Assembly (NCBI GenBank): GCA_015489815.1
Contig: WFZA01000050.1
Span: forward strand, 1-48,003
Source: Caldisericales bacterium
Lineage (GTDB): Bacteria > Caldisericota > Caldisericia > Caldisericales > Caldisericaceae
Reading direction: 5' to 3'
DNA length: 48,003 nt
Of this stretch, positions 1-48,003 are shown one piece after another. A program made the translations under genes and the position numbers. Numbering within the stretch: position 1 is the first letter of the stretch; every line of letters begins with the position of its first letter. The notes under the pieces were generated by a model, which made no database searches, was not told the origin of the DNA, and saw nothing but the letters and a program-made list of their open reading frames with translations.

Positions 1-59
1 AATGATAAGCTCATGAAATCACCTCTCTGGTAGACATCCAAAATTGTATCTAATTTCAT
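1..59 (-). CDS. N-terminus of probable transposase (partial)
   Basis: The ATG is at 59 on the minus strand, preceded by an AAGGAGGT Shine-Dalgarno. Nineteen codons are readable (start MKLDTILDVYQ, then RGDFMSLS) before the window ends. The identical start occurs at 47945-48003 on the other strand. The transposase assignment rests only on its position just inside a repeated element; no catalytic motif is visible. Confidence 0.55.
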   Translation of the reverse strand, partial: MKLDTILDVYQRGDFMSLS

Positions 60-151
60 TTTCTTCTACCTCCTTCATTCTATATGTTTTGAATAGATTT
101 TTACATGAGGCAACGATACCATTTCACATAGATTTTTGATGAGGCAATTCG
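1..151 (-). mobile_element. 5' end of an insertion sequence (left copy)
   Basis: These 151 bases are a perfect reverse complement of the last 151 bases of the window (47853-48003); identity stops at base 152. Read on the minus strand, the unit contains two subterminal direct repeats starting TTGCCTCAT, a strong AGGAGGT ribosome binding site and the first codons of an ORF that runs off the edge. This is the layout of the terminal region of an insertion sequence. The family cannot be named from so short a piece. Flush placement at both window ends suggests that the assembly stopped in this repeat. Confidence 0.8.
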
Positions 152-156
152 CTTAC

Positions 157-187
157 TTGACAGGAATGCGAAAGTAATTATTATATA
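157..187 (+). promoter_or_regulatory. rpsT promoter abutting the insertion sequence
   Basis: TTGACA lies at 157-162, and an AT-rich -10 region follows at about 181-187 (TTATAT or TATATA, spacing 18-19). An AGGAGGT ribosome binding site precedes the ATG at 217. The -35 box begins only 5 bp after the insertion-sequence edge at 151, so the element lies directly against the promoter without disrupting the hexamers. Confidence 0.6.
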
Positions 188-216
188 ACAGAATTTATCT
201 AATAGGAGGTAAATGG

Positions 217-474
217 ATGCCGATATTAAAAGCTTCTAAAAAAGCAGCAAGGAAAAGTGAGAAAAGAAGAGAAAGAAACCAATATTATAAGGTTGCTCTT
301 AAGAAAGCACTTGATTTTGCTAAAAAGAGTAATTATTCTGAGGAGAAAGTGCAGGAAGCAATTAAAGTTATTGATAAATTAGAGGCAAAAGGAATTCTGC
401 ATAAAAATACTGCTGCAAGGAAGAAATCTAAACTTATGGCGGCTTTCAACAAAGCTAAAAACTCCGCCGCTTAA
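217..474 (+). CDS. rpsT: 30S ribosomal protein S20
   Basis: An 85-residue, highly basic protein with the S20 pattern: N-terminal MPILKASKKAARKSEKRR, a long helical middle and a C-terminal segment with HKNTAARKKSKL. S20 is a primary 16S rRNA-binding protein of the small subunit. Length is normal for the family. An AGGAGG site lies 7-8 bases upstream of the ATG. The gene converges on holA with 2 bases between stop codons, and its likely terminator lies inside the holA coding region. rpsT and holA are frequent neighbours in bacteria, usually in this convergent arrangement. Confidence 0.95.
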   Translation: MPILKASKKAARKSEKRRERNQYYKVALKKALDFAKKSNYSEEKVQEAIKVIDKLEAKGILHKNTAARKKSKLMAAFNKAKNSAA

Positions 475-476
475 AG

Positions 477-1454
477 TCAATAATTTTCTATAAAGAGTTT
501 TAGTGCAAGGGGAATCTCAATTTCCCCTTTTTTACTTTTCACATCTATATCTCTTAGTGTATGAAATTTTTCTATAATGTCGTTCAAATTTAAACTCTTT
601 GCTATGGGTAGAAGTTTTTTAACGACAAAAGATGGATGTATGTCTCCTTTTTGCGCTATTTCGCTAACGCGAGTATTGGTTAAAAGCAATTCTTTTATCG
701 TTGCAAGGTGCATAAATGAGCGAAGCAGTAGAGATAGAATTTGTTCAGGAGATGCATTCTCGTCTTTTGTAAATTTGTTGAATGTTTTTAATGCTTCTGA
801 TTTTTTGTTGCTTACTATAAGGTCAACTAAGTGAAATACCTTAATCTCAGGAATATATCTAACTACTATTTCTACATCTTTTTTTGAAATGACTTTTCTT
901 TCTTCCGTAAATAATGCGAGTTTTTTAATTTCTGAAGATATTATAAATAAGTCGCCGTCAAGTCTTTCCAGTAAGGCACTAACCGCTTCATTTTCGATTT
1001 TTTTGCCGTACACTTTAACTTTATCTCTTATCCACTTTTTTAACATGGCACTTGTTATAGAGTAATCGTCTACAATAATACTATCTTTTTCTAAGGGAGA
1101 TTGGGTAGTGGTTCCGCCAAAAAGAATAATTAAAACTGTGTCTTCTGGAATTTTCGTTTCGATGATTTTTTTGAAGTCGCGTTTTTTGATCTTTTCTGCA
1201 TTTCTAATTACGACTACCTTTCCGTTTCCGTATGGTGGGGATTTTAACGCATCGTACACTTCGTTTGTGGAGGTATTGTTACCTGTAATTATGATATAGT
1301 CAAAACTCTCGAAACCTTTTGTAATTTTTAGGCTTGCTATGTTTTGAATAATTTGCTTCTTCAGGTAATCTCCATTCTCACCTGTAAGGAGGTACAACCT
1401 GTGTACCTCCCCTTTTTTAATCTCCTTTAAGACGTCAATTGCTTTTTTTCTCAT
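477..1454 (-). CDS. holA: DNA polymerase III subunit delta
   Basis: A 325-residue protein with the HolA layout: an N-terminal P-loop-like region lacking a functional Walker A (YLLTGENGDYLKKQ), a central segment containing LERLDGDLFIISSEIKKL, and a helical C-terminal collar domain. Delta opens the sliding clamp as part of the clamp loader. The ATG lies 3 bases after the asnS stop, so translation is probably coupled to asnS. Length is typical. Its 3' end carries the rpsT terminator on the opposite strand. Confidence 0.85.
   Translation of the reverse strand: MRKKAIDVLKEIKKGEVHRLYLLTGENGDYLKKQIIQNIASLKITKGFESFDYIIITGNNTSTNEVYDALKSPPYGNGKVVVIRNAEKIKKRDFKKIIETKIPEDTVLIILFGGTTTQSPLEKDSIIVDDYSITSAMLKKWIRDKVKVYGKKIENEAVSALLERLDGDLFIISSEIKKLALFTEERKVISKKDVEIVVRYIPEIKVFHLVDLIVSNKKSEALKTFNKFTKDENASPEQILSLLLRSFMHLATIKELLLTNTRVSEIAQKGDIHPSFVVKKLLPIAKSLNLNDIIEKFHTLRDIDVKSKKGEIEIPLALKLFIENY
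507..534 (+). terminator. rpsT terminator inside holA
   Basis: AAGGGGAA (507-514) and TTCCCCTT (522-529) form a perfect 8-bp stem with a 7-base loop. A T run follows on the plus strand. It lies 33 bases after the rpsT stop and is at the same time sense codons of the convergent holA gene (the GEIEIPLA region). Confidence 0.75.
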
Positions 1455-1457
1455 CTA

Positions 1458-2741
1458 CTACGGATATATCTTATCAAGCAGTCTTGGGAAAGGAATAGTT
1501 TCTCTTACATGGGGTAGTTTTGCTATCCATGCAACCGTTCTTTCAAGGCCTATGCCGAATCCTCCGTGGGGAACACTGCCGTACTTTCTTAAGTCAAGAT
1601 ACCACTTATAGTCCTCTTCTGATAGGTTGTTTTCTTTTATGCGTTGCAATAAGAGATCGTAATCGTCTATTCTCTGGCTTCCTCCAATAATTTCTCCGTA
1701 TCCTTCCGGTGCAAGTAAGTCTGCAGCAAGAACTGTTTTAGGGTCGTCTGGGTCCGGTTTCATGTAGAATGCTTTTGACTCTACGGGAAAGTGGTGTACG
1801 AATACGGGTTTGTCAAATTCTGCTGCAAGGATTGTTTCTTCATCCCCTCCAAAGTCGTCTCCCCATTCTAAGTGTTTGCCGTGTTTTTCAAGTATTTCGA
1901 GGGCCTCTTTGTAGTGAATTTTTGGGAAGGGAGGTTCAATTCTTTCAAGTGGCTCAGTGGGTCTACCTATAATTTTTAATTCTTCTTTGCAATTATTTAG
2001 CACTTCTTTTACCACATAAGTTATCATATTTTCCTGCAACTTCATGTTTTCTTCGAATGTAATGTATGCAATTTCTGGCTCAAGCATCCAGAATTCCATT
2101 AAGTGCCTTCTTGTTTTAGATTTTTCTGCTCTAAATGTTGGGCCAAAGCAATAAACTTTGCCAAATGCCATTGCGGCTGCCTCCATATAAAGTTGCCCGC
2201 TTTGAGAAAGGAAAGCTGGTTTTCCAAAGTAGTCCGTTTCGAATAGAGTAGTAGAGCCTTCACAGGCATTTGGGGTAAGGATAGGTGCATCTACCAGAGT
2301 AAAGCCTTGTTTATCAAAAAAATCTCTAAGCGATTTTTCTATTCTGTGTCGTATCCTCAAGATAGCCCATTGCCTTTTTGATCTGAGCCAAAGGTGTCTA
2401 TGTTCCATTAAGAAACCTACACCGTGTTCCTTGGGCGTAATTGGATAGTCTTTCGTAAGTTGTATAACTTTAATGCCTTTTAATAAAAGTTCGTACCCGC
2501 CTGGTGCGCGTTTGTCCTCCCGAACTATTCCTTTTACAATTATTGAAGACTCTTGTGTGAGCTTTTTAACGGTATTAAATGTATCTTCTGAAACATCACT
2601 TTTTGAAACTACGGATTGCATAATGCCTGTTCCATCCCGTATTAATAAAAAGTGAATTTTTCCACTTGAGCGTATGTTATATACCCAACCTTTGATTTCT
2701 ACTTCTTTTCCTACATTTTCTTTTGCTTCGTTTATATACAT
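1458..2741 (-). CDS. asnS: Asparaginyl-tRNA synthetase
   Basis: A 427-residue class IIb synthetase. It has an N-terminal OB-fold anticodon-binding domain (about 1-100, with [12 protein letters not shown] at 18-29), motif 2 around 202-223 ([16 protein letters not shown]) and motif 3 near 396-405 ([10 protein letters not shown]). Asp-type specificity is less likely because the length and the compact N-terminus match bacterial AsnRS. A tRNA-Asn gene occurs in the same window at 39251. The ATG chosen fits the family N-terminus, but the strong AAGGAGGTGA lies about 19 bases upstream of it, which is unusually far. Confidence 0.92.
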
Positions 2742-2787
2742 TTCTATCCCGGTTAGGGTTCACCTCCTTGAATTATGGTTTGGGAAA

Positions 2788-2816
2788 ATTTTACAACAAT
2801 AACTATAAAAAGTCAA
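2788..2816 (-). promoter_or_regulatory. asnS-holA promoter
   Basis: On the minus strand TTGACT (2816-2811) and TAAAAT (2793-2788) are separated by exactly 17 bases. The predicted start near 2781 gives a leader of about 40 bases that contains the AAGGAGGTG sequence. Confidence 0.65.
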
Positions 2817-2828
2817 ATGATTGTAGGA

Positions 2829-3257
2829 TTATATATCGTTCTTTTCGGCTCTGCACGCCGGGCATATAGGATAGGGAGGTATGTATTGTATAAGAATCTC
2901 TCGGGCTATATTAATCGTATCTATTACATTGCCGTTATAAGTAAATACATCTAATTCTTTGAGATCTACATCCCTTTCTCGAGATTGGCTGGTTGCAAAA
3001 CTTTTTGGTATGTAGGTTTCAGAAAAATTAATTTTAAACTTTTGAACAAATTTGTTAAGGCATCGAACGCATACGAGTTCAACTTCCGCGTATAATGTCC
3101 CTTCAAAGTAAATTTCTTCACTTCCAGCATATTTGAGCAAACCTTTTAATATTGCGGGCTTAACAAGTTTTGCATTTTCTCCGATACCTTTAATATCTAT
3201 CTGTTCTTCTATATTAAGTATGTTATTATTCCTGATCTTCGCTATCGGAATCTTCAT
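2829..3257 (-). CDS. YceD/DUF177 family protein
   Basis: A 142-residue protein with the DUF177 signature: CVRCLNKF in the middle followed by an acidic, beta-rich stretch, and a second cysteine pair (CPAC) near the C-terminus. Members are linked to 23S rRNA and large-subunit accumulation and commonly sit next to rpmF. No rpmF follows here. The first bases overlap the end of the upstream coiled-coil gene by 32 bases, so the two are probably co-expressed in the coaD cluster. Confidence 0.75.
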   Translation of the reverse strand: MKIPIAKIRNNNILNIEEQIDIKGIGENAKLVKPAILKGLLKYAGSEEIYFEGTLYAEVELVCVRCLNKFVQKFKINFSETYIPKSFATSQSRERDVDLKELDVFTYNGNVIDTINIAREILIQYIPPYPICPACRAEKNDI

Positions 3258-3738
3258 ATGTAAGACTATCCTTTCCTTTCTGAATAATTACTTTTGCTTT
3301 TTCTAATACCCCATTTGCCTGTTCTAAAACTCTTATAGCATAATTTTCTGCATCTTTTATAATGCCGTTTGCCTCTTTTCTTGCTTCTTTTAAAATTCTT
3401 TCTCTCTCTGCATTTGCTTGTTTTGTAATTTCAGACTGAGAAACTAATCTTTCTTTTTCTTCTTTTGCCTTTTGAAGTATTTCGTCTCTTTTCCTGAATG
3501 CATCTTGCAGAATTTCTTCTTTTTTCTTGTCTACGAAAAAAGCACTCTTCATCTCGTCCGGAATTAGTTGCTCTATCGTGTTGATTTTGCTTAATATTTC
3601 AGTTCTATCAATGCTTACATACTTAGAAAAGGGGACTCGTTTAGCATTAAGTACTATTTTTCTCAGTTCGTCGATTTCTTTTAACACGGATTTTTCTTTC
3701 ATTTTACCACCTTCTCTGCTAATTTTTTTGTTGCGCAT
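3226..3738 (-). CDS. Coiled-coil protein of unknown function
   Basis: A 170-residue soluble protein. The central two thirds are an almost continuous charged helix with repeated KAKEEKERL- and ERILKEARKEA-type segments, resembling ATP-synthase b-subunit or DivIVA-like coiled coils, but no membrane anchor is present. The acidic tail (YEDSDSEDQE) ends the protein. It overlaps coaD by 40 bases and the DUF177 gene by 32. An internal Met at residue 13, which would shorten the coaD overlap to about 4 bases, follows a possible GGAGG-like sequence and may be the true start. No specific function is assigned. Confidence 0.7.
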   Translation of the reverse strand: MRNKKISREGGKMKEKSVLKEIDELRKIVLNAKRVPFSKYVSIDRTEILSKINTIEQLIPDEMKSAFFVDKKKEEILQDAFRKRDEILQKAKEEKERLVSQSEITKQANAERERILKEARKEANGIIKDAENYAIRVLEQANGVLEKAKVIIQKGKDSLTYEDSDSEDQE

Positions 3739-4181
3739 TCTGGAACAAACATTGAAGTATCTCCGCCATAAGAAGCAATTTCTCTAACAAGGCTTGAGCT
3801 TAAAAATATAAATTCTCTGCTACTCATTACGAAAACTGTTTCTACTTCTTTGTAAAGCATGCTATTTGTAAGAGCCATTTGAAATTCGTAGTCAAAGTCT
3901 GATACTGCTCTTAATCCTCGTAAAATGAATTTTACATCGTTCTTTTTAAGGAATTCAACGAGTAGTCCGTTTAGTGGTTTTACGATAACATTTTTGACAC
4001 CTTTTGTGGCACATTTTACTAATTCTATCCTTTCGTTTATATTAAATAAAGTGTGCTTTTCCTTGCGCTCTGCGACGAGAATTATAAGAGTGTCGAAAAT
4101 TTCGGCCCCTCTCTTTATTACATCAAGGTGTCCATTTGTTATCGGGTCAAAAGTCCCCGGGTAAACGGCTATTTTTTCCAT
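3699..4181 (-). CDS. coaD: Phosphopantetheine adenylyltransferase
   Basis: About 160 residues with the nucleotidyltransferase signature YPGTFDPITNGHLD at the N-terminus, RGLRAVSDFDYE in the middle and SSSLVREIA near the end. It makes dephospho-CoA from phosphopantetheine and ATP. The longer reading (start 4196) adds five residues that do not match the family. The ATG at 4181 is preferred because the family begins just before the YPGTFDP motif and because a TATAAT box ends six bases upstream of it, predicting a leaderless mRNA. It is the first gene of a coaD, coiled-coil, DUF177 cluster. Confidence 0.92.
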   Translation of the reverse strand: MEKIAVYPGTFDPITNGHLDVIKRGAEIFDTLIILVAERKEKHTLFNINERIELVKCATKGVKNVIVKPLNGLLVEFLKKNDVKFILRGLRAVSDFDYEFQMALTNSMLYKEVETVFVMSSREFIFLSSSLVREIASYGGDTSMFVPECATKKLAEKVVK

Positions 4182-4187
4182 GTTTAA

Positions 4188-4216
4188 ATTATACAATGAT
4201 TGCTAAGTGTTTGCAA
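4188..4216 (-). promoter_or_regulatory. coaD promoter, predicted leaderless
   Basis: On the minus strand TTGCAA (4216-4211), a 17-base spacer and a perfect TATAAT (4193-4188). Only six bases separate the -10 box from the coaD ATG at 4181, so transcription should start at or next to the A of the ATG. There is no Shine-Dalgarno. Confidence 0.7.
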
Positions 4217-4239
4217 ATTTATCGTGGATAATAAAAATG

Positions 4240-4268
4240 TTGCAAATAATAACTGTTTTAGGTAAAAT
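4240..4268 (+). promoter_or_regulatory. PASTA-rpe promoter, predicted leaderless
   Basis: TTGCAA (4240-4245), a 17-base spacer and TAAAAT (4263-4268), with six bases to the ATG at 4275. This mirrors the divergent coaD promoter in -35 sequence, spacing and distance to ATG. Confidence 0.7.
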
Positions 4269-4274
4269 ACTGTT

Positions 4275-4958
4275 ATGAAAAAGATAATAATATTGTTTCT
4301 TTTAATGGCTTTTGTTTTTATAGCATTACCTGGATGCCGTGCGACTAAAACTGTAAAACAGGTGAAAGTTCCTTCGATTCTCAATCTCAAAATAGAGCAG
4401 GCAGAAAAAGTCCTGGAAAAAGAAGGGTTAATATTGCAAGTAGTTTCATCAAGGTATTCTGAAACGGTGCCCTTGGATTGCATAATCTCTCAAAATCCTC
4501 GTGCAGGAGATGTAGTAAAAGAAGGAACTGTTATTAAAGCCATAATCAGTAATGGTTCAAAAAATGTAACCGTCCCAGATCTCGTTGGAAAGAGTTTTTC
4601 AGATGTGGTTGAAGTTTTGGGAACGATTGGGCTTCACATTGGGGATATCACGGAAAAGGAAGATAACAGTAAAGTAGGGACAATTCTTACTCAATTTCCT
4701 GCGGCTGGAACTGTGGTCGCGCCTGGTTCTTCGGTAAAGCTCACGGTTAGCCTTGGGCAATTTGTTACTATGCCAAATGTTATAGGTATGAATGTGGAGA
4801 AGGCAAAAGCTCTTTTAACGGCCCAGGGATTCAGGGTCTCTCACATTGATCAGACGGACATCGTAAAAGTCTCCGGACAGGTAGTCCTTTATCAATACCC
4901 AATGCCTGGCTTAAAAGTGAGAAAAGGCGTTGAAGTGAGGTTGAAAATTTCCCGATGA
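4275..4958 (+). CDS. Lipoprotein with three PASTA domains
   Basis: A 227-residue exported lipoprotein: an N-terminal hydrophobic signal ending in the lipobox LPGC (Cys21), then three consecutive PASTA repeats at about 30-95, 98-165 and 166-227. Each repeat starts with a V-x-(V/M)-P-(S/D/N) motif and ends in a G-x-x-(V/L)-x-x-G-type segment. PASTA domains bind peptidoglycan stem peptides or glycan strands and usually belong to Ser/Thr kinases or penicillin-binding proteins; here there is no kinase or enzyme domain. The stop overlaps the rpe ATG (ATGA), so the two are translationally coupled, an arrangement reminiscent of the prkC-rsgA-rpe region of Firmicutes. Confidence 0.85.
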   Translation: MKKIIILFLLMAFVFIALPGCRATKTVKQVKVPSILNLKIEQAEKVLEKEGLILQVVSSRYSETVPLDCIISQNPRAGDVVKEGTVIKAIISNGSKNVTVPDLVGKSFSDVVEVLGTIGLHIGDITEKEDNSKVGTILTQFPAAGTVVAPGSSVKLTVSLGQFVTMPNVIGMNVEKAKALLTAQGFRVSHIDQTDIVKVSGQVVLYQYPMPGLKVRKGVEVRLKISR

Positions 4959-5611
4959 ACTTTGTAACTGCACCTTCTATACTTTCTGCTGATTTCTCTT
5001 GTTTAGAATCTGAAATTAAAAAAATCGAACAAATTCCTGATAGTTGGGTGCACATAGATGTAATGGATGGACACTTCGTCCCTAATTTAACATTTGGTTC
5101 CTGTGTGATAAAAAGCATAAGAAAAAAGACGAGCCTATTTTTTGATGCGCACCTTATGGTTGATAATCCGTCCTCTTTTCTTGAAGAGTTTGCAGATGCA
5201 GGTGTTAATGCAATCACTTTTCACATTGAAGAAACTCACTTTCCTTTGCGGTTAGTAAAAGAGATTAAAGCGCTGGGCTTAAAAGTAGGCGTTTCTTTAA
5301 ATCCAGTGACTCCTATAAGCATGGTGTATCATCTGCTTCCGTTGATAGACATTTTGCTTGTTATGAGTGTGGAGCCTGGTTTTTCCGGGCAAAAGTTCAT
5401 CCCATTTTCTATTGATAAAATTCAAGAAGCAAATAGAATTAGAAAAGAACAAAATTTACATTTTTTGATATCTGTAGACGGAGGAATTAACCAAGATACT
5501 GCAGAAAGAGTACTATCAAGTGGTGCTGACATTCTCGTTATGGGAAGTTTCTTTTTTAAAAATGATTTTTCGTTTGTAAAAAACTTTTTGTCTACTCTAC
5601 GAGAAAGGTAA
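4955..5611 (+). CDS. rpe: Ribulose-phosphate 3-epimerase
   Basis: A 218-residue TIM-barrel enzyme interconverting ribulose-5-phosphate and xylulose-5-phosphate in the pentose phosphate pathway. Visible family motifs are APSILSADF (N-terminus), HIDVMDGHFVPNLTFG (metal and catalytic Asp), DAHLMV, VEPGFSGQKF and SVDGGIN (second catalytic Asp). Length is typical. It overlaps the PASTA gene by 4 bases and has no independent promoter that I can see. Confidence 0.93.
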   Translation: MNFVTAPSILSADFSCLESEIKKIEQIPDSWVHIDVMDGHFVPNLTFGSCVIKSIRKKTSLFFDAHLMVDNPSSFLEEFADAGVNAITFHIEETHFPLRLVKEIKALGLKVGVSLNPVTPISMVYHLLPLIDILLVMSVEPGFSGQKFIPFSIDKIQEANRIRKEQNLHFLISVDGGINQDTAERVLSSGADILVMGSFFFKNDFSFVKNFLSTLRER

Positions 5612-5632
5612 ATATTTTTGCGTTAAATAAAA

Positions 5633-5656
5633 ATACCCTCTTTAGTAAGAGGGTAT
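5633..5656 (-). terminator. trxA operon terminator
   Basis: A perfect 10-bp stem (5633-5642 with 5647-5656) around the loop TAGT. On the minus strand it is followed by TTTTTATTT, so it best serves the trxA transcript. It may also slow plus-strand rpe transcripts, but no T tract follows on that strand. Confidence 0.75.
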
Positions 5657-5674
5657 AAACCATAAAAGAATACC

Positions 5675-5998
5675 TTAATTTAGTATGAGTACTTTATCGA
5701 GTTTTGCTTCTATTACTCTTTTGGGCACTGCTCCTACGATCTGATCGACGAGTTTGCCGTTTGAAAAAATCATAAGAGTAGGAATGCTCATAATACCGTA
5801 TTGAATCGTAATATTTTGATTGTCGTCAACATTTATTCTTACGACTTTTAGTTTTCCTGATTTTTCTTTCTCTATTTCTTCAACAATTGGCTCTACCATT
5901 TTACAGGGAACGCACCATTCTGCCCAGAAATCTACGAGAACGGGGATAGGAGAATTTAATACTTCTTCTTTGAAGTTGGATTCGTTTACCTCTATCAT
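5675..5998 (-). CDS. trxA: Thioredoxin
   Basis: A 107-residue thioredoxin with the fold's landmarks: DFWAEWCVPCKM (redox cysteines at 29 and 32) and the cis-proline motif SIPTLMIF. The active site is WCVPC rather than the common WCGPC. No signal peptide, so it is cytoplasmic. A good ribosome binding site (AGGAGG) precedes the ATG. It lies 8 bases after the tlpA-like gene, so the two form one reducing operon. Confidence 0.92.
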   Translation of the reverse strand: MIEVNESNFKEEVLNSPIPVLVDFWAEWCVPCKMVEPIVEEIEKEKSGKLKVVRINVDDNQNITIQYGIMSIPTLMIFSNGKLVDQIVGAVPKRVIEAKLDKVLILN

Positions 5999-6006
5999 GG
6001 TTCCTC

Positions 6007-6594
6007 CTAATTTTCTTTGAGAAGTGCTTCTATTTCGTCACTAAATGTTTTTTCCATGTTTGGATTATAGCCAACAACCACTTTTGCAATCCTTCCGTGC
6101 TTGTCAATAAAGAAAAATCTTGGTATACTTGTCGCACCGTACTGGCTTGCTACTGCACCGTTTGGGTCGCTAATTACGAGATATGTAATGCCTTTCTCTT
6201 TTATAAACTGTTCTACCTTTTGCCTGCTTGCTTGATTATCCAGGTTTACACCTATTACAACAACTCCCTTGTCTTTGAATTTGTTATATATTGCCTCTAC
6301 ATGTGGGATAGTCATTCTGCAAGGACCGCACCAGGTTGCCCAGAAGTCTATCAAAACTACTTTGCCTTTTAAATCCGATAGGTGAACTATCTTTCCGTCT
6401 GCATTTTGCCATGAAAAGTCAGGCGCAATTTGCCTTTTACTTTCTGTACTACCCGTATTATTAGAATTGTTCGTTCCAGAAGTTGCACTCGTGTTATTTC
6501 CAGTATTGTTGTTTGTGCTACTATTACTACACCCTACAAAAATTGGCACGATTAACAACAGTGCAAGTATTATAACAAGAATCTTTTTTCTCAT
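6007..6594 (-). CDS. TlpA/ResA-like thiol-disulfide oxidoreductase lipoprotein
   Basis: A 195-residue protein with a hydrophobic signal and lipobox VGC (Cys22), a Ser/Thr/Asn-rich linker to about residue 52, then an AhpC-TSA/Redoxin domain with FWATWCGPC (88-92) and the cis-Pro region TSIPRFFFID. It is probably anchored outside the membrane and reduces or matures extracytoplasmic thiols, for example in cytochrome or exported-protein maturation. It is the first gene of a two-gene unit with trxA. Confidence 0.87.
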   Translation of the reverse strand: MRKKILVIILALLLIVPIFVGCSNSSTNNNTGNNTSATSGTNNSNNTGSTESKRQIAPDFSWQNADGKIVHLSDLKGKVVLIDFWATWCGPCRMTIPHVEAIYNKFKDKGVVVIGVNLDNQASRQKVEQFIKEKGITYLVISDPNGAVASQYGATSIPRFFFIDKHGRIAKVVVGYNPNMEKTFSDEIEALLKEN

Positions 6595-6624
6595 CTCGTT
6601 CTCCTTTCCTAATTTCTGGATTTC

Positions 6625-6653
6625 ATTATATCAAATTTAAAAATTGAGGTCAA
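6625..6653 (-). promoter_or_regulatory. Promoter of the tlpA-like/trxA unit
   Basis: TTGACC (6653-6648), a 17-base spacer and a perfect TATAAT (6630-6625) on the minus strand. It is followed by an AAGGAG ribosome binding site ahead of the ATG at 6594. Confidence 0.7.
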
Positions 6654-6659
6654 GCAAAT

Positions 6660-8519
6660 TTATTTACTATACGACTTTAGTAGGTTTATCAACTGTTTTT
6701 CGCTTTTTTTAAAATCAACATCTTTTGAGAAACGAATTTTGTAGTACTGAGTAATTAGTGGGCGTAGCTCTTTAAACTTTCCTTTTCTTTTTGCGTATTC
6801 GACGAGTGTTTCGGAAGCCATTTTGTCGTTTCCTATAAGACTGACTATTTTGTTATATACTTTCTTCTGATATGGATGCTCCTTTCTGAGCAAGATAAAG
6901 AGCAGTACGAGACCTGTAACGATTATTGAGGCTAAACGCCACTTGTTTATTACACTTCTGAATAGTTCTAAACTTTTGTTTATCGTGAGTCCTGTTCTGG
7001 TTATTCCTTTTTGTACGCTGGTGAGTATTTGCATTTGTTTTGCGCTGTTGTAAGTTACGACATTTCTATACCAGGACATTCTTATACTGTCTATGAGTAG
7101 AGATAATTGTGAGGGTACGGGAGTTTTTGAATTTGGAGTTGGATCGACTCTTACCCATCCATTTTTTGGATCGTATACTTCTGCCCAGGCGTGTGCATCT
7201 CTTTCTCTTACTATAAAGTATTCTCCGTCAGGATTGAATTCTGAAGTTACAAATCCTGAAACGAGTCTTGCAGGTATGTTGTTAATTCTTGCAAAAAGCA
7301 CGAGTGCCGTTGCAAAGTGTTCACAATATCCACTTTTACGGTTTATCACGAAGTCCTGTATGTTTTGTGCCGTGGGATTAAGAGAGTATGTGTAGTGCTT
7401 TTTTAAGTAGTTTACGATAGAGTGTATTTTTTCTGTTTTAGTTTTGCCTTTTGCTGCAGTTTTTGCAATGTTAATAAATTTTTCAGATAGTTCTGGAAGC
7501 TGTAAGTATTGCTCGTATTCTGCATTTGTAATACTAAATGTAACTATTGGGGTTTTACCATGTATTGAACTAAACGCATCGTACTTTATCGTCTTGTAGT
7601 AGGTGAAGTCGGTGAAAAAGTCATGGAATTGATTAGTCTTAAGGTAAAGAAAATCTCCCCTTACACCGACGAATTTCTCTGGTCCAAATAAAGTATCTGA
7701 ACCTATGGGTTCAAGGTAGATCGTGCTTTTAGACATTCCAGAGGTAATACCAAAGTTATTGGTTTGAAATATGGGAAATAATTTTTGTTTTCCGTTCTCT
7801 ACTTTCCACTTTCTCCCGTCAAAGTAAGCATAGTGAAGTCCTGATAAGTAAAGTGGGGGTTTGAAATTTTTTGCTACTATCCTCATAACAATTTGGTTAT
7901 TTAAGTTTACTTTACCTTTTTCTATAACTATCTGCTTTGAAAACCCGCTCTGAGTGCTGGCTCTGAGGTTTATACCGTGCAGATATCCTAATGACAAACG
8001 AGGTATTGAGAAAAATATGGCAAGTGCAAATAACATGGATAGTATAGAAAATGCCGATACGAATAGAACGAGTTTACGATTGAGAATAATATTTTTTTTG
8101 AACTGAGAAAAAATGAGCATCAGTGAACCTAACACGAGGAATAAGTATAGAAGAATTACGAAGTTTATTGATATAGTGGAAACGGAAGTAAGTAGAATTA
8201 GCAGAATACTCACAATGAATATTTCGTAATAATCCTTTGCTTTCTTTTCTAAAACAAACTTTGCCGTCATTACGATGATGAGTAGCGTAGAAAGCACATA
8301 GAACAAGTTGAAGCTTAGCAATATTGCCAGGATAAAGTAAACAAGAGGCAATGCTTCTATCGCCTTTTTAAGCGCATTGCTTTTTATTTTTCCTTCAATA
8401 GGTATTAACAGTATTAGAATTGCTGCTGCAATAAGAAAGTGTTTGTCGGTTAAACTAACGAACATAACGGAAATAAGAATAAAAAGTAATGCTGTGTATA
8501 CGCGGGCATCTTTACGCAT
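6660..8519 (-). CDS. Transglutaminase-like membrane protein (TgpA/DUF3488 type)
   Basis: A 619-residue protein: several transmembrane helices in the first 175 residues, an extracytoplasmic region, then a transglutaminase core with SGYCEHFATALV (nucleophile Cys near 397), RDAHAWAEVYD (His near 443) and WVRVDPTP (Asp), another membrane helix near 530 and a short cytoplasmic tail. This matches TgpA-type proteins that occur with MoxR and DUF58 partners; the biochemical substrate is unknown. The start overlaps the DUF58 stop by 8 bases. It is the last gene of a MoxR-DUF58-transglutaminase cassette. Confidence 0.85.
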   Translation of the reverse strand: MRKDARVYTALLFILISVMFVSLTDKHFLIAAAILILLIPIEGKIKSNALKKAIEALPLVYFILAILLSFNLFYVLSTLLIIVMTAKFVLEKKAKDYYEIFIVSILLILLTSVSTISINFVILLYLFLVLGSLMLIFSQFKKNIILNRKLVLFVSAFSILSMLFALAIFFSIPRLSLGYLHGINLRASTQSGFSKQIVIEKGKVNLNNQIVMRIVAKNFKPPLYLSGLHYAYFDGRKWKVENGKQKLFPIFQTNNFGITSGMSKSTIYLEPIGSDTLFGPEKFVGVRGDFLYLKTNQFHDFFTDFTYYKTIKYDAFSSIHGKTPIVTFSITNAEYEQYLQLPELSEKFINIAKTAAKGKTKTEKIHSIVNYLKKHYTYSLNPTAQNIQDFVINRKSGYCEHFATALVLFARINNIPARLVSGFVTSEFNPDGEYFIVRERDAHAWAEVYDPKNGWVRVDPTPNSKTPVPSQLSLLIDSIRMSWYRNVVTYNSAKQMQILTSVQKGITRTGLTINKSLELFRSVINKWRLASIIVTGLVLLFILLRKEHPYQKKVYNKIVSLIGNDKMASETLVEYAKRKGKFKELRPLITQYYKIRFSKDVDFKKSEKQLINLLKSYSK

Positions 8520-9471
8520 ACTCTATGTCCTCTGGCAGTATTGCTGAGTCTATTTTTTTAATTGGTAATCTGTCCTTTAATTTCACGGTAGATAAGAAGC
8601 TAAAAATACTTTTAAAGTGTACGGTAGATTTTGCGAAGGGAAGCGTGATTTCGGATATAAGTGATACTTCTGTACCGGTTCTGTAACAATCGTAAACGAG
8701 GGAGTTAACTCTTGTAACTGCATCTTCGAAATATTTCTCTTTGTCGTAGAGATATTTTGAGTTATCTAACATTATCAGAATGCCATTACTTTCCGTGGAT
8801 GCGTATTCTGTTATCATTATTTTTCCAAGTTTCGCAGAAGCTTTCCAGTTAATTAGCTTACTGTTATCTCCTCTTTTGTATTGTCTGATTGAATAAAAAT
8901 CCTCGTGCTCTTTTTTAAATATTTTGTTTAACTCTTTGTTCGTTTTATTATTTCTGTAGCGTACTTTGAGAAATACTTTCTTTTTGTGTGGAAAAACGAT
9001 AACTTCTTTTTTAATCTTTATAGCTCTGGTCCTTGTGAAAAAGTTAAATGGAAATGTAGAAGTCAATTTTACGGCATTAATCTTTAGTTTACCTCTTTTT
9101 TTAAATGCGACCTCTATAGTTCTGCTGCTTTTTTCATTGATTTCTTCGAAGTATACTTTTTTATTCAGAACTTCCAAAGTAAGAAAAAATTTTGGAATTA
9201 GAGACTTGTTAACTATTTGTACTGAAATTGTAGTGTTTTCTCCTGCAAATATCATATCTGGCAAGTTAATAATTACTTCAATGTTTCTCTGGTTGTAGTA
9301 CGAAAGTAAACCTGAAAGAATGAGAAACGAAAGTACTACACTAAAAGTTAGATAAACGAGGTTATTTCCGGAGTTAACTGCGATTGCCCCAACTAAAACA
9401 GTAAAAATAAAAAACAACAAGCCAGAGCTTTTAATTTTTGTGTTTGTTTGTTTACAGGGGAACTTGAACAT
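8512..9471 (-). CDS. DUF58 domain protein
   Basis: A 319-residue protein with two closely spaced hydrophobic segments at about 15-58, a beta-rich domain, and the DUF58 signature around IRQYKRGD and INWKASAKLGK, followed by a von-Willebrand-like ILIMLDNS segment. These proteins pair with MoxR AAA ATPases and transglutaminase-like membrane proteins. It overlaps both neighbours (20 and 8 bases), showing tight co-translation. No clear Shine-Dalgarno of its own, which fits coupling. Confidence 0.82.
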   Translation of the reverse strand: MFKFPCKQTNTKIKSSGLLFFIFTVLVGAIAVNSGNNLVYLTFSVVLSFLILSGLLSYYNQRNIEVIINLPDMIFAGENTTISVQIVNKSLIPKFFLTLEVLNKKVYFEEINEKSSRTIEVAFKKRGKLKINAVKLTSTFPFNFFTRTRAIKIKKEVIVFPHKKKVFLKVRYRNNKTNKELNKIFKKEHEDFYSIRQYKRGDNSKLINWKASAKLGKIMITEYASTESNGILIMLDNSKYLYDKEKYFEDAVTRVNSLVYDCYRTGTEVSLISEITLPFAKSTVHFKSIFSFLSTVKLKDRLPIKKIDSAILPEDIEYA

Positions 9472-10366
9472 TTTGTAGTATTTGTTGAATTATTTCTTTT
9501 GCAAACCTTCGCTCGGTTTCTCTTAGTATTATTCTGTGCGAAAGTACAGCAGGCGCAACTGCTTTTACATCGTCTGGCACGACAAAATTCCTCTCGCTTA
9601 TATATGCGTAACCTTTTGCTGCTTTTACGAAGTCAATACTTCCTCTGATGCTCACGCCTATCCTTATAAATCTATTGTTTCTCGTTTCGTTCACGATTCG
9701 CATAATGTATTCTATAATAGAATCTTCTGTGTATATACTTTTTACGACACTTATGATTTCGAGAATCTCTTTTCTCGTTAACACGGGTGCCAGTTCTGAT
9801 GGTTTTTTCTGCTCCGACTCTTTTATGATATCTTTTTCTATGTCTTCTGGTGGGTATCCCATTGTGAGCGACATCATGAATCTGTCAAGTTCGTTTTCTG
9901 GTAGATGATAGGTACCGGAAAATTCGATTGGATTTTCTGTAGCAATAACGAAAAATGGTCTGGGGAGTCTATAAGTTACTCCGTCTATTGTAACGGTACG
10001 CTCGTTCATTGCTTCAAGCAAAGCCGACTGTGTTTTTGGAGATGTCCTATTTATTTCGTCGGCAAGGACTACATTTGCGAAAATCGGTCCCTTTTTAAAT
10101 TCGAACTCTTCACTTTTTCTTTTAAAAATTGTTATACCAGTAATGTCCGAAGGGAGCATGTCAGCCGTAAATTGAATGCGCCTGAAAACTCCGTCAATTG
10201 AGCGTGCAATTGCTTCTGCAAGAGTAGATTTACCTACTCCAGGAATATCCTGAAAGATAAGGTGAGATTCAGTTATTAAAGGGATTAAGGACATTATAAT
10301 GACATCTCTCTTACCTTTTATAACTGTCTCTACATTATCTACGATTTTCTTGATTTGTTCGTTCAT
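9452..10366 (-). CDS. MoxR-family AAA ATPase
   Basis: About 304 residues with Walker A PGVGKST (near 45-51 of the longer reading), Walker B VVLADEINR, and ALLEAMNERTVTIDG, all characteristic of MoxR ATPases, which act as chaperones for vWA/DUF58 partners. The start at 10366 (Met4 of the longer frame) is preferred because AAAGGT lies about 9 bases upstream of it; a start at 10375 would put the site almost on the ATG. It overlaps the end of the upstream nucleotidyltransferase gene by about 32 bases. Confidence 0.88.
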   Translation of the reverse strand: MNEQIKKIVDNVETVIKGKRDVIIMSLIPLITESHLIFQDIPGVGKSTLAEAIARSIDGVFRRIQFTADMLPSDITGITIFKRKSEEFEFKKGPIFANVVLADEINRTSPKTQSALLEAMNERTVTIDGVTYRLPRPFFVIATENPIEFSGTYHLPENELDRFMMSLTMGYPPEDIEKDIIKESEQKKPSELAPVLTRKEILEIISVVKSIYTEDSIIEYIMRIVNETRNNRFIRIGVSIRGSIDFVKAAKGYAYISERNFVVPDDVKAVAPAVLSHRIILRETERRFAKEIIQQILQNVQVPL

Positions 10367-12974
10367 TCCAATCATACCTTTCTTTGTTTTTTATTATATA
10401 CGAAATAGCATCTTTTTTGGAGTGCACTTTCCCTTCCGAATGTAGATAGGCTATTTCGTCAAAAATTTCTTGATACTGCTTTCCTTCTTTTAGTTTTATT
10501 TCTTTAAGATCTTTTCCAGTAATTAAGTTCCTGGTATTGTACGCTCTATTGACGGTTTTTGCTACTTCTTCTCGGTATTTATTACTTATTAGCGCGATAA
10601 TACCGGCAATGAGGCTTTTGTCTGTGTGTCTTAAGATTTTAAATAGTTCAAAAGCATCCTTCTTTTTCAGTATTGTTTTTATCTTTTTAATTTCTTTTTC
10701 CGATTTAAGTATTTTATTGATTATTTTCTTTTTTACATCAATACGCTCTAACTTTTTTATTATTACGCTTTCTTTTTTGTTGTGCATAAGAATTAACAAA
10801 TAGGTGTATAGAGGATTTGAGCTAAATTCTTTAATGTATTTATTTGCAATTTTTATTGCCGTTTTCTTTGCTTTAGATAAGTGTTTAATGTTAAAGAAAA
10901 TTTTTAGTATCCCTCTTTTTTCCATCTTCTCTATTGCCTGCGCGGTATAATCTGCGGAAAGCAGCTCTATTAGCTCGTTTGTAATGCGCGAAGAACGCTT
11001 ATTGGTTAATACCCCTAATTCTACTGCTTTGTTGAATAAAAACTCTGTTTCGGGGGCTAGTTTAAAGCCTAACTTAACTTCGTATTTTATTGCTCGGAGT
11101 AATCTGGACGGATCTTCTATAAACGAAATTGTACTCAGCGTTCTTATTGTTTTTCTTTCTAAATCTGAGAACCCATTGTAAAAATCTATTATTAATCCGA
11201 GTTCACCTGGCATAACTGAAATAGCCATAGCATTTATCGTAAAGTCTCTTCTACCGAGGTCCTCTTTAAGCGATGCTTTTTCTACGATTGGAAGTACTGA
11301 ATTTTTATTGTAGTACTCCCTCCTTGCTGTGACGAAGTCGAGATGGTATCCTTTATAAACCAGATGGGCAGTGTTAAATTCTTCGTATATTTTAATTTTC
11401 TCTCCTACTTTTCCTTCAAGTATTTTCCCAAAAGTCGTTGCATCCTTTGTGAGCACGAAGTCAAAGTCAAGACTTTTTACTCCTAAAAATAAGTCTCTTA
11501 CTGCGCCTCCGACGAGATACACTCTTTGGCCTGTTTGTTCTGCTACTTCTCCTATAAGGTGTAATAATTCATTTATATCCTTTGGAAAAGTTGCCTTTAT
11601 AAGATTTTTTACTTCTTCTTTTGACGGCAAAAGTAAATTATTGCTCGGCGTCTCTGTGTTAATTCTGTTATTCTTTATAAAGTATGCTTTTAGTAAATCA
11701 CTTCGTGAAATAATTCCAACAATCTCTCCGTTTTCTTTTACTAATACTCTCCCCACATTGTTTGTAGCCATAATGTTTTCTACTTTTCTTAAGTCGTCTT
11801 CTGCCTCTACTACGAAAACATTGGGGGACAAATATTGTTTTACCGGTCTATTGCGGCTTTCAAGCATCATTATCTTTTCGATATCTCTTTTTGAAATAAT
11901 ACCTATTACTTTATTGTTTTCAGTTACGGGCAGTCCAGAAAAACCCATTTTTACCATTATGTTTAACGCTTCTTTTATCCCTGTTTTTGCGTCGATCATT
12001 TTTACTGGATAACTCATTATGTACTTTGCTTTTAATATCTGGTAGTTGGAGTTCTGAATTTTATTTATGAGATACGATTTGATTTCTTCTACAGATTTAC
12101 TCTTTACAAATGCTGTCGCTGCATTGTAATGGCCACCTCCGCCTATTGGGAGAAGTATTTCTTTTACATTATATTCTGGTGCGTTACTTCTTCCCATAAC
12201 AAATATGCCGTTCTGGGATCTAACAATTACAAACAGAAAATCGCTGTCTATTATTTCTCGCAATCTATGCGTTACGACTGAAAGGCTCTGAACATACCTT
12301 TTCATCGTTGCAGTTGCTATTGAGATGCGCATTCCGTTTATAGAGACTTCTTCAACATTTGATATCAGAGATTTAAGCAGTTCAACCTGAGGCTTTGAAA
12401 GAAAAGGTGAAACAAAGCGCCGTATAATCTGCATATTTATTCCAAATATTGAAAGAAATGCTATTGCTTCAAAATCCTCTGGTGTCACGCCCGGGAACAT
12501 AAAACTGCCTGTGTCTTCATATATACCCAGAGCAAGCAGTGTTGCTTCAAAGGAATTTAGAACGGTTTTTTTTCTTTTTAGCAGGTTTACAAGAATTGTC
12601 GTGTTTGCTCCTACATCCATGTGAATGATTTTTGCATTCTTTATATCGTTTTCTGATTGTGGATGGTGGTCAAAAATAATAATTTCTGAATTACCGTTTT
12701 TGAGCAACTCTTTTCCTTCCCCGAGCCTTGCATATATTTTTGTGTCCACAATAATAATTCTTCCAATATTATTCTTTATACTATTTGGTAGTTCTCTGAG
12801 CTTTATAAAGTTTAGCATTTCTCCAAAAAAGTTTGTAAGTTTTTTTGCGCTTACATCGAGTGAACCTGGATGAATAAGAAAAGCGCCGGGGTATAGTTTC
12901 CCGGCGGCATACATTGAGCTAATGGCATCGAGGTCTGCCCCTGCATGTGTCAATATAACTGTGTACTTAGCCAT
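10335..12974 (-). CDS. DHH-CBS-tRNA nucleotidyltransferase fusion
   Basis: An 879-residue multidomain protein. Residues 1-310 form a DHH/DHHA1 phosphoesterase (FDHHPQ at 101-106, GGGGHYNAA at 278-286). Two CBS domains follow at about 318-435. The C-terminal half is a class II nucleotidyltransferase: VGGAVRDLFLG (488-498) and the metal-binding DFD (503-505), then an RNA-binding region. Fused proteins of this type have been described as A-adding tRNA nucleotidyltransferases in lineages that split CC and A addition. A partner CC-adding enzyme is not in this window. Both tRNAs here already encode CCA, so a repair role is possible. The start abuts the pdp stop. Confidence 0.82.
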   Translation of the reverse strand: MAKYTVILTHAGADLDAISSMYAAGKLYPGAFLIHPGSLDVSAKKLTNFFGEMLNFIKLRELPNSIKNNIGRIIIVDTKIYARLGEGKELLKNGNSEIIIFDHHPQSENDIKNAKIIHMDVGANTTILVNLLKRKKTVLNSFEATLLALGIYEDTGSFMFPGVTPEDFEAIAFLSIFGINMQIIRRFVSPFLSKPQVELLKSLISNVEEVSINGMRISIATATMKRYVQSLSVVTHRLREIIDSDFLFVIVRSQNGIFVMGRSNAPEYNVKEILLPIGGGGHYNAATAFVKSKSVEEIKSYLINKIQNSNYQILKAKYIMSYPVKMIDAKTGIKEALNIMVKMGFSGLPVTENNKVIGIISKRDIEKIMMLESRNRPVKQYLSPNVFVVEAEDDLRKVENIMATNNVGRVLVKENGEIVGIISRSDLLKAYFIKNNRINTETPSNNLLLPSKEEVKNLIKATFPKDINELLHLIGEVAEQTGQRVYLVGGAVRDLFLGVKSLDFDFVLTKDATTFGKILEGKVGEKIKIYEEFNTAHLVYKGYHLDFVTARREYYNKNSVLPIVEKASLKEDLGRRDFTINAMAISVMPGELGLIIDFYNGFSDLERKTIRTLSTISFIEDPSRLLRAIKYEVKLGFKLAPETEFLFNKAVELGVLTNKRSSRITNELIELLSADYTAQAIEKMEKRGILKIFFNIKHLSKAKKTAIKIANKYIKEFSSNPLYTYLLILMHNKKESVIIKKLERIDVKKKIINKILKSEKEIKKIKTILKKKDAFELFKILRHTDKSLIAGIIALISNKYREEVAKTVNRAYNTRNLITGKDLKEIKLKEGKQYQEIFDEIAYLHSEGKVHSKKDAISYIIKNKERYDWNERTNQENRR

Positions 12975-14302
12975 TAAAACAGTTTTTCGATACCCTCCCT
13001 GGAAACTTTGTAATAAATGAGGGGAAGCGGTTCTACTTTACTATTTGAGAACTCTAAAAGTTTCAGCAATTCTTTTGCAGCCTGTTCACCTTTTTCTTTA
13101 TCGTTTGCAAGGATTGTTGCAATGGTTTCTCCTTTTTCGATGTAATCCCCTACTTTCTTAGGGAACATTATTCCCACGGCCAGGTCAATTTTATCGCCTT
13201 TCTTTGTCCTGCCTGCTCCCAGGAATGCAGCGAGTTTTCCTATCTCTTCGGTCTGCATACTCTTTATATAGCCACTCTCTGGAGCTTTTACGAAGAGTTT
13301 GAATTGTGCATGTGGTAGTTTTGAAAAGTCGTCAACAAATGAAGGATCTCCGCCTTGGGCTCTTACGATCTCTTTAAATTTTTCTAATCCACTTCCACTG
13401 TCAATTGCTTTTTGGATTAATTCTTTTCCCTCTTCACTGCTTTTTGCTTTACCCCCCAGGTATAACATTTCTCCTCCAAGAGTTTTTATAACTTCTACAA
13501 GTCTTTTGCCACCCTGCCCTTTGAGCACGCTTACTGCTTCTTCTATTTCTATGGAATTTCCTATTGCATCCCCCAGTGGTTGGTTCATATCTGTAATGTA
13601 GGCAACTGTATCCCTTCCGACAGAATCCCCTATTTCAACCATTGTTTTTGCCAGTGCTTTTGCATCTTCCAGGTCTTTCATAAATGCGCCGCCGCCTACT
13701 TTTACGTCCAGTACGATCGCGTCTGCTCCTGCGGCAATTTTTTTACTCATTATGCTCGATGCGATAAGGGGAATGCTGTCCACTGTTCCCGTCACATCCC
13801 TCAGTGCATACATTTTTTTGTCGGCAATTACAAGTTCGCTGCTCTGTGCTATGATAGCACCGCCAACATTGTTTACGATTTCTATAAACTTTTCTATAGG
13901 AATTTCCACTTTGAAACCTGGAATCGACTCTAACTTGTCAATTGTTCCACCCGTGTGCCCCAGGCCCCTGCCAGACATTTTTGCTACGGGGACGCCGTTT
14001 ACTGCAACGAGTGCAACGAGCGGTATAGATACAGTATCTGCAACACCTCCAGAGCTGTGTTTGTCGACTTTTATGCCGCGAATCTTTGAAAGGTCTATTG
14101 TCTTTCCACTTCTTACCATAGAAAGTGTAAGTTCAGCAGTTTCTTTCTTGTTCATTCCTTTACACCAAATTGCCATAAGTAGTGAAGAAATCTGGTAGTC
14201 AGGAATTTCTCCTTTTGAATATCCCTGTACAAAGTAATCTATCTCTTTTGACGAAAGTTCTTTGCCCTGTTTCTTTTTTTCTATGATGTCTATTATGTTC
14301 AT
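12974..14302 (-). CDS. pdp: Pyrimidine-nucleoside phosphorylase
   Basis: A 442-residue member of the thymidine/pyrimidine phosphorylase family, cleaving uridine, deoxyuridine or thymidine with phosphate. Visible motifs are the phosphate-binding KHSSGGVAD (81-89), SGRGLGHTGGT (110-120) and DKLESIPGF. Length matches bacterial Pdp/DeoA and lacks the extra N-terminal domain of archaeal AMP phosphorylase. It lies 4 bases from the purine nucleoside phosphorylase gene, forming a nucleoside salvage pair. Confidence 0.9.
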   Translation of the reverse strand: MNIIDIIEKKKQGKELSSKEIDYFVQGYSKGEIPDYQISSLLMAIWCKGMNKKETAELTLSMVRSGKTIDLSKIRGIKVDKHSSGGVADTVSIPLVALVAVNGVPVAKMSGRGLGHTGGTIDKLESIPGFKVEIPIEKFIEIVNNVGGAIIAQSSELVIADKKMYALRDVTGTVDSIPLIASSIMSKKIAAGADAIVLDVKVGGGAFMKDLEDAKALAKTMVEIGDSVGRDTVAYITDMNQPLGDAIGNSIEIEEAVSVLKGQGGKRLVEVIKTLGGEMLYLGGKAKSSEEGKELIQKAIDSGSGLEKFKEIVRAQGGDPSFVDDFSKLPHAQFKLFVKAPESGYIKSMQTEEIGKLAAFLGAGRTKKGDKIDLAVGIMFPKKVGDYIEKGETIATILANDKEKGEQAAKELLKLLEFSNSKVEPLPLIYYKVSREGIEKLF

Positions 14303-14306
14303 TATC

Positions 14307-15095
14307 TTAGCCCTCCCTTATGAATTTTTCAACTAATACTGCAATCTTCCTTCCACACTTTTCTGCAACTTCTATTACTTCTTCATGAGATACTTCGCCG
14401 CTTGAAAATACGGAGTCTGTAATGCAGGATATGCCTAACACTTCCATCTTTAAGTATCTTGCAACAATTACTTCAGGAACCGTGGACATACCCACTGCAT
14501 CAATACCCAATCTATTCATTAAATTTAGTTCGGCAATTGTTTCGTAGTTTGGGCCTGACACAGCGCAATACACACCTTCTCTTACTGAAACATTTTCTTT
14601 TTTTGCGATAGATTTAAATTTTTCTATCATTTTATGGTTATATGCGTCTGTTAGATTAACGAAACGCTCGTTACCCTTTTCTCCTCGCAGAGGGTTCTCG
14701 GCGAAGATAAAGTTTACATGATCGTTTATTATCATTATGTCTCCTACTTCGAGTGTTTTATTTACTGCACCAGATGCATTGGTTATGATAAGTTTTTTTG
14801 TCCCTAATCCTGCCGCAAGGCGAATCGTTTTAGTAACTTCTTTCATGCTGTAGCCTTCGTAGAAGTGTACTCTACCGTTGAACACGGCAACTTTTTTGTT
14901 CCCAATGTGCCCCAGTATGAGTTCTCCTTTGTGTCCTACAACGGTTGAAACTGGAAAGTCAGGCAGTTCTCTGTAAGCAAATCTTTCTATTACTTCTACT
15001 TTGTCCAGAATTGGGCCTAAGCCTGAACCAATAATTATTGAAAATTCTGGTTCAAAGTTTGTTTTGCTCTTTACGAATTCTATGTATTTTTCCAT
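14307..15095 (-). CDS. punA: Purine-nucleoside phosphorylase (trimeric type)
   Basis: A 262-residue enzyme of the PNP/MTAP class: GSGLGPI (23-29), HKGEL with the catalytic-region His55, GRVHFYEGY (74-82), ITNASGAVN and NYETIAEL, and GMSTVPE near residue 190. It phosphorolyses inosine and guanosine. Length and the GMSTVPE region point to PNP rather than methylthioadenosine phosphorylase, although the presence of mtnA at 17354 leaves MTA use open. It has a clear AGGAGG site and sits between fakA and pdp. Confidence 0.88.
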   Translation of the reverse strand: MEKYIEFVKSKTNFEPEFSIIIGSGLGPILDKVEVIERFAYRELPDFPVSTVVGHKGELILGHIGNKKVAVFNGRVHFYEGYSMKEVTKTIRLAAGLGTKKLIITNASGAVNKTLEVGDIMIINDHVNFIFAENPLRGEKGNERFVNLTDAYNHKMIEKFKSIAKKENVSVREGVYCAVSGPNYETIAELNLMNRLGIDAVGMSTVPEVIVARYLKMEVLGISCITDSVFSSGEVSHEEVIEVAEKCGRKIAVLVEKFIREG

Positions 15096-15116
15096 TTAAA
15101 TGCCTCCTGAGTTATT

Positions 15117-16733
15117 TTATTCAAGTGAAACGAGATAATAATAGAAAGGCTGTCCCCCGTATGTAACATCTATTTCTAAGTCAGGGAACATTTCCTCAAT
15201 TTTCTTTGCAATCTCTTCTGCGTGCTCTTTGTTTACATTTTTGCCGTAATAGATTCCCATAACTTCATAGTCTTTCACCATTTCTTTGTTCATTCTTAAA
15301 AGCTCTAGCAAAACTTTGTCTGGGTCCTGTCCTTTTATAACAATTTCTCCATCCATTGCTCCAAGAATATCGCCTTTTTTTACATTTAAGCCTTTAAAGG
15401 TTGTGTCTCGGACTGAATAAGTGATAGCAAATGAATGAATTTCTTTTAATATTTCTTTTGCTCTGTTTATATTCTCTTCGAAAGTTTCTTCCGGATTGAA
15501 CGAGAGAATTACCGGTACAGCCTGAACCATATTTTTAGATTCCAGAACTACCACCTTTTTATTCTTCGTGAGTTTTGCAGCTTCTTTTGCAGCCAGTATA
15601 ATGTTTGAATTGTTTGGCAGAATTACTACCTCGTCTTTTTTACATTTCTGAATTGCAGAATAGATGTCATTTATTGACGGATTCATCGTCTGGCCACCAC
15701 TTACGATAAAGTCAACGCCAAGGCTGAGGAATATTTTGTCGAAACCTTCTCCCTGCGAAACAGCGATTATACAGAACGGTTTTTTAATACCCTGAACTAT
15801 TTCTTCATTGTTTTTTTGCAAGAATTCTTCCTGTTCTTCCTGCATATTTTCAATTCTCGCTTCTTTTAAGTCTCCAAACTGCATTACATAGCGCATTACT
15901 TCGTATGGCTCGTTTGAGTGTATGTGGATTTTAGTGAGATCCCCAGCTTTTGCTACTACAATACTATCGCCAAATTTGCTTAATTCTTCTTGTAATTTGC
16001 CGGGATCCAGATCTTTTGCTGATGAAAGGAGTACTGTATCGTACTTGAATTCAAGTTTTCCTCCCAGCGTCGCTTTGTCCATTTCTTCTATCTCCTCTTC
16101 AAATGTTTTCTCAAATGTAAGTTCTCCTTTAAGTCCCTTTAGCATTCCTTCTACGATAAATACTAACCCCTGTCCTCCGGAATCAACGACGCCGGCTTCT
16201 TTTAAAACTGGCAGGAGTTCAGGTGTTCTTTTTAAGACGATTTCTGATTCTTTGTAGAGTTCTTCAAGTAGGTGAACAAAGTCGTTTTCTTTAAAGCGAA
16301 GTAGCATTGCTTTTTTAGCAATGGCACTCATCACTGTGAGAATTGTGCCCTCTACCGGCTTAATAACGGCTTTGTATGCAGTTTTCGAACCTTCTGTAAG
16401 GGCTTCGGCAAACTCTGGAATAGTGATTTCTTCTTTTCCGTCAATAGAATCGAAGAAGCCCTTGAGTATTTGTGAAAGTAATACTCCCGAGTTACCTCTG
16501 CCACCTATTAATGCACCCTCGCATATTGCTTTACCGAATTCTTTTAAGTCTTTTGGATTTCTTTTTTTTGCTTCGTCGACTGCAGTTTTTAAAGTGAGAA
16601 ACATGTTACTTCCTGTGTCTCCGTCAGGAACAGGAAATACATTTAACTTGTTTACTATTTCTTTTTTATTTCCAAGATTTGTAAGTGCACCCTGAAACAT
16701 CTTTTGGAACTCAGCTAGACCAAGAATATTCAT
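15117..16733 (-). CDS. fakA: DAK2-domain fatty acid kinase FakA/YloV
   Basis: A 538-residue protein with an N-terminal DAK2 kinase domain: NVFPVPDGDTGSN (31-43, metal-binding Asp37 and Asp39) and GALIGGRGNSGVLLSQ near 92-107. A middle domain and a C-terminal domain follow, as in FakA/YloV. FakA phosphorylates fatty acids bound by a FakB (DegV) partner; no degV is in this window. It starts directly after the Asp23 gene stop, the conserved yloU-yloV arrangement with rpmB divergent. Confidence 0.9.
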   Translation of the reverse strand: MNILGLAEFQKMFQGALTNLGNKKEIVNKLNVFPVPDGDTGSNMFLTLKTAVDEAKKRNPKDLKEFGKAICEGALIGGRGNSGVLLSQILKGFFDSIDGKEEITIPEFAEALTEGSKTAYKAVIKPVEGTILTVMSAIAKKAMLLRFKENDFVHLLEELYKESEIVLKRTPELLPVLKEAGVVDSGGQGLVFIVEGMLKGLKGELTFEKTFEEEIEEMDKATLGGKLEFKYDTVLLSSAKDLDPGKLQEELSKFGDSIVVAKAGDLTKIHIHSNEPYEVMRYVMQFGDLKEARIENMQEEQEEFLQKNNEEIVQGIKKPFCIIAVSQGEGFDKIFLSLGVDFIVSGGQTMNPSINDIYSAIQKCKKDEVVILPNNSNIILAAKEAAKLTKNKKVVVLESKNMVQAVPVILSFNPEETFEENINRAKEILKEIHSFAITYSVRDTTFKGLNVKKGDILGAMDGEIVIKGQDPDKVLLELLRMNKEMVKDYEVMGIYYGKNVNKEHAEEIAKKIEEMFPDLEIDVTYGGQPFYYYLVSLE

Positions 16734-17066
16734 TTATACCTCCCGTTTGACTCCTACTACGATGACATTCACTTCGAGATCTTTAATGCCGGTTAACTTT
16801 TTAATTTTGTACTCAACCTGGGAAACGATTGTATTTGCAACCTCCGATACTTTTATGCCGCTTTGTAAAACTACATAGATGTCAATAATAACTTTTTTGT
16901 TATTTATCTTTACCGTTGCGGCTTTGGTAAGTTCTGCTTTTCCTAATAGTGAAAGCACTTTGCCTGTAAATGTGGTGGGTACTAGCCCTACTACTCCATA
17001 GCATTCCATTGCCGTCAGTGTTGCAAGCTTTGCAATAGCATTTTTTGTAACGATAATTTTACCCAT
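16734..17066 (-). CDS. Asp23/Gls24 family protein (YloU)
   Basis: A 110-residue protein with the Asp23 pattern: a short GKIIVTKNAIAKLA start, the central AMECYGVVGLVPT segment and a terminal beta-strand region. Members are associated with cell-envelope homeostasis and are encoded next to fakA. The stop is adjacent to the fakA ATG. A TATAAT box at 17092-17087 and a GAGGAGG site precede the gene, so it probably heads the fakA, punA, pdp, nucleotidyltransferase, MoxR, DUF58, transglutaminase run. Confidence 0.85.
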   Translation of the reverse strand: MGKIIVTKNAIAKLATLTAMECYGVVGLVPTTFTGKVLSLLGKAELTKAATVKINNKKVIIDIYVVLQSGIKVSEVANTIVSQVEYKIKKLTGIKDLEVNVIVVGVKREV

Positions 17067-17103
17067 ATCAAAGCCTCCTCGTTAGTATTATATCAAAAAA
17101 GTA

Positions 17104-17131
17104 TTGCATGAAAAGAAAATTTGTTTAAAAT
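17104..17131 (+). promoter_or_regulatory. rpmB-mtnA promoter
   Basis: TTGCAT (17104-17109), a 16-base spacer and TAAAAT (17126-17131), followed by AAGGAGGT ahead of the ATG at 17164. It is divergent from the Asp23/fakA promoter (TATAAT at 17092-17087). Confidence 0.55.
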
Positions 17132-17163
17132 ATGTAGGTTGAAATTTCGACAAGGAGGTCATA

Positions 17164-17349
17164 ATGAGCAGAAAATGTGAAATTTGTGGTAAAGGCCCAA
17201 TGGTTGGCAATAATATTAGCCACTCCCACAGAAGGACAAAGAGGAGATACTTACCAAATTTGCATAGAGCAAAAGTTAAAATAAATGGAAAAGTAAAAGT
17301 TGCCTGGGTCTGCACGGATTGCCTTAAAAAATATAAGGTAGCAGAGTAA
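17164..17349 (+). CDS. rpmB: 50S ribosomal protein L28
   Basis: A 61-residue ribosomal protein with [13 protein letters not shown] at the start, [12 protein letters not shown] in the middle and VCTDCLKK at the end. The two CxxC pairs make it the zinc-binding (C+) form. Its divergent position next to the Asp23 and fakA genes is a widely conserved neighbourhood. Strong AGGAGGT site upstream. Confidence 0.95.
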
Positions 17350-17353
17350 AAAG

Positions 17354-18388
17354 ATGGAAATCAGGTCTTTAAAGTTCGACGGGGAAGTTTTGCACATACT
17401 TGATCAGAGAAAACTTCCCTTTGAATTTATTAATGTTCCGTGTAAAACAGAAAAGGATGTATGGGAAGCAATTAATAAAATGATGATACGCGGAGCACCC
17501 GCAATTGGTGTTGCTGCTGCCTATGGCATGTATCTTGGCATCAAGAATTTTACCGGCACTAGCGGGAATCTACTGAAAAGACTTAAGGAAGTTAAAGAAT
17601 ATTTAGACACAGCAAGACCTACTGCAGTAAATTTGAAGTGGGCAACTGAGCGTATTCTAAAACTTGCAGAAAAATTTAAGGATTTACCGTCAGAAGAGTT
17701 GAAACAAACGATTCTTTTAGAAGCAATTGCGATGGAAAAAGAAGATGCTGAGAGAAATTTCAAAATAGGGGAATTTGGTTCCGCATTGTTTAAGGATGGA
17801 GACACCATTATGACCATTTGTAATACTGGTGCTCTTGCAACGGTAGCGTATGGAACTGCTTTTTCTGTAATCAGGCGTTCTTTTGAAAAATACAAGGATA
17901 TAAAAGCGATTGCTCTTGAAACACGTCCTTATCTTCAGGGTGCAAGGCTTACTGCTCTGGAACTCAAGGAAGCAGGAATTCCATTTCACTTAATAACTGA
18001 CAATATGAGTGGGTTTATTATGTCCAAGGGCTTAGTAAGTGGCATAGTAGTTGGTGCGGATAGAATTGCTTCAAATGGAGATACCGCCAACAAAATCGGG
18101 ACTTATACACTTGCAGTGCTTGCCATGCATCATAAAATTCCTTTCTATGTTGCAGCTCCAATATCAACTATAGATCCTCACATTGAAAGTGGGGCTGAGA
18201 TCCCAATTGAGGAACGAAACCCTGATGAAGTGACTCACTGCGGTGGAAAGAGAATTGCTCCTGAAGGAATAAAGGTTTATAATCCTGCTTTTGATGTTAC
18301 ACCCAATGGGCTGATCGACGCAATAATTACTGACAAAGGAGTAATCAGGAAACCGTTTAAAGAAAGCATCAAAGATATTCTAAAGTAA
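17354..18388 (+). CDS. mtnA: S-methyl-5-thioribose-1-phosphate isomerase
   Basis: A 344-residue member of the eIF2B-like isomerase family. It contains RGAPAIG (46-52), the catalytic Cys156 in TICNTGALAT, and the catalytic Asp236 in VGADRIASNGDTANKIGTY. It converts methylthioribose-1-phosphate to methylthioribulose-1-phosphate, or related 5-deoxyribose-1-phosphates. No other methionine-salvage genes are visible here, although a purine-nucleoside phosphorylase is close on the other strand. The gene starts 4 bases after rpmB with little room for a separate promoter. Confidence 0.9.
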   Translation: MEIRSLKFDGEVLHILDQRKLPFEFINVPCKTEKDVWEAINKMMIRGAPAIGVAAAYGMYLGIKNFTGTSGNLLKRLKEVKEYLDTARPTAVNLKWATERILKLAEKFKDLPSEELKQTILLEAIAMEKEDAERNFKIGEFGSALFKDGDTIMTICNTGALATVAYGTAFSVIRRSFEKYKDIKAIALETRPYLQGARLTALELKEAGIPFHLITDNMSGFIMSKGLVSGIVVGADRIASNGDTANKIGTYTLAVLAMHHKIPFYVAAPISTIDPHIESGAEIPIEERNPDEVTHCGGKRIAPEGIKVYNPAFDVTPNGLIDAIITDKGVIRKPFKESIKDILK

Positions 18389-18389
18389 T

Positions 18390-18917
18390 TTATAGTATTT
18401 TCTTACAAAACTCAGTGCCTTTTCGGGCACTGAGTACCCTTTCTAATGTAATATACGAGTATCCCTTTTCGCAGATTTTGTTGCTTAGTAGTGCACTGAA
18501 TTCTGGTAGAAAATCTATACTTGTGTGAAATAATCTAAGTATACACTCGTCAGAAAGTAAAATTGCGCTTTTCTTATCTCGCTTGTAAATGGAACTATTT
18601 AAGAAGTTTAAGTTTTTCGGGACAATTGCTTTTATCGTGTGATCTAATTTATTTTCTGAAAAAATGGGTACACGGGGTGTGATTAGTTTTGCCTGTTTTT
18701 CCGTTTTTACGAGTGGTGTGACGAAGATGTCCATTTTATCTTTTAGGTATTGAAAGAGTTTTAGTCGATTTTCGAATGTGCTTCCGTAGATAAGAACACC
18801 GTTTGCCCCGTCTTCGCTTAATTTGTAAGAAGCGTTAATAGCATTCTCAAAATTAGCGTTGTCTTCTTCGTAAATAAACAGATGTTTGAGATTTAACAAT
18901 CCTATTATTTTAATCAT
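18390..18917 (-). CDS. Possible divergent dihydropteroate-synthase-like protein
   Basis: A 175-residue protein of uncertain function. The first 50 residues (IIGLLNL, then about 20 residues on AINASYKLSEDGANGVLIYGST) resemble the N-terminal beta1-alpha1-beta2 unit of dihydropteroate synthase, where ILNVTPDSF, a helix ending in EGAD and IGGEST occur. The catalytic Asn and the GGEST charge pattern are lost, and the protein is much shorter than FolP (about 260-280 residues). It overlaps the upstream TPR gene by 8 bases. I see it as a coupled gene of unknown role; the DHPS resemblance is by eye only. Confidence 0.55.
   Translation of the reverse strand: MIKIIGLLNLKHLFIYEEDNANFENAINASYKLSEDGANGVLIYGSTFENRLKLFQYLKDKMDIFVTPLVKTEKQAKLITPRVPIFSENKLDHTIKAIVPKNLNFLNSSIYKRDKKSAILLSDECILRLFHTSIDFLPEFSALLSNKICEKGYSYITLERVLSARKGTEFCKKIL
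18410..18435. terminator. Candidate hairpin terminator in convergent gene ends
   Basis: ACTCAGTGCC (18410-18419) and its complement (18426-18435) form a 10-bp perfect stem with a 6-base loop, 22 bases past the mtnA stop. It falls inside the last codons of the convergent gene at 18390-18917. T runs on either side are weak (TTTT on the minus strand), so its direction is unclear. Confidence 0.5.
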
Positions 18918-19629
18918 CTATTGAGTATATCTTTTCTTTTAGTTTTTGGAGTTCAGGAAAAGTTGGATTATATTGTTTTGCTTTTTTGTAGTATTTTTCC
19001 GCCGTATCAAGGTCGCCCTTGCCTGCATAGGAAAGCCCCAATCCTACGAGAATTGCGAGATCCTTTGAAGAGAGCACACCTTCTTTTTTTTCTTTCTTCT
19101 TAAACACTTTGATTGCCTCGTTAAACTTACTTTCTTCCAACAATACAGTTCCAAGTAATCTAACTACCTCTAAATTATACTCCTTTTCGTTTACTTCACT
19201 TAGGACCTTCTCTGCATTTTTTAAGTCTCCTATACTATAGTAAATGCTCGCAATTATGTATCTTAAGTGTGTCTTGTCTTCTACTGTATCAAGCTCTTTT
19301 TGCAAGGCTTCGGCTAATTTTTTGTAAAAGGGAAAAGCGCGTTTTGAATTACTTAATAAGTAACCGGTCAATGTGTAATTCTTGCTTAATTTTACTGACT
19401 TTAGCACGAATTCTTTGGCTTTTTCTATATTTCCTAATTCAGTTTGCCTGCGAGCATTTAACATACTTACTGCTGCTCTTTGCGGTGGGGAAAATGTATA
19501 AATAATATGCGCTGCAATTGCTGCAATTAGGATACCTGCCCCGTAATCTCTGTAAGGGCCTACAAAGTATAGCACAAATCCAATTGCATATAAGGAAAAA
19601 ATTATAAAGCCAAATTTATTTCTACCCAT
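18910..19629 (-). CDS. Membrane-anchored TPR protein
   Basis: About 239 residues: two hydrophobic helices in the first 50 residues (FGFIIFSLYAIGFVLYFVG, and AGILIAAIAAHIIY), then helical repeats with TPR-like spacing, for example GDLKNAEKVLSEV, SKFNEAIKVFKKKEKK and GDLDTAEKYYKKAKQYNP. The start at 19629 (Met5 of the longer frame) is preferred because GGAGGT lies just upstream of it. The role is probably scaffolding; no specific partner can be named. Confidence 0.72.
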   Translation of the reverse strand: MGRNKFGFIIFSLYAIGFVLYFVGPYRDYGAGILIAAIAAHIIYTFSPPQRAAVSMLNARRQTELGNIEKAKEFVLKSVKLSKNYTLTGYLLSNSKRAFPFYKKLAEALQKELDTVEDKTHLRYIIASIYYSIGDLKNAEKVLSEVNEKEYNLEVVRLLGTVLLEESKFNEAIKVFKKKEKKEGVLSSKDLAILVGLGLSYAGKGDLDTAEKYYKKAKQYNPTFPELQKLKEKIYSIDD

Positions 19630-19658
19630 CACTACCTCCATTTAGTTTTACACCTGCA

Positions 19659-19687
19659 ATTATAATGTGTAATTTTAAATTTACCAA
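19659..19687 (-). promoter_or_regulatory. Promoter of the TPR/DHPS-like unit
   Basis: TTGGTA (19687-19682), 17-base spacer and perfect TATAAT (19664-19659) on the minus strand. Confidence 0.6.
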
Positions 19688-19696
19688 GAAGTAAAT

Positions 19697-19725
19697 TTGA
19701 CAAGTGTATACTTAATGGGTATAAT
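19697..19725 (+). promoter_or_regulatory. Full-consensus promoter
   Basis: TTGACA (19697-19702), exactly 17 bases, TATAAT (19720-19725): a perfect match to the housekeeping sigma consensus, driving the small membrane protein at 19753. An AGGGGGAA ribosome site follows. Confidence 0.8.
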
Positions 19726-19752
19726 TAAAAAAATCTTATAAGGGGGAATTAT

Positions 19753-20100
19753 ATGAATCATTATTCTACAATGCCGAGTGCTACAGTATGGATTATTTCT
19801 ATTGCATCTTACATTTACTTTTCCTATTCGCTTTATGTCATTGCTCAAAAAACTGGGCATGAATCCAACGCGTGGATGGCATGGATACCTATAGTAAATA
19901 CATTTTTAATGCTTCAGATTGCGGACGAACCTATGTGGTGGTTTATCCTTTTATTGATTCCTATCGTTAACATTGTGATTATAATAATTGTCTGGATGAA
20001 AATTGCTGAAGCAAGAAATAAACCTGATTGGTGGGGACTTTTGTTATTAGTCCCAATCGTTAATCTTATTGTGCCTGGATATCTTGCATTCTCAGACTAA
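19753..20100 (+). CDS. Small membrane protein, DUF5684-like
   Basis: A 115-residue protein with three to four hydrophobic helices separated by short polar loops. The repeated pattern AWMAWIPIVNTF and WWGLLLLVPIVNLIVPGYLAF is typical of the DUF5684 group of small integral membrane proteins. Function unknown. A full-consensus promoter precedes it, suggesting strong expression, and a short hairpin (20118-20134) separates it from the next gene. Confidence 0.75.
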   Translation: MNHYSTMPSATVWIISIASYIYFSYSLYVIAQKTGHESNAWMAWIPIVNTFLMLQIADEPMWWFILLLIPIVNIVIIIIVWMKIAEARNKPDWWGLLLLVPIVNLIVPGYLAFSD

Positions 20101-20117
20101 GAGACTTTATATAAGCC

Positions 20118-20134
20118 TTTGCCTGAAAGGCAAA
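20118..20134 (+). terminator. Weak hairpin after the small membrane protein gene
   Basis: TTTGCCT (20118-20124) pairs with AGGCAAA (20128-20134) around a 3-base loop, followed by only TTT. It may be a leaky terminator that lets some transcription enter the downstream exported-protein genes. Confidence 0.35.
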
Positions 20135-20157
20135 TTTGCTAAATGGGGGATAAAAAT

Positions 20158-21621
20158 ATGAGCATGGTAAGTGTGAGAAAAACTTTTTTGATTTTCCTTC
20201 TATCTGTATTTATTTTTTTAATTTTTCCAACTCGTATTGTTTTTGCGCAGGAAGTCAATGCTACTATTAAGTCAATAGAGTTTGACGGTAAGGAATATAT
20301 TATAAAAGGCCATGTCGTGATAACTGGTGTAAATAAGGGTGGGTTGCCAGAGCGGGATACAGTTTTTATTTTTATGGATGTTTTACAAGGAGAAAATGGT
20401 GTATACCCGGTTATGCCTGACACTTACTCTATTGCCAATGGCAAGTATGTTGCTGGCGGAAAACTACTAACCGATGCAGAGGCGAATGGTACGAATTGCA
20501 AAACATATTCGCTCTGGAAGTGGGCTGCAGAAGTAAATGCCTGGCAGAAAGGTGCAAGTGAGGGATCAGATGGACGGTTTCATTACGATGCGTCTAAAGT
20601 ACCTTCGACATACGAAAACGATTTTGAAGTAAAAATTGACAAGCAATTTATGGATAGTCCTGTAAGAATTCGTGCCCATCTTGAACATATTATCGGAGGT
20701 CCATTTGCGGCCTGGCCAGGCTTTATATTTAAGCACCAGGTTCTCTATCAAGGAATATTGAAGAAAATTTCTGGTATTGACGCAGGGAACAATGATGATG
20801 CAAAGTCTAAGGCTGAGGCTATCGTAAATTCTGAAACTCCTGATTCTGTTGCAAATTCTGCAAAGAATAAGGATGCGGAGCGGAAGAAGAAAGGCATGCA
20901 CATCTTTAATAATCGTAAGAAACCCGTAAAGAATCCGCTTGCACAAAAGTATAGAAACAGGATTAATCAAATAATTGATAAGCATAAATTGTCCGTTGTG
21001 AAGGTTAAAAAAGGTGACTCTACCACAAAGCAGAAAATAACACACGATGAAAACAATCTCAGTTTTTGGGACAAAGTCAAATATTATGGGAGTAAATTGA
21101 TAGGAATGGGTGCTGGTAAAGTTCCCGGTGTAAAGTATGTAAGTAATAAAGTAGAGGACAAAGCTGTCTCGATGAGCGGCCTTGATAATGTAAAGAAAAC
21201 TCAGCTTGACTTAGGTGTCGATAGAACGGCGGCGGATCTTTACAACTCAATGAGTGTGTATCCAGAAAGGGAGAAGAAATACGCAACAGTAATAAATATT
21301 GTAAAAACATTATCGTCTTCTGCCGCAAAAGGTGTTACTTCTATAATCGATGGTGCTGGGAAATCTGTTAAGAAAAAAACAGCCATATATTATGAAAAAG
21401 AATATAAAAAAGCGATTAGCTTAGTCAAGCAAAATGGTGGAAATGTAGATCTTGTAAAAAGGGATATTGAAAATGATGGCGTAATTGATAGTGAATACGA
21501 TCCTACGACTTCAGCGAGTGTTTCAGACATTGTTTCAAATGGCAGCAAAGGTGATTTTAAAGACCCTGTAAAACGGTTTAAGTACTATGTTGAAGTTGCT
21601 AAAAAGCGTGGTGACTTATGA
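20158..21621 (+). CDS. Exported protein of unknown function
   Basis: About 487 residues with a clear signal peptide (hydrophobic core FLIFLLSVFIFLIF, likely cleavage after VFAQ-type residues). The mature N-terminal region of about 190 residues is beta-rich with many Trp and Tyr. A Lys-rich, Asn-rich low-complexity middle and a helical C-terminus containing a DIENDGVIDSEYD segment (EF-hand-like in composition) follow. No family recognised. The ATG at 20158 is preferred over 20143 because a GGGGGA site lies about 7 bases upstream. The stop overlaps the start of the GIDE-like gene by 4 bases, so the two proteins are made together and probably act together in the envelope. Confidence 0.72.
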   Translation: MSMVSVRKTFLIFLLSVFIFLIFPTRIVFAQEVNATIKSIEFDGKEYIIKGHVVITGVNKGGLPERDTVFIFMDVLQGENGVYPVMPDTYSIANGKYVAGGKLLTDAEANGTNCKTYSLWKWAAEVNAWQKGASEGSDGRFHYDASKVPSTYENDFEVKIDKQFMDSPVRIRAHLEHIIGGPFAAWPGFIFKHQVLYQGILKKISGIDAGNNDDAKSKAEAIVNSETPDSVANSAKNKDAERKKKGMHIFNNRKKPVKNPLAQKYRNRINQIIDKHKLSVVKVKKGDSTTKQKITHDENNLSFWDKVKYYGSKLIGMGAGKVPGVKYVSNKVEDKAVSMSGLDNVKKTQLDLGVDRTAADLYNSMSVYPEREKKYATVINIVKTLSSSAAKGVTSIIDGAGKSVKKKTAIYYEKEYKKAISLVKQNGGNVDLVKRDIENDGVIDSEYDPTTSASVSDIVSNGSKGDFKDPVKRFKYYVEVAKKRGDL

Positions 21622-23192
21622 AAAAGATAATTGTGTTCTTTGTTTTGGTTACAATTTTCTGCTCGCTTTTTGTAGTTTCTGCGTTTGCAGATGCCGAAAT
21701 GGATGTGTTTAATGCACTAAAGGAGAATGGCTTTACGACGAGCTATGTGGCAATTACTGGAGATACTTTGTTAATCCGCGTGGGTTTTGATATTATGCCG
21801 GAGAATGCTGGTGACCTTCTGTTTCAAGTCGCATTGTTAGGATATAAAAAAGACCCAGATGCTAAGAAAGTATATGTGGAGTTTTACCAGGATGATGCTC
21901 CAGTGATAGGCATATTCCTGCGCGGCGAAGATTTATATGCGTATACAAAAGGTGCTTTATCGGATACTGACTTGGGTGAGCGTGCTGTTTTCTTTGATTT
22001 GCGTACTCCTGAGGGGGAAATCTCCCAGGATTTCTTAAATAATTACAATACATTGGTTAGAAATATTACTCTTGATAATAACAATACACTTTTACTTGAC
22101 CTGGAGTATATGGGGGATAACGATAAGTTTAAAGATGTTGTGGTACCTATGCTTTTCTCCGCTGTTGACGACTACGAAGGTGCAGATGCCGTCGCTTTAA
22201 AGTTTCGTGAAAATAACGGTGAAAAATATTTTGTAGTTCAAGCAAAAACTAACGATATTCTGTCCCTTGTAAACGGAGATATGACTATCGAAGATTTCAC
22301 GAAGAAGGCGAAGATCTATGAAGCTAAGATTTCTAAAAGTGGTTTAAGTTCGAACTTCCTGAATAATTTATTTAATAAAGCGTTGAGCATTTTTGGTGGT
22401 GGGAAATTGCTTTCTGGAAAAGGTTCAGCATCTACATTAAACTCTCTGGGTGGTTTAAAAAAGAGCAATTCTCTTTTTAATGCAATTTTACTTGCTGTGT
22501 TTTTTATACTATTCCTTATATTTATTGCTGCTTCAAAGAGTGCAAAGAGGAAAATTGCCCACATTTTACAGGCGAAAAAAGTAGTTTTATCCCGCTTCCC
22601 TAACGGCAAGAAACGCGTCTACGGAAAATTCGTTGGCACTGTTCAGTCCAATTCTCCGCTTACTGCCCCATTTAGTAAAAAGCAGGTTGTTATGTATGAA
22701 GCAAGGCTCGACAGGTTAGACAGTGAAGTGGATGCAGATGACGAAGGATCGCATTCAGTTTGGAATACGGTATGGAAAGATAAGAAAGTCACTGACTTCT
22801 CCGTAAAGCAGTTAAACGCGGATGAAGAATTGCGCTTTATGCATACTTCACCTTTACCTGTAATATCTTTACCTAAAACATTTAATCGCTCTGTTAATGA
22901 AAGAGATTTCCCTATTGTAAGTCAATTCCAGGCGCGTGTATTTAAGAAGAGATTTAGAGCTGTAGAAAAAGCATTGGAGATAGACAGGAAAGTATTTTTT
23001 GTAGGTGGCATTGAAAAAACGGACGATGGTTTTGTGTTTGTTCCGCGCCCCGGGTATTTGAATAGTATTTTTTTACATAGTGAGAGGAAGCTTACATCTC
23101 ACTATGTAAAAGTTTCAAGAATTCTAAACTTTCTTGCATTAGTTTCTCTCATTGTTGCGCTTTACTTTGGTTATCTATTGTTATTTGGGTAA
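21618..23192 (+). CDS. Exported membrane protein with GIDE-like domain
   Basis: A 524-residue protein: a signal peptide (ending VVSAFADAE), an extracytoplasmic domain to about residue 270, a transmembrane helix near 286-306 (ILLAVFFILFLIFIA), then a soluble domain containing YGKFVGTVQSNSPLTAPFSKK, and a last helix near 500-522. The GKFVGTVQSNSPLTAPFS...VVMYEARL pattern resembles the GIDE/BAM domain (named for a mitochondrial E3 ligase but common in bacterial membrane proteins), which sits beside membranes and is of unknown biochemical role. It lacks any RING finger. It is coupled to the preceding exported protein. Confidence 0.7.
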   Translation: MKKIIVFFVLVTIFCSLFVVSAFADAEMDVFNALKENGFTTSYVAITGDTLLIRVGFDIMPENAGDLLFQVALLGYKKDPDAKKVYVEFYQDDAPVIGIFLRGEDLYAYTKGALSDTDLGERAVFFDLRTPEGEISQDFLNNYNTLVRNITLDNNNTLLLDLEYMGDNDKFKDVVVPMLFSAVDDYEGADAVALKFRENNGEKYFVVQAKTNDILSLVNGDMTIEDFTKKAKIYEAKISKSGLSSNFLNNLFNKALSIFGGGKLLSGKGSASTLNSLGGLKKSNSLFNAILLAVFFILFLIFIAASKSAKRKIAHILQAKKVVLSRFPNGKKRVYGKFVGTVQSNSPLTAPFSKKQVVMYEARLDRLDSEVDADDEGSHSVWNTVWKDKKVTDFSVKQLNADEELRFMHTSPLPVISLPKTFNRSVNERDFPIVSQFQARVFKKRFRAVEKALEIDRKVFFVGGIEKTDDGFVFVPRPGYLNSIFLHSERKLTSHYVKVSRILNFLALVSLIVALYFGYLLLFG

Positions 23193-23222
23193 TTGTTTAG
23201 GCATAAAAAATTCGTAATAATG

Positions 23223-23247
23223 AGCGCGGGAAGTTTCTTCCCGCGCT
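23223..23247. terminator. Bidirectional terminator
   Basis: A perfect 11-bp GC-rich stem (23223-23233 with 23237-23247) around TTT, located between two convergent operons. T-rich sequence follows on the minus strand (an AATTTTTTA run a few bases on) and a TTTTTTT run occurs somewhat further on the plus strand. Confidence 0.8.
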
Positions 23248-23274
23248 TTAACATTAAATGTTTTTTTAATTGCC

Positions 23275-24330
23275 TTATTCAGCGGTAATAAATCTAATCC
23301 ACTCTTTCAACCATTCTTTGCTCTTTGTTTGGATTTTTTCTGGTGGAATGGAAATATATTTGTTTGTGCGTGCTGCATACTTGAAACACTCTGGAAGCTG
23401 AATGGACTTATCTATAGGGAATGTCCACTGGTGCAATGGGATTTCTTTCTGGAATGCTTTTGACAGCATGAAATTGGCATACTCTTCGGCAAGTTTCTGG
23501 TGTTTTGCTCCTTTTACTATTCCGACGAATTCGAGTTGAAGCCAGCCTCCCTCAGAAGGAATTATGGCCTTATAGCGTGTGGATTTGTTTTCATTATAGA
23601 AGTAAGCGGGGTCTGCATCGTAGCTAATCATCATTGGCGCTTCGCCTTTGGTAAAAGCAGTAAATGCAGAATCCCAATTAGGATATATGTGATAGATCGT
23701 TGGTTTTAGTTTTTTCCAGTAATCTATAAAGCCGTTTTCTCCAAATACACCGACCGTCCATAAAAGAAATCCCATTCCCGGGGATGAAGTGCGCGGGTCT
23801 TCCAGTATCAATTTGCCTTTGTATTCTGGTTTCAATAGATCTTCAAAACTTTTCGGAGGATTTTTTAATTTTTGCGAGTCGTAAATTATTGCAAGGGAGT
23901 TAGGTCCATCAAATGGGGTAACTCTCCATTCTTCGTCTATACGATATTGTTCTGGAATAACATTGTAATTATTGGGCCTATAAGAAATAAAAAGATCTTC
24001 GTCAAGTGCCTTTTGTAAGTTATTCATATTTAGCCCTACAAATAGATCGGCCTGAGGATTGGACTTTTCCAGAATCAATTTGTTTAGAGTAGTGCCTACG
24101 CCGCCAAATGTTCTGTACTCAATTTTGCAATTGTGCTGCTTTTCAAAAATAGCGTTAGTTGCTTTGGGCAGTCCGTAGGAAACAAAACTGTCGTAGGAAT
24201 AAATTACGAGTGTTGGCGTGTTTGCATTTTGATTTGTTTTGCTTCCTTTTTTTGTTGAATTGGAACATCCAAAAAAGAGAGCACTTGCTACAACAAAAAC
24301 GAGTAGGATAAGAATTATTTTTTTCATCAC
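23275..24330 (-). CDS. thiB: Thiamine ABC transporter substrate-binding lipoprotein
   Basis: A 351-residue lipoprotein: lipobox LFFGC (Cys22), then a type-II periplasmic-binding fold starting LVIYSYDSF, with FGGVGTTLNKL, ADLFVGLNMNN, DGPNSLAIIYD and LEDPRTSSPGMGFLLW. These match the ThiB/TbpA thiamine-binding group. It is the third gene of the TPP-riboswitch transporter operon, lying 206 bases after thiQ, with a gene remnant in the gap. A possible local promoter (TTTACA, 18-base spacer, TATAAA) near 24376-24405 could give extra expression. AGGGAGGTGA precedes the ATG. Confidence 0.87.
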   Translation of the reverse strand: MMKKIILILLVFVVASALFFGCSNSTKKGSKTNQNANTPTLVIYSYDSFVSYGLPKATNAIFEKQHNCKIEYRTFGGVGTTLNKLILEKSNPQADLFVGLNMNNLQKALDEDLFISYRPNNYNVIPEQYRIDEEWRVTPFDGPNSLAIIYDSQKLKNPPKSFEDLLKPEYKGKLILEDPRTSSPGMGFLLWTVGVFGENGFIDYWKKLKPTIYHIYPNWDSAFTAFTKGEAPMMISYDADPAYFYNENKSTRYKAIIPSEGGWLQLEFVGIVKGAKHQKLAEEYANFMLSKAFQKEIPLHQWTFPIDKSIQLPECFKYAARTNKYISIPPEKIQTKSKEWLKEWIRFITAE

Positions 24331-24445
24331 TTCACCTCCCTGTATTTTTTAATTCCATGGATAGGTCATTTTTATAGCCTATCTTTATAATTGTTGTAAA
24401 TATACTAAAGCCTTCTTTCTTTTTTAAGGGAAAATATCCATTTAT

Positions 24446-24550
24446 TTACTTCAGTCGAAATTTTATTACAACGCTAATTGCTCTGTCTACTAATTCATTA
24501 ACTTCGTTGTCGTTTACAAGCGGCAAAACGGAAAATTCAACTATTGCCAT
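24446..24550 (-). pseudogene. Truncated MTH1187/TM0486-type thiamine-binding protein
   Basis: A 34-codon ORF not long enough for routine gene calling. It starts at ATG 24550, overlapping the thiQ stop, and ends at TAA 24446. The product begins MAIVEFSVLPLVNDNEV and continues NELVDRAISVVIKFRLK, which matches the first strand and helix of the DUF77 (MTH1187/YkoF/TM0486) family of small thiamine- or HMP-binding proteins (family length about 95-105 residues). Everything after the first helix is missing, and no other frame downstream restores the family pattern. Its place inside a thiamine-transport operon supports identification as a remnant. Confidence 0.7.
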
Positions 24551-25490
24551 TAAGTACCTCTTCAAAGTCAAAATAAACACTCTGGCCTATTTTTAACTGT
24601 CTGATATTTCTTAAGAAATCCAATGCTTTAACTGTTCCAAAGTCTGTATTTATAAATATCTCTGCCGTGCTTCCCTGATAAAATATTTTCTCAACAATTC
24701 CTCGGTATTTGCCGCTTTTTTTAATTTTTACATTTTCTTCTCTTACATAAATAGTTTTCCCCTGAATATGGAGGACATTCATTTTTCCTATGAACGAGCG
24801 AGCAAATGGAGTTTTGGGGTGTTCGTATAATTCCAGTGGTGTACTTATCTGGTCAATTTGTCCATTGTTGATGAGTGCAACTCTATCTGATAAAAACATA
24901 GCTTCGTTCTGGTCATGCGTTACATAGATAATTGTAACTCCGAATTCTTTATGGAATTTTTTAAGCTCGTCCATTAGTTTTTCTCTTATTTTTGCATCAA
25001 GAGACGAAAGCGGTTCGTCCATCAATAGCACATCTGGTTTTACGATTATTGCCCTTGCAAGTGCCGTGCGTTGTTTTTCTCCACCTGAGATCATATCTGG
25101 ATATTTATTTAAAATTTTCGCTATTCCAAATGTTTCAGCAACCTCCCGCACTTTCCTGTCTATTTCTTTCTTGCTTATTCCTTTCTTAATCTTAAGACCA
25201 AATGCAATGTTTCCATACACTGTAAGATAGGGGAATAGTGCATAGTCCTGGAATACGATGCCAATATTTCTTTTGTCTGCAGGAAGGTAAGTGATGTCGA
25301 TTTCGTTTTTCAAAATTCTTCCGTTATCTGGAGCTACAAATCCTCCTATTATGTGAAGAAGAGTTGTTTTACCAGAACCTGAAGGCCCAAGCAACGAAAA
25401 GAATTCCCCATCCTTTACGGCGAGTGAAACCTTTAGCGAAAAGTGCGGAAAAGTTTTTGTAATGTTAATTAATGTAAGTTTATCAGGCAA
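24537..25490 (-). CDS. thiQ: Thiamine ABC transporter ATP-binding protein
   Basis: A 317-residue ABC ATPase with Walker A GPSGSGKTT (35-43), Q-loop VFQDYALFP, signature ISGGEKQR (134-141), Walker B VLLMDEPLSSLD and the H-loop YVTHDQ. After about residue 230 comes a C-terminal beta-rich TOBE-like extension, longer than the E. coli ThiQ (about 230 residues), as in PotA/FbpC-type importers. It overlaps thiP by 8 bases. Substrate assignment comes from the riboswitch and from thiB. Confidence 0.88.
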   Translation of the reverse strand: MPDKLTLINITKTFPHFSLKVSLAVKDGEFFSLLGPSGSGKTTLLHIIGGFVAPDNGRILKNEIDITYLPADKRNIGIVFQDYALFPYLTVYGNIAFGLKIKKGISKKEIDRKVREVAETFGIAKILNKYPDMISGGEKQRTALARAIIVKPDVLLMDEPLSSLDAKIREKLMDELKKFHKEFGVTIIYVTHDQNEAMFLSDRVALINNGQIDQISTPLELYEHPKTPFARSFIGKMNVLHIQGKTIYVREENVKIKKSGKYRGIVEKIFYQGSTAEIFINTDFGTVKALDFLRNIRQLKIGQSVYFDFEEVLNGNS

Positions 25491-27174
25491 TTGTTATCTC
25501 CTTGTTAATACGGTCCATTGCAATAAATGCAAGTATACTTATAAGCGCAAGCAGTGCGCCCATTGCAGATGCTATCCCAAAGTGTCTTCCAGATAGAAAC
25601 CTGTATAAAGCGACTGGCATCGTAATGTATGCATTTCTATAGAGCATGAGAGTTGCTCCAAATTCTCCTATTGAAATTGCAAACGAAAAAACGAGCGATG
25701 CAAGAAGAATTTTTTTTAGTATGTTTAAGTCAACGGAAAAAAAGACTCTTATTCTTCTCATGCCAAGGCTTTCTGCTGCAAATACATAAGACAGCGGCAT
25801 TGAATCTACTGCAGGAGATAAAATTTTTACTGCAAAGGGCAACGCTATAAGCGTATGTGCGACTGCTATTGCAACGAATGTATCTAGTACCCATCCGAAT
25901 TTTTGAAAAGCAATCAAAAACGATAGTGCAATAGTTACAGGGGATACCGCTATGGGCAGCATTATGAGCGATAGAAAAATGTTTTTTCCTTTCTTTAAAT
26001 TTCTAATTCCATACGATATTCCAAGAGAAAGCGAGGTTGAGAGAAACATTGTTAAGATGGCAAACATAAAGCTGTTTAGTATTACACGAATTTGTGAAAC
26101 TCCAGTAATATAGTTAAATTTTGATAAAAATAGGTTGCGAAGATTACTCAAGGTAAACTTATGAGTGAAAGGTATGTAAAATGCGTTGAGGAAAATTATA
26201 ACGATTGGTAGCAGGATAAGCATGGTGACAAACAAAAAGTATGCAAGAGATAGAGAGAAGTCCTTTGTGTAGTGGAATAGATTTTTTTTGGGTAAAAGTG
26301 TCCTTGAAAATACTCCACTGCGAATTAAACTCCCACTTTTCATGTATATATAGACGAATGTAATAGAAAAAAGCGCTTGTAAGATAGCAAGAGCGCTCCC
26401 CATGTGGAAGTCTGAAAAGACATTGTAATAGGTGTATATAGAAACTTCAATGGTCGCAAACCTTGCACCTCCGATTACAAGAATAATTACAAAGCTCAAG
26501 AAGCAAAACATGAATACGAGGGTAAACGAGGATACAATTGCAGGTAGAAGCATCGGAAAAGTGACCTTCCAGAAGGTTTGAAAGTTGTTTGCTCCAAGAC
26601 TCTTTGCTGCAAATGTGAGTTTGTCGGGCAGTCCGTCCCAGGCAGAACCTACGACGCGAAGTATAATCGGAAAGTTGTAAAATGCGTGGACCATTATTAT
26701 CGCAGGGAAAGTGTATAGTATTGATACGGGGGTTTTAAAATGAAGTACATTAATTAAAAAGTTATTCAGGTATCCATTTTTTCCGAACAAAACTATAAAT
26801 CCAAGTGCAACTAAAACGGATGGCAAAACGAATGGGACAGTAGTTAGAGATAGAATTAGAGACTTTCCTTTGAACTTATAGTGAGATATTATAAATGCGC
26901 CTGGAAACCCTATAATAAGAGTTATAAGTGCACTAATAAATGCTTCTTTGAATGTAAATTTCAAAACAAAAAATGTATAGGGATCTTTAAAAATGGTTAC
27001 AAAGTACTTCAAAGTCGGTGTATTTTTATCTGTGAAGAATGCAAGTTTAATGATCCAGCCAATGGGATAATAAAAGAAAAAACCTATAAATAATAAAGGT
27101 ATCGATAAGATTAAAATCTTACTTAAAAATTCTTGCTTCCTTACTTCTTCAAGGAAACTTCTGTTAATTTTCAT
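25483..27174 (-). CDS. thiP: Thiamine ABC transporter permease (two fused permease domains)
   Basis: A 563-residue integral membrane protein with about twelve hydrophobic helices arranged as two MetI-like halves. Each half has an EAA-loop motif: AAKSLGANNFQTFWKVTFPML in the first and AAESLGMRRIRVFFSVDL in the second. This fused layout is typical of ThiP and FbpB. Its ATG follows directly on the TPP riboswitch; the GGGAGG ribosome site is the 3' end of the aptamer. First gene of the thiP-thiQ-(remnant)-thiB operon. Confidence 0.88.
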   Translation of the reverse strand: MKINRSFLEEVRKQEFLSKILILSIPLLFIGFFFYYPIGWIIKLAFFTDKNTPTLKYFVTIFKDPYTFFVLKFTFKEAFISALITLIIGFPGAFIISHYKFKGKSLILSLTTVPFVLPSVLVALGFIVLFGKNGYLNNFLINVLHFKTPVSILYTFPAIIMVHAFYNFPIILRVVGSAWDGLPDKLTFAAKSLGANNFQTFWKVTFPMLLPAIVSSFTLVFMFCFLSFVIILVIGGARFATIEVSIYTYYNVFSDFHMGSALAILQALFSITFVYIYMKSGSLIRSGVFSRTLLPKKNLFHYTKDFSLSLAYFLFVTMLILLPIVIIFLNAFYIPFTHKFTLSNLRNLFLSKFNYITGVSQIRVILNSFMFAILTMFLSTSLSLGISYGIRNLKKGKNIFLSLIMLPIAVSPVTIALSFLIAFQKFGWVLDTFVAIAVAHTLIALPFAVKILSPAVDSMPLSYVFAAESLGMRRIRVFFSVDLNILKKILLASLVFSFAISIGEFGATLMLYRNAYITMPVALYRFLSGRHFGIASAMGALLALISILAFIAMDRINKEITIA

Positions 27175-27180
27175 ATTGCC

Positions 27181-27272
27181 TCCCTTCGGTAGGATTACCT
27201 ACATCAGGTTCAATGAGTTGAGACATATGCCTCTCTCAGCCTACTTGCCTATGAGCTTTCAGCACCCCATAT
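27181..27272 (-). ncRNA. TPP riboswitch (THI element)
   Basis: On the minus strand the conserved TPP aptamer blocks are present in order: GGGGTGCTGAAAGC, AGGCTGAGAGAGG, GAACCTGATGTAGGTAAT and CTACCGAAGGGA. The final GGGA runs into the thiP ribosome binding site 5-10 bases before the ATG, so control is probably at translation initiation; no intrinsic terminator is visible between aptamer and thiP. Confidence 0.93.
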
Positions 27273-27279
27273 TACCATT

Positions 27280-27307
27280 ATTTTATATCAATTCGCTATT
27301 TTGTCAA
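27280..27307 (-). promoter_or_regulatory. Promoter of the thiamine transporter operon
   Basis: TTGACA (27307-27302), 16-base spacer and TAAAAT (27285-27280). The predicted start near 27273 coincides with the first base of the riboswitch. Confidence 0.65.
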
Positions 27308-27478
27308 ACAAATGCTTTATAATAAAAATAATAAATAATTAGAAAGTGAATACTTGATTCATATATGGAGATAAGAAGGCTTAAAATGGTAAAGATGAGT
27401 ACTTATTTTTAAGAGTTTTTCTTCTTATGTTTTAATTAAAGCAGAGGTTTTCTGTTTTAGTTGTGAACTTTTTGCGCT

Positions 27479-27526
27479 GTTATTCTGAATTAAGCGAAGA
27501 ATATTTGTCTTAACAATCTTACATTT
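27479..27526 (+). repeat. Dispersed repeat, copy 1
   Basis: A 48-base sequence 75% identical (36 of 48 by eye) to 27798-27845. Its core (TTCTGAATTAAGCGAAGAAT) resembles the family of intergenic repeats with a TCTGAG...AGCGAAGA core found in many bacterial genomes. The last 17 bases recur almost exactly at 27539-27556. Confidence 0.6.
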
Positions 27527-27538
27527 GAAAAAATACGG

Positions 27539-27556
27539 TTAACAATTTTACATTTT
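27539..27556 (+). repeat. Short direct repeat of the copy 1 tail
   Basis: TTAACAATTTTACATTTT matches 27510-27527 at 16 of 18 positions, 29 bases apart, suggesting a local duplication of the repeat tail. Confidence 0.5.
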
Positions 27557-27658
27557 GTCGTGCAAAATTACTTTTTGGTGTAATTAACTTTCCAATTCAC
27601 ATTTTACTGCAACAGGAAGAAAAGTTAGAAAGGAAACTTTGCATCCTTTCTATTCAGC

Positions 27659-27696
27659 AAGATCCTTCGCTTGCTGACGATTGCTCAGGGATGACG
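27659..27696 (-). repeat. Dispersed repeat, inverted copy
   Basis: Read on the minus strand this begins GTCATCCCTGAG and ends AGCGAAGGATCTT, the same bipartite pattern as copies 1 and 2 but in the opposite orientation and with about 9 extra bases in the centre. Inverted pairs of this kind can fold into long hairpins. Confidence 0.55.
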
Positions 27697-27797
27697 GAAT
27701 AAGGAATTTTTGCTTGAGGAAAGGGAAAAGAGCAAGAAATTCTTTGCAAATGCAACTCTACAATAAAAATAAAAAATTTCTAAATAGTTTAGAGTTT

Positions 27798-27845
27798 GTC
27801 ACTCTGAGTGTAGCGAAGAGTCTCTGCTTTAACAATCTTGCACTT
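27798..27845 (+). repeat. Dispersed repeat, copy 2
   Basis: Begins GTCACTCTGAGTG, contains AGCGAAGAGTCT and ends in TTTAACAATCTTGCACTT. It is the best preserved copy of the repeat and aligns along its whole length with 27479-27526. Confidence 0.6.
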
Positions 27846-28523
27846 AATTGCTATTAAAAACTGCTTATGGATGGGTTTTGCGAAAAACGGCTCAGAGTGG
27901 AAAAATTTCTCCTAACAAACTCTGTATTTATCAGTCCTATTTACAAAGTCGCTAATTTAAGGTCCGTAGACGCAAATCTTGAGGAAAATCGGGTAAATAT
28001 ACCTGCAAAACCGCTTAAAACGCCTTATTTTAGAGTATATGAAAATTGCAATAGGGCCTGTATTTATCAGTATTTCTTAAAAATCACTTCAAAATTATCA
28101 ATTTGAATAAAATTGGCGAAAATGGAAATCCGCATAAATAGAGGCCTCCTTAAGTGTCAAAAATGGGCAAAATTTGGCTGAAAAGCGAAAAGTTGTTCGT
28201 ATACGGTAGAAGTGTTACTGAGATAAGTATTTATAAGGATAAAACTCATTTTATTTTGCATTGTGATGCTTATATAATTTAAAACATTCGTTTATCTGGA
28301 TCTATTACAACTGAGTAACCTTCTAAGTCTTGGTGCTTTTCAAAGATGTGGTTGTTGTTTTGAGAGGATAGATTTATTTTGTAGAAATTGCTTGTGTAAA
28401 AAGTTTTAACTTTGATCATTATGAATATTCAAGTAAGCCTTCCTGGTGAAAATTAATAACGAGTAGAGCTCATTTATCCGTATGAACAATTTTCTTTGTG
28501 ATAAATTTAATTTTCATTAAGGC

Positions 28524-28552
28524 TTGTAAAATATGACTCATCTTGTTATAAT
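28524..28552 (+). promoter_or_regulatory. Promoter of DUF438-DUF59 operon
   Basis: TTGTAA (28524-28529), 17-base spacer, TATAAT (28547-28552), then an AGGGAGGT ribosome site before the ATG at 28581. Confidence 0.65.
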
Positions 28553-28580
28553 TTACAAAAAAGTTTTTAGGGAGGTTTAA

Positions 28581-29873
28581 ATGAGTGAATTTTTATCAAG
28601 TAAAGATATGAGCAGGGAAGAACGCATTGCTCTTATGAAGAGACTTTTAGTTGACATGGATAAAGGAAACATTACCCCTGAGGAAATTAAAACGAGATTT
28701 AAAAAGATTCTGGAAAATATGCATCCGGTGGAGATTGCAATTATTGAGAATGCACTCATAAATGATGGTTTTCCAGCAGAGAAAATACACAATTTGTGCG
28801 ATGTGCACATTGATATTTTTAGAGAGTCTATAGAAAATGAAAAACCTATCGTAGAAAAAGGACATCCGTTATACTTGTTAATGGCTGAGCACATTGCGCT
28901 TTTAAAAGTTTTTGGGAAAGCAAAGTCTAAATCCAAAGAGCTTTTGCAGTTTAATAGCTTTGAAGAAGCAAATAGCGTAATAAATGAGTTAAAAGAAATT
29001 GCTAATGAGATGAGCGGCGTAGAAAGTCATATGTTGCGAGAGGAAAATGTTTTGTTTCCTTATCTTGAAAAACACGAGATTATACAGCCAGCAAAAATTA
29101 TGTGGACCGAGCACGATTCTTTGCGCACACGACTTAAAGAACTCATTGCTAACCTAAATGAACCTATAGAAATTTACAGTGAGTTTGCAAAACACATGGA
29201 CTCTCTCATTCTTTACATTGTTGACTTGAAGTCAAACCACATCTATAAAGAAAATAAAATTTTATATCCTTCTGCTATTTCCAAGCTAACGAAAGAGGAG
29301 TGGGCTGAGATATGGGAGCAAATGGACGAAATGGGCTATGCGTCGTTTACACCAGATGAAGCGAAATGGCACGAAAAAATGGTTGAGAATAGAAGTTCTA
29401 TAGATAATAAGATTCAGGAGAAGTTAAAAGAGCTCACAGAGCTTCTAAATAGTAAAACAAACAGTGGTAAAATCAGGTTCGATTACGGAGAATTAGAAAT
29501 TTCACAACTTCTTGCTATTATGGATTTATTGCCAGTCGAAATTACTTTTATTGATGACAAAGATGTGGTAAGATACTTTAACCGTGCAGAAAATAGAGTA
29601 TTTCCAAGAACAAAGGCTGTTATAGGTAGAACGGTGCAAAATTGCCACCCACCAAAAAGCGTGCACATAGTGGAGAAAATACTTTCTGATTTTAAAAGCG
29701 GAAAGCGTGATCATGCTGACTTCTGGATAAATATGAAGGGTAAATTTGTGTACATTAGGTATTTTGCAGTGCGCGATAAAAATAATAAATACATAGGCAC
29801 ACTGGAAGTTACGCAGGACGTTACGGAGATTCGTAATCTGCAGGGAGAGCGAAGAATATATTCTGAAGAATAG
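28581..29873 (+). CDS. DUF438-hemerythrin-PAS protein
   Basis: A 430-residue cytoplasmic protein. Residues 1-75 form a DUF438 domain (SREERIALMKRLL, HPVEIAIIENALI). Residues about 90-235 form a hemerythrin-like HHE four-helix domain with conserved His/Glu (EHIALL, ESHMLREENVLFPYLEKHE, WTEHDSLR, NHIYKENKILYP), expected to bind a di-iron or similar centre. Residues about 310-425 form a PAS domain (MDLLPVEITFIDDKDVVRYF). The combination is common in anaerobes and suggests redox or gas sensing, or iron handling. It lies 8 bases before a DUF59 gene. Confidence 0.87.
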   Translation: MSEFLSSKDMSREERIALMKRLLVDMDKGNITPEEIKTRFKKILENMHPVEIAIIENALINDGFPAEKIHNLCDVHIDIFRESIENEKPIVEKGHPLYLLMAEHIALLKVFGKAKSKSKELLQFNSFEEANSVINELKEIANEMSGVESHMLREENVLFPYLEKHEIIQPAKIMWTEHDSLRTRLKELIANLNEPIEIYSEFAKHMDSLILYIVDLKSNHIYKENKILYPSAISKLTKEEWAEIWEQMDEMGYASFTPDEAKWHEKMVENRSSIDNKIQEKLKELTELLNSKTNSGKIRFDYGELEISQLLAIMDLLPVEITFIDDKDVVRYFNRAENRVFPRTKAVIGRTVQNCHPPKSVHIVEKILSDFKSGKRDHADFWINMKGKFVYIRYFAVRDKNNKYIGTLEVTQDVTEIRNLQGERRIYSEE

Positions 29874-29881
29874 GAGGAGAT

Positions 29882-30187
29882 ATGATTAAAAAAGAAGACA
29901 TTATTGAAGCATTAAAAAATGTTTACGACCCAGAAATTCCTGTTGATGTCGTAAATTTAGGGTTAATCTACAATATCGAAATTGACCAGGAAAAGGGGCT
30001 TGTGACCATAACAATGACGCTTACCGCACAGGGATGTCCTGTGGGAAATTATATTTTGCACGATGTAGATATGGTTACTCGTTCTGTAGAAGGTGTTAAA
30101 GATGTAAAAATTAATCTTACCTATGACCCGCCCTGGAGTCCAGATATGATGAGTGAAGAGGCGAAAAAGAACCTTGGATACGAATAG
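29882..30187 (+). CDS. DUF59/MIP18-family protein (SufT-like)
   Basis: A 101-residue single-domain protein with DPEIPVDVVNLGLIY at 17-31, the conserved Cys in AQGCPVGN and a YDPPWSPDMMSEEAK end. The family acts in iron-sulfur cluster assembly or maturation. It shares an operon with the DUF438/hemerythrin gene, linking it to iron handling or an Fe-S-dependent response. A strong terminator follows directly. Confidence 0.9.
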   Translation: MIKKEDIIEALKNVYDPEIPVDVVNLGLIYNIEIDQEKGLVTITMTLTAQGCPVGNYILHDVDMVTRSVEGVKDVKINLTYDPPWSPDMMSEEAKKNLGYE

Positions 30188-30189
30188 GC

Positions 30190-30217
30190 AATAAAGCCCG
30201 CATTTGCGGGCTTTATT
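30190..30217 (+). terminator. Terminator of DUF438-DUF59 operon
   Basis: A perfect 12-bp stem (30190-30201 with 30206-30217) with loop ATTT. The 3' arm ends in TTTATT, a good intrinsic terminator directly after the DUF59 stop. Confidence 0.85.
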
Positions 30218-30361
30218 ATTAAAGTGCTTTATACCTTATATAGAAAGTCTTTCCCTATTTATTGAAGTTCTTTGTTCATTGCTTTTTATCTAAAAAATTC
30301 AAATGGAACTTTTTCGTTCTTTTCTATCTAATTATAAATAACATAAAGGGGGTATTAAGAA

Positions 30362-31267
30362 ATGAAAAAGTTTTTTAAAAGGGGTATTGTCCTGGGTATT
30401 ATTGCCTTACTTCTTTTATCGGGAGGTTTCTTTATTGGAAAACTATTTTTAGAATATTCTGGACGGGTAGATGCTCTTCTTCCAGAAAGTCCAGGCACTT
30501 TGAAAGAATGGTCGGATAATGCCACAAGTCCAGTTAGTCTTGAAACACGGAATCTCAAAGGGGCGTATGAGAGTGGAAGCCCGGCCAATACACAAGATGA
30601 GCCAGAACTTGGCTTGAAAATTGAGAAGCACGGATTCGTTTCTATCACTGTGGAAAAAGGTCACTTTATAGAATCATGGAACAATATTACTTCTTTCTCC
30701 GAAACAATAGGCGGAAAAGTCGTAGATTCTAATTATTCAAAAAAAGGAGAGTTTTACAACGGCACAATCACTGTAATGCTTCCCTCAAACCAGTTTGATA
30801 GTTTTATCAATAAAATTTCAGAATTTGGAAAGGTTAAAAATCTTGATATAAAATCGGAAGACCGCACTGGTGAATATGTGGATTTAAACTCGCGGCTGAA
30901 AGTTCTTGAAGCACAAAGAGACCTTCTACTTAGCTGGCTAAAAAATGCTAAATCAGTGAGTGATATGCTTAAGATACGCTCACAGCTTTCCTCTGTTGAG
31001 CAGCAGTTAGAAACAATTAAAGGAAGACTTAACTACATTGCTTTCCATGTTGACTTTTCGGATGTTCGCATTACCTTGACAGAAAATCCACATATTGTCT
31101 CTGCGAGTCCTATTATGAATGAGTTTAAACATTACCTGAATGTTACAATACTTGCGTTCATATATTCTGTGATGGGTATGCTTATTATTCTGATATTTGT
31201 CCTGCCGTGGCTGCTCCTTGGATTTGGTATTTATAAAATCTTTATACGCAAAAGAAACGGGAATTAA
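30362..31267 (+). CDS. DUF4349 membrane protein
   Basis: A 301-residue protein: an N-terminal transmembrane helix or uncleaved signal (VLGIIALLLLSGGFFIG), an extracytoplasmic domain with the DUF4349 pattern (SITVEKGHFIESWNNI, GEYVDLNSRLKVLEAQ), a coiled coil at about 175-225 ending in QLETIKGRLNYI, and a C-terminal transmembrane helix with a basic tail. Function unknown. It has an AGGGGGTA ribosome site; it precedes the ABC exporter genes but those have their own promoter. Confidence 0.83.
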   Translation: MKKFFKRGIVLGIIALLLLSGGFFIGKLFLEYSGRVDALLPESPGTLKEWSDNATSPVSLETRNLKGAYESGSPANTQDEPELGLKIEKHGFVSITVEKGHFIESWNNITSFSETIGGKVVDSNYSKKGEFYNGTITVMLPSNQFDSFINKISEFGKVKNLDIKSEDRTGEYVDLNSRLKVLEAQRDLLLSWLKNAKSVSDMLKIRSQLSSVEQQLETIKGRLNYIAFHVDFSDVRITLTENPHIVSASPIMNEFKHYLNVTILAFIYSVMGMLIILIFVLPWLLLGFGIYKIFIRKRNGN

Positions 31268-31278
31268 AGTAATGTTTG

Positions 31279-31307
31279 TTGACAGATAGAAGTTCTATTT
31301 ATATACT
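31279..31307 (+). promoter_or_regulatory. ABC exporter operon promoter, predicted leaderless
   Basis: TTGACA (31279-31284), exactly 17 bases, TATACT (31302-31307), six bases, ATG at 31314. There is no Shine-Dalgarno between the -10 box and the start codon. Confidence 0.75.
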
Positions 31308-31313
31308 AAAACG

Positions 31314-32351
31314 ATGGATGATAAAATAATTAATGTTGAGAATATTTCAAAGATATTTAATCCATTTCCTTTGAGGAAAAAAGAGCGCGGCCCGGGTTTA
31401 TGGGTCGCGAATCTCGTCAGGCTCAGGCGCATAAAAGAAAACGAAATCGTAGCATTGCAAGAAGTTAATCTTTTCGTTAATCGGGGTGAAATTTTTGCAA
31501 TAATAGGGCCGAATGGTGCAGGAAAAACAACACTCATTAAAATACTTTCTGGTTTGCTATATCCTACAAAAGGCAATGGAACTGTATCAGGGCTTGACAT
31601 TATAAAGGATCACGAGAAGTTGAAAAGTATAGTTTCGTTTGTCTCTGCTTCTTTCTGGATGGGACTTGAATGGCAGTTTACTGCCTATGAAAACATTCTT
31701 CAATACGCAATAATGCTTGGGGTGCCGCAAGATACAGCCAAAAAAAGGATTAAAGAATACGGAGAATTTTTTCACATCGATTACTTTGACAAAAAAGTTC
31801 CTGCTCTTTCTGCTGGAATGAGACAGATTATTTCAGTAATAAGAGGCCTCGTAGTGGATCGTCCTATTCTGTATCTCGATGAACCATTTGTGAGCCTTGA
31901 CCCAGAGAAAAGGATGGCTTTGTCGGAGGTAGTGAAAACTCTGGCAAACAAAGGGAAAACAATCCTTATATCATCCCACGAATTTACTGACCTTGATGTT
32001 TTTCATCCTCGCTCTGTAATGCTTTACAAAGGAAAGACTATAGGTTATGGCTTTGCCGAAGAACTTCTTCCAGAAAAGGGCATAATTCCTTATTCGTTAA
32101 GGCTTTCTGAGTTTCTGCCGGATTTAGAGAGTGCGCTTTTTGAAAGTGGAATAATTGCCTGCAAGGTGCCTAAAGAACTCATCGTGCTTGACAGAGTTTT
32201 TAATGTCCGACTGCTCGTAAGAAGCGAAAGAGTAAATGACTTAATAAACGAAATTCTTAAAAGAAAAATTAAAATTCTGGACATAAAAAAAGAAAGCATA
32301 AGTTTAAAAGATGCGTATCTTTACAGGGTGAACAATGAAGTACTTAATTAA
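31314..32351 (+). CDS. ABC exporter ATP-binding protein 1
   Basis: A 345-residue ABC ATPase with Walker A GPNGAGKTT (65-73), a signature written LSAGMRQ instead of LSGGQ, Walker B PILYLDEPFVSLD and H-loop ISSHEF. An extra basic segment at 20-42 (RKKERGPG...RLRRIKENE) precedes the Walker A. The usual Q-loop glutamine is not evident (the segment reads VSFVSASFWMG). A C-terminal domain of about 90 residues follows. Its start is predicted leaderless. It overlaps the first permease by 17 bases and is followed by a second ATPase/permease pair. Confidence 0.85.
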   Translation: MDDKIINVENISKIFNPFPLRKKERGPGLWVANLVRLRRIKENEIVALQEVNLFVNRGEIFAIIGPNGAGKTTLIKILSGLLYPTKGNGTVSGLDIIKDHEKLKSIVSFVSASFWMGLEWQFTAYENILQYAIMLGVPQDTAKKRIKEYGEFFHIDYFDKKVPALSAGMRQIISVIRGLVVDRPILYLDEPFVSLDPEKRMALSEVVKTLANKGKTILISSHEFTDLDVFHPRSVMLYKGKTIGYGFAEELLPEKGIIPYSLRLSEFLPDLESALFESGIIACKVPKELIVLDRVFNVRLLVRSERVNDLINEILKRKIKILDIKKESISLKDAYLYRVNNEVLN

Positions 32352-33207
32352 CCAGGTGCGCTCCATAATTGCTTTCTCCAAAAGAGAATATATAATCTGG
32401 ACCTCTTACAAAGTGAATATCGTCACCTGGATCCTGGATGTATTTATAAACTCCACTTTGTTTTTTATGCTGAGTTTACTTATGGGCAAGAATACAAATA
32501 TTGCACCGTATGGCAACAACTATGTTTCTTTTGTCGTCCTGGGACTATCTGCGTATTACATTTCTTATACGAATTTAGGGGATCCGTACGACCGTGTAGC
32601 AAGAATCTATTGGAACGGAACTATGGATTTATACTTGTTAAGTCCTCTATCTCTTATTACGCCCATAATTGGCATTATGTATAGATCGGTTCTTGACGAC
32701 TATCCGCGTGTACTTCTTGCATTTTTGTTTGGCTGGCTATTTTTTGGCGCGCGTTTTACATTTTATCAGCCCGTAGCGATCGTTTTAGTTGTAATTCTAT
32801 TAGGGATTTCTACATTCGGTATAGGTATGATCAGCGCAAGTTCATTTTTCTTACTGAATTTAAAGGTAGGCACTGAACCAATTAAGTTTATTTTTCAGGA
32901 CATTATTATTGCACTTGCTGCAGGCTACTTTTATCCAATTTCAATTTTGCCGTATTCTCTTCAAATTTTATCACTTACACTTCCGCACACTTATGCACTT
33001 GACGCGTTGAGAAGGTTGATGGTACCGGGTGCAAATGTAACAGTCCCTGTTCTTCCATTGCAAAAAGTGTTGAATGTCCCGCCAATTTCTCTTGACCTTA
33101 TTATGCTTACTGTAATGTCGTTTTTGTTTATTTACCTCGGCTTCTTTATGTACATTAAAGGTGTAGAAAAAGCAAGGAGAAACGGCACACTGACGAGGTG
33201 GCAATGA
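32335..33207 (+). CDS. ABC-2 type permease 1
   Basis: A 290-residue protein with six hydrophobic segments and the ABC-2 end signature (YFYPISILPYSLQ, LPHTYALDALRRL). It probably forms a heteromeric channel with the second permease at 34159. The ATG overlaps the ATPase 1 stop region by 17 bases and has a GGGTGA site. The cargo is unknown; related systems export lipids, polysaccharides or small toxic molecules. Confidence 0.83.
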   Translation: MKYLINQVRSIIAFSKREYIIWTSYKVNIVTWILDVFINSTLFFMLSLLMGKNTNIAPYGNNYVSFVVLGLSAYYISYTNLGDPYDRVARIYWNGTMDLYLLSPLSLITPIIGIMYRSVLDDYPRVLLAFLFGWLFFGARFTFYQPVAIVLVVILLGISTFGIGMISASSFFLLNLKVGTEPIKFIFQDIIIALAAGYFYPISILPYSLQILSLTLPHTYALDALRRLMVPGANVTVPVLPLQKVLNVPPISLDLIMLTVMSFLFIYLGFFMYIKGVEKARRNGTLTRWQ

Positions 33208-34172
33208 GCAATTTTGCAGAAAATATAATAAACTTATCGAACATTACTAAATGCTTTGGTTCTGAAGTAGCCTTAAACAGTGTGAATATATCAGTGAAAA
33301 AAGGTGAAATATTTACGGTTCTTGGCAAAAACGGCGCAGGAAAAACGACACTTATCAAAATCATTTGTACTCTTCTTCTTCCCGATAAGGGTAGCGGCAC
33401 AGTTTTAGGATACGATCTTTTGAAAGAAGATAAAAAAATAAGGGCAAATGTAAGCCTCGTTGCTCCAACTGTCGATGTTGGAGTGGATCCCGTCCTCACT
33501 GTGTACGAAAATCTTATGTTCTGGGCGGTCGTTTACGGATTGGAAGGATATGAGGCAGAAAAGCGCGTTAAGGAAACTCTTAAAATTTTGGGGCTGTATG
33601 AAGTAAGAGACCGCTGGGCAATGGAGATTAGTGCAGGCATGAGGCAGAAGTTAGGTATAGGAAGGGCAATCCTCGTGAGGCATCCTATCCTATTTTTAGA
33701 CGAGCCTACTGTAAAACTTGATGTAGAATCAAAGTTTACAATTCGCAACTTTATAAAAGATGTGCGCGAGCGTTTTGGTACTACTATATTGCTCACCACA
33801 CACTATTACGACGAAGCAGAAGAGCTATCTGACAGAATAATGATTATTGATAAGGGCAATGTGCTTGCGGTAGATACCTTACAGAGTTTAAAGGCGAAGC
33901 TTTCAAGTGCTGAAACAATTTACATTAAGGCTGAAGCAAGTAATGAACAGGTAAAAAGCATCTTTTCTATGTTTTCTCGTTTTATGCCTCAATATAAAAA
34001 TGGGATATTTATATTTAAAGTCCCGATCTTTACGGACGGAATGGAAGAGATTCTAAAAGTTTTTGTGGAAAAGCATATTAACATCGTAGAAATTTCCGGG
34101 AAATCGCCGAGTCTGGAAGAGATTTTCTTTTTTGTGGTAGATGCGAGGTATAAAAAGAATGAAAAACTTTAA
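33204..34172 (+). CDS. ABC exporter ATP-binding protein 2
   Basis: About 322 residues with Walker A GKNGAGKTT, signature ISAGMRQKL, Walker B PILFLDEPTVKLD and H-loop LLTTHYYDEAEELS. As in ATPase 1, the Q-loop region (VSLVAPTVDVG) lacks an obvious glutamine. The start ATG at 33204 sits in an ATGA overlap with the permease 1 stop and has GAGGTG just upstream; the longer GTG reading (33198) would add only two residues. Confidence 0.85.
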   Translation: MSNFAENIINLSNITKCFGSEVALNSVNISVKKGEIFTVLGKNGAGKTTLIKIICTLLLPDKGSGTVLGYDLLKEDKKIRANVSLVAPTVDVGVDPVLTVYENLMFWAVVYGLEGYEAEKRVKETLKILGLYEVRDRWAMEISAGMRQKLGIGRAILVRHPILFLDEPTVKLDVESKFTIRNFIKDVRERFGTTILLTTHYYDEAEELSDRIMIIDKGNVLAVDTLQSLKAKLSSAETIYIKAEASNEQVKSIFSMFSRFMPQYKNGIFIFKVPIFTDGMEEILKVFVEKHINIVEISGKSPSLEEIFFFVVDARYKKNEKL

Positions 34173-34980
34173 AATAGTTCTATTATTTATGAAGTTACGC
34201 CTGCGCTCTATGCTTTTGTATCCCACTGGACTCGTATTAGATATCGTAAGAGAGTATGTGAACATAGGCATCTGGCTATTTGTTGCTTTGTTTATAAAAA
34301 GCGTTTCGCTATCTGTGCAGCAAACATTTACCAATTATGTGGGATATGTGTTTATAGGAGTTCTTATTTTTCAGAATGCAGATAAACTGATTAAACAGCC
34401 GTTTTTATCGTTATCAAAAGCATTCTGGGAAAAGAGGCTTGAAATTTACGATACTTCTCCGTTTGGGATGTGGGGGCTTGTAATCGGCGAATTCTTATTT
34501 ACATTTATCTTCAACGGGCTGATACAACTTTCCATTTTGCTTTTGCTTGCGAATTTTGTAAAACTACCTTTCATTTCGTTAAGAGCTGTACTGATATTTA
34601 CTGTGGACTATTTAGTATTTATTATAGGGATTTTCGGACTTTCTCTGATTAGTGCATCTACATTTTTTACATTAGAAGTAAAACAGGGCAGAGAACCTGT
34701 AAGTTGGACTGTGGGCACGCTTGTGCGGCTGTTCTCCGGGGTTTATTATCCAATTACTCTGTTTCCGATTTATCTAAGGTGGATTGGGAAAGTGTTCCCT
34801 CACTACTATATATTGCGCATTGCACGCTCTTTGCTTGGCCTCTCTACTACGGTAAATTATGGATCTACATTTATTATTCTCCTGACATTTGCTGTAGTCC
34901 TGCTAATTTTAGGTATTTATGCCTTCAAAAAGTCAATTTTAATTGCAGAAAAGCGTTCTGGAATGAGTGTACTCGTTTAA
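34159..34980 (+). CDS. ABC-2 type permease 2
   Basis: About 273 residues with six hydrophobic segments and the ABC-2 pattern GVYYPITLFPIYLR and FPHYYILRIARSLL, parallel to permease 1. The start at 34159 is preferred (GAGGT about 10 bases upstream) although an in-frame ATG lies at 34141. It overlaps ATPase 2 by 14 bases, and its stop overlaps the convergent hydrolase gene by 4 bases. Confidence 0.82.
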   Translation: MKNFKIVLLFMKLRLRSMLLYPTGLVLDIVREYVNIGIWLFVALFIKSVSLSVQQTFTNYVGYVFIGVLIFQNADKLIKQPFLSLSKAFWEKRLEIYDTSPFGMWGLVIGEFLFTFIFNGLIQLSILLLLANFVKLPFISLRAVLIFTVDYLVFIIGIFGLSLISASTFFTLEVKQGREPVSWTVGTLVRLFSGVYYPITLFPIYLRWIGKVFPHYYILRIARSLLGLSTTVNYGSTFIILLTFAVVLLILGIYAFKKSILIAEKRSGMSVLV

Positions 34981-35927
34981 CTATTCTCTAAAATTAGTTT
35001 TAACCCGCGTTGCAAAATTTGCTTTTTATAAAATATCGCAGTAATGTGGTCTGCGAATAACCAGTGTCTCTCTGGTTTTCCCATCTCTTCCCATAATTCT
35101 CTGGAAGCTTCTCGTGGAATTATTTCGTCAAATAGTGCATTGTACATTACAACTTTTCTTCCTTTGATGAAGTGTGCAAAGGTTAACGGGTCGAACAAAA
35201 AGCATTCTTTTTTGTAAGGAACTGTATCTATGTCTTTTGGTGTTTTTAATTTATGAATGTAATCAAAGTAATGTTTATGAATTTCGACGCATTTTTCTTC
35301 TGTGCATCCATAAACATCTGTATTACTCTCCATTTCGTATTTTTTACGCAAAATTCTCGTTGCAAGGCTTTTCCAGGTGATATATCTGAAGTTTCCCCCA
35401 GTGATTACAAAAATACCTTTTTCAATACGCTCGTCTACGCCCATTGCAATGGTGCCGACCATTCCTCCGAAGCTTACACCCATTAAGGTGAACTTTCCGC
35501 TTGACAGTCCCTTCTTCTCCAGGTAGTCCATGCTTGTTCTTACATCGATCACGGATTGCCTGAAGTCTTGAATGGTTTCGTCCATATCGTCCAGCAAAAC
35601 TTTTTTTCCACTTTTCATGCCCTTTGGCGTGCGTTCAAAATGAAATGGCAAAATCATCAAGAATGATGGAACACCATTTTTTGCAAACTCTCTTGGGAAC
35701 CAGCTCAAAGGTACGAGATTTCTGTCGCCCATACCGTGCAAGAATACAAGCGCAGTGTCGGTTTTTCTCTCCTTTGGTTCAAATAGGTATCCTACCACAT
35801 TATTTGCTTCCGGATAAGGCGTTTGTATAAAACTTTCATAAGTTACTCTGGTTTTTGTAATTTTTTCGCTTTCTTCAACAAGCTCTTCTTTTGCTTCAAA
35901 ATCCCTTTTTGTGTAGTCGTATAACAT
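34977..35927 (-). CDS. Alpha/beta hydrolase
   Basis: A 316-residue hydrolase with VFLHGMGDRN (oxyanion region), the nucleophile elbow GVSFGGMVG (Ser in GxSxG), a candidate Asp in LFDEIIP and the catalytic His in FADHITA near the end. No signal peptide. The specific substrate is unknown; the size resembles plasmid-style esterase or acyl hydrolase groups. An AGGAG site lies 8 bases upstream of the ATG, in the end of the small ORF at 35939. Confidence 0.8.
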   Translation of the reverse strand: MLYDYTKRDFEAKEELVEESEKITKTRVTYESFIQTPYPEANNVVGYLFEPKERKTDTALVFLHGMGDRNLVPLSWFPREFAKNGVPSFLMILPFHFERTPKGMKSGKKVLLDDMDETIQDFRQSVIDVRTSMDYLEKKGLSSGKFTLMGVSFGGMVGTIAMGVDERIEKGIFVITGGNFRYITWKSLATRILRKKYEMESNTDVYGCTEEKCVEIHKHYFDYIHKLKTPKDIDTVPYKKECFLFDPLTFAHFIKGRKVVMYNALFDEIIPREASRELWEEMGKPERHWLFADHITAIFYKKQILQRGLKLILENS

Positions 35928-35938
35928 AGCACTTTCTC

Positions 35939-36304
35939 CTATCTTTGATTTGCATTAAGAATTTTGTTTTTGTTTATAAGTAGTGAAATTATCCAGAACT
36001 TTTCTATAAATGACCTTACAAAAGCGGCGTTTTTGCATAATGGATAATAGTTTTGAGGCGATGATGGAGTTTCATAGAAATTTCCTGATCCAAATCTTTC
36101 TTTAAAGCGTTTTTCACGGGGTGAAGAACCAACGGCATTAGTAAAGTCGTGTATAATCAGTAAACTATTGTTCCGTGCTTTCTCAGGCACATTTTTGGAA
36201 TATGCTTTGAAGTTTCTGTAAATATTTACCATGCATCTTATGCTTTTAAAGTAATTTTGCACGGAATAACTTTTACATCCAATTTGTATATTTATATTGG
36301 CCAT
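35939..36304 (-). CDS. Hypothetical protein, doubtful
   Basis: A 121-codon frame with no recognised domain and an unusual composition (many Asn, Ser, Lys). In its favour, it ends 11 bases before the hydrolase ATG, its stop region contains the hydrolase ribosome site, and TTGATT (16-base spacer) TAAAAT precedes it with 8 bases to the ATG, which could give a leaderless transcript. Against it are the odd composition and the absence of any homology I recognise. It may instead be the 5' leader of the hydrolase mRNA. Confidence 0.35.
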   Translation of the reverse strand: MANINIQIGCKSYSVQNYFKSIRCMVNIYRNFKAYSKNVPEKARNNSLLIIHDFTNAVGSSPREKRFKERFGSGNFYETPSSPQNYYPLCKNAAFVRSFIEKFWIISLLINKNKILNANQR

Positions 36305-36401
36305 TGTGTTATATTTTATAGTGAATTACAAAATAATCAATTAATTTGAATGCATTTTAAATTTTTGCTTTTTGCTTATTATTATAGAGGAGGTGATTTG
36401 A

Positions 36402-36791
36402 ATGGATGCAAAAGAACTTTATTCAAAAGTGGAGCAAATAGTAACTACGGCCATTAGTTCAGGACAGGATGTTGAGCAAATCGTGGAAAAAGAAGTAGAA
36501 AAAGTCGCAAAAGAATTTTTCTCTAAAAGTGGAGAGAAGTTGGATGAGATGCAGAAAGTTTCTTTTGATGTAATTAAAGATGTAAAAGAAAAAACAGGAG
36601 ATAATAAGGATGTTTTAAAAGGAGTTGCAGTGGGCATGTTAAAAGGTGCTCAGGAAGGTGCCAAACTCTCAATGAAAACTGCAAAGGACATGGCTACTCA
36701 TCTTGTAAAACAGTGTATTTCGATAGGCGTTGATTTAAAAGAGATTCCTTTAACTTTATTTAAGGATTTTAAGAAGGGATTCTTAGGATAA
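36402..36791 (+). CDS. Helical protein, phasin-like
   Basis: A 129-residue, mostly alpha-helical, Lys/Glu-rich protein with no signal peptide. The central GVAVGMLKGAQEGAKLSMKTA stretch is amphipathic, a pattern seen in phasin-like and DUF6781-like small proteins; the assignment is not firm. It has a strong GAGGAGGTGA ribosome site. A long inverted repeat follows at 36814-36865. Confidence 0.65.
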   Translation: MDAKELYSKVEQIVTTAISSGQDVEQIVEKEVEKVAKEFFSKSGEKLDEMQKVSFDVIKDVKEKTGDNKDVLKGVAVGMLKGAQEGAKLSMKTAKDMATHLVKQCISIGVDLKEIPLTLFKDFKKGFLG

Positions 36792-36813
36792 ATAAAGTTT
36801 TAATCCTGAAACG

Positions 36814-36865
36814 GCAGAGCAATTACATTTTACTTTATTATTTTGTTCTATTAGAATTGCTCTGC
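36814..36865 (+). repeat. Long-loop inverted repeat
   Basis: GCAGAGCAATT (36814-36824) and its exact complement (36855-36865), separated by 30 AT-rich bases. It lies between the helical-protein gene and the DUF6062-like gene, 17 bases before the next ATG. It could be an mRNA structure, an operator for a dimeric protein or a small mobile-element scar; no T tract follows. Confidence 0.5.
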
Positions 36866-36882
36866 GGCAAGAAAATTAATTT

Positions 36883-37521
36883 ATGGGCAAAAAGCACATC
36901 CTTTACTACACAATTGTAGAATTTCTTGAAAATGGCAAATGCCCCGTTTGTGGTCTCATTAAAAAACGCAGAGAAGAATACTTCGAACATGTACTTTTTG
37001 AGCAGATAAACGACATTGGATTCAGAAAAAAGCTGCGCACCACTAATGGCTTTTGCAATTATCATACATATAAATTTTTATCTTACCACGACAGTTTGGG
37101 TACTGCGCTAATATACCAAGATTTGTACCTTAGCGATATAAAAAACTTAGAGCGCGGTAAAATTGTGAAATCTCCCGAAAAGTGTGTGGTTTGCGATATT
37201 GAAAAGGACGCCGAAAAAACAGCACTTGATGTAATTTTTTCTTTTTTGAACGATTCTGAATTTAAAGAAGTGTTTATGCGCTCCAAAGGGCTGTGTTTGC
37301 CTCACTACAAAAAAATACTTCTTTTACATAGCGATATACCTCAATGGTTTAAAGAATTTCACATGAAAAGGTTTAAAAAAATAGCAGAAACACTTCACAA
37401 ATTTATCGACAGCGAAAATGTTTCCTTGGGTGATAAAAGACCAACTTTAACTAAGGAGGAAGAGCTCATCTGGAAAGAAGCGGTAGAGTTTTTTGCTGGC
37501 GTTGAGGGATTGAAGTGGTAG
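36883..37521 (+). CDS. DUF6062-like Cys/His-rich protein
   Basis: A 212-residue protein with a duplicated pattern: CPVCGLIKKR (18-27) with GFCNYHTYKFL (57-67), then CVVCDIEKDAE (106-116) with GLCLPHYKKIL (143-153). The paired CxxC and GxCxxH motifs suggest metal or Fe-S binding, as in the DUF6062 group of anaerobe proteins. No experimental function known to me. The upstream ribosome site is weak (GGCAAG). It overlaps the tadA start by 7 bases. Confidence 0.78.
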   Translation: MGKKHILYYTIVEFLENGKCPVCGLIKKRREEYFEHVLFEQINDIGFRKKLRTTNGFCNYHTYKFLSYHDSLGTALIYQDLYLSDIKNLERGKIVKSPEKCVVCDIEKDAEKTALDVIFSFLNDSEFKEVFMRSKGLCLPHYKKILLLHSDIPQWFKEFHMKRFKKIAETLHKFIDSENVSLGDKRPTLTKEEELIWKEAVEFFAGVEGLKW

Positions 37522-37991
37522 ACAGGTTTATGCAGCTTGCTCTTGAAGAAGCAAAAAAAGCTGAGGCAGAAGAAGAAATCCCGGTTGGAGCCGTAATTGT
37601 TTGCAATGGAGAAGTTATTTCCTCTGCTCATAATATGCGAGAGCAATTAAAAGATGCAACAGCCCATGCAGAAATTCTTGCTGTACGCAGAGCAGGAAGT
37701 TATCTTAACAATTGGCGTTTAAATGGTTGCGCTATCTATGTAACACTTGAACCCTGCCCGATGTGTGCCTCTGCAATAGTACTTGCCAGAATTACTAAAA
37801 TTGTTTTTGGTGCTTACGACTACGATAACGGTGCATGCGGAAGCAGGATAAATATACCCGTTTCCCTGCCTATATTTGGATATCGTGCGGAAGTTATTGG
37901 GGGAGTTATGGCAGAGGAAAGCCGGGAGATTTTGCAAGGGTTTTTCAAAAAAAGGAGAAATTTATATAATAAAGCACGGAGAGATGGCTGA
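37515..37991 (+). CDS. tadA: tRNA-specific adenosine deaminase
   Basis: A 158-residue deaminase with zinc-binding motifs TAHAEI (catalytic Glu) and TLEPCPMCASAIV, plus GACGSRINI. It converts A34 to inosine in tRNA-Arg(ACG). The start is a GTG at 37515 with GAGG upstream; Met6 (37530) is an alternative. The last four codons and the stop overlap the 5' end of the tRNA-Ser gene by 14 bases. Confidence 0.9.
   Translation: MVDRFMQLALEEAKKAEAEEEIPVGAVIVCNGEVISSAHNMREQLKDATAHAEILAVRRAGSYLNNWRLNGCAIYVTLEPCPMCASAIVLARITKIVFGAYDYDNGACGSRINIPVSLPIFGYRAEVIGGVMAEESREILQGFFKKRRNLYNKARRDG
37965..37970 (+). promoter_or_regulatory. -10 box of tRNA-Ser inside tadA
   Basis: A perfect TATAAT at 37965-37970 lies seven bases before the mature tRNA 5' end, with a weak TTTTCA -35 17 bases upstream. 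Transcription would start at or next to the first tRNA base. Confidence 0.5.
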
Positions 37992-38069
37992 GCGGTTGAA
38001 AGCGCCTGACTCGAAATCAGGTAGAGGGTTTGCGCCCTCTCGTGGGTTCAAATCCCACTCTCTCCGCCA
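37978..38069 (+). tRNA. tRNA-Ser(CGA)
   Basis: A class II tRNA with acceptor stem GGAGAGA paired with TCTCTCC, discriminator G and encoded CCA, anticodon loop CTCGAAA (CGA at 38012-38014), a long variable arm and the TTCAAAT T-loop. Reads UCG. Confidence 0.95.
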
Positions 38070-38085
38070 TTATTTTGGAGGGTAA

Positions 38086-39195
38086 ATGATTCATAGCGAT
38101 GTTTTAATTATTGGAGGAGGGCCGGCAGGTGCTTCTCTTTCGCAATTTTTAAAAGATCGTGGTATTTCTTCTATAGTCATCGAGCGTTTTGGGAAAAATA
38201 GAAATAAAATTTGTGCTGGCGGAATACCTCTTGCGATTAATGCATTACTACCTCAAAGATTGCAAAATTTTGAAAGAGTAGAGTACGATTCTTTGGAGAT
38301 ATTTTACAAAAGTCGCTTAACTGCTCGCTCAAGTAAGAAAGTTCTGTTTTCTTATGGAGTAAGGCGCTCTGACTTTGATTCGTATTTACGCATAGGTATT
38401 GATGTTCGTTATTACGAGAATTTTCTGAATTTTGAGAAAACAAACAATAAGATTCTGGCAAGAACTGATAAGGGAACTTACAGTGCGAAATTTCTTATTG
38501 GTGCAGACGGTGTTGGGAGCAAAGTTTCCTTATTAAGCGGCCTTGCCCCTAAAAAGCGTTTCATCGTTGCTGAAGAAGCAGAAGTGCCTGCTGAAGTAAG
38601 GTATAAGAATACGCTGAAAATTTTTCTTGGCTATAATTCTATTGGTTATGGATGGATTTTTCCTAAAAATGGTTTTTTGTCTGTTGGTAGCGGCTCGTTA
38701 AAAAATCGTTTCAGGAAAGGGACAGTTTTCAGTTTTTATCCGGGGCAGTATAAAGCGAAAATTTATCCAATCTCTTTGTGGGGTGGTGAGGAAATACTTC
38801 ACAAAGGGCGTGTTGCACTCGTTGGTGAAGCAGCTAATCTTGTTGACCCATTTTCTGCCGGTGGGATTTACCCAGCAGTCCTTTCTTCGTTTCTATTGAG
38901 TGAAGTAATTGTTAAGTCCTTGAAAAATGGCAGAACTTCACTTGAAGAATACGAGAAATTGCTATGTGACAAACTCTATCCAAATTTTAGATATGCACTT
39001 TTTCTATCAAGAATGTTTTATCCCTTTCTCCCGTTCGTTAAGAAGTATATTGTTAAATCTTCTACTATAGATTTAGCACTCGAGCTTACATCTAAAGGTT
39101 ATATTTCTTACGAAGAATTTTACAAAAAGGTTCGTGCAAGCAAGCATATTGCTTTAAAGGCTGCTTACTTTATCATTAAAAAATTTTTCGGTTAA
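38086..39195 (+). CDS. Geranylgeranyl-reductase-family FAD oxidoreductase
   Basis: A 369-residue flavoprotein: N-terminal Rossmann motif VLIIGGGPAGASLS, ERFGKNRNKICAGGIP, second FAD motif FLIGADGVGSKVS near 140 and GEAANLVDPFSAGGIYPA near 247. The family includes geranylgeranyl reductases and related prenyl or quinone reductases; the exact substrate here is not known. Strong GGAGGGTA site, 16 bases after tRNA-Ser. Confidence 0.85.
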   Translation: MIHSDVLIIGGGPAGASLSQFLKDRGISSIVIERFGKNRNKICAGGIPLAINALLPQRLQNFERVEYDSLEIFYKSRLTARSSKKVLFSYGVRRSDFDSYLRIGIDVRYYENFLNFEKTNNKILARTDKGTYSAKFLIGADGVGSKVSLLSGLAPKKRFIVAEEAEVPAEVRYKNTLKIFLGYNSIGYGWIFPKNGFLSVGSGSLKNRFRKGTVFSFYPGQYKAKIYPISLWGGEEILHKGRVALVGEAANLVDPFSAGGIYPAVLSSFLLSEVIVKSLKNGRTSLEEYEKLLCDKLYPNFRYALFLSRMFYPFLPFVKKYIVKSSTIDLALELTSKGYISYEEFYKKVRASKHIALKAAYFIIKKFFG

Positions 39196-39209
39196 TTTTT
39201 TATAAGCTA

Positions 39210-39237
39210 TTGACAAAAAGGCAAAATTCAATATCTT
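39210..39237 (+). promoter_or_regulatory. tRNA-Asn promoter
   Basis: TTGACA (39210-39215), 16-base spacer, TATCTT (39232-39237). Predicted start about 6 bases before the mature tRNA. Confidence 0.55.
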
Positions 39238-39250
39238 ATAAGCGAGCAGG

Positions 39251-39326
39251 TTCCCCGTTAGCTCAATTGGCAGAGCGGGTGGCTGTTAACCACTAGGTTG
39301 TAGGTTCGAGTCCTACACGGGGAGCC
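39251..39326 (+). tRNA. tRNA-Asn(GTT)
   Basis: A standard cloverleaf: acceptor TCCCCGT with ACGGGGA, D-loop with AATTGG, anticodon loop CTGTTAA (GTT at 39284-39286), T-loop TTCGAGT, discriminator G and encoded CCA. Confidence 0.96.
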
Positions 39327-39715
39327 AGTTTTTATTTTAGGTCAAGAGAAAATCTACTTTCTAATTAAGGGCAAATACACAATATGAGTTTTGTTTCATC
39401 ATATGAATTGGAAGTCGATTTTTGAATATTTTAGTCAAATCCAATCCAATCTAATTTTTTGAACAGTTCTTAAATGTTTTATGCGCCCGGAAAATGCTTT
39501 ACAACTTTGTATGTCAAGAAAAATATCAGGTGATTGAATTTTTATAGGGAAGTGGTGTAACAGGATGCATAATTTTGATTCAGCCCAGAAGCCTTACGGT
39601 TTATTGTTTGATTTTAAATGCCATTTTAAACGATTCTCTAATTGGAGTTAAAAATTAATTAGCACTGTTGTTTAAAAACGATTCTTTAATCTTAATTGAT
39701 ATTGCTTAGAATCTA
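39327..39715. other. Intergenic region before the PadR gene
   Basis: About 390 bases without a convincing gene. The only pattern seen is a short direct repeat: AAACGATTCTCTAAT near 39630 and AAACGATTCTTTAAT near 39676, about 46 bases apart, upstream of the PadR promoter. This could be a second regulatory site or chance in AT-rich sequence. Confidence 0.5.
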
Positions 39716-39750
39716 TTGACACAAATTCTGTTATGTGTAAAATACACATA
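39716..39750 (+). promoter_or_regulatory. PadR promoter with palindromic operator
   Basis: TTGACA (39716-39721), 16-base spacer, TAAAAT (39738-39743). The -10 box is covered by a perfect palindrome: TATGTGTA (39732-39739), AAA, TACACATA (39743-39750). It contains the ATGT...ACAT half-sites typical of PadR-family operators, so the regulator very probably represses its own promoter. Confidence 0.75.
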
Positions 39751-39760
39751 GGTGAACGAG

Positions 39761-40132
39761 ATGAGAAACAAAAAAGTTGGATGTGCAAAATTTGGATTTA
39801 AGATGAGCAATATATTGTATGCGGTATTTCTGTATTTGTTGATGGATAATTCAGCAAGCGGTTACGAATTAAGTGAGGAACTTTCTAAAGTAGGAATAGA
39901 TCCATCATATATTCCTTCGGGCATAGCCTATCGTTTGTTGCGTGATATGGAGGCAAACGGGCTGCTTGTTTCTAAGTGGGAGACATCGGGAAGTGGCCCT
40001 GCAAAAAGGGTTTATAAAATAACTGAATCAGGTAAAAAGTATCTTGAAGCATGGCTCGTCGAAGCAAAGAGAAATTTACAAACAATGGAGAATCTTATAG
40101 GTTTAATAGAGAGGAGGCTAAAAGATGAGTAA
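39761..40132 (+). CDS. PadR-family transcriptional regulator
   Basis: About 123 residues with a PadR winged helix: AVFLYLLMDNSASGYELSEEL, then IAYRLLRDMEANGLLVSKWE, GPAKRVYKITESGKKYL and a C-terminal dimerisation helix. The ATG at 39761 has AGGTG 6-8 bases upstream; a GTG at 39752 is possible but lies on the ribosome site. An operator-like palindrome overlaps the promoter. It overlaps the ferredoxin gene by 8 bases. Confidence 0.87.
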   Translation: MRNKKVGCAKFGFKMSNILYAVFLYLLMDNSASGYELSEELSKVGIDPSYIPSGIAYRLLRDMEANGLLVSKWETSGSGPAKRVYKITESGKKYLEAWLVEAKRNLQTMENLIGLIERRLKDE

Positions 40133-40763
40133 GGTAAGTGAATACTGGCACGGTATTCCACGGAAAGACATTCCATGGTACCCTACAGTAGATAAAAATA
40201 AATGCATTGGTTGTGGACTCTGCTTTGTTACCTGCGGAAGGAATGTTTACGAAATTAAAAACGGTAAAGCAGATGTGGTTAACCCGTATAATTGCCTCGT
40301 CGGTTGCACTACTTGCGAAACTGTATGTCCTGTAGGTGCGATAAGCTTTCCTGATAAGGAACTTATCCATAAAATTGAAAAAGAGTATGCAATTTTACGA
40401 GTTGTACAGGAGGAGCGCAAAAAGAAAGGTACAAAACTTGAACTTAGCAAAGCACGCTCTGAAGCAGAGAAGATTGTTTCTCAATCTCCACATCGTGCAG
40501 AATTTGTGATAGCAGGCCACATTTTAGAAAAAGACATACCTAAAAAACTTTTAGATCTCGTTTCTCAATGTAGTTGTGATATAGTTAATTTTAAATTAGA
40601 AACACCGTCTTTAAAGGTTTGTTTTGACGAAAAGGCGCCTTCAAGTGCTACATTTACCCTTGTTTCTCAGAAGTTTGAAGATGTGACGGAATGTGTTGAA
40701 AAAATTGATAAACTTTTAGAGCAAAATAATGTTGTCGTCGTTGAACACAAAAAGATATCTTAA
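40125..40763 (+). CDS. 4Fe-4S ferredoxin-domain protein
   Basis: A 212-residue protein with two ferredoxin-type cysteine clusters in the first 70 residues (CIGCGLCFVTC, then CLVGCTTCETVCPVG). A helical linker and a C-terminal alpha/beta domain of about 90 residues follow that I do not recognise. Co-translated with the PadR regulator. It may supply electrons to, or sense for, the downstream transport genes. A 189-base gap with no clear terminator separates it from the permease. Confidence 0.82.
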   Translation: MSKVSEYWHGIPRKDIPWYPTVDKNKCIGCGLCFVTCGRNVYEIKNGKADVVNPYNCLVGCTTCETVCPVGAISFPDKELIHKIEKEYAILRVVQEERKKKGTKLELSKARSEAEKIVSQSPHRAEFVIAGHILEKDIPKKLLDLVSQCSCDIVNFKLETPSLKVCFDEKAPSSATFTLVSQKFEDVTECVEKIDKLLEQNNVVVVEHKKIS

Positions 40764-40952
40764 GGACTATTGCAGTAGTAAGTGGGTATATAAAATGAAA
40801 ACGAAAATTAAAGCAATATTTTGTATAAAAGCAAAAAAATATAAAGCATGTACCTGTTTAATGATGTTTAATGGGCCATAATTGTGACCTCTATGCAAAA
40901 TGTAGATTTTTAATTTTAGTTATCGAAAAATCTTTTTAAGGAGGTTATAAGT

Positions 40953-42041
40953 ATGGAAAATAAAAGTAAATTAGTTGCTCTAAAAGAGCATTTAGATAAA
41001 TTTTTGCCGCTTTATGTGACAGTTGCAATAATTGCAGGTTTTATATTAGGGCTTCACATGAATGTGAAGGCTCACAGCAGTCTTTTTAAAACGCTCAATA
41101 TGATAGTTGTAATAAGTATGATTTATCCTATGATGGTAAACTTGAGAGTTGAGGCATTAAAAGATACTTTTAAATTGTGGAAAAGCTTGCTAATTGCATT
41201 ACTAGTAGGACTTGTATTTGCACCACTGCTCGTGTATGTGCTTGCACTAATGTTCCACATTAATCCGTCGCTTTCCTTAGGACTTATTCTTGCAGTTGTA
41301 GTTCCTTGTTCTTCTATGGCAATTGCTTACACAGGTCTTTCGGATGGAAATTTGGAACTTGGCACAATTATAGTTGCAATCAGCTTTACACTTGCAATTG
41401 TTACAGTACCGGGGTGGCTTAAACTGTTTGCGAGTGCGTACCATTTGAATGTTTCTGCATGGCTTCTTATTAAAACTATTTTAATAGTTGTATTTATTCC
41501 GTTCTTCTTTGGATATCTCACAAGAATATACTTACTGAAAAGGGTTGGCAAAGAAGGATTTATTAAAATAAAACCGTTGTTCCCGTCCATTTCTCTGCTT
41601 GGTATGTACACAATTGTATTTCTTATTTTTATGGAAAAAGCAAAACTCATTTATGCCAAGTTAAATATAGTGCTTATTGCTTTAATTCCATTAGTGTTAT
41701 ACTATGTAATCGGACTGTTGTTCCTTACTTACTTTGATAAGTGGATTGGACTTAAATACAAGGACCACATGGCAGTTGTATTTACTTCAATCGGGAAAAA
41801 CGAAGGTACTGCTATGGCAATTGCGCTTTCTGCAGGTATGGGGCTTATGGCTGTTCCTCCGGCAATTGTGCCAATTTTACAAATTCCATTCCTTATTGGA
41901 TATGTAAAAATTGCAAATAGGATTAAGATGCTTTACGGAGAGACACAATTAGTTGGAAAATTCGTTCCTGATTATTCTCACGAAAGTTTAGAAGATGCTC
42001 TGGAAGAAGTGGAAATTGAAGAAGAGGAAGAAAAATTTTAA
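40953..42041 (+). CDS. ACR3-like / bile-acid:sodium symporter family permease
   Basis: A 362-residue membrane protein with ten hydrophobic helices and a short acidic tail (EEVEIEEEEEKF). The central VVPCSSMAIAYTGLSDGN segment (Cys119) and the TSIGKNEGTAMAIALS segment match the ACR3 (arsenite efflux) branch of the BART superfamily. In ACR3 a conserved Cys of the fourth helix is needed for arsenite transport; Cys119 is a candidate counterpart. No arsC, arsR or arsA is visible, so other anions remain possible. AAGGAGGT site. Confidence 0.75.
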   Translation: MENKSKLVALKEHLDKFLPLYVTVAIIAGFILGLHMNVKAHSSLFKTLNMIVVISMIYPMMVNLRVEALKDTFKLWKSLLIALLVGLVFAPLLVYVLALMFHINPSLSLGLILAVVVPCSSMAIAYTGLSDGNLELGTIIVAISFTLAIVTVPGWLKLFASAYHLNVSAWLLIKTILIVVFIPFFFGYLTRIYLLKRVGKEGFIKIKPLFPSISLLGMYTIVFLIFMEKAKLIYAKLNIVLIALIPLVLYYVIGLLFLTYFDKWIGLKYKDHMAVVFTSIGKNEGTAMAIALSAGMGLMAVPPAIVPILQIPFLIGYVKIANRIKMLYGETQLVGKFVPDYSHESLEDALEEVEIEEEEEKF

Positions 42042-42065
42042 CCCACATTATAAGGAGGCGACATT

Positions 42066-42554
42066 ATGAGAATTTGTTTTACATCAGATCAGGCAAATGG
42101 GCTTGATAGTGTGATGAGTTATCACTTTGGGCATTGCCCGTACTTTGTCCTAGTAGATGTTGAAGGAAATAGAGTGGTAAATGTTGAGTCAATACCAAAT
42201 CCTTTTGCTGACGAGCATAATGCAGGGGATTTACCTTCATTTATGCATAGTAAGGGAGTAAATGTGATTATTACTGGTGGTATGGGTCCGAAAGCGCAGC
42301 AATACTTTGCGGATTATGGAATTACTCCTGTAATTGGTGCATACGGCAAAATAAGAGATGTGCTTGAAGAGTATCTAAAGAGCAAAGTTGAAGTTGTAAA
42401 ACCTGTTGAGAGACATGTTTCTCCTCAGCATTCCGAGCCAAAAAGTAAAGAAGAGGGAGAGGTGGAGCGTTTAAAAAAGGAAGTTACTGCCCTTAGAGAG
42501 CAGATTGCAGATTTAAAGTCTTTGCTTAAGTCTCTGGAGGAAAAACTTGGGTAA
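42066..42554 (+). CDS. NifX/NifB-like domain protein with coiled-coil tail
   Basis: A 162-residue protein. Residues 1-105 form a dinitrogenase iron-molybdenum cofactor (NifX-like) domain: MRICFTSDQANGLDSVMSYHFGHC, VIITGGMGPKAQQYF. The remainder is a charged linker and a coiled coil (EVERLKKEVTALREQ and onward) that standard members lack. These domains bind Fe-S or Mo-Fe clusters or act as metallocofactor chaperones. Embedded between an ACR3-like permease and two half-permeases. AAGGAGG site; overlaps the next gene by 8 bases. Confidence 0.82.
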   Translation: MRICFTSDQANGLDSVMSYHFGHCPYFVLVDVEGNRVVNVESIPNPFADEHNAGDLPSFMHSKGVNVIITGGMGPKAQQYFADYGITPVIGAYGKIRDVLEEYLKSKVEVVKPVERHVSPQHSEPKSKEEGEVERLKKEVTALREQIADLKSLLKSLEEKLG

Positions 42555-43056
42555 GTCATTACTTTTGATGCTTGCGGCTTACGGGGTTCTCGTTGCCGCA
42601 AGCTACTTTTATGCATTTAGAAAGGACACAGGCAAAGCAAAGAAAAGTATAGCAAAAGGGTGGAAGCAATTTTTAAATCAACTTCCTTTACTTATAGCAG
42701 TCTTTCTTTTAGTAGGTATATTTGACAAATTTGTCCCTAAAAGTATTGTTGTAAACCTGATTGGAAAAGGGAAGGGGTTTATGTCAGTTTTAAGGGCATC
42801 TATTCTTGGTTCTATTATTATGGGTCCTGTTTCTTCCGCATACCCATTTGGTGCTGTTTTGCTTGATAAAGGGGCGACAATTGCTGCAACTGCCGTATTT
42901 TTGGATGCCTGGGTGATGGTTGGTGTGATTACTCTTCCTTTTGAAATTTCTGTGTTTGGAAAAAAGTTTGCCCTTTTACGAAATATACTTGCGTTTGTCG
43001 GCACGATAATAATAGGAATGATTACAGGACTTTTACTCGTAGGGAGTGCATTCTAA
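42547..43056 (+). CDS. Half-size DUF318/ArsP-like permease, subunit A
   Basis: A 169-residue membrane protein with four or five hydrophobic helices and the motif ILGSIIMGPVSSAYPFGAVLL followed by KGA. It corresponds to one half of the DUF318 (YraQ/ArsP) permease, which is normally about 300-350 residues. The start is a TTG at 42547, supported by GGAGG six bases upstream and no later alternative. Its stop overlaps the next gene by one base. Confidence 0.75.
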   Translation: MGKSLLLMLAAYGVLVAASYFYAFRKDTGKAKKSIAKGWKQFLNQLPLLIAVFLLVGIFDKFVPKSIVVNLIGKGKGFMSVLRASILGSIIMGPVSSAYPFGAVLLDKGATIAATAVFLDAWVMVGVITLPFEISVFGKKFALLRNILAFVGTIIIGMITGLLLVGSAF

Positions 43057-43565
43057 TGAAAGAATATATTAAAAAACATCTGTTTGAATTTTCTACTTTT
43101 GTTTTTACTGGGGTACTTTTTGTATTTTATCCAGCTAAAACACTTGCTGCAGTAGAAGAGGGAACGATACTACTGCTCAGGATGCTGCCCATGTTTCTTT
43201 GTGTGGTGTTTTTCTCATCTTTTCTTGCGTTATTCCTTTCACCTAAAACTATCCAGAAGTATCTCGGTAAAGAAAGCGGATTCTGGGGTATTGTTATTGC
43301 TGCAGTTCTTGGCACTGTAATTGTAGGGCCGCTCTGGATTCTTTTCCCTTTGTTTGAAACGCTCCTTAAGAAAGGTGCTCGCATATCGATTGTGGGAGCA
43401 ATGGTGGGGGCGTTTGCAATTAAAACTCCCTGGATTCCTTATGCAATTTCCTTTCTTGGAGTGAAATTTATTCTTATTTCTGTGGTACTTATCCTTGGGT
43501 ATGCAGTTATCGAAGGACTTCTTATGGAAAAGATTCTTTTAAAAGTAAATTATCAGCCAAAGTAA
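43056..43565 (+). CDS. Half-size DUF318/ArsP-like permease, subunit B
   Basis: A 169-residue membrane protein, the same length as subunit A, with the parallel motif VLGTVIVGPLWILFPLFETL followed by KKGA. Together the two genes equal one complete DUF318 permease and are presumably a heterodimer. Starts in an overlap with subunit A's stop. The cargo is unknown; ArsP itself exports organoarsenicals. Confidence 0.75.
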   Translation: MKEYIKKHLFEFSTFVFTGVLFVFYPAKTLAAVEEGTILLLRMLPMFLCVVFFSSFLALFLSPKTIQKYLGKESGFWGIVIAAVLGTVIVGPLWILFPLFETLLKKGARISIVGAMVGAFAIKTPWIPYAISFLGVKFILISVVLILGYAVIEGLLMEKILLKVNYQPK

Positions 43566-43587
43566 TTTCAAAATTTTGGTAATTTTG

Positions 43588-43593
43588 TATAAT
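43588..43593 (+). promoter_or_regulatory. -10 box of C45 gene, predicted leaderless
   Basis: A perfect TATAAT at 43588-43593 with six bases to the ATG at 43600. The -35 is weak (TTTCAA at 43566-43571, 16-base spacer) and lies over the half-permease stop. Confidence 0.55.
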
Positions 43594-43599
43594 AAAAGT

Positions 43600-45372
43600 A
43601 TGAAAAAGAACTATGCAACAAGGAGAACTCTAGTTATCTTATTGATTGTCTCAGTATTCGTTATGCCTCTCTATGGGTGTAATTCTCGTCTCCATAAAAG
43701 ATACTTTAAGGTTGAAATTTCTAACGGGATAAAAAGTTTCGATGATGGGTCCCTAAAGTATGGATACGGTATACCAATTTTAACATTAAAAGGTACGCAC
43801 TACGAGGCAGGTCTCGAATACGGTGTTTTGATGAGAGATAAATTGCAGGATGTATACGGCCAATTAGGTGAAATAGAAAAATCAATTTTGAGAAAGTTCC
43901 CAGTCTATATGAAATTTTTTGTTAAGGTGCTCGTATTTGTAAAACTATTTTTGATAAAATCTCGCCTCTCTAAAAATTACATTGACGAGCTAAAAGGAGT
44001 TTCAGATGGTTCTGGGATACCTTTTAACCAACTTCTTATTGCCTCATTTATACCTGAGCTTTTTACATTTTCTTGCACTTCATTTGTAAAAGATGTAAAT
44101 GGGCGTTTAATCCACGGAAGAAATCTTGACTATTATTTCCCTTTAATTGGGGAGAATCCCATTATTGTAAGATATCTTTTAAATGGGGAAATTCCTTACA
44201 CAACAGTGGGTTGTGTCGGTTATTTAGGTGCATTTACGGGAATGAATGATAAAGGTATTACTATAACAGTGAATGCTGCACCTACCGTAAACTCGGACGA
44301 TGGAGACGGAAGGCCTATTACATTTGAGGTGAGAGATTTGCTCGCTCACTCAAGAACTCTTACTGATATTTCCGCTAACTTAAGGGATTATCATTCCGTT
44401 AAAGGATGGATGCTTACTATTGGTAGTAGTGATGAGAAAAAAGCGCTTGTTTATAACATTGCAGAGACGCATTTGAAACCTACATTTATGGATGGAAGAG
44501 AAATTTTCGTAACAAATACCTTTATAGATAAAGAATTTGCTCATAAGTATATGAGTCTGCACGAAGCAGGAAGTGAAAGCAGCGTGAGTAGGTATGTAAT
44601 GGCAGAGAATCTAATAAAAAAAGTGGATTCAATTCAAACTGCTATAGACTTCCTGAGTAACGCGGACTTTTTTGGCTACAAGAATACTATTGGTGCAGGT
44701 GATGTTACCTTAAATAACGAGGGCACGCTACAGTCTGTTATTATGGATCCCTCTAATCTTACTATCTATTTTTCTTCGAGCGGCATGTATGCAGGTTTCT
44801 TTGACTTTTATAAATTCGATGTAAAAAGAAGCGAGATTTATCTATACAAAGAAAAAAACACACTAACGAGTTTGAACTCTTTCGAACAGTTCTCCACATG
44901 GTTTAAAAAAGCTGAATTATTGTATTTGGAAGGTAATTTTAAGGGTGCATATGAGTTTACCAGAGGTCAAAATATTTCCTATTTAATGCAACTCGAGGGT
45001 ATGTTTGATGTAATGCGACGATTAGAATTACTTAATAAAGAAGGAGCATTATTGCTTAATAGCGCTGATAGGCTAATAGACAAATATTCTGATTACGCAC
45101 TCCCGTATCTTATAGAAGCAAAAATATTTTTTGCAAAAAAAGACTTCAAGAATGCTGCTTTCTATGGCGAGAAAGCATTGGAAGCGAGGATTATATTCCC
45201 GTATATGAAAGCAGATGCTCTGTCTGTTGTGGCTGAATCGTATTATAAACTTCACAAAAGGGGTCTTGCAAAACAATACGCAAGGAAGAGCAAGAATATG
45301 ATCGAGCAGTATGCTATAGGAACCCATGAAAAGGAAATTTTGTCTAAAATAAATCGAATCTTGTCTGATTAA
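43600..45372 (+). CDS. C45-type acyltransferase/hydrolase lipoprotein
   Basis: About 590 residues: lipoprotein signal with lipobox LYGC, then an acyl-CoA:6-aminopenicillanate acyltransferase/choloylglycine-hydrolase-like (C45, Ntn-hydrolase) domain. The probable autoproteolytic nucleophile is the Cys in TFSCTSF (about residue 159), followed by GRLIHGRNLDYYF and GYLGAFTGMNDKGITIT. A C-terminal region of about 170 residues is helical with TPR-like repeats. The longer frame from a TTG at 43576 adds eight residues and is not supported by a ribosome site; a leaderless start at 43600 is preferred. Likely extracytoplasmic amidase; substrate unknown. Confidence 0.78.
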   Translation: MKKNYATRRTLVILLIVSVFVMPLYGCNSRLHKRYFKVEISNGIKSFDDGSLKYGYGIPILTLKGTHYEAGLEYGVLMRDKLQDVYGQLGEIEKSILRKFPVYMKFFVKVLVFVKLFLIKSRLSKNYIDELKGVSDGSGIPFNQLLIASFIPELFTFSCTSFVKDVNGRLIHGRNLDYYFPLIGENPIIVRYLLNGEIPYTTVGCVGYLGAFTGMNDKGITITVNAAPTVNSDDGDGRPITFEVRDLLAHSRTLTDISANLRDYHSVKGWMLTIGSSDEKKALVYNIAETHLKPTFMDGREIFVTNTFIDKEFAHKYMSLHEAGSESSVSRYVMAENLIKKVDSIQTAIDFLSNADFFGYKNTIGAGDVTLNNEGTLQSVIMDPSNLTIYFSSSGMYAGFFDFYKFDVKRSEIYLYKEKNTLTSLNSFEQFSTWFKKAELLYLEGNFKGAYEFTRGQNISYLMQLEGMFDVMRRLELLNKEGALLLNSADRLIDKYSDYALPYLIEAKIFFAKKDFKNAAFYGEKALEARIIFPYMKADALSVVAESYYKLHKRGLAKQYARKSKNMIEQYAIGTHEKEILSKINRILSD

Positions 45373-45566
45373 TAAGTTAAATCTTTGTCATAAATGGGTT
45401 TTGCAATATTCGAAAATTACTTTAAATAATTTCAAAACATACTTATCAAGAATTTATTACTTTAAGTCTAAAAGGTAAGTATTGCATAATAAGTATTGGA
45501 TAAAATACTTAGATAAATAATTTAATATTAAGGAGGTATGTATAGTTTCTTACTTACCTCAGAAGA

Positions 45567-45785
45567 TTATTTGTTTTGTTCTGGTTTTGTCTTTTCTCGG
45601 AAGTATCTATCTTCTTCTTCAAGCTCCTTGAGCCAGTCTTTTACCTTCCATTCCAATGCTGTTTCTGTAACACTTGCTAAGATTACACGCGGCAGGTTTT
45701 TATTTTGCTTATACCAGCTAAGAAATTCTTTAATTTCTTCATTTGTAAATCCACTTAAAAGTATTGCTTTTGGCACTTTTTCCAT
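45567..45785 (-). CDS. DUF3783 domain protein
   Basis: A 72-residue protein (LLSGFTNEEIKEFLSWYK, then LPRVILASVTETALEWKVKD) matching the small DUF3783 family of unknown function. AGAGGTG site. It lies just after the AOR gene and its terminator hairpin, so is probably read by leakage from the AOR transcript or from a weak local promoter. Confidence 0.78.
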   Translation of the reverse strand: MEKVPKAILLSGFTNEEIKEFLSWYKQNKNLPRVILASVTETALEWKVKDWLKELEEEDRYFREKTKPEQNK

Positions 45786-45804
45786 TTTACACCTCTCTAA
45801 AATA

Positions 45805-45835
45805 AATGTGGCAGGTCTTTTCTGCCTGCCACATT
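45805..45835 (-). terminator. Terminator after AOR
   Basis: A perfect 11-bp stem (45805-45815 with 45825-45835) with a 9-base loop. On the minus strand TTATTTT follows. The DUF3783 gene begins only 20 bases beyond. Confidence 0.8.
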
Positions 45836-45862
45836 ATAAGATAAAGGGATGCAAATTAAAAG

Positions 45863-47675
45863 TTATTCTTCCAAACCTAATTCTTTTAGTCTTTCTTTTG
45901 TGGGTACTCCGTTTTCATCCCAGCCCCTTAGTCTATAGTATTCTGGCAGCATTACATCAAGATGAACAATTTGTCCTTTTGATGCACCGTCAGGCATAGG
46001 CTCTTTAAGGAATCGTGGTGGAAGTGTATCATCTGCTTTGGTGAGTCCTGCTTTTAAATTCCACAGCCTTTCTAAATTCCAGATTCTTTCGCCTGTTTTT
46101 AGTGCTTCTTCTGTGGAATATTCGATTCCAGTAACTGCTGAAAGGAGTTGCGCATAATCGTCTGCGCCTAATGCAAATGAGCTGAACAGACATAACCCTT
46201 CTGCATCTATTACTGCGGTGAGATCTTGAAATGTTTTTACCCATTGAGGCTTTCCCTCTGTTGTGAATGGATCGATTTTTTGCGGCGTTCCGAGAATTTC
46301 CGGAGAGATCATATAGCCTCTTACATGACAGCCACCGCGGTTTGAAGTTGCATACTCAAGTGCGTGCCCCCTGTGCGCCTCTTGGATCGTATGCTGGAAT
46401 GTCTTGCTTCTTTACACTCATCGAAAGTTCAGGGTGTCCGTGTGTCTTTGCAAATTCGTAGGAACCTTCAGCTAACTTATCACCAATGCCTTTTCTACAT
46501 GCGATTACTTCTGGATAGTAAAGAATCGTTTCTGTATTTCCAAATTTTAATTCGGGTGCGCCGTTTAATTCTTCTTTTTTTAAATAACCTCTTTCGTAAA
46601 GTTCCATAGCACAAGCAATGGTAGCCCCAGTAGAAATTGTGTCGAGCCCTAATTTGTTGCAGGCGTTGTTTGCTTTTATGACGGCTATGAGATCGTCTAT
46701 TCCACAGTCTGCACTGAATGCCCAGCTTGTTTCGTATTCAGGTCCTTCACCTTCTTCACCGTCTGGTAATTTTGTTACTCTTCCGCACCCAATTGGGCAT
46801 CCGAAGCATGGTTTGTTTTTTACGAGGTATGTTTCTCTTAATTTCTCTCCTGATACATTATCTACGCCTTCAAATACGCCTGTTTGGAAGTTTCTCGTTG
46901 GATATAGGCCGTGCTCGTCGATAATGTGGTTTAGAACCATTGTGCCGTACAGTGGTAAGCCCTGCGAGGTAACGCCATTTGCTTTGATTTTATCCATTGT
47001 TACTTTGAGAATTTCTTTGAACTTTTCAGGGTTTGCAATTTCAGGTCTTTTGTGTCCCCTCGTTGCAATTGCTTTTAGTTTCTTAGAGCCCATTACTGCT
47101 CCAACCCCTGTTCTACCAGCAGCTCTTGCTTTCTCATTTATAATTGCTGAAAACTTAACGAGATTTTCTCCTGCAGGGCCGATACACGCGACTTTTATCT
47201 GTTTGTCTCCACCAAGCTCTTCGATAATTTTGTCTGTCGTTTCGTATGTATCTTTTCCCCATAAGTGTGAAGCATCTTTTATCTCTACCTTGTCCTCTGT
47301 AACCCATAGATACACTGGCTTTTCAGATTTTCCTTCGATAATCAGGATATCGTATCCTGCTTTTTTGAGTTCTGGTCCCCAGAAGCCTCCGGAATTTGAT
47401 CCTGCAATTACACCGTTTAAGGGGCTTTTCGTTACGACATCATACCTTCCACTTGTGGGCGAAGGAGTAAGAGTCAACGGTCCCGTAGCAAAAATAAGTT
47501 TGTTTTCTTCTCCCAATGGATCTGTGTCTGGTGAAACTTCGTCATAAAGAATTTTTGCTGCATACCCTCTCGCGCCAATGAACTTCTTTGCAATACCTTC
47601 GTTGATCGGTTCTTCGCCAATCTTGCTTGTGGAAAGATTTACTCTAAGAATCTTTCCCATGTAGCCTCCTATCAT
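45863..47675 (-). pseudogene. aor: Aldehyde:ferredoxin oxidoreductase, frameshifted
   Basis: A tungsten-type AOR of about 604 residues if repaired. The N-terminal part (MGKILRVNLS, FATGPLT, GSNSGGFWGPELKKAGYD, ACIGPAGENL, AGRTGVGAVMGSKKLKA) and the Fe-S ligands CFGCPIGC are read from 47675 to 46356; the C-terminal part ([12 protein letters not shown], the fourth-ligand region DAEGLCLFS, to the stop at 45863) is in another frame. The shift is at the C5 run 46367-46371: removing one base restores [16 protein letters not shown]. It oxidises aldehydes with ferredoxin as acceptor. The ATG at 47675 has AAGGAGGTG; 47660 is an alternative. A true lesion and an assembly indel cannot be told apart here. 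Confidence 0.88.
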
Positions 47676-47812
47676 ATCCACCTCCTTGTTTAAAGTGCCC
47701 CCAAATAAAAATAGAGGCCAATTGTGGCCCCTTTGCAAGGATGGCAGGCCTGTCAGTTACCCAACAAACCCTATCGTCTGCACTTCCCTGAGGGATAGAT
47801 GCATATCGGAAC
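47676..47812 (-). ncRNA. Structured AOR leader, candidate riboswitch
   Basis: About 135 bases between the predicted start of transcription and the AOR ATG. It contains CTATC...GATAG and CCTT-GCA-AAGG hairpins, a conserved-looking segment GACAGGCCTGCCATCC, and an intrinsic terminator just before the ribosome site. A GGCC in that segment can pair with the 5' arm of the terminator. A Moco/Tuco-type riboswitch would make sense for a tungstopterin enzyme, and the 3' part faintly resembles the Moco RNA motif, but this is not proven. Confidence 0.45.
47701..47731 (-). terminator. Attenuator hairpin in the AOR leader
   Basis: On the minus strand GGGGCCA (47731-47725), loop CAAT, TGGCCTC (47720-47714, one G-T pair), followed by TATTTTTATTT. 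It sits 26 bases upstream of the AOR ATG, so it would end transcription before the gene. Confidence 0.7.
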
Positions 47813-47819
47813 CATTTTA

Positions 47820-47847
47820 ATTTTAATACTAAATGTAGTGTTGTCAA
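47820..47847 (-). promoter_or_regulatory. AOR promoter abutting the insertion sequence
   Basis: TTGACA (47847-47842), 16-base spacer, TAAAAT (47825-47820) on the minus strand. The -35 starts 5 bp from the insertion-sequence edge at 47853, exactly as at the rpsT end. Confidence 0.65.
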
Positions 47848-47852
47848 CATAC

Positions 47853-48003
47853 CGAATTGCCTCATCAAAAATCTATGTGAAATGGTATCGTTGCCTCATG
47901 TAAAAATCTATTCAAAACATATAGAATGAAGGAGGTAGAAGAAAATGAAATTAGATACAATTTTGGATGTCTACCAGAGAGGTGATTTCATGAGCTTATC
48001 ATT
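47853..48003 (+). mobile_element. 5' end of an insertion sequence (right copy)
   Basis: Perfect reverse complement of 1-151. It contains two direct repeats, 47857-47876 and 47891-47911 (both TTGCCTCAT, a 2-base variable step, then AAAATCTAT), an AAGGAGGT ribosome site and the first 59 bases of an ORF that leaves the window. The repeats are probable transposase binding sites. Confidence 0.8.
47945..48003 (+). CDS. N-terminus of probable transposase (partial)
   Basis: ATG at 47945 behind AAGGAGGT. The same 19 codons as at 1-59 on the minus strand. Truncated by the window end; the transposase family cannot be identified. Confidence 0.55.
   Translation, partial: MKLDTILDVYQRGDFMSLS

Follow-up and report, generated by a model that had tools for sequence, protein, structure and literature searches.

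A run of six genes in a Caldisericaceae genome, encoding a PadR-family regulator, a ferredoxin, an SBF-superfamily permease, a NifX-domain protein with a coiled-coil tail (NifX-CC) and two half-size ArsP-like permease subunits (PermA and PermB), represents a cassette that is real, conserved and shuffled across distant bacterial phyla. It is apparently undescribed; a literature search, largely of open-access papers, returned nothing on PadR with NifX, on half-size ArsP, or on Sao/COG0701 as such a system. The regulatory architecture of the cassette is well supported and, in our judgement, probably correct; the substrate and the sensing role are what we infer. The reading that we prefer, for which we consider the balance to be even, is that of a PadR-controlled efflux cassette in which, judging from the sequences, NifX-CC may be the signal-sensing partner of PadR.

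Gene organization of the locus

The window (the whole stretch of DNA analysed, 48,003 nucleotides) is contig C50 of a Caldisericaceae metagenome-assembled genome (MAG) of 1.29 Mb that is 78% complete, and those named relatives that share the locus are also Caldisericaceae MAGs. A check of the open reading frames placed all six genes of the initial annotation in a single run, with agreeing Pfam families (Table 1), and, because these genes are real, lie in one run and are also linked in relatives, the observation of a conserved multi-gene system holds. The genes for PadR and ferredoxin overlap by 8 nt, those for NifX-CC and PermA by 8 nt and those for PermA and PermB by 1 nt, and a gap of 189 nt separates the ferredoxin and SBF genes. 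A seventh gene, for an acyltransferase, starts 10 nt past PermB and is kept in three other genomes (G001, G002 and G005). The PadR reading frame opens at a GTG (39752); translation more probably starts at the ATG at 39761, which follows AGGTG.

Table 1. Features of the PadR–NifX-CC locus; positions are those of the window.
Feature	Position	Strand	Evidence or remark
Promoter TTGACA-N16-TAAAAT	39716-39743	+	Overlapped by palindrome 39732-39750
PadR-family regulator	39752/39761-40132	+	PF03551, 53.9 bits (cut-off 27)
2[4Fe-4S] ferredoxin, long helix and ACT-like C-terminal domain	40125-40763	+	Fer4 families (Pfam)
SBF-superfamily permease, ACR3-like	40953-42041	+	SBF, 147.3 bits (cut-off 24.3)
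NifX-CC: NifX/ORP domain, SYHFGHC motif, C-terminal coiled coil	42066-42554	+	Nitro_FeMo-Co, 80.3 bits (cut-off 26.3)
PermA, half-size ArsP-like permease subunit	42547-43056	+	ArsP_1, 41.8 bits (cut-off 32.3)
PermB, half-size ArsP-like permease subunit	43056-43565	+	ArsP_1, 36.5 bits (cut-off 32.3)
C45/AAT-family autoproteolytic acyltransferase, lipobox-like N terminus; accessory	43576-45372	+	Downstream of PermB

On the minus strand, at 45863-47738, an aldehyde:ferredoxin oxidoreductase (AOR) gene is split into open reading frames of 460 and 149 aa. Because a related locus (L034) has a single open reading frame of 605 aa at the matching position, the split looks like a frameshift, either real or introduced by assembly.

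Pairing of PadR with NifX-CC

Scanning the NifX protein against genome contigs gave 21 loci with identities of 51–89%, from Caldisericota, Thermotogota (Mesoaciditoga), WOR-3, TA06, Aminicenantes and Hydrothermota, together with single contigs labelled Aenigmatarchaeota and Proteobacteria; many of these loci come from vent-sample MAGs, and some of the organism labels may be wrong. A PadR gene lies next to that of NifX-CC in nearly every locus showing both sides, over about five phyla, in the order PadR-NifX in Caldisericota, Thermotogota and TA06 and in the reverse order, NifX-PadR, in Aminicenantes and WOR-3. At one locus from Mesoaciditogaceae (L041:2253-3179) the two are fused into a protein of 308 aa, with PadR at residues 37-110 and the Nitro_FeMo-Co domain at 160-251, and at another (L043) an ArsR-type helix-turn-helix (HTH), joined in one protein to a ferredoxin of the kind found here, occupies PadR's place beside NifX-CC. 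In G019, which is a distant member of the class, the genes follow a matching order, PadR-DUF5320-NifX-PermA-PermB-SBF, at 27–40% identity. PadR was found within 1.5 kb of only four of the 30 best general PF02579 loci, and the pairing is therefore a trait of the NifX-CC subfamily and a few near paralogues. Overlapping PadR and NifX reading frames at L047 were not counted as a fusion.

The candidate operator

The PadR promoter matches at 11 of 12 positions, is the best in the region and ends 8 bp before the PadR reading frame; the total of promoter-like sites across the region is no higher than chance. A perfect palindrome, TATGTGTA-AAA-TACACATA, overlaps the -10 box of the operon. Its core, ATGT-N9-ACAT, is an inverted repeat at PadR's own promoter that fits the ATGT/ACAT operators, with spacers of 8-10 nt, described for PadR/LmrR (PMC3506622), and the palindrome is on this basis a candidate operator for PadR. 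Since palindromes with 8-bp arms appear in 105 of 5000 shuffles of 100 bp, such a palindrome is not very rare and is weak evidence in itself, and the argument for an operator therefore rests on its position and on its recurrence at related promoters. Exact matches to TATGTGTANNNTACACATA in 19 genomes occur only at the PadR promoters of the source genome (G000), where this is the only exact site in the sequence available, and of G002, which has a second operator site upstream of a NifX-SBF-SBF run. L034 retains both the site and the promoter, with two changes; in L035 the same site stands ahead of PadR and a variant, TATGTATAAAATACATA, ahead of a second NifX-SBF-SBF run, and similar sites are present in L041 and L045. 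A search of the 189-nt stretch that separates the ferredoxin gene from the SBF gene found no operator.

The second run of L035 (L035:4167-6882), with its PadR-type operator in front, encodes two SBF permeases behind another NifX paralogue, whose tail is IssA-like and rich in aromatic residues, Gly and Arg.

Exchangeable exporters in related cassettes

The exporter part of the cassette varies, consisting of the half-size ArsP-like pair, an ACR3-like SBF protein, a TehA/TDT protein, or a rhodanese with TauE. The channel of L043 is of the TDT/TehA type (328 bits against a cut-off of 237), a WOR-3 cassette combines an ACR3-like SBF protein with Usp and an AhpD-like protein, and DGC proteins occur in L133 and also, alongside an SBF permease, in contig C38 of the source genome. 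The theme common to these exporters would be small inorganic anions of the As/Te/S type, and it is because the exporter families replace one another in related cassettes that we infer export of an anion of the As/Sb/Te/S class; any one substrate would be at best a tentative choice. Export of sulfite, thiosulfate, sulfide or persulfide from sulfur respiration, with sensing through Fe-S/sulfide chemistry on NifX-CC, would suit the Aminicenantes version (NifX-PadR-DUF2490-rhodanese-TauE), the TauE that follows PermAB in L139 and the dependence of Caldisericum exile on sulfur compounds for growth (PMC12285271). We nevertheless think this reading rather unlikely, given that TauE and rhodanese are broad families and that no sulfur gene was seen adjoining the Caldisericaceae or Thermotogota cassettes.

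The permeases and the question of arsenic

The initial annotation had described the SBF protein as an arsenite-type permease and had proposed arsenic or antimony as the exported ion. As an arsenite/antimonite resistance operon, the cassette would have the SBF protein as its ACR3 pump, PermAB as a methylarsenite (ArsP) pump and PadR in place of ArsR. ACR3 is indeed the nearest NCBIfam of the SBF protein, which keeps in the aligned place (VPCSSM against APCTAM/ARCIAM) the TM4 cysteine on which As(III) efflux by ACR3 depends (PMC3317726), and the AhpD-like neighbour in WOR-3 is a weak ArsM/AhpD match (21 bits). However, the SBF protein scores only 111 bits against the ACR3 model (TIGR00832), far under its equivalog cut-off of 282.8, with other members of the subfamily at 110–116. 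A conserved C-terminal glutamate is important in ACR3; that of the SBF protein is one position off register (GKNEGTA versus NNFELA), and L102 has asparagine instead (GKNNGTA). The cluster contains no ars genes, as the initial annotation had also noted, but a true ACR3 is encoded at another place in this genome (G000:C36, 373.8 bits), next to genes for a P-type ATPase and a repressor of the CsoR type (G000:C36:5818-9546, L129), and this is likely to be its metal/arsenite resistance locus. The close SBF subfamily was found only beside NifX-CC (all five complete copies in the family), and cassettes missing the SBF gene are common among the relatives.

The half-permeases also argue against a role in arsenic resistance. 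PermA and PermB, of 169 aa each, match only positions 12-136 of the 294 of the ArsP_1 profile, that is, its N-terminal half, and fall short of the classical ArsP_1/COG0701 protein of about 300 aa with two repeats. Comparison of 24 PermA and 24 PermB homologues with the classical pair of L113 placed PVSS, PLWI or similar at the CSC position, so that neither half-permease has a cysteine there; PermA has none at all. Because this position is replaced, classical ArsP-type thiolate binding is unsupported for both. With the related cassettes that carry TauE and rhodanese or TDT transporters weakening it further, we regard an arsenite/antimonite operon as unlikely; the initial annotation was too specific on arsenic.

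PermA is confidently predicted to be all-helical (pLDDT 89), and a fold search with it gave no significant match, the best being a gut sorbitol transporter at E 0.14, and therefore no hint of a substrate. The close PermAB pair adjoins NifX-CC in all nine of the Caldisericaceae genomes that have the pair, and also stands beside it in Thermotogota and on one WOR-3 contig.

Several further loci contain related permeases. In G047:C96 (L116), three PermA-PermB pairs lie within about 10 kb, accompanied by two genes for PadR and a number of short ferredoxins of the HgcB-like type, and one of the PermB proteins bears the C-terminal domain of the ferredoxin. On a Halorubrum megaplasmid (L149), an ACR3-like protein named 'arsenic resistance protein', whose neighbours are DUF302, DoxX and Usp genes with no ars genes among them, is possibly another misnamed SBF permease. 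An apparent fusion of PermB to DUF169 in L102 was rejected, the parts being joined by a run of N.

The ferredoxin

Two cluster motifs lie within residues 1-78 of the ferredoxin, and the C-terminal domain, unrecognised in the initial annotation, spans residues ~121-212 and is predicted to be an ACT-like alpha/beta sandwich. In fold searches the N-terminal half matched ferredoxins and the C-terminal half gave weak ACT-like matches (MJ1480 and NikR), of which the Saccharop_dh_N domain of MJ1480 was the best, an assignment that concerns the fold class only. A PermB-like protein of G047 ends in a homologue of this domain (38% identity, E 2e-15), a fusion that links the domain to the permease. The inclusion of the ferredoxin in the system is borne out to this extent, but the protein is absent from many cassettes, including the Thermotogota and Aminicenantes ones examined.

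The NifX-CC protein

Twenty-two members of NifX-CC share invariant SYHFGHCPY, N45, H51 and TGGMG, and a C-terminal coiled-coil pattern, LR..IA..KS, in a charged, heptad-like helix with few glycines. Their NCBIfam matches include no NifX-specific curated model, only MrpORP at 71.7 of 450 bits, and the nearest solved structures are 2yx6 (PH0822), 1t3v and 1o13. HFGHC is the proposed Fe-S cluster ligand motif of MrpORP (PMC6345978), and a related protein, IssA, binds thioferrate (PMC5524996). A degenerate NifX (HFGQC, VGRMG) in G007 is accompanied by a 66-aa SBF remnant, with no PadR or PermAB adjoining, as would be expected of a decaying unit.

Further PadR-NifX pairs in Caldisericaceae (L101, L103, L164 and L167), in which HFGHA or HFGHT replaces HFGHC, make up a second class of unit with no obvious exporter genes.

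Trafficking of Fe-S or Mo/W cofactors, in which NifX-CC would carry or store clusters, the permeases would import a building block and PadR would just set expression, is improbable: the ORP/IssA relatives do carry or store clusters (PMC5524996, PMC6345978), PadR also occurs by operons of NifX with a MinD-ferredoxin ATPase (L108, L110 and L114) and a tungsten-type AOR gene occupies 46356-47738, but the NifX-CC cassettes contain no Mrp/MinD ATPase, the tail is a coiled coil without the Gly/aromatic/Arg-rich cationic character of that of IssA, the transporters come from exporter families and the AOR gene is on the opposite strand. NifX-CC might also be merely a co-regulated cluster carrier. The earlier suggestion that it is a sensor or adaptor is plausibly right and fits its pairing and fusion with PadR.

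Proposed mechanism

In the PadR-controlled efflux cassette that we prefer, PadR would bind the palindrome on the -10 box and repress its own operon. NifX-CC would bind a small cluster of the metal-sulfide or thiometallate type at HFGHC, a property of its family, and its coiled coil may contact PadR, as the observed fusion and adjacency suggest, so that repression would be relieved or adjusted. Once induced, PermA-PermB, together with the ACR3-like SBF protein in some genomes, might carry out of the cell a small inorganic anion that accumulates in sulfidic habitats, namely a thio- or oxy-anion of the As/Sb/Te/S class. The ferredoxin with its ACT-like domain would act together with the permease and might be its redox subunit or one that senses a ligand. 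More tentatively, PadR and NifX-CC may constitute a two-protein, sometimes one-protein, metallosensor that switches exchangeable exporters, jointly with PermA-PermB as a heteromeric half-ArsP exporter having its own ferredoxin/ACT subunit; the ORP-type binder of metal-sulfide clusters would then be the ligand-sensing part of the repressor and would read thiometallate/sulfide stress.

Anaerobes widely encode NifX/ORP-domain proteins, most of which have no known function, and the link of one subfamily to a repressor, which in one case extends to a fusion, would assign the family a part in sensing; this could be examined with a 19-bp operator and two small, soluble proteins. The cassette would also provide a functional lead for the uncharacterised half-size ArsP-like permease pairs that recur in many genomes, and would hint at the means by which thermophiles in sulfidic vents detect toxic thio-anions and rid themselves of them.

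Comparison with known systems

The PadR/LmrR efflux operons (LmrR-lmrCD, bcPadR1) likewise have a small PadR repressor, an ATGT/ACAT inverted repeat at the promoter and exporters in the operon; here, however, the system involves a NifX-domain protein, either separate or fused, and the exporters are half-ArsP and SBF proteins rather than ABC/MDR transporters. With ORP/MrpORP and IssA (PF02579), NifX-CC shares the NifX/ORP domain and the HFGHC motif, metal-sulfide chemistry being a feature of these relatives, but it differs in being tied to PadR and exporters, and in having a coiled coil, no Mrp ATPase and no Gly/Arg tail. The ACR3 permeases share the SBF superfamily and the cysteine, whereas our protein, 170 bits under the cut-off and with its glutamate off register, belongs to a distinct subfamily found beside NifX-CC. 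ArsP/COG0701 proteins (PF03773) are alike in that each subunit here is one ArsP repeat, in a tandem pair; in contrast to them, there are two half-size proteins, with PVSS/PLWI in place of CSC and no cysteine in PermA. Finally, the permease loci with ArsR, thioredoxin and ferredoxin have the same, HgcB-like, kind of ferredoxin, which is fused there to an ArsR-HTH (L043) or a thioredoxin-like domain (L112), whereas in the present locus it is fused to an ACT-like domain and lies in a PadR operon.
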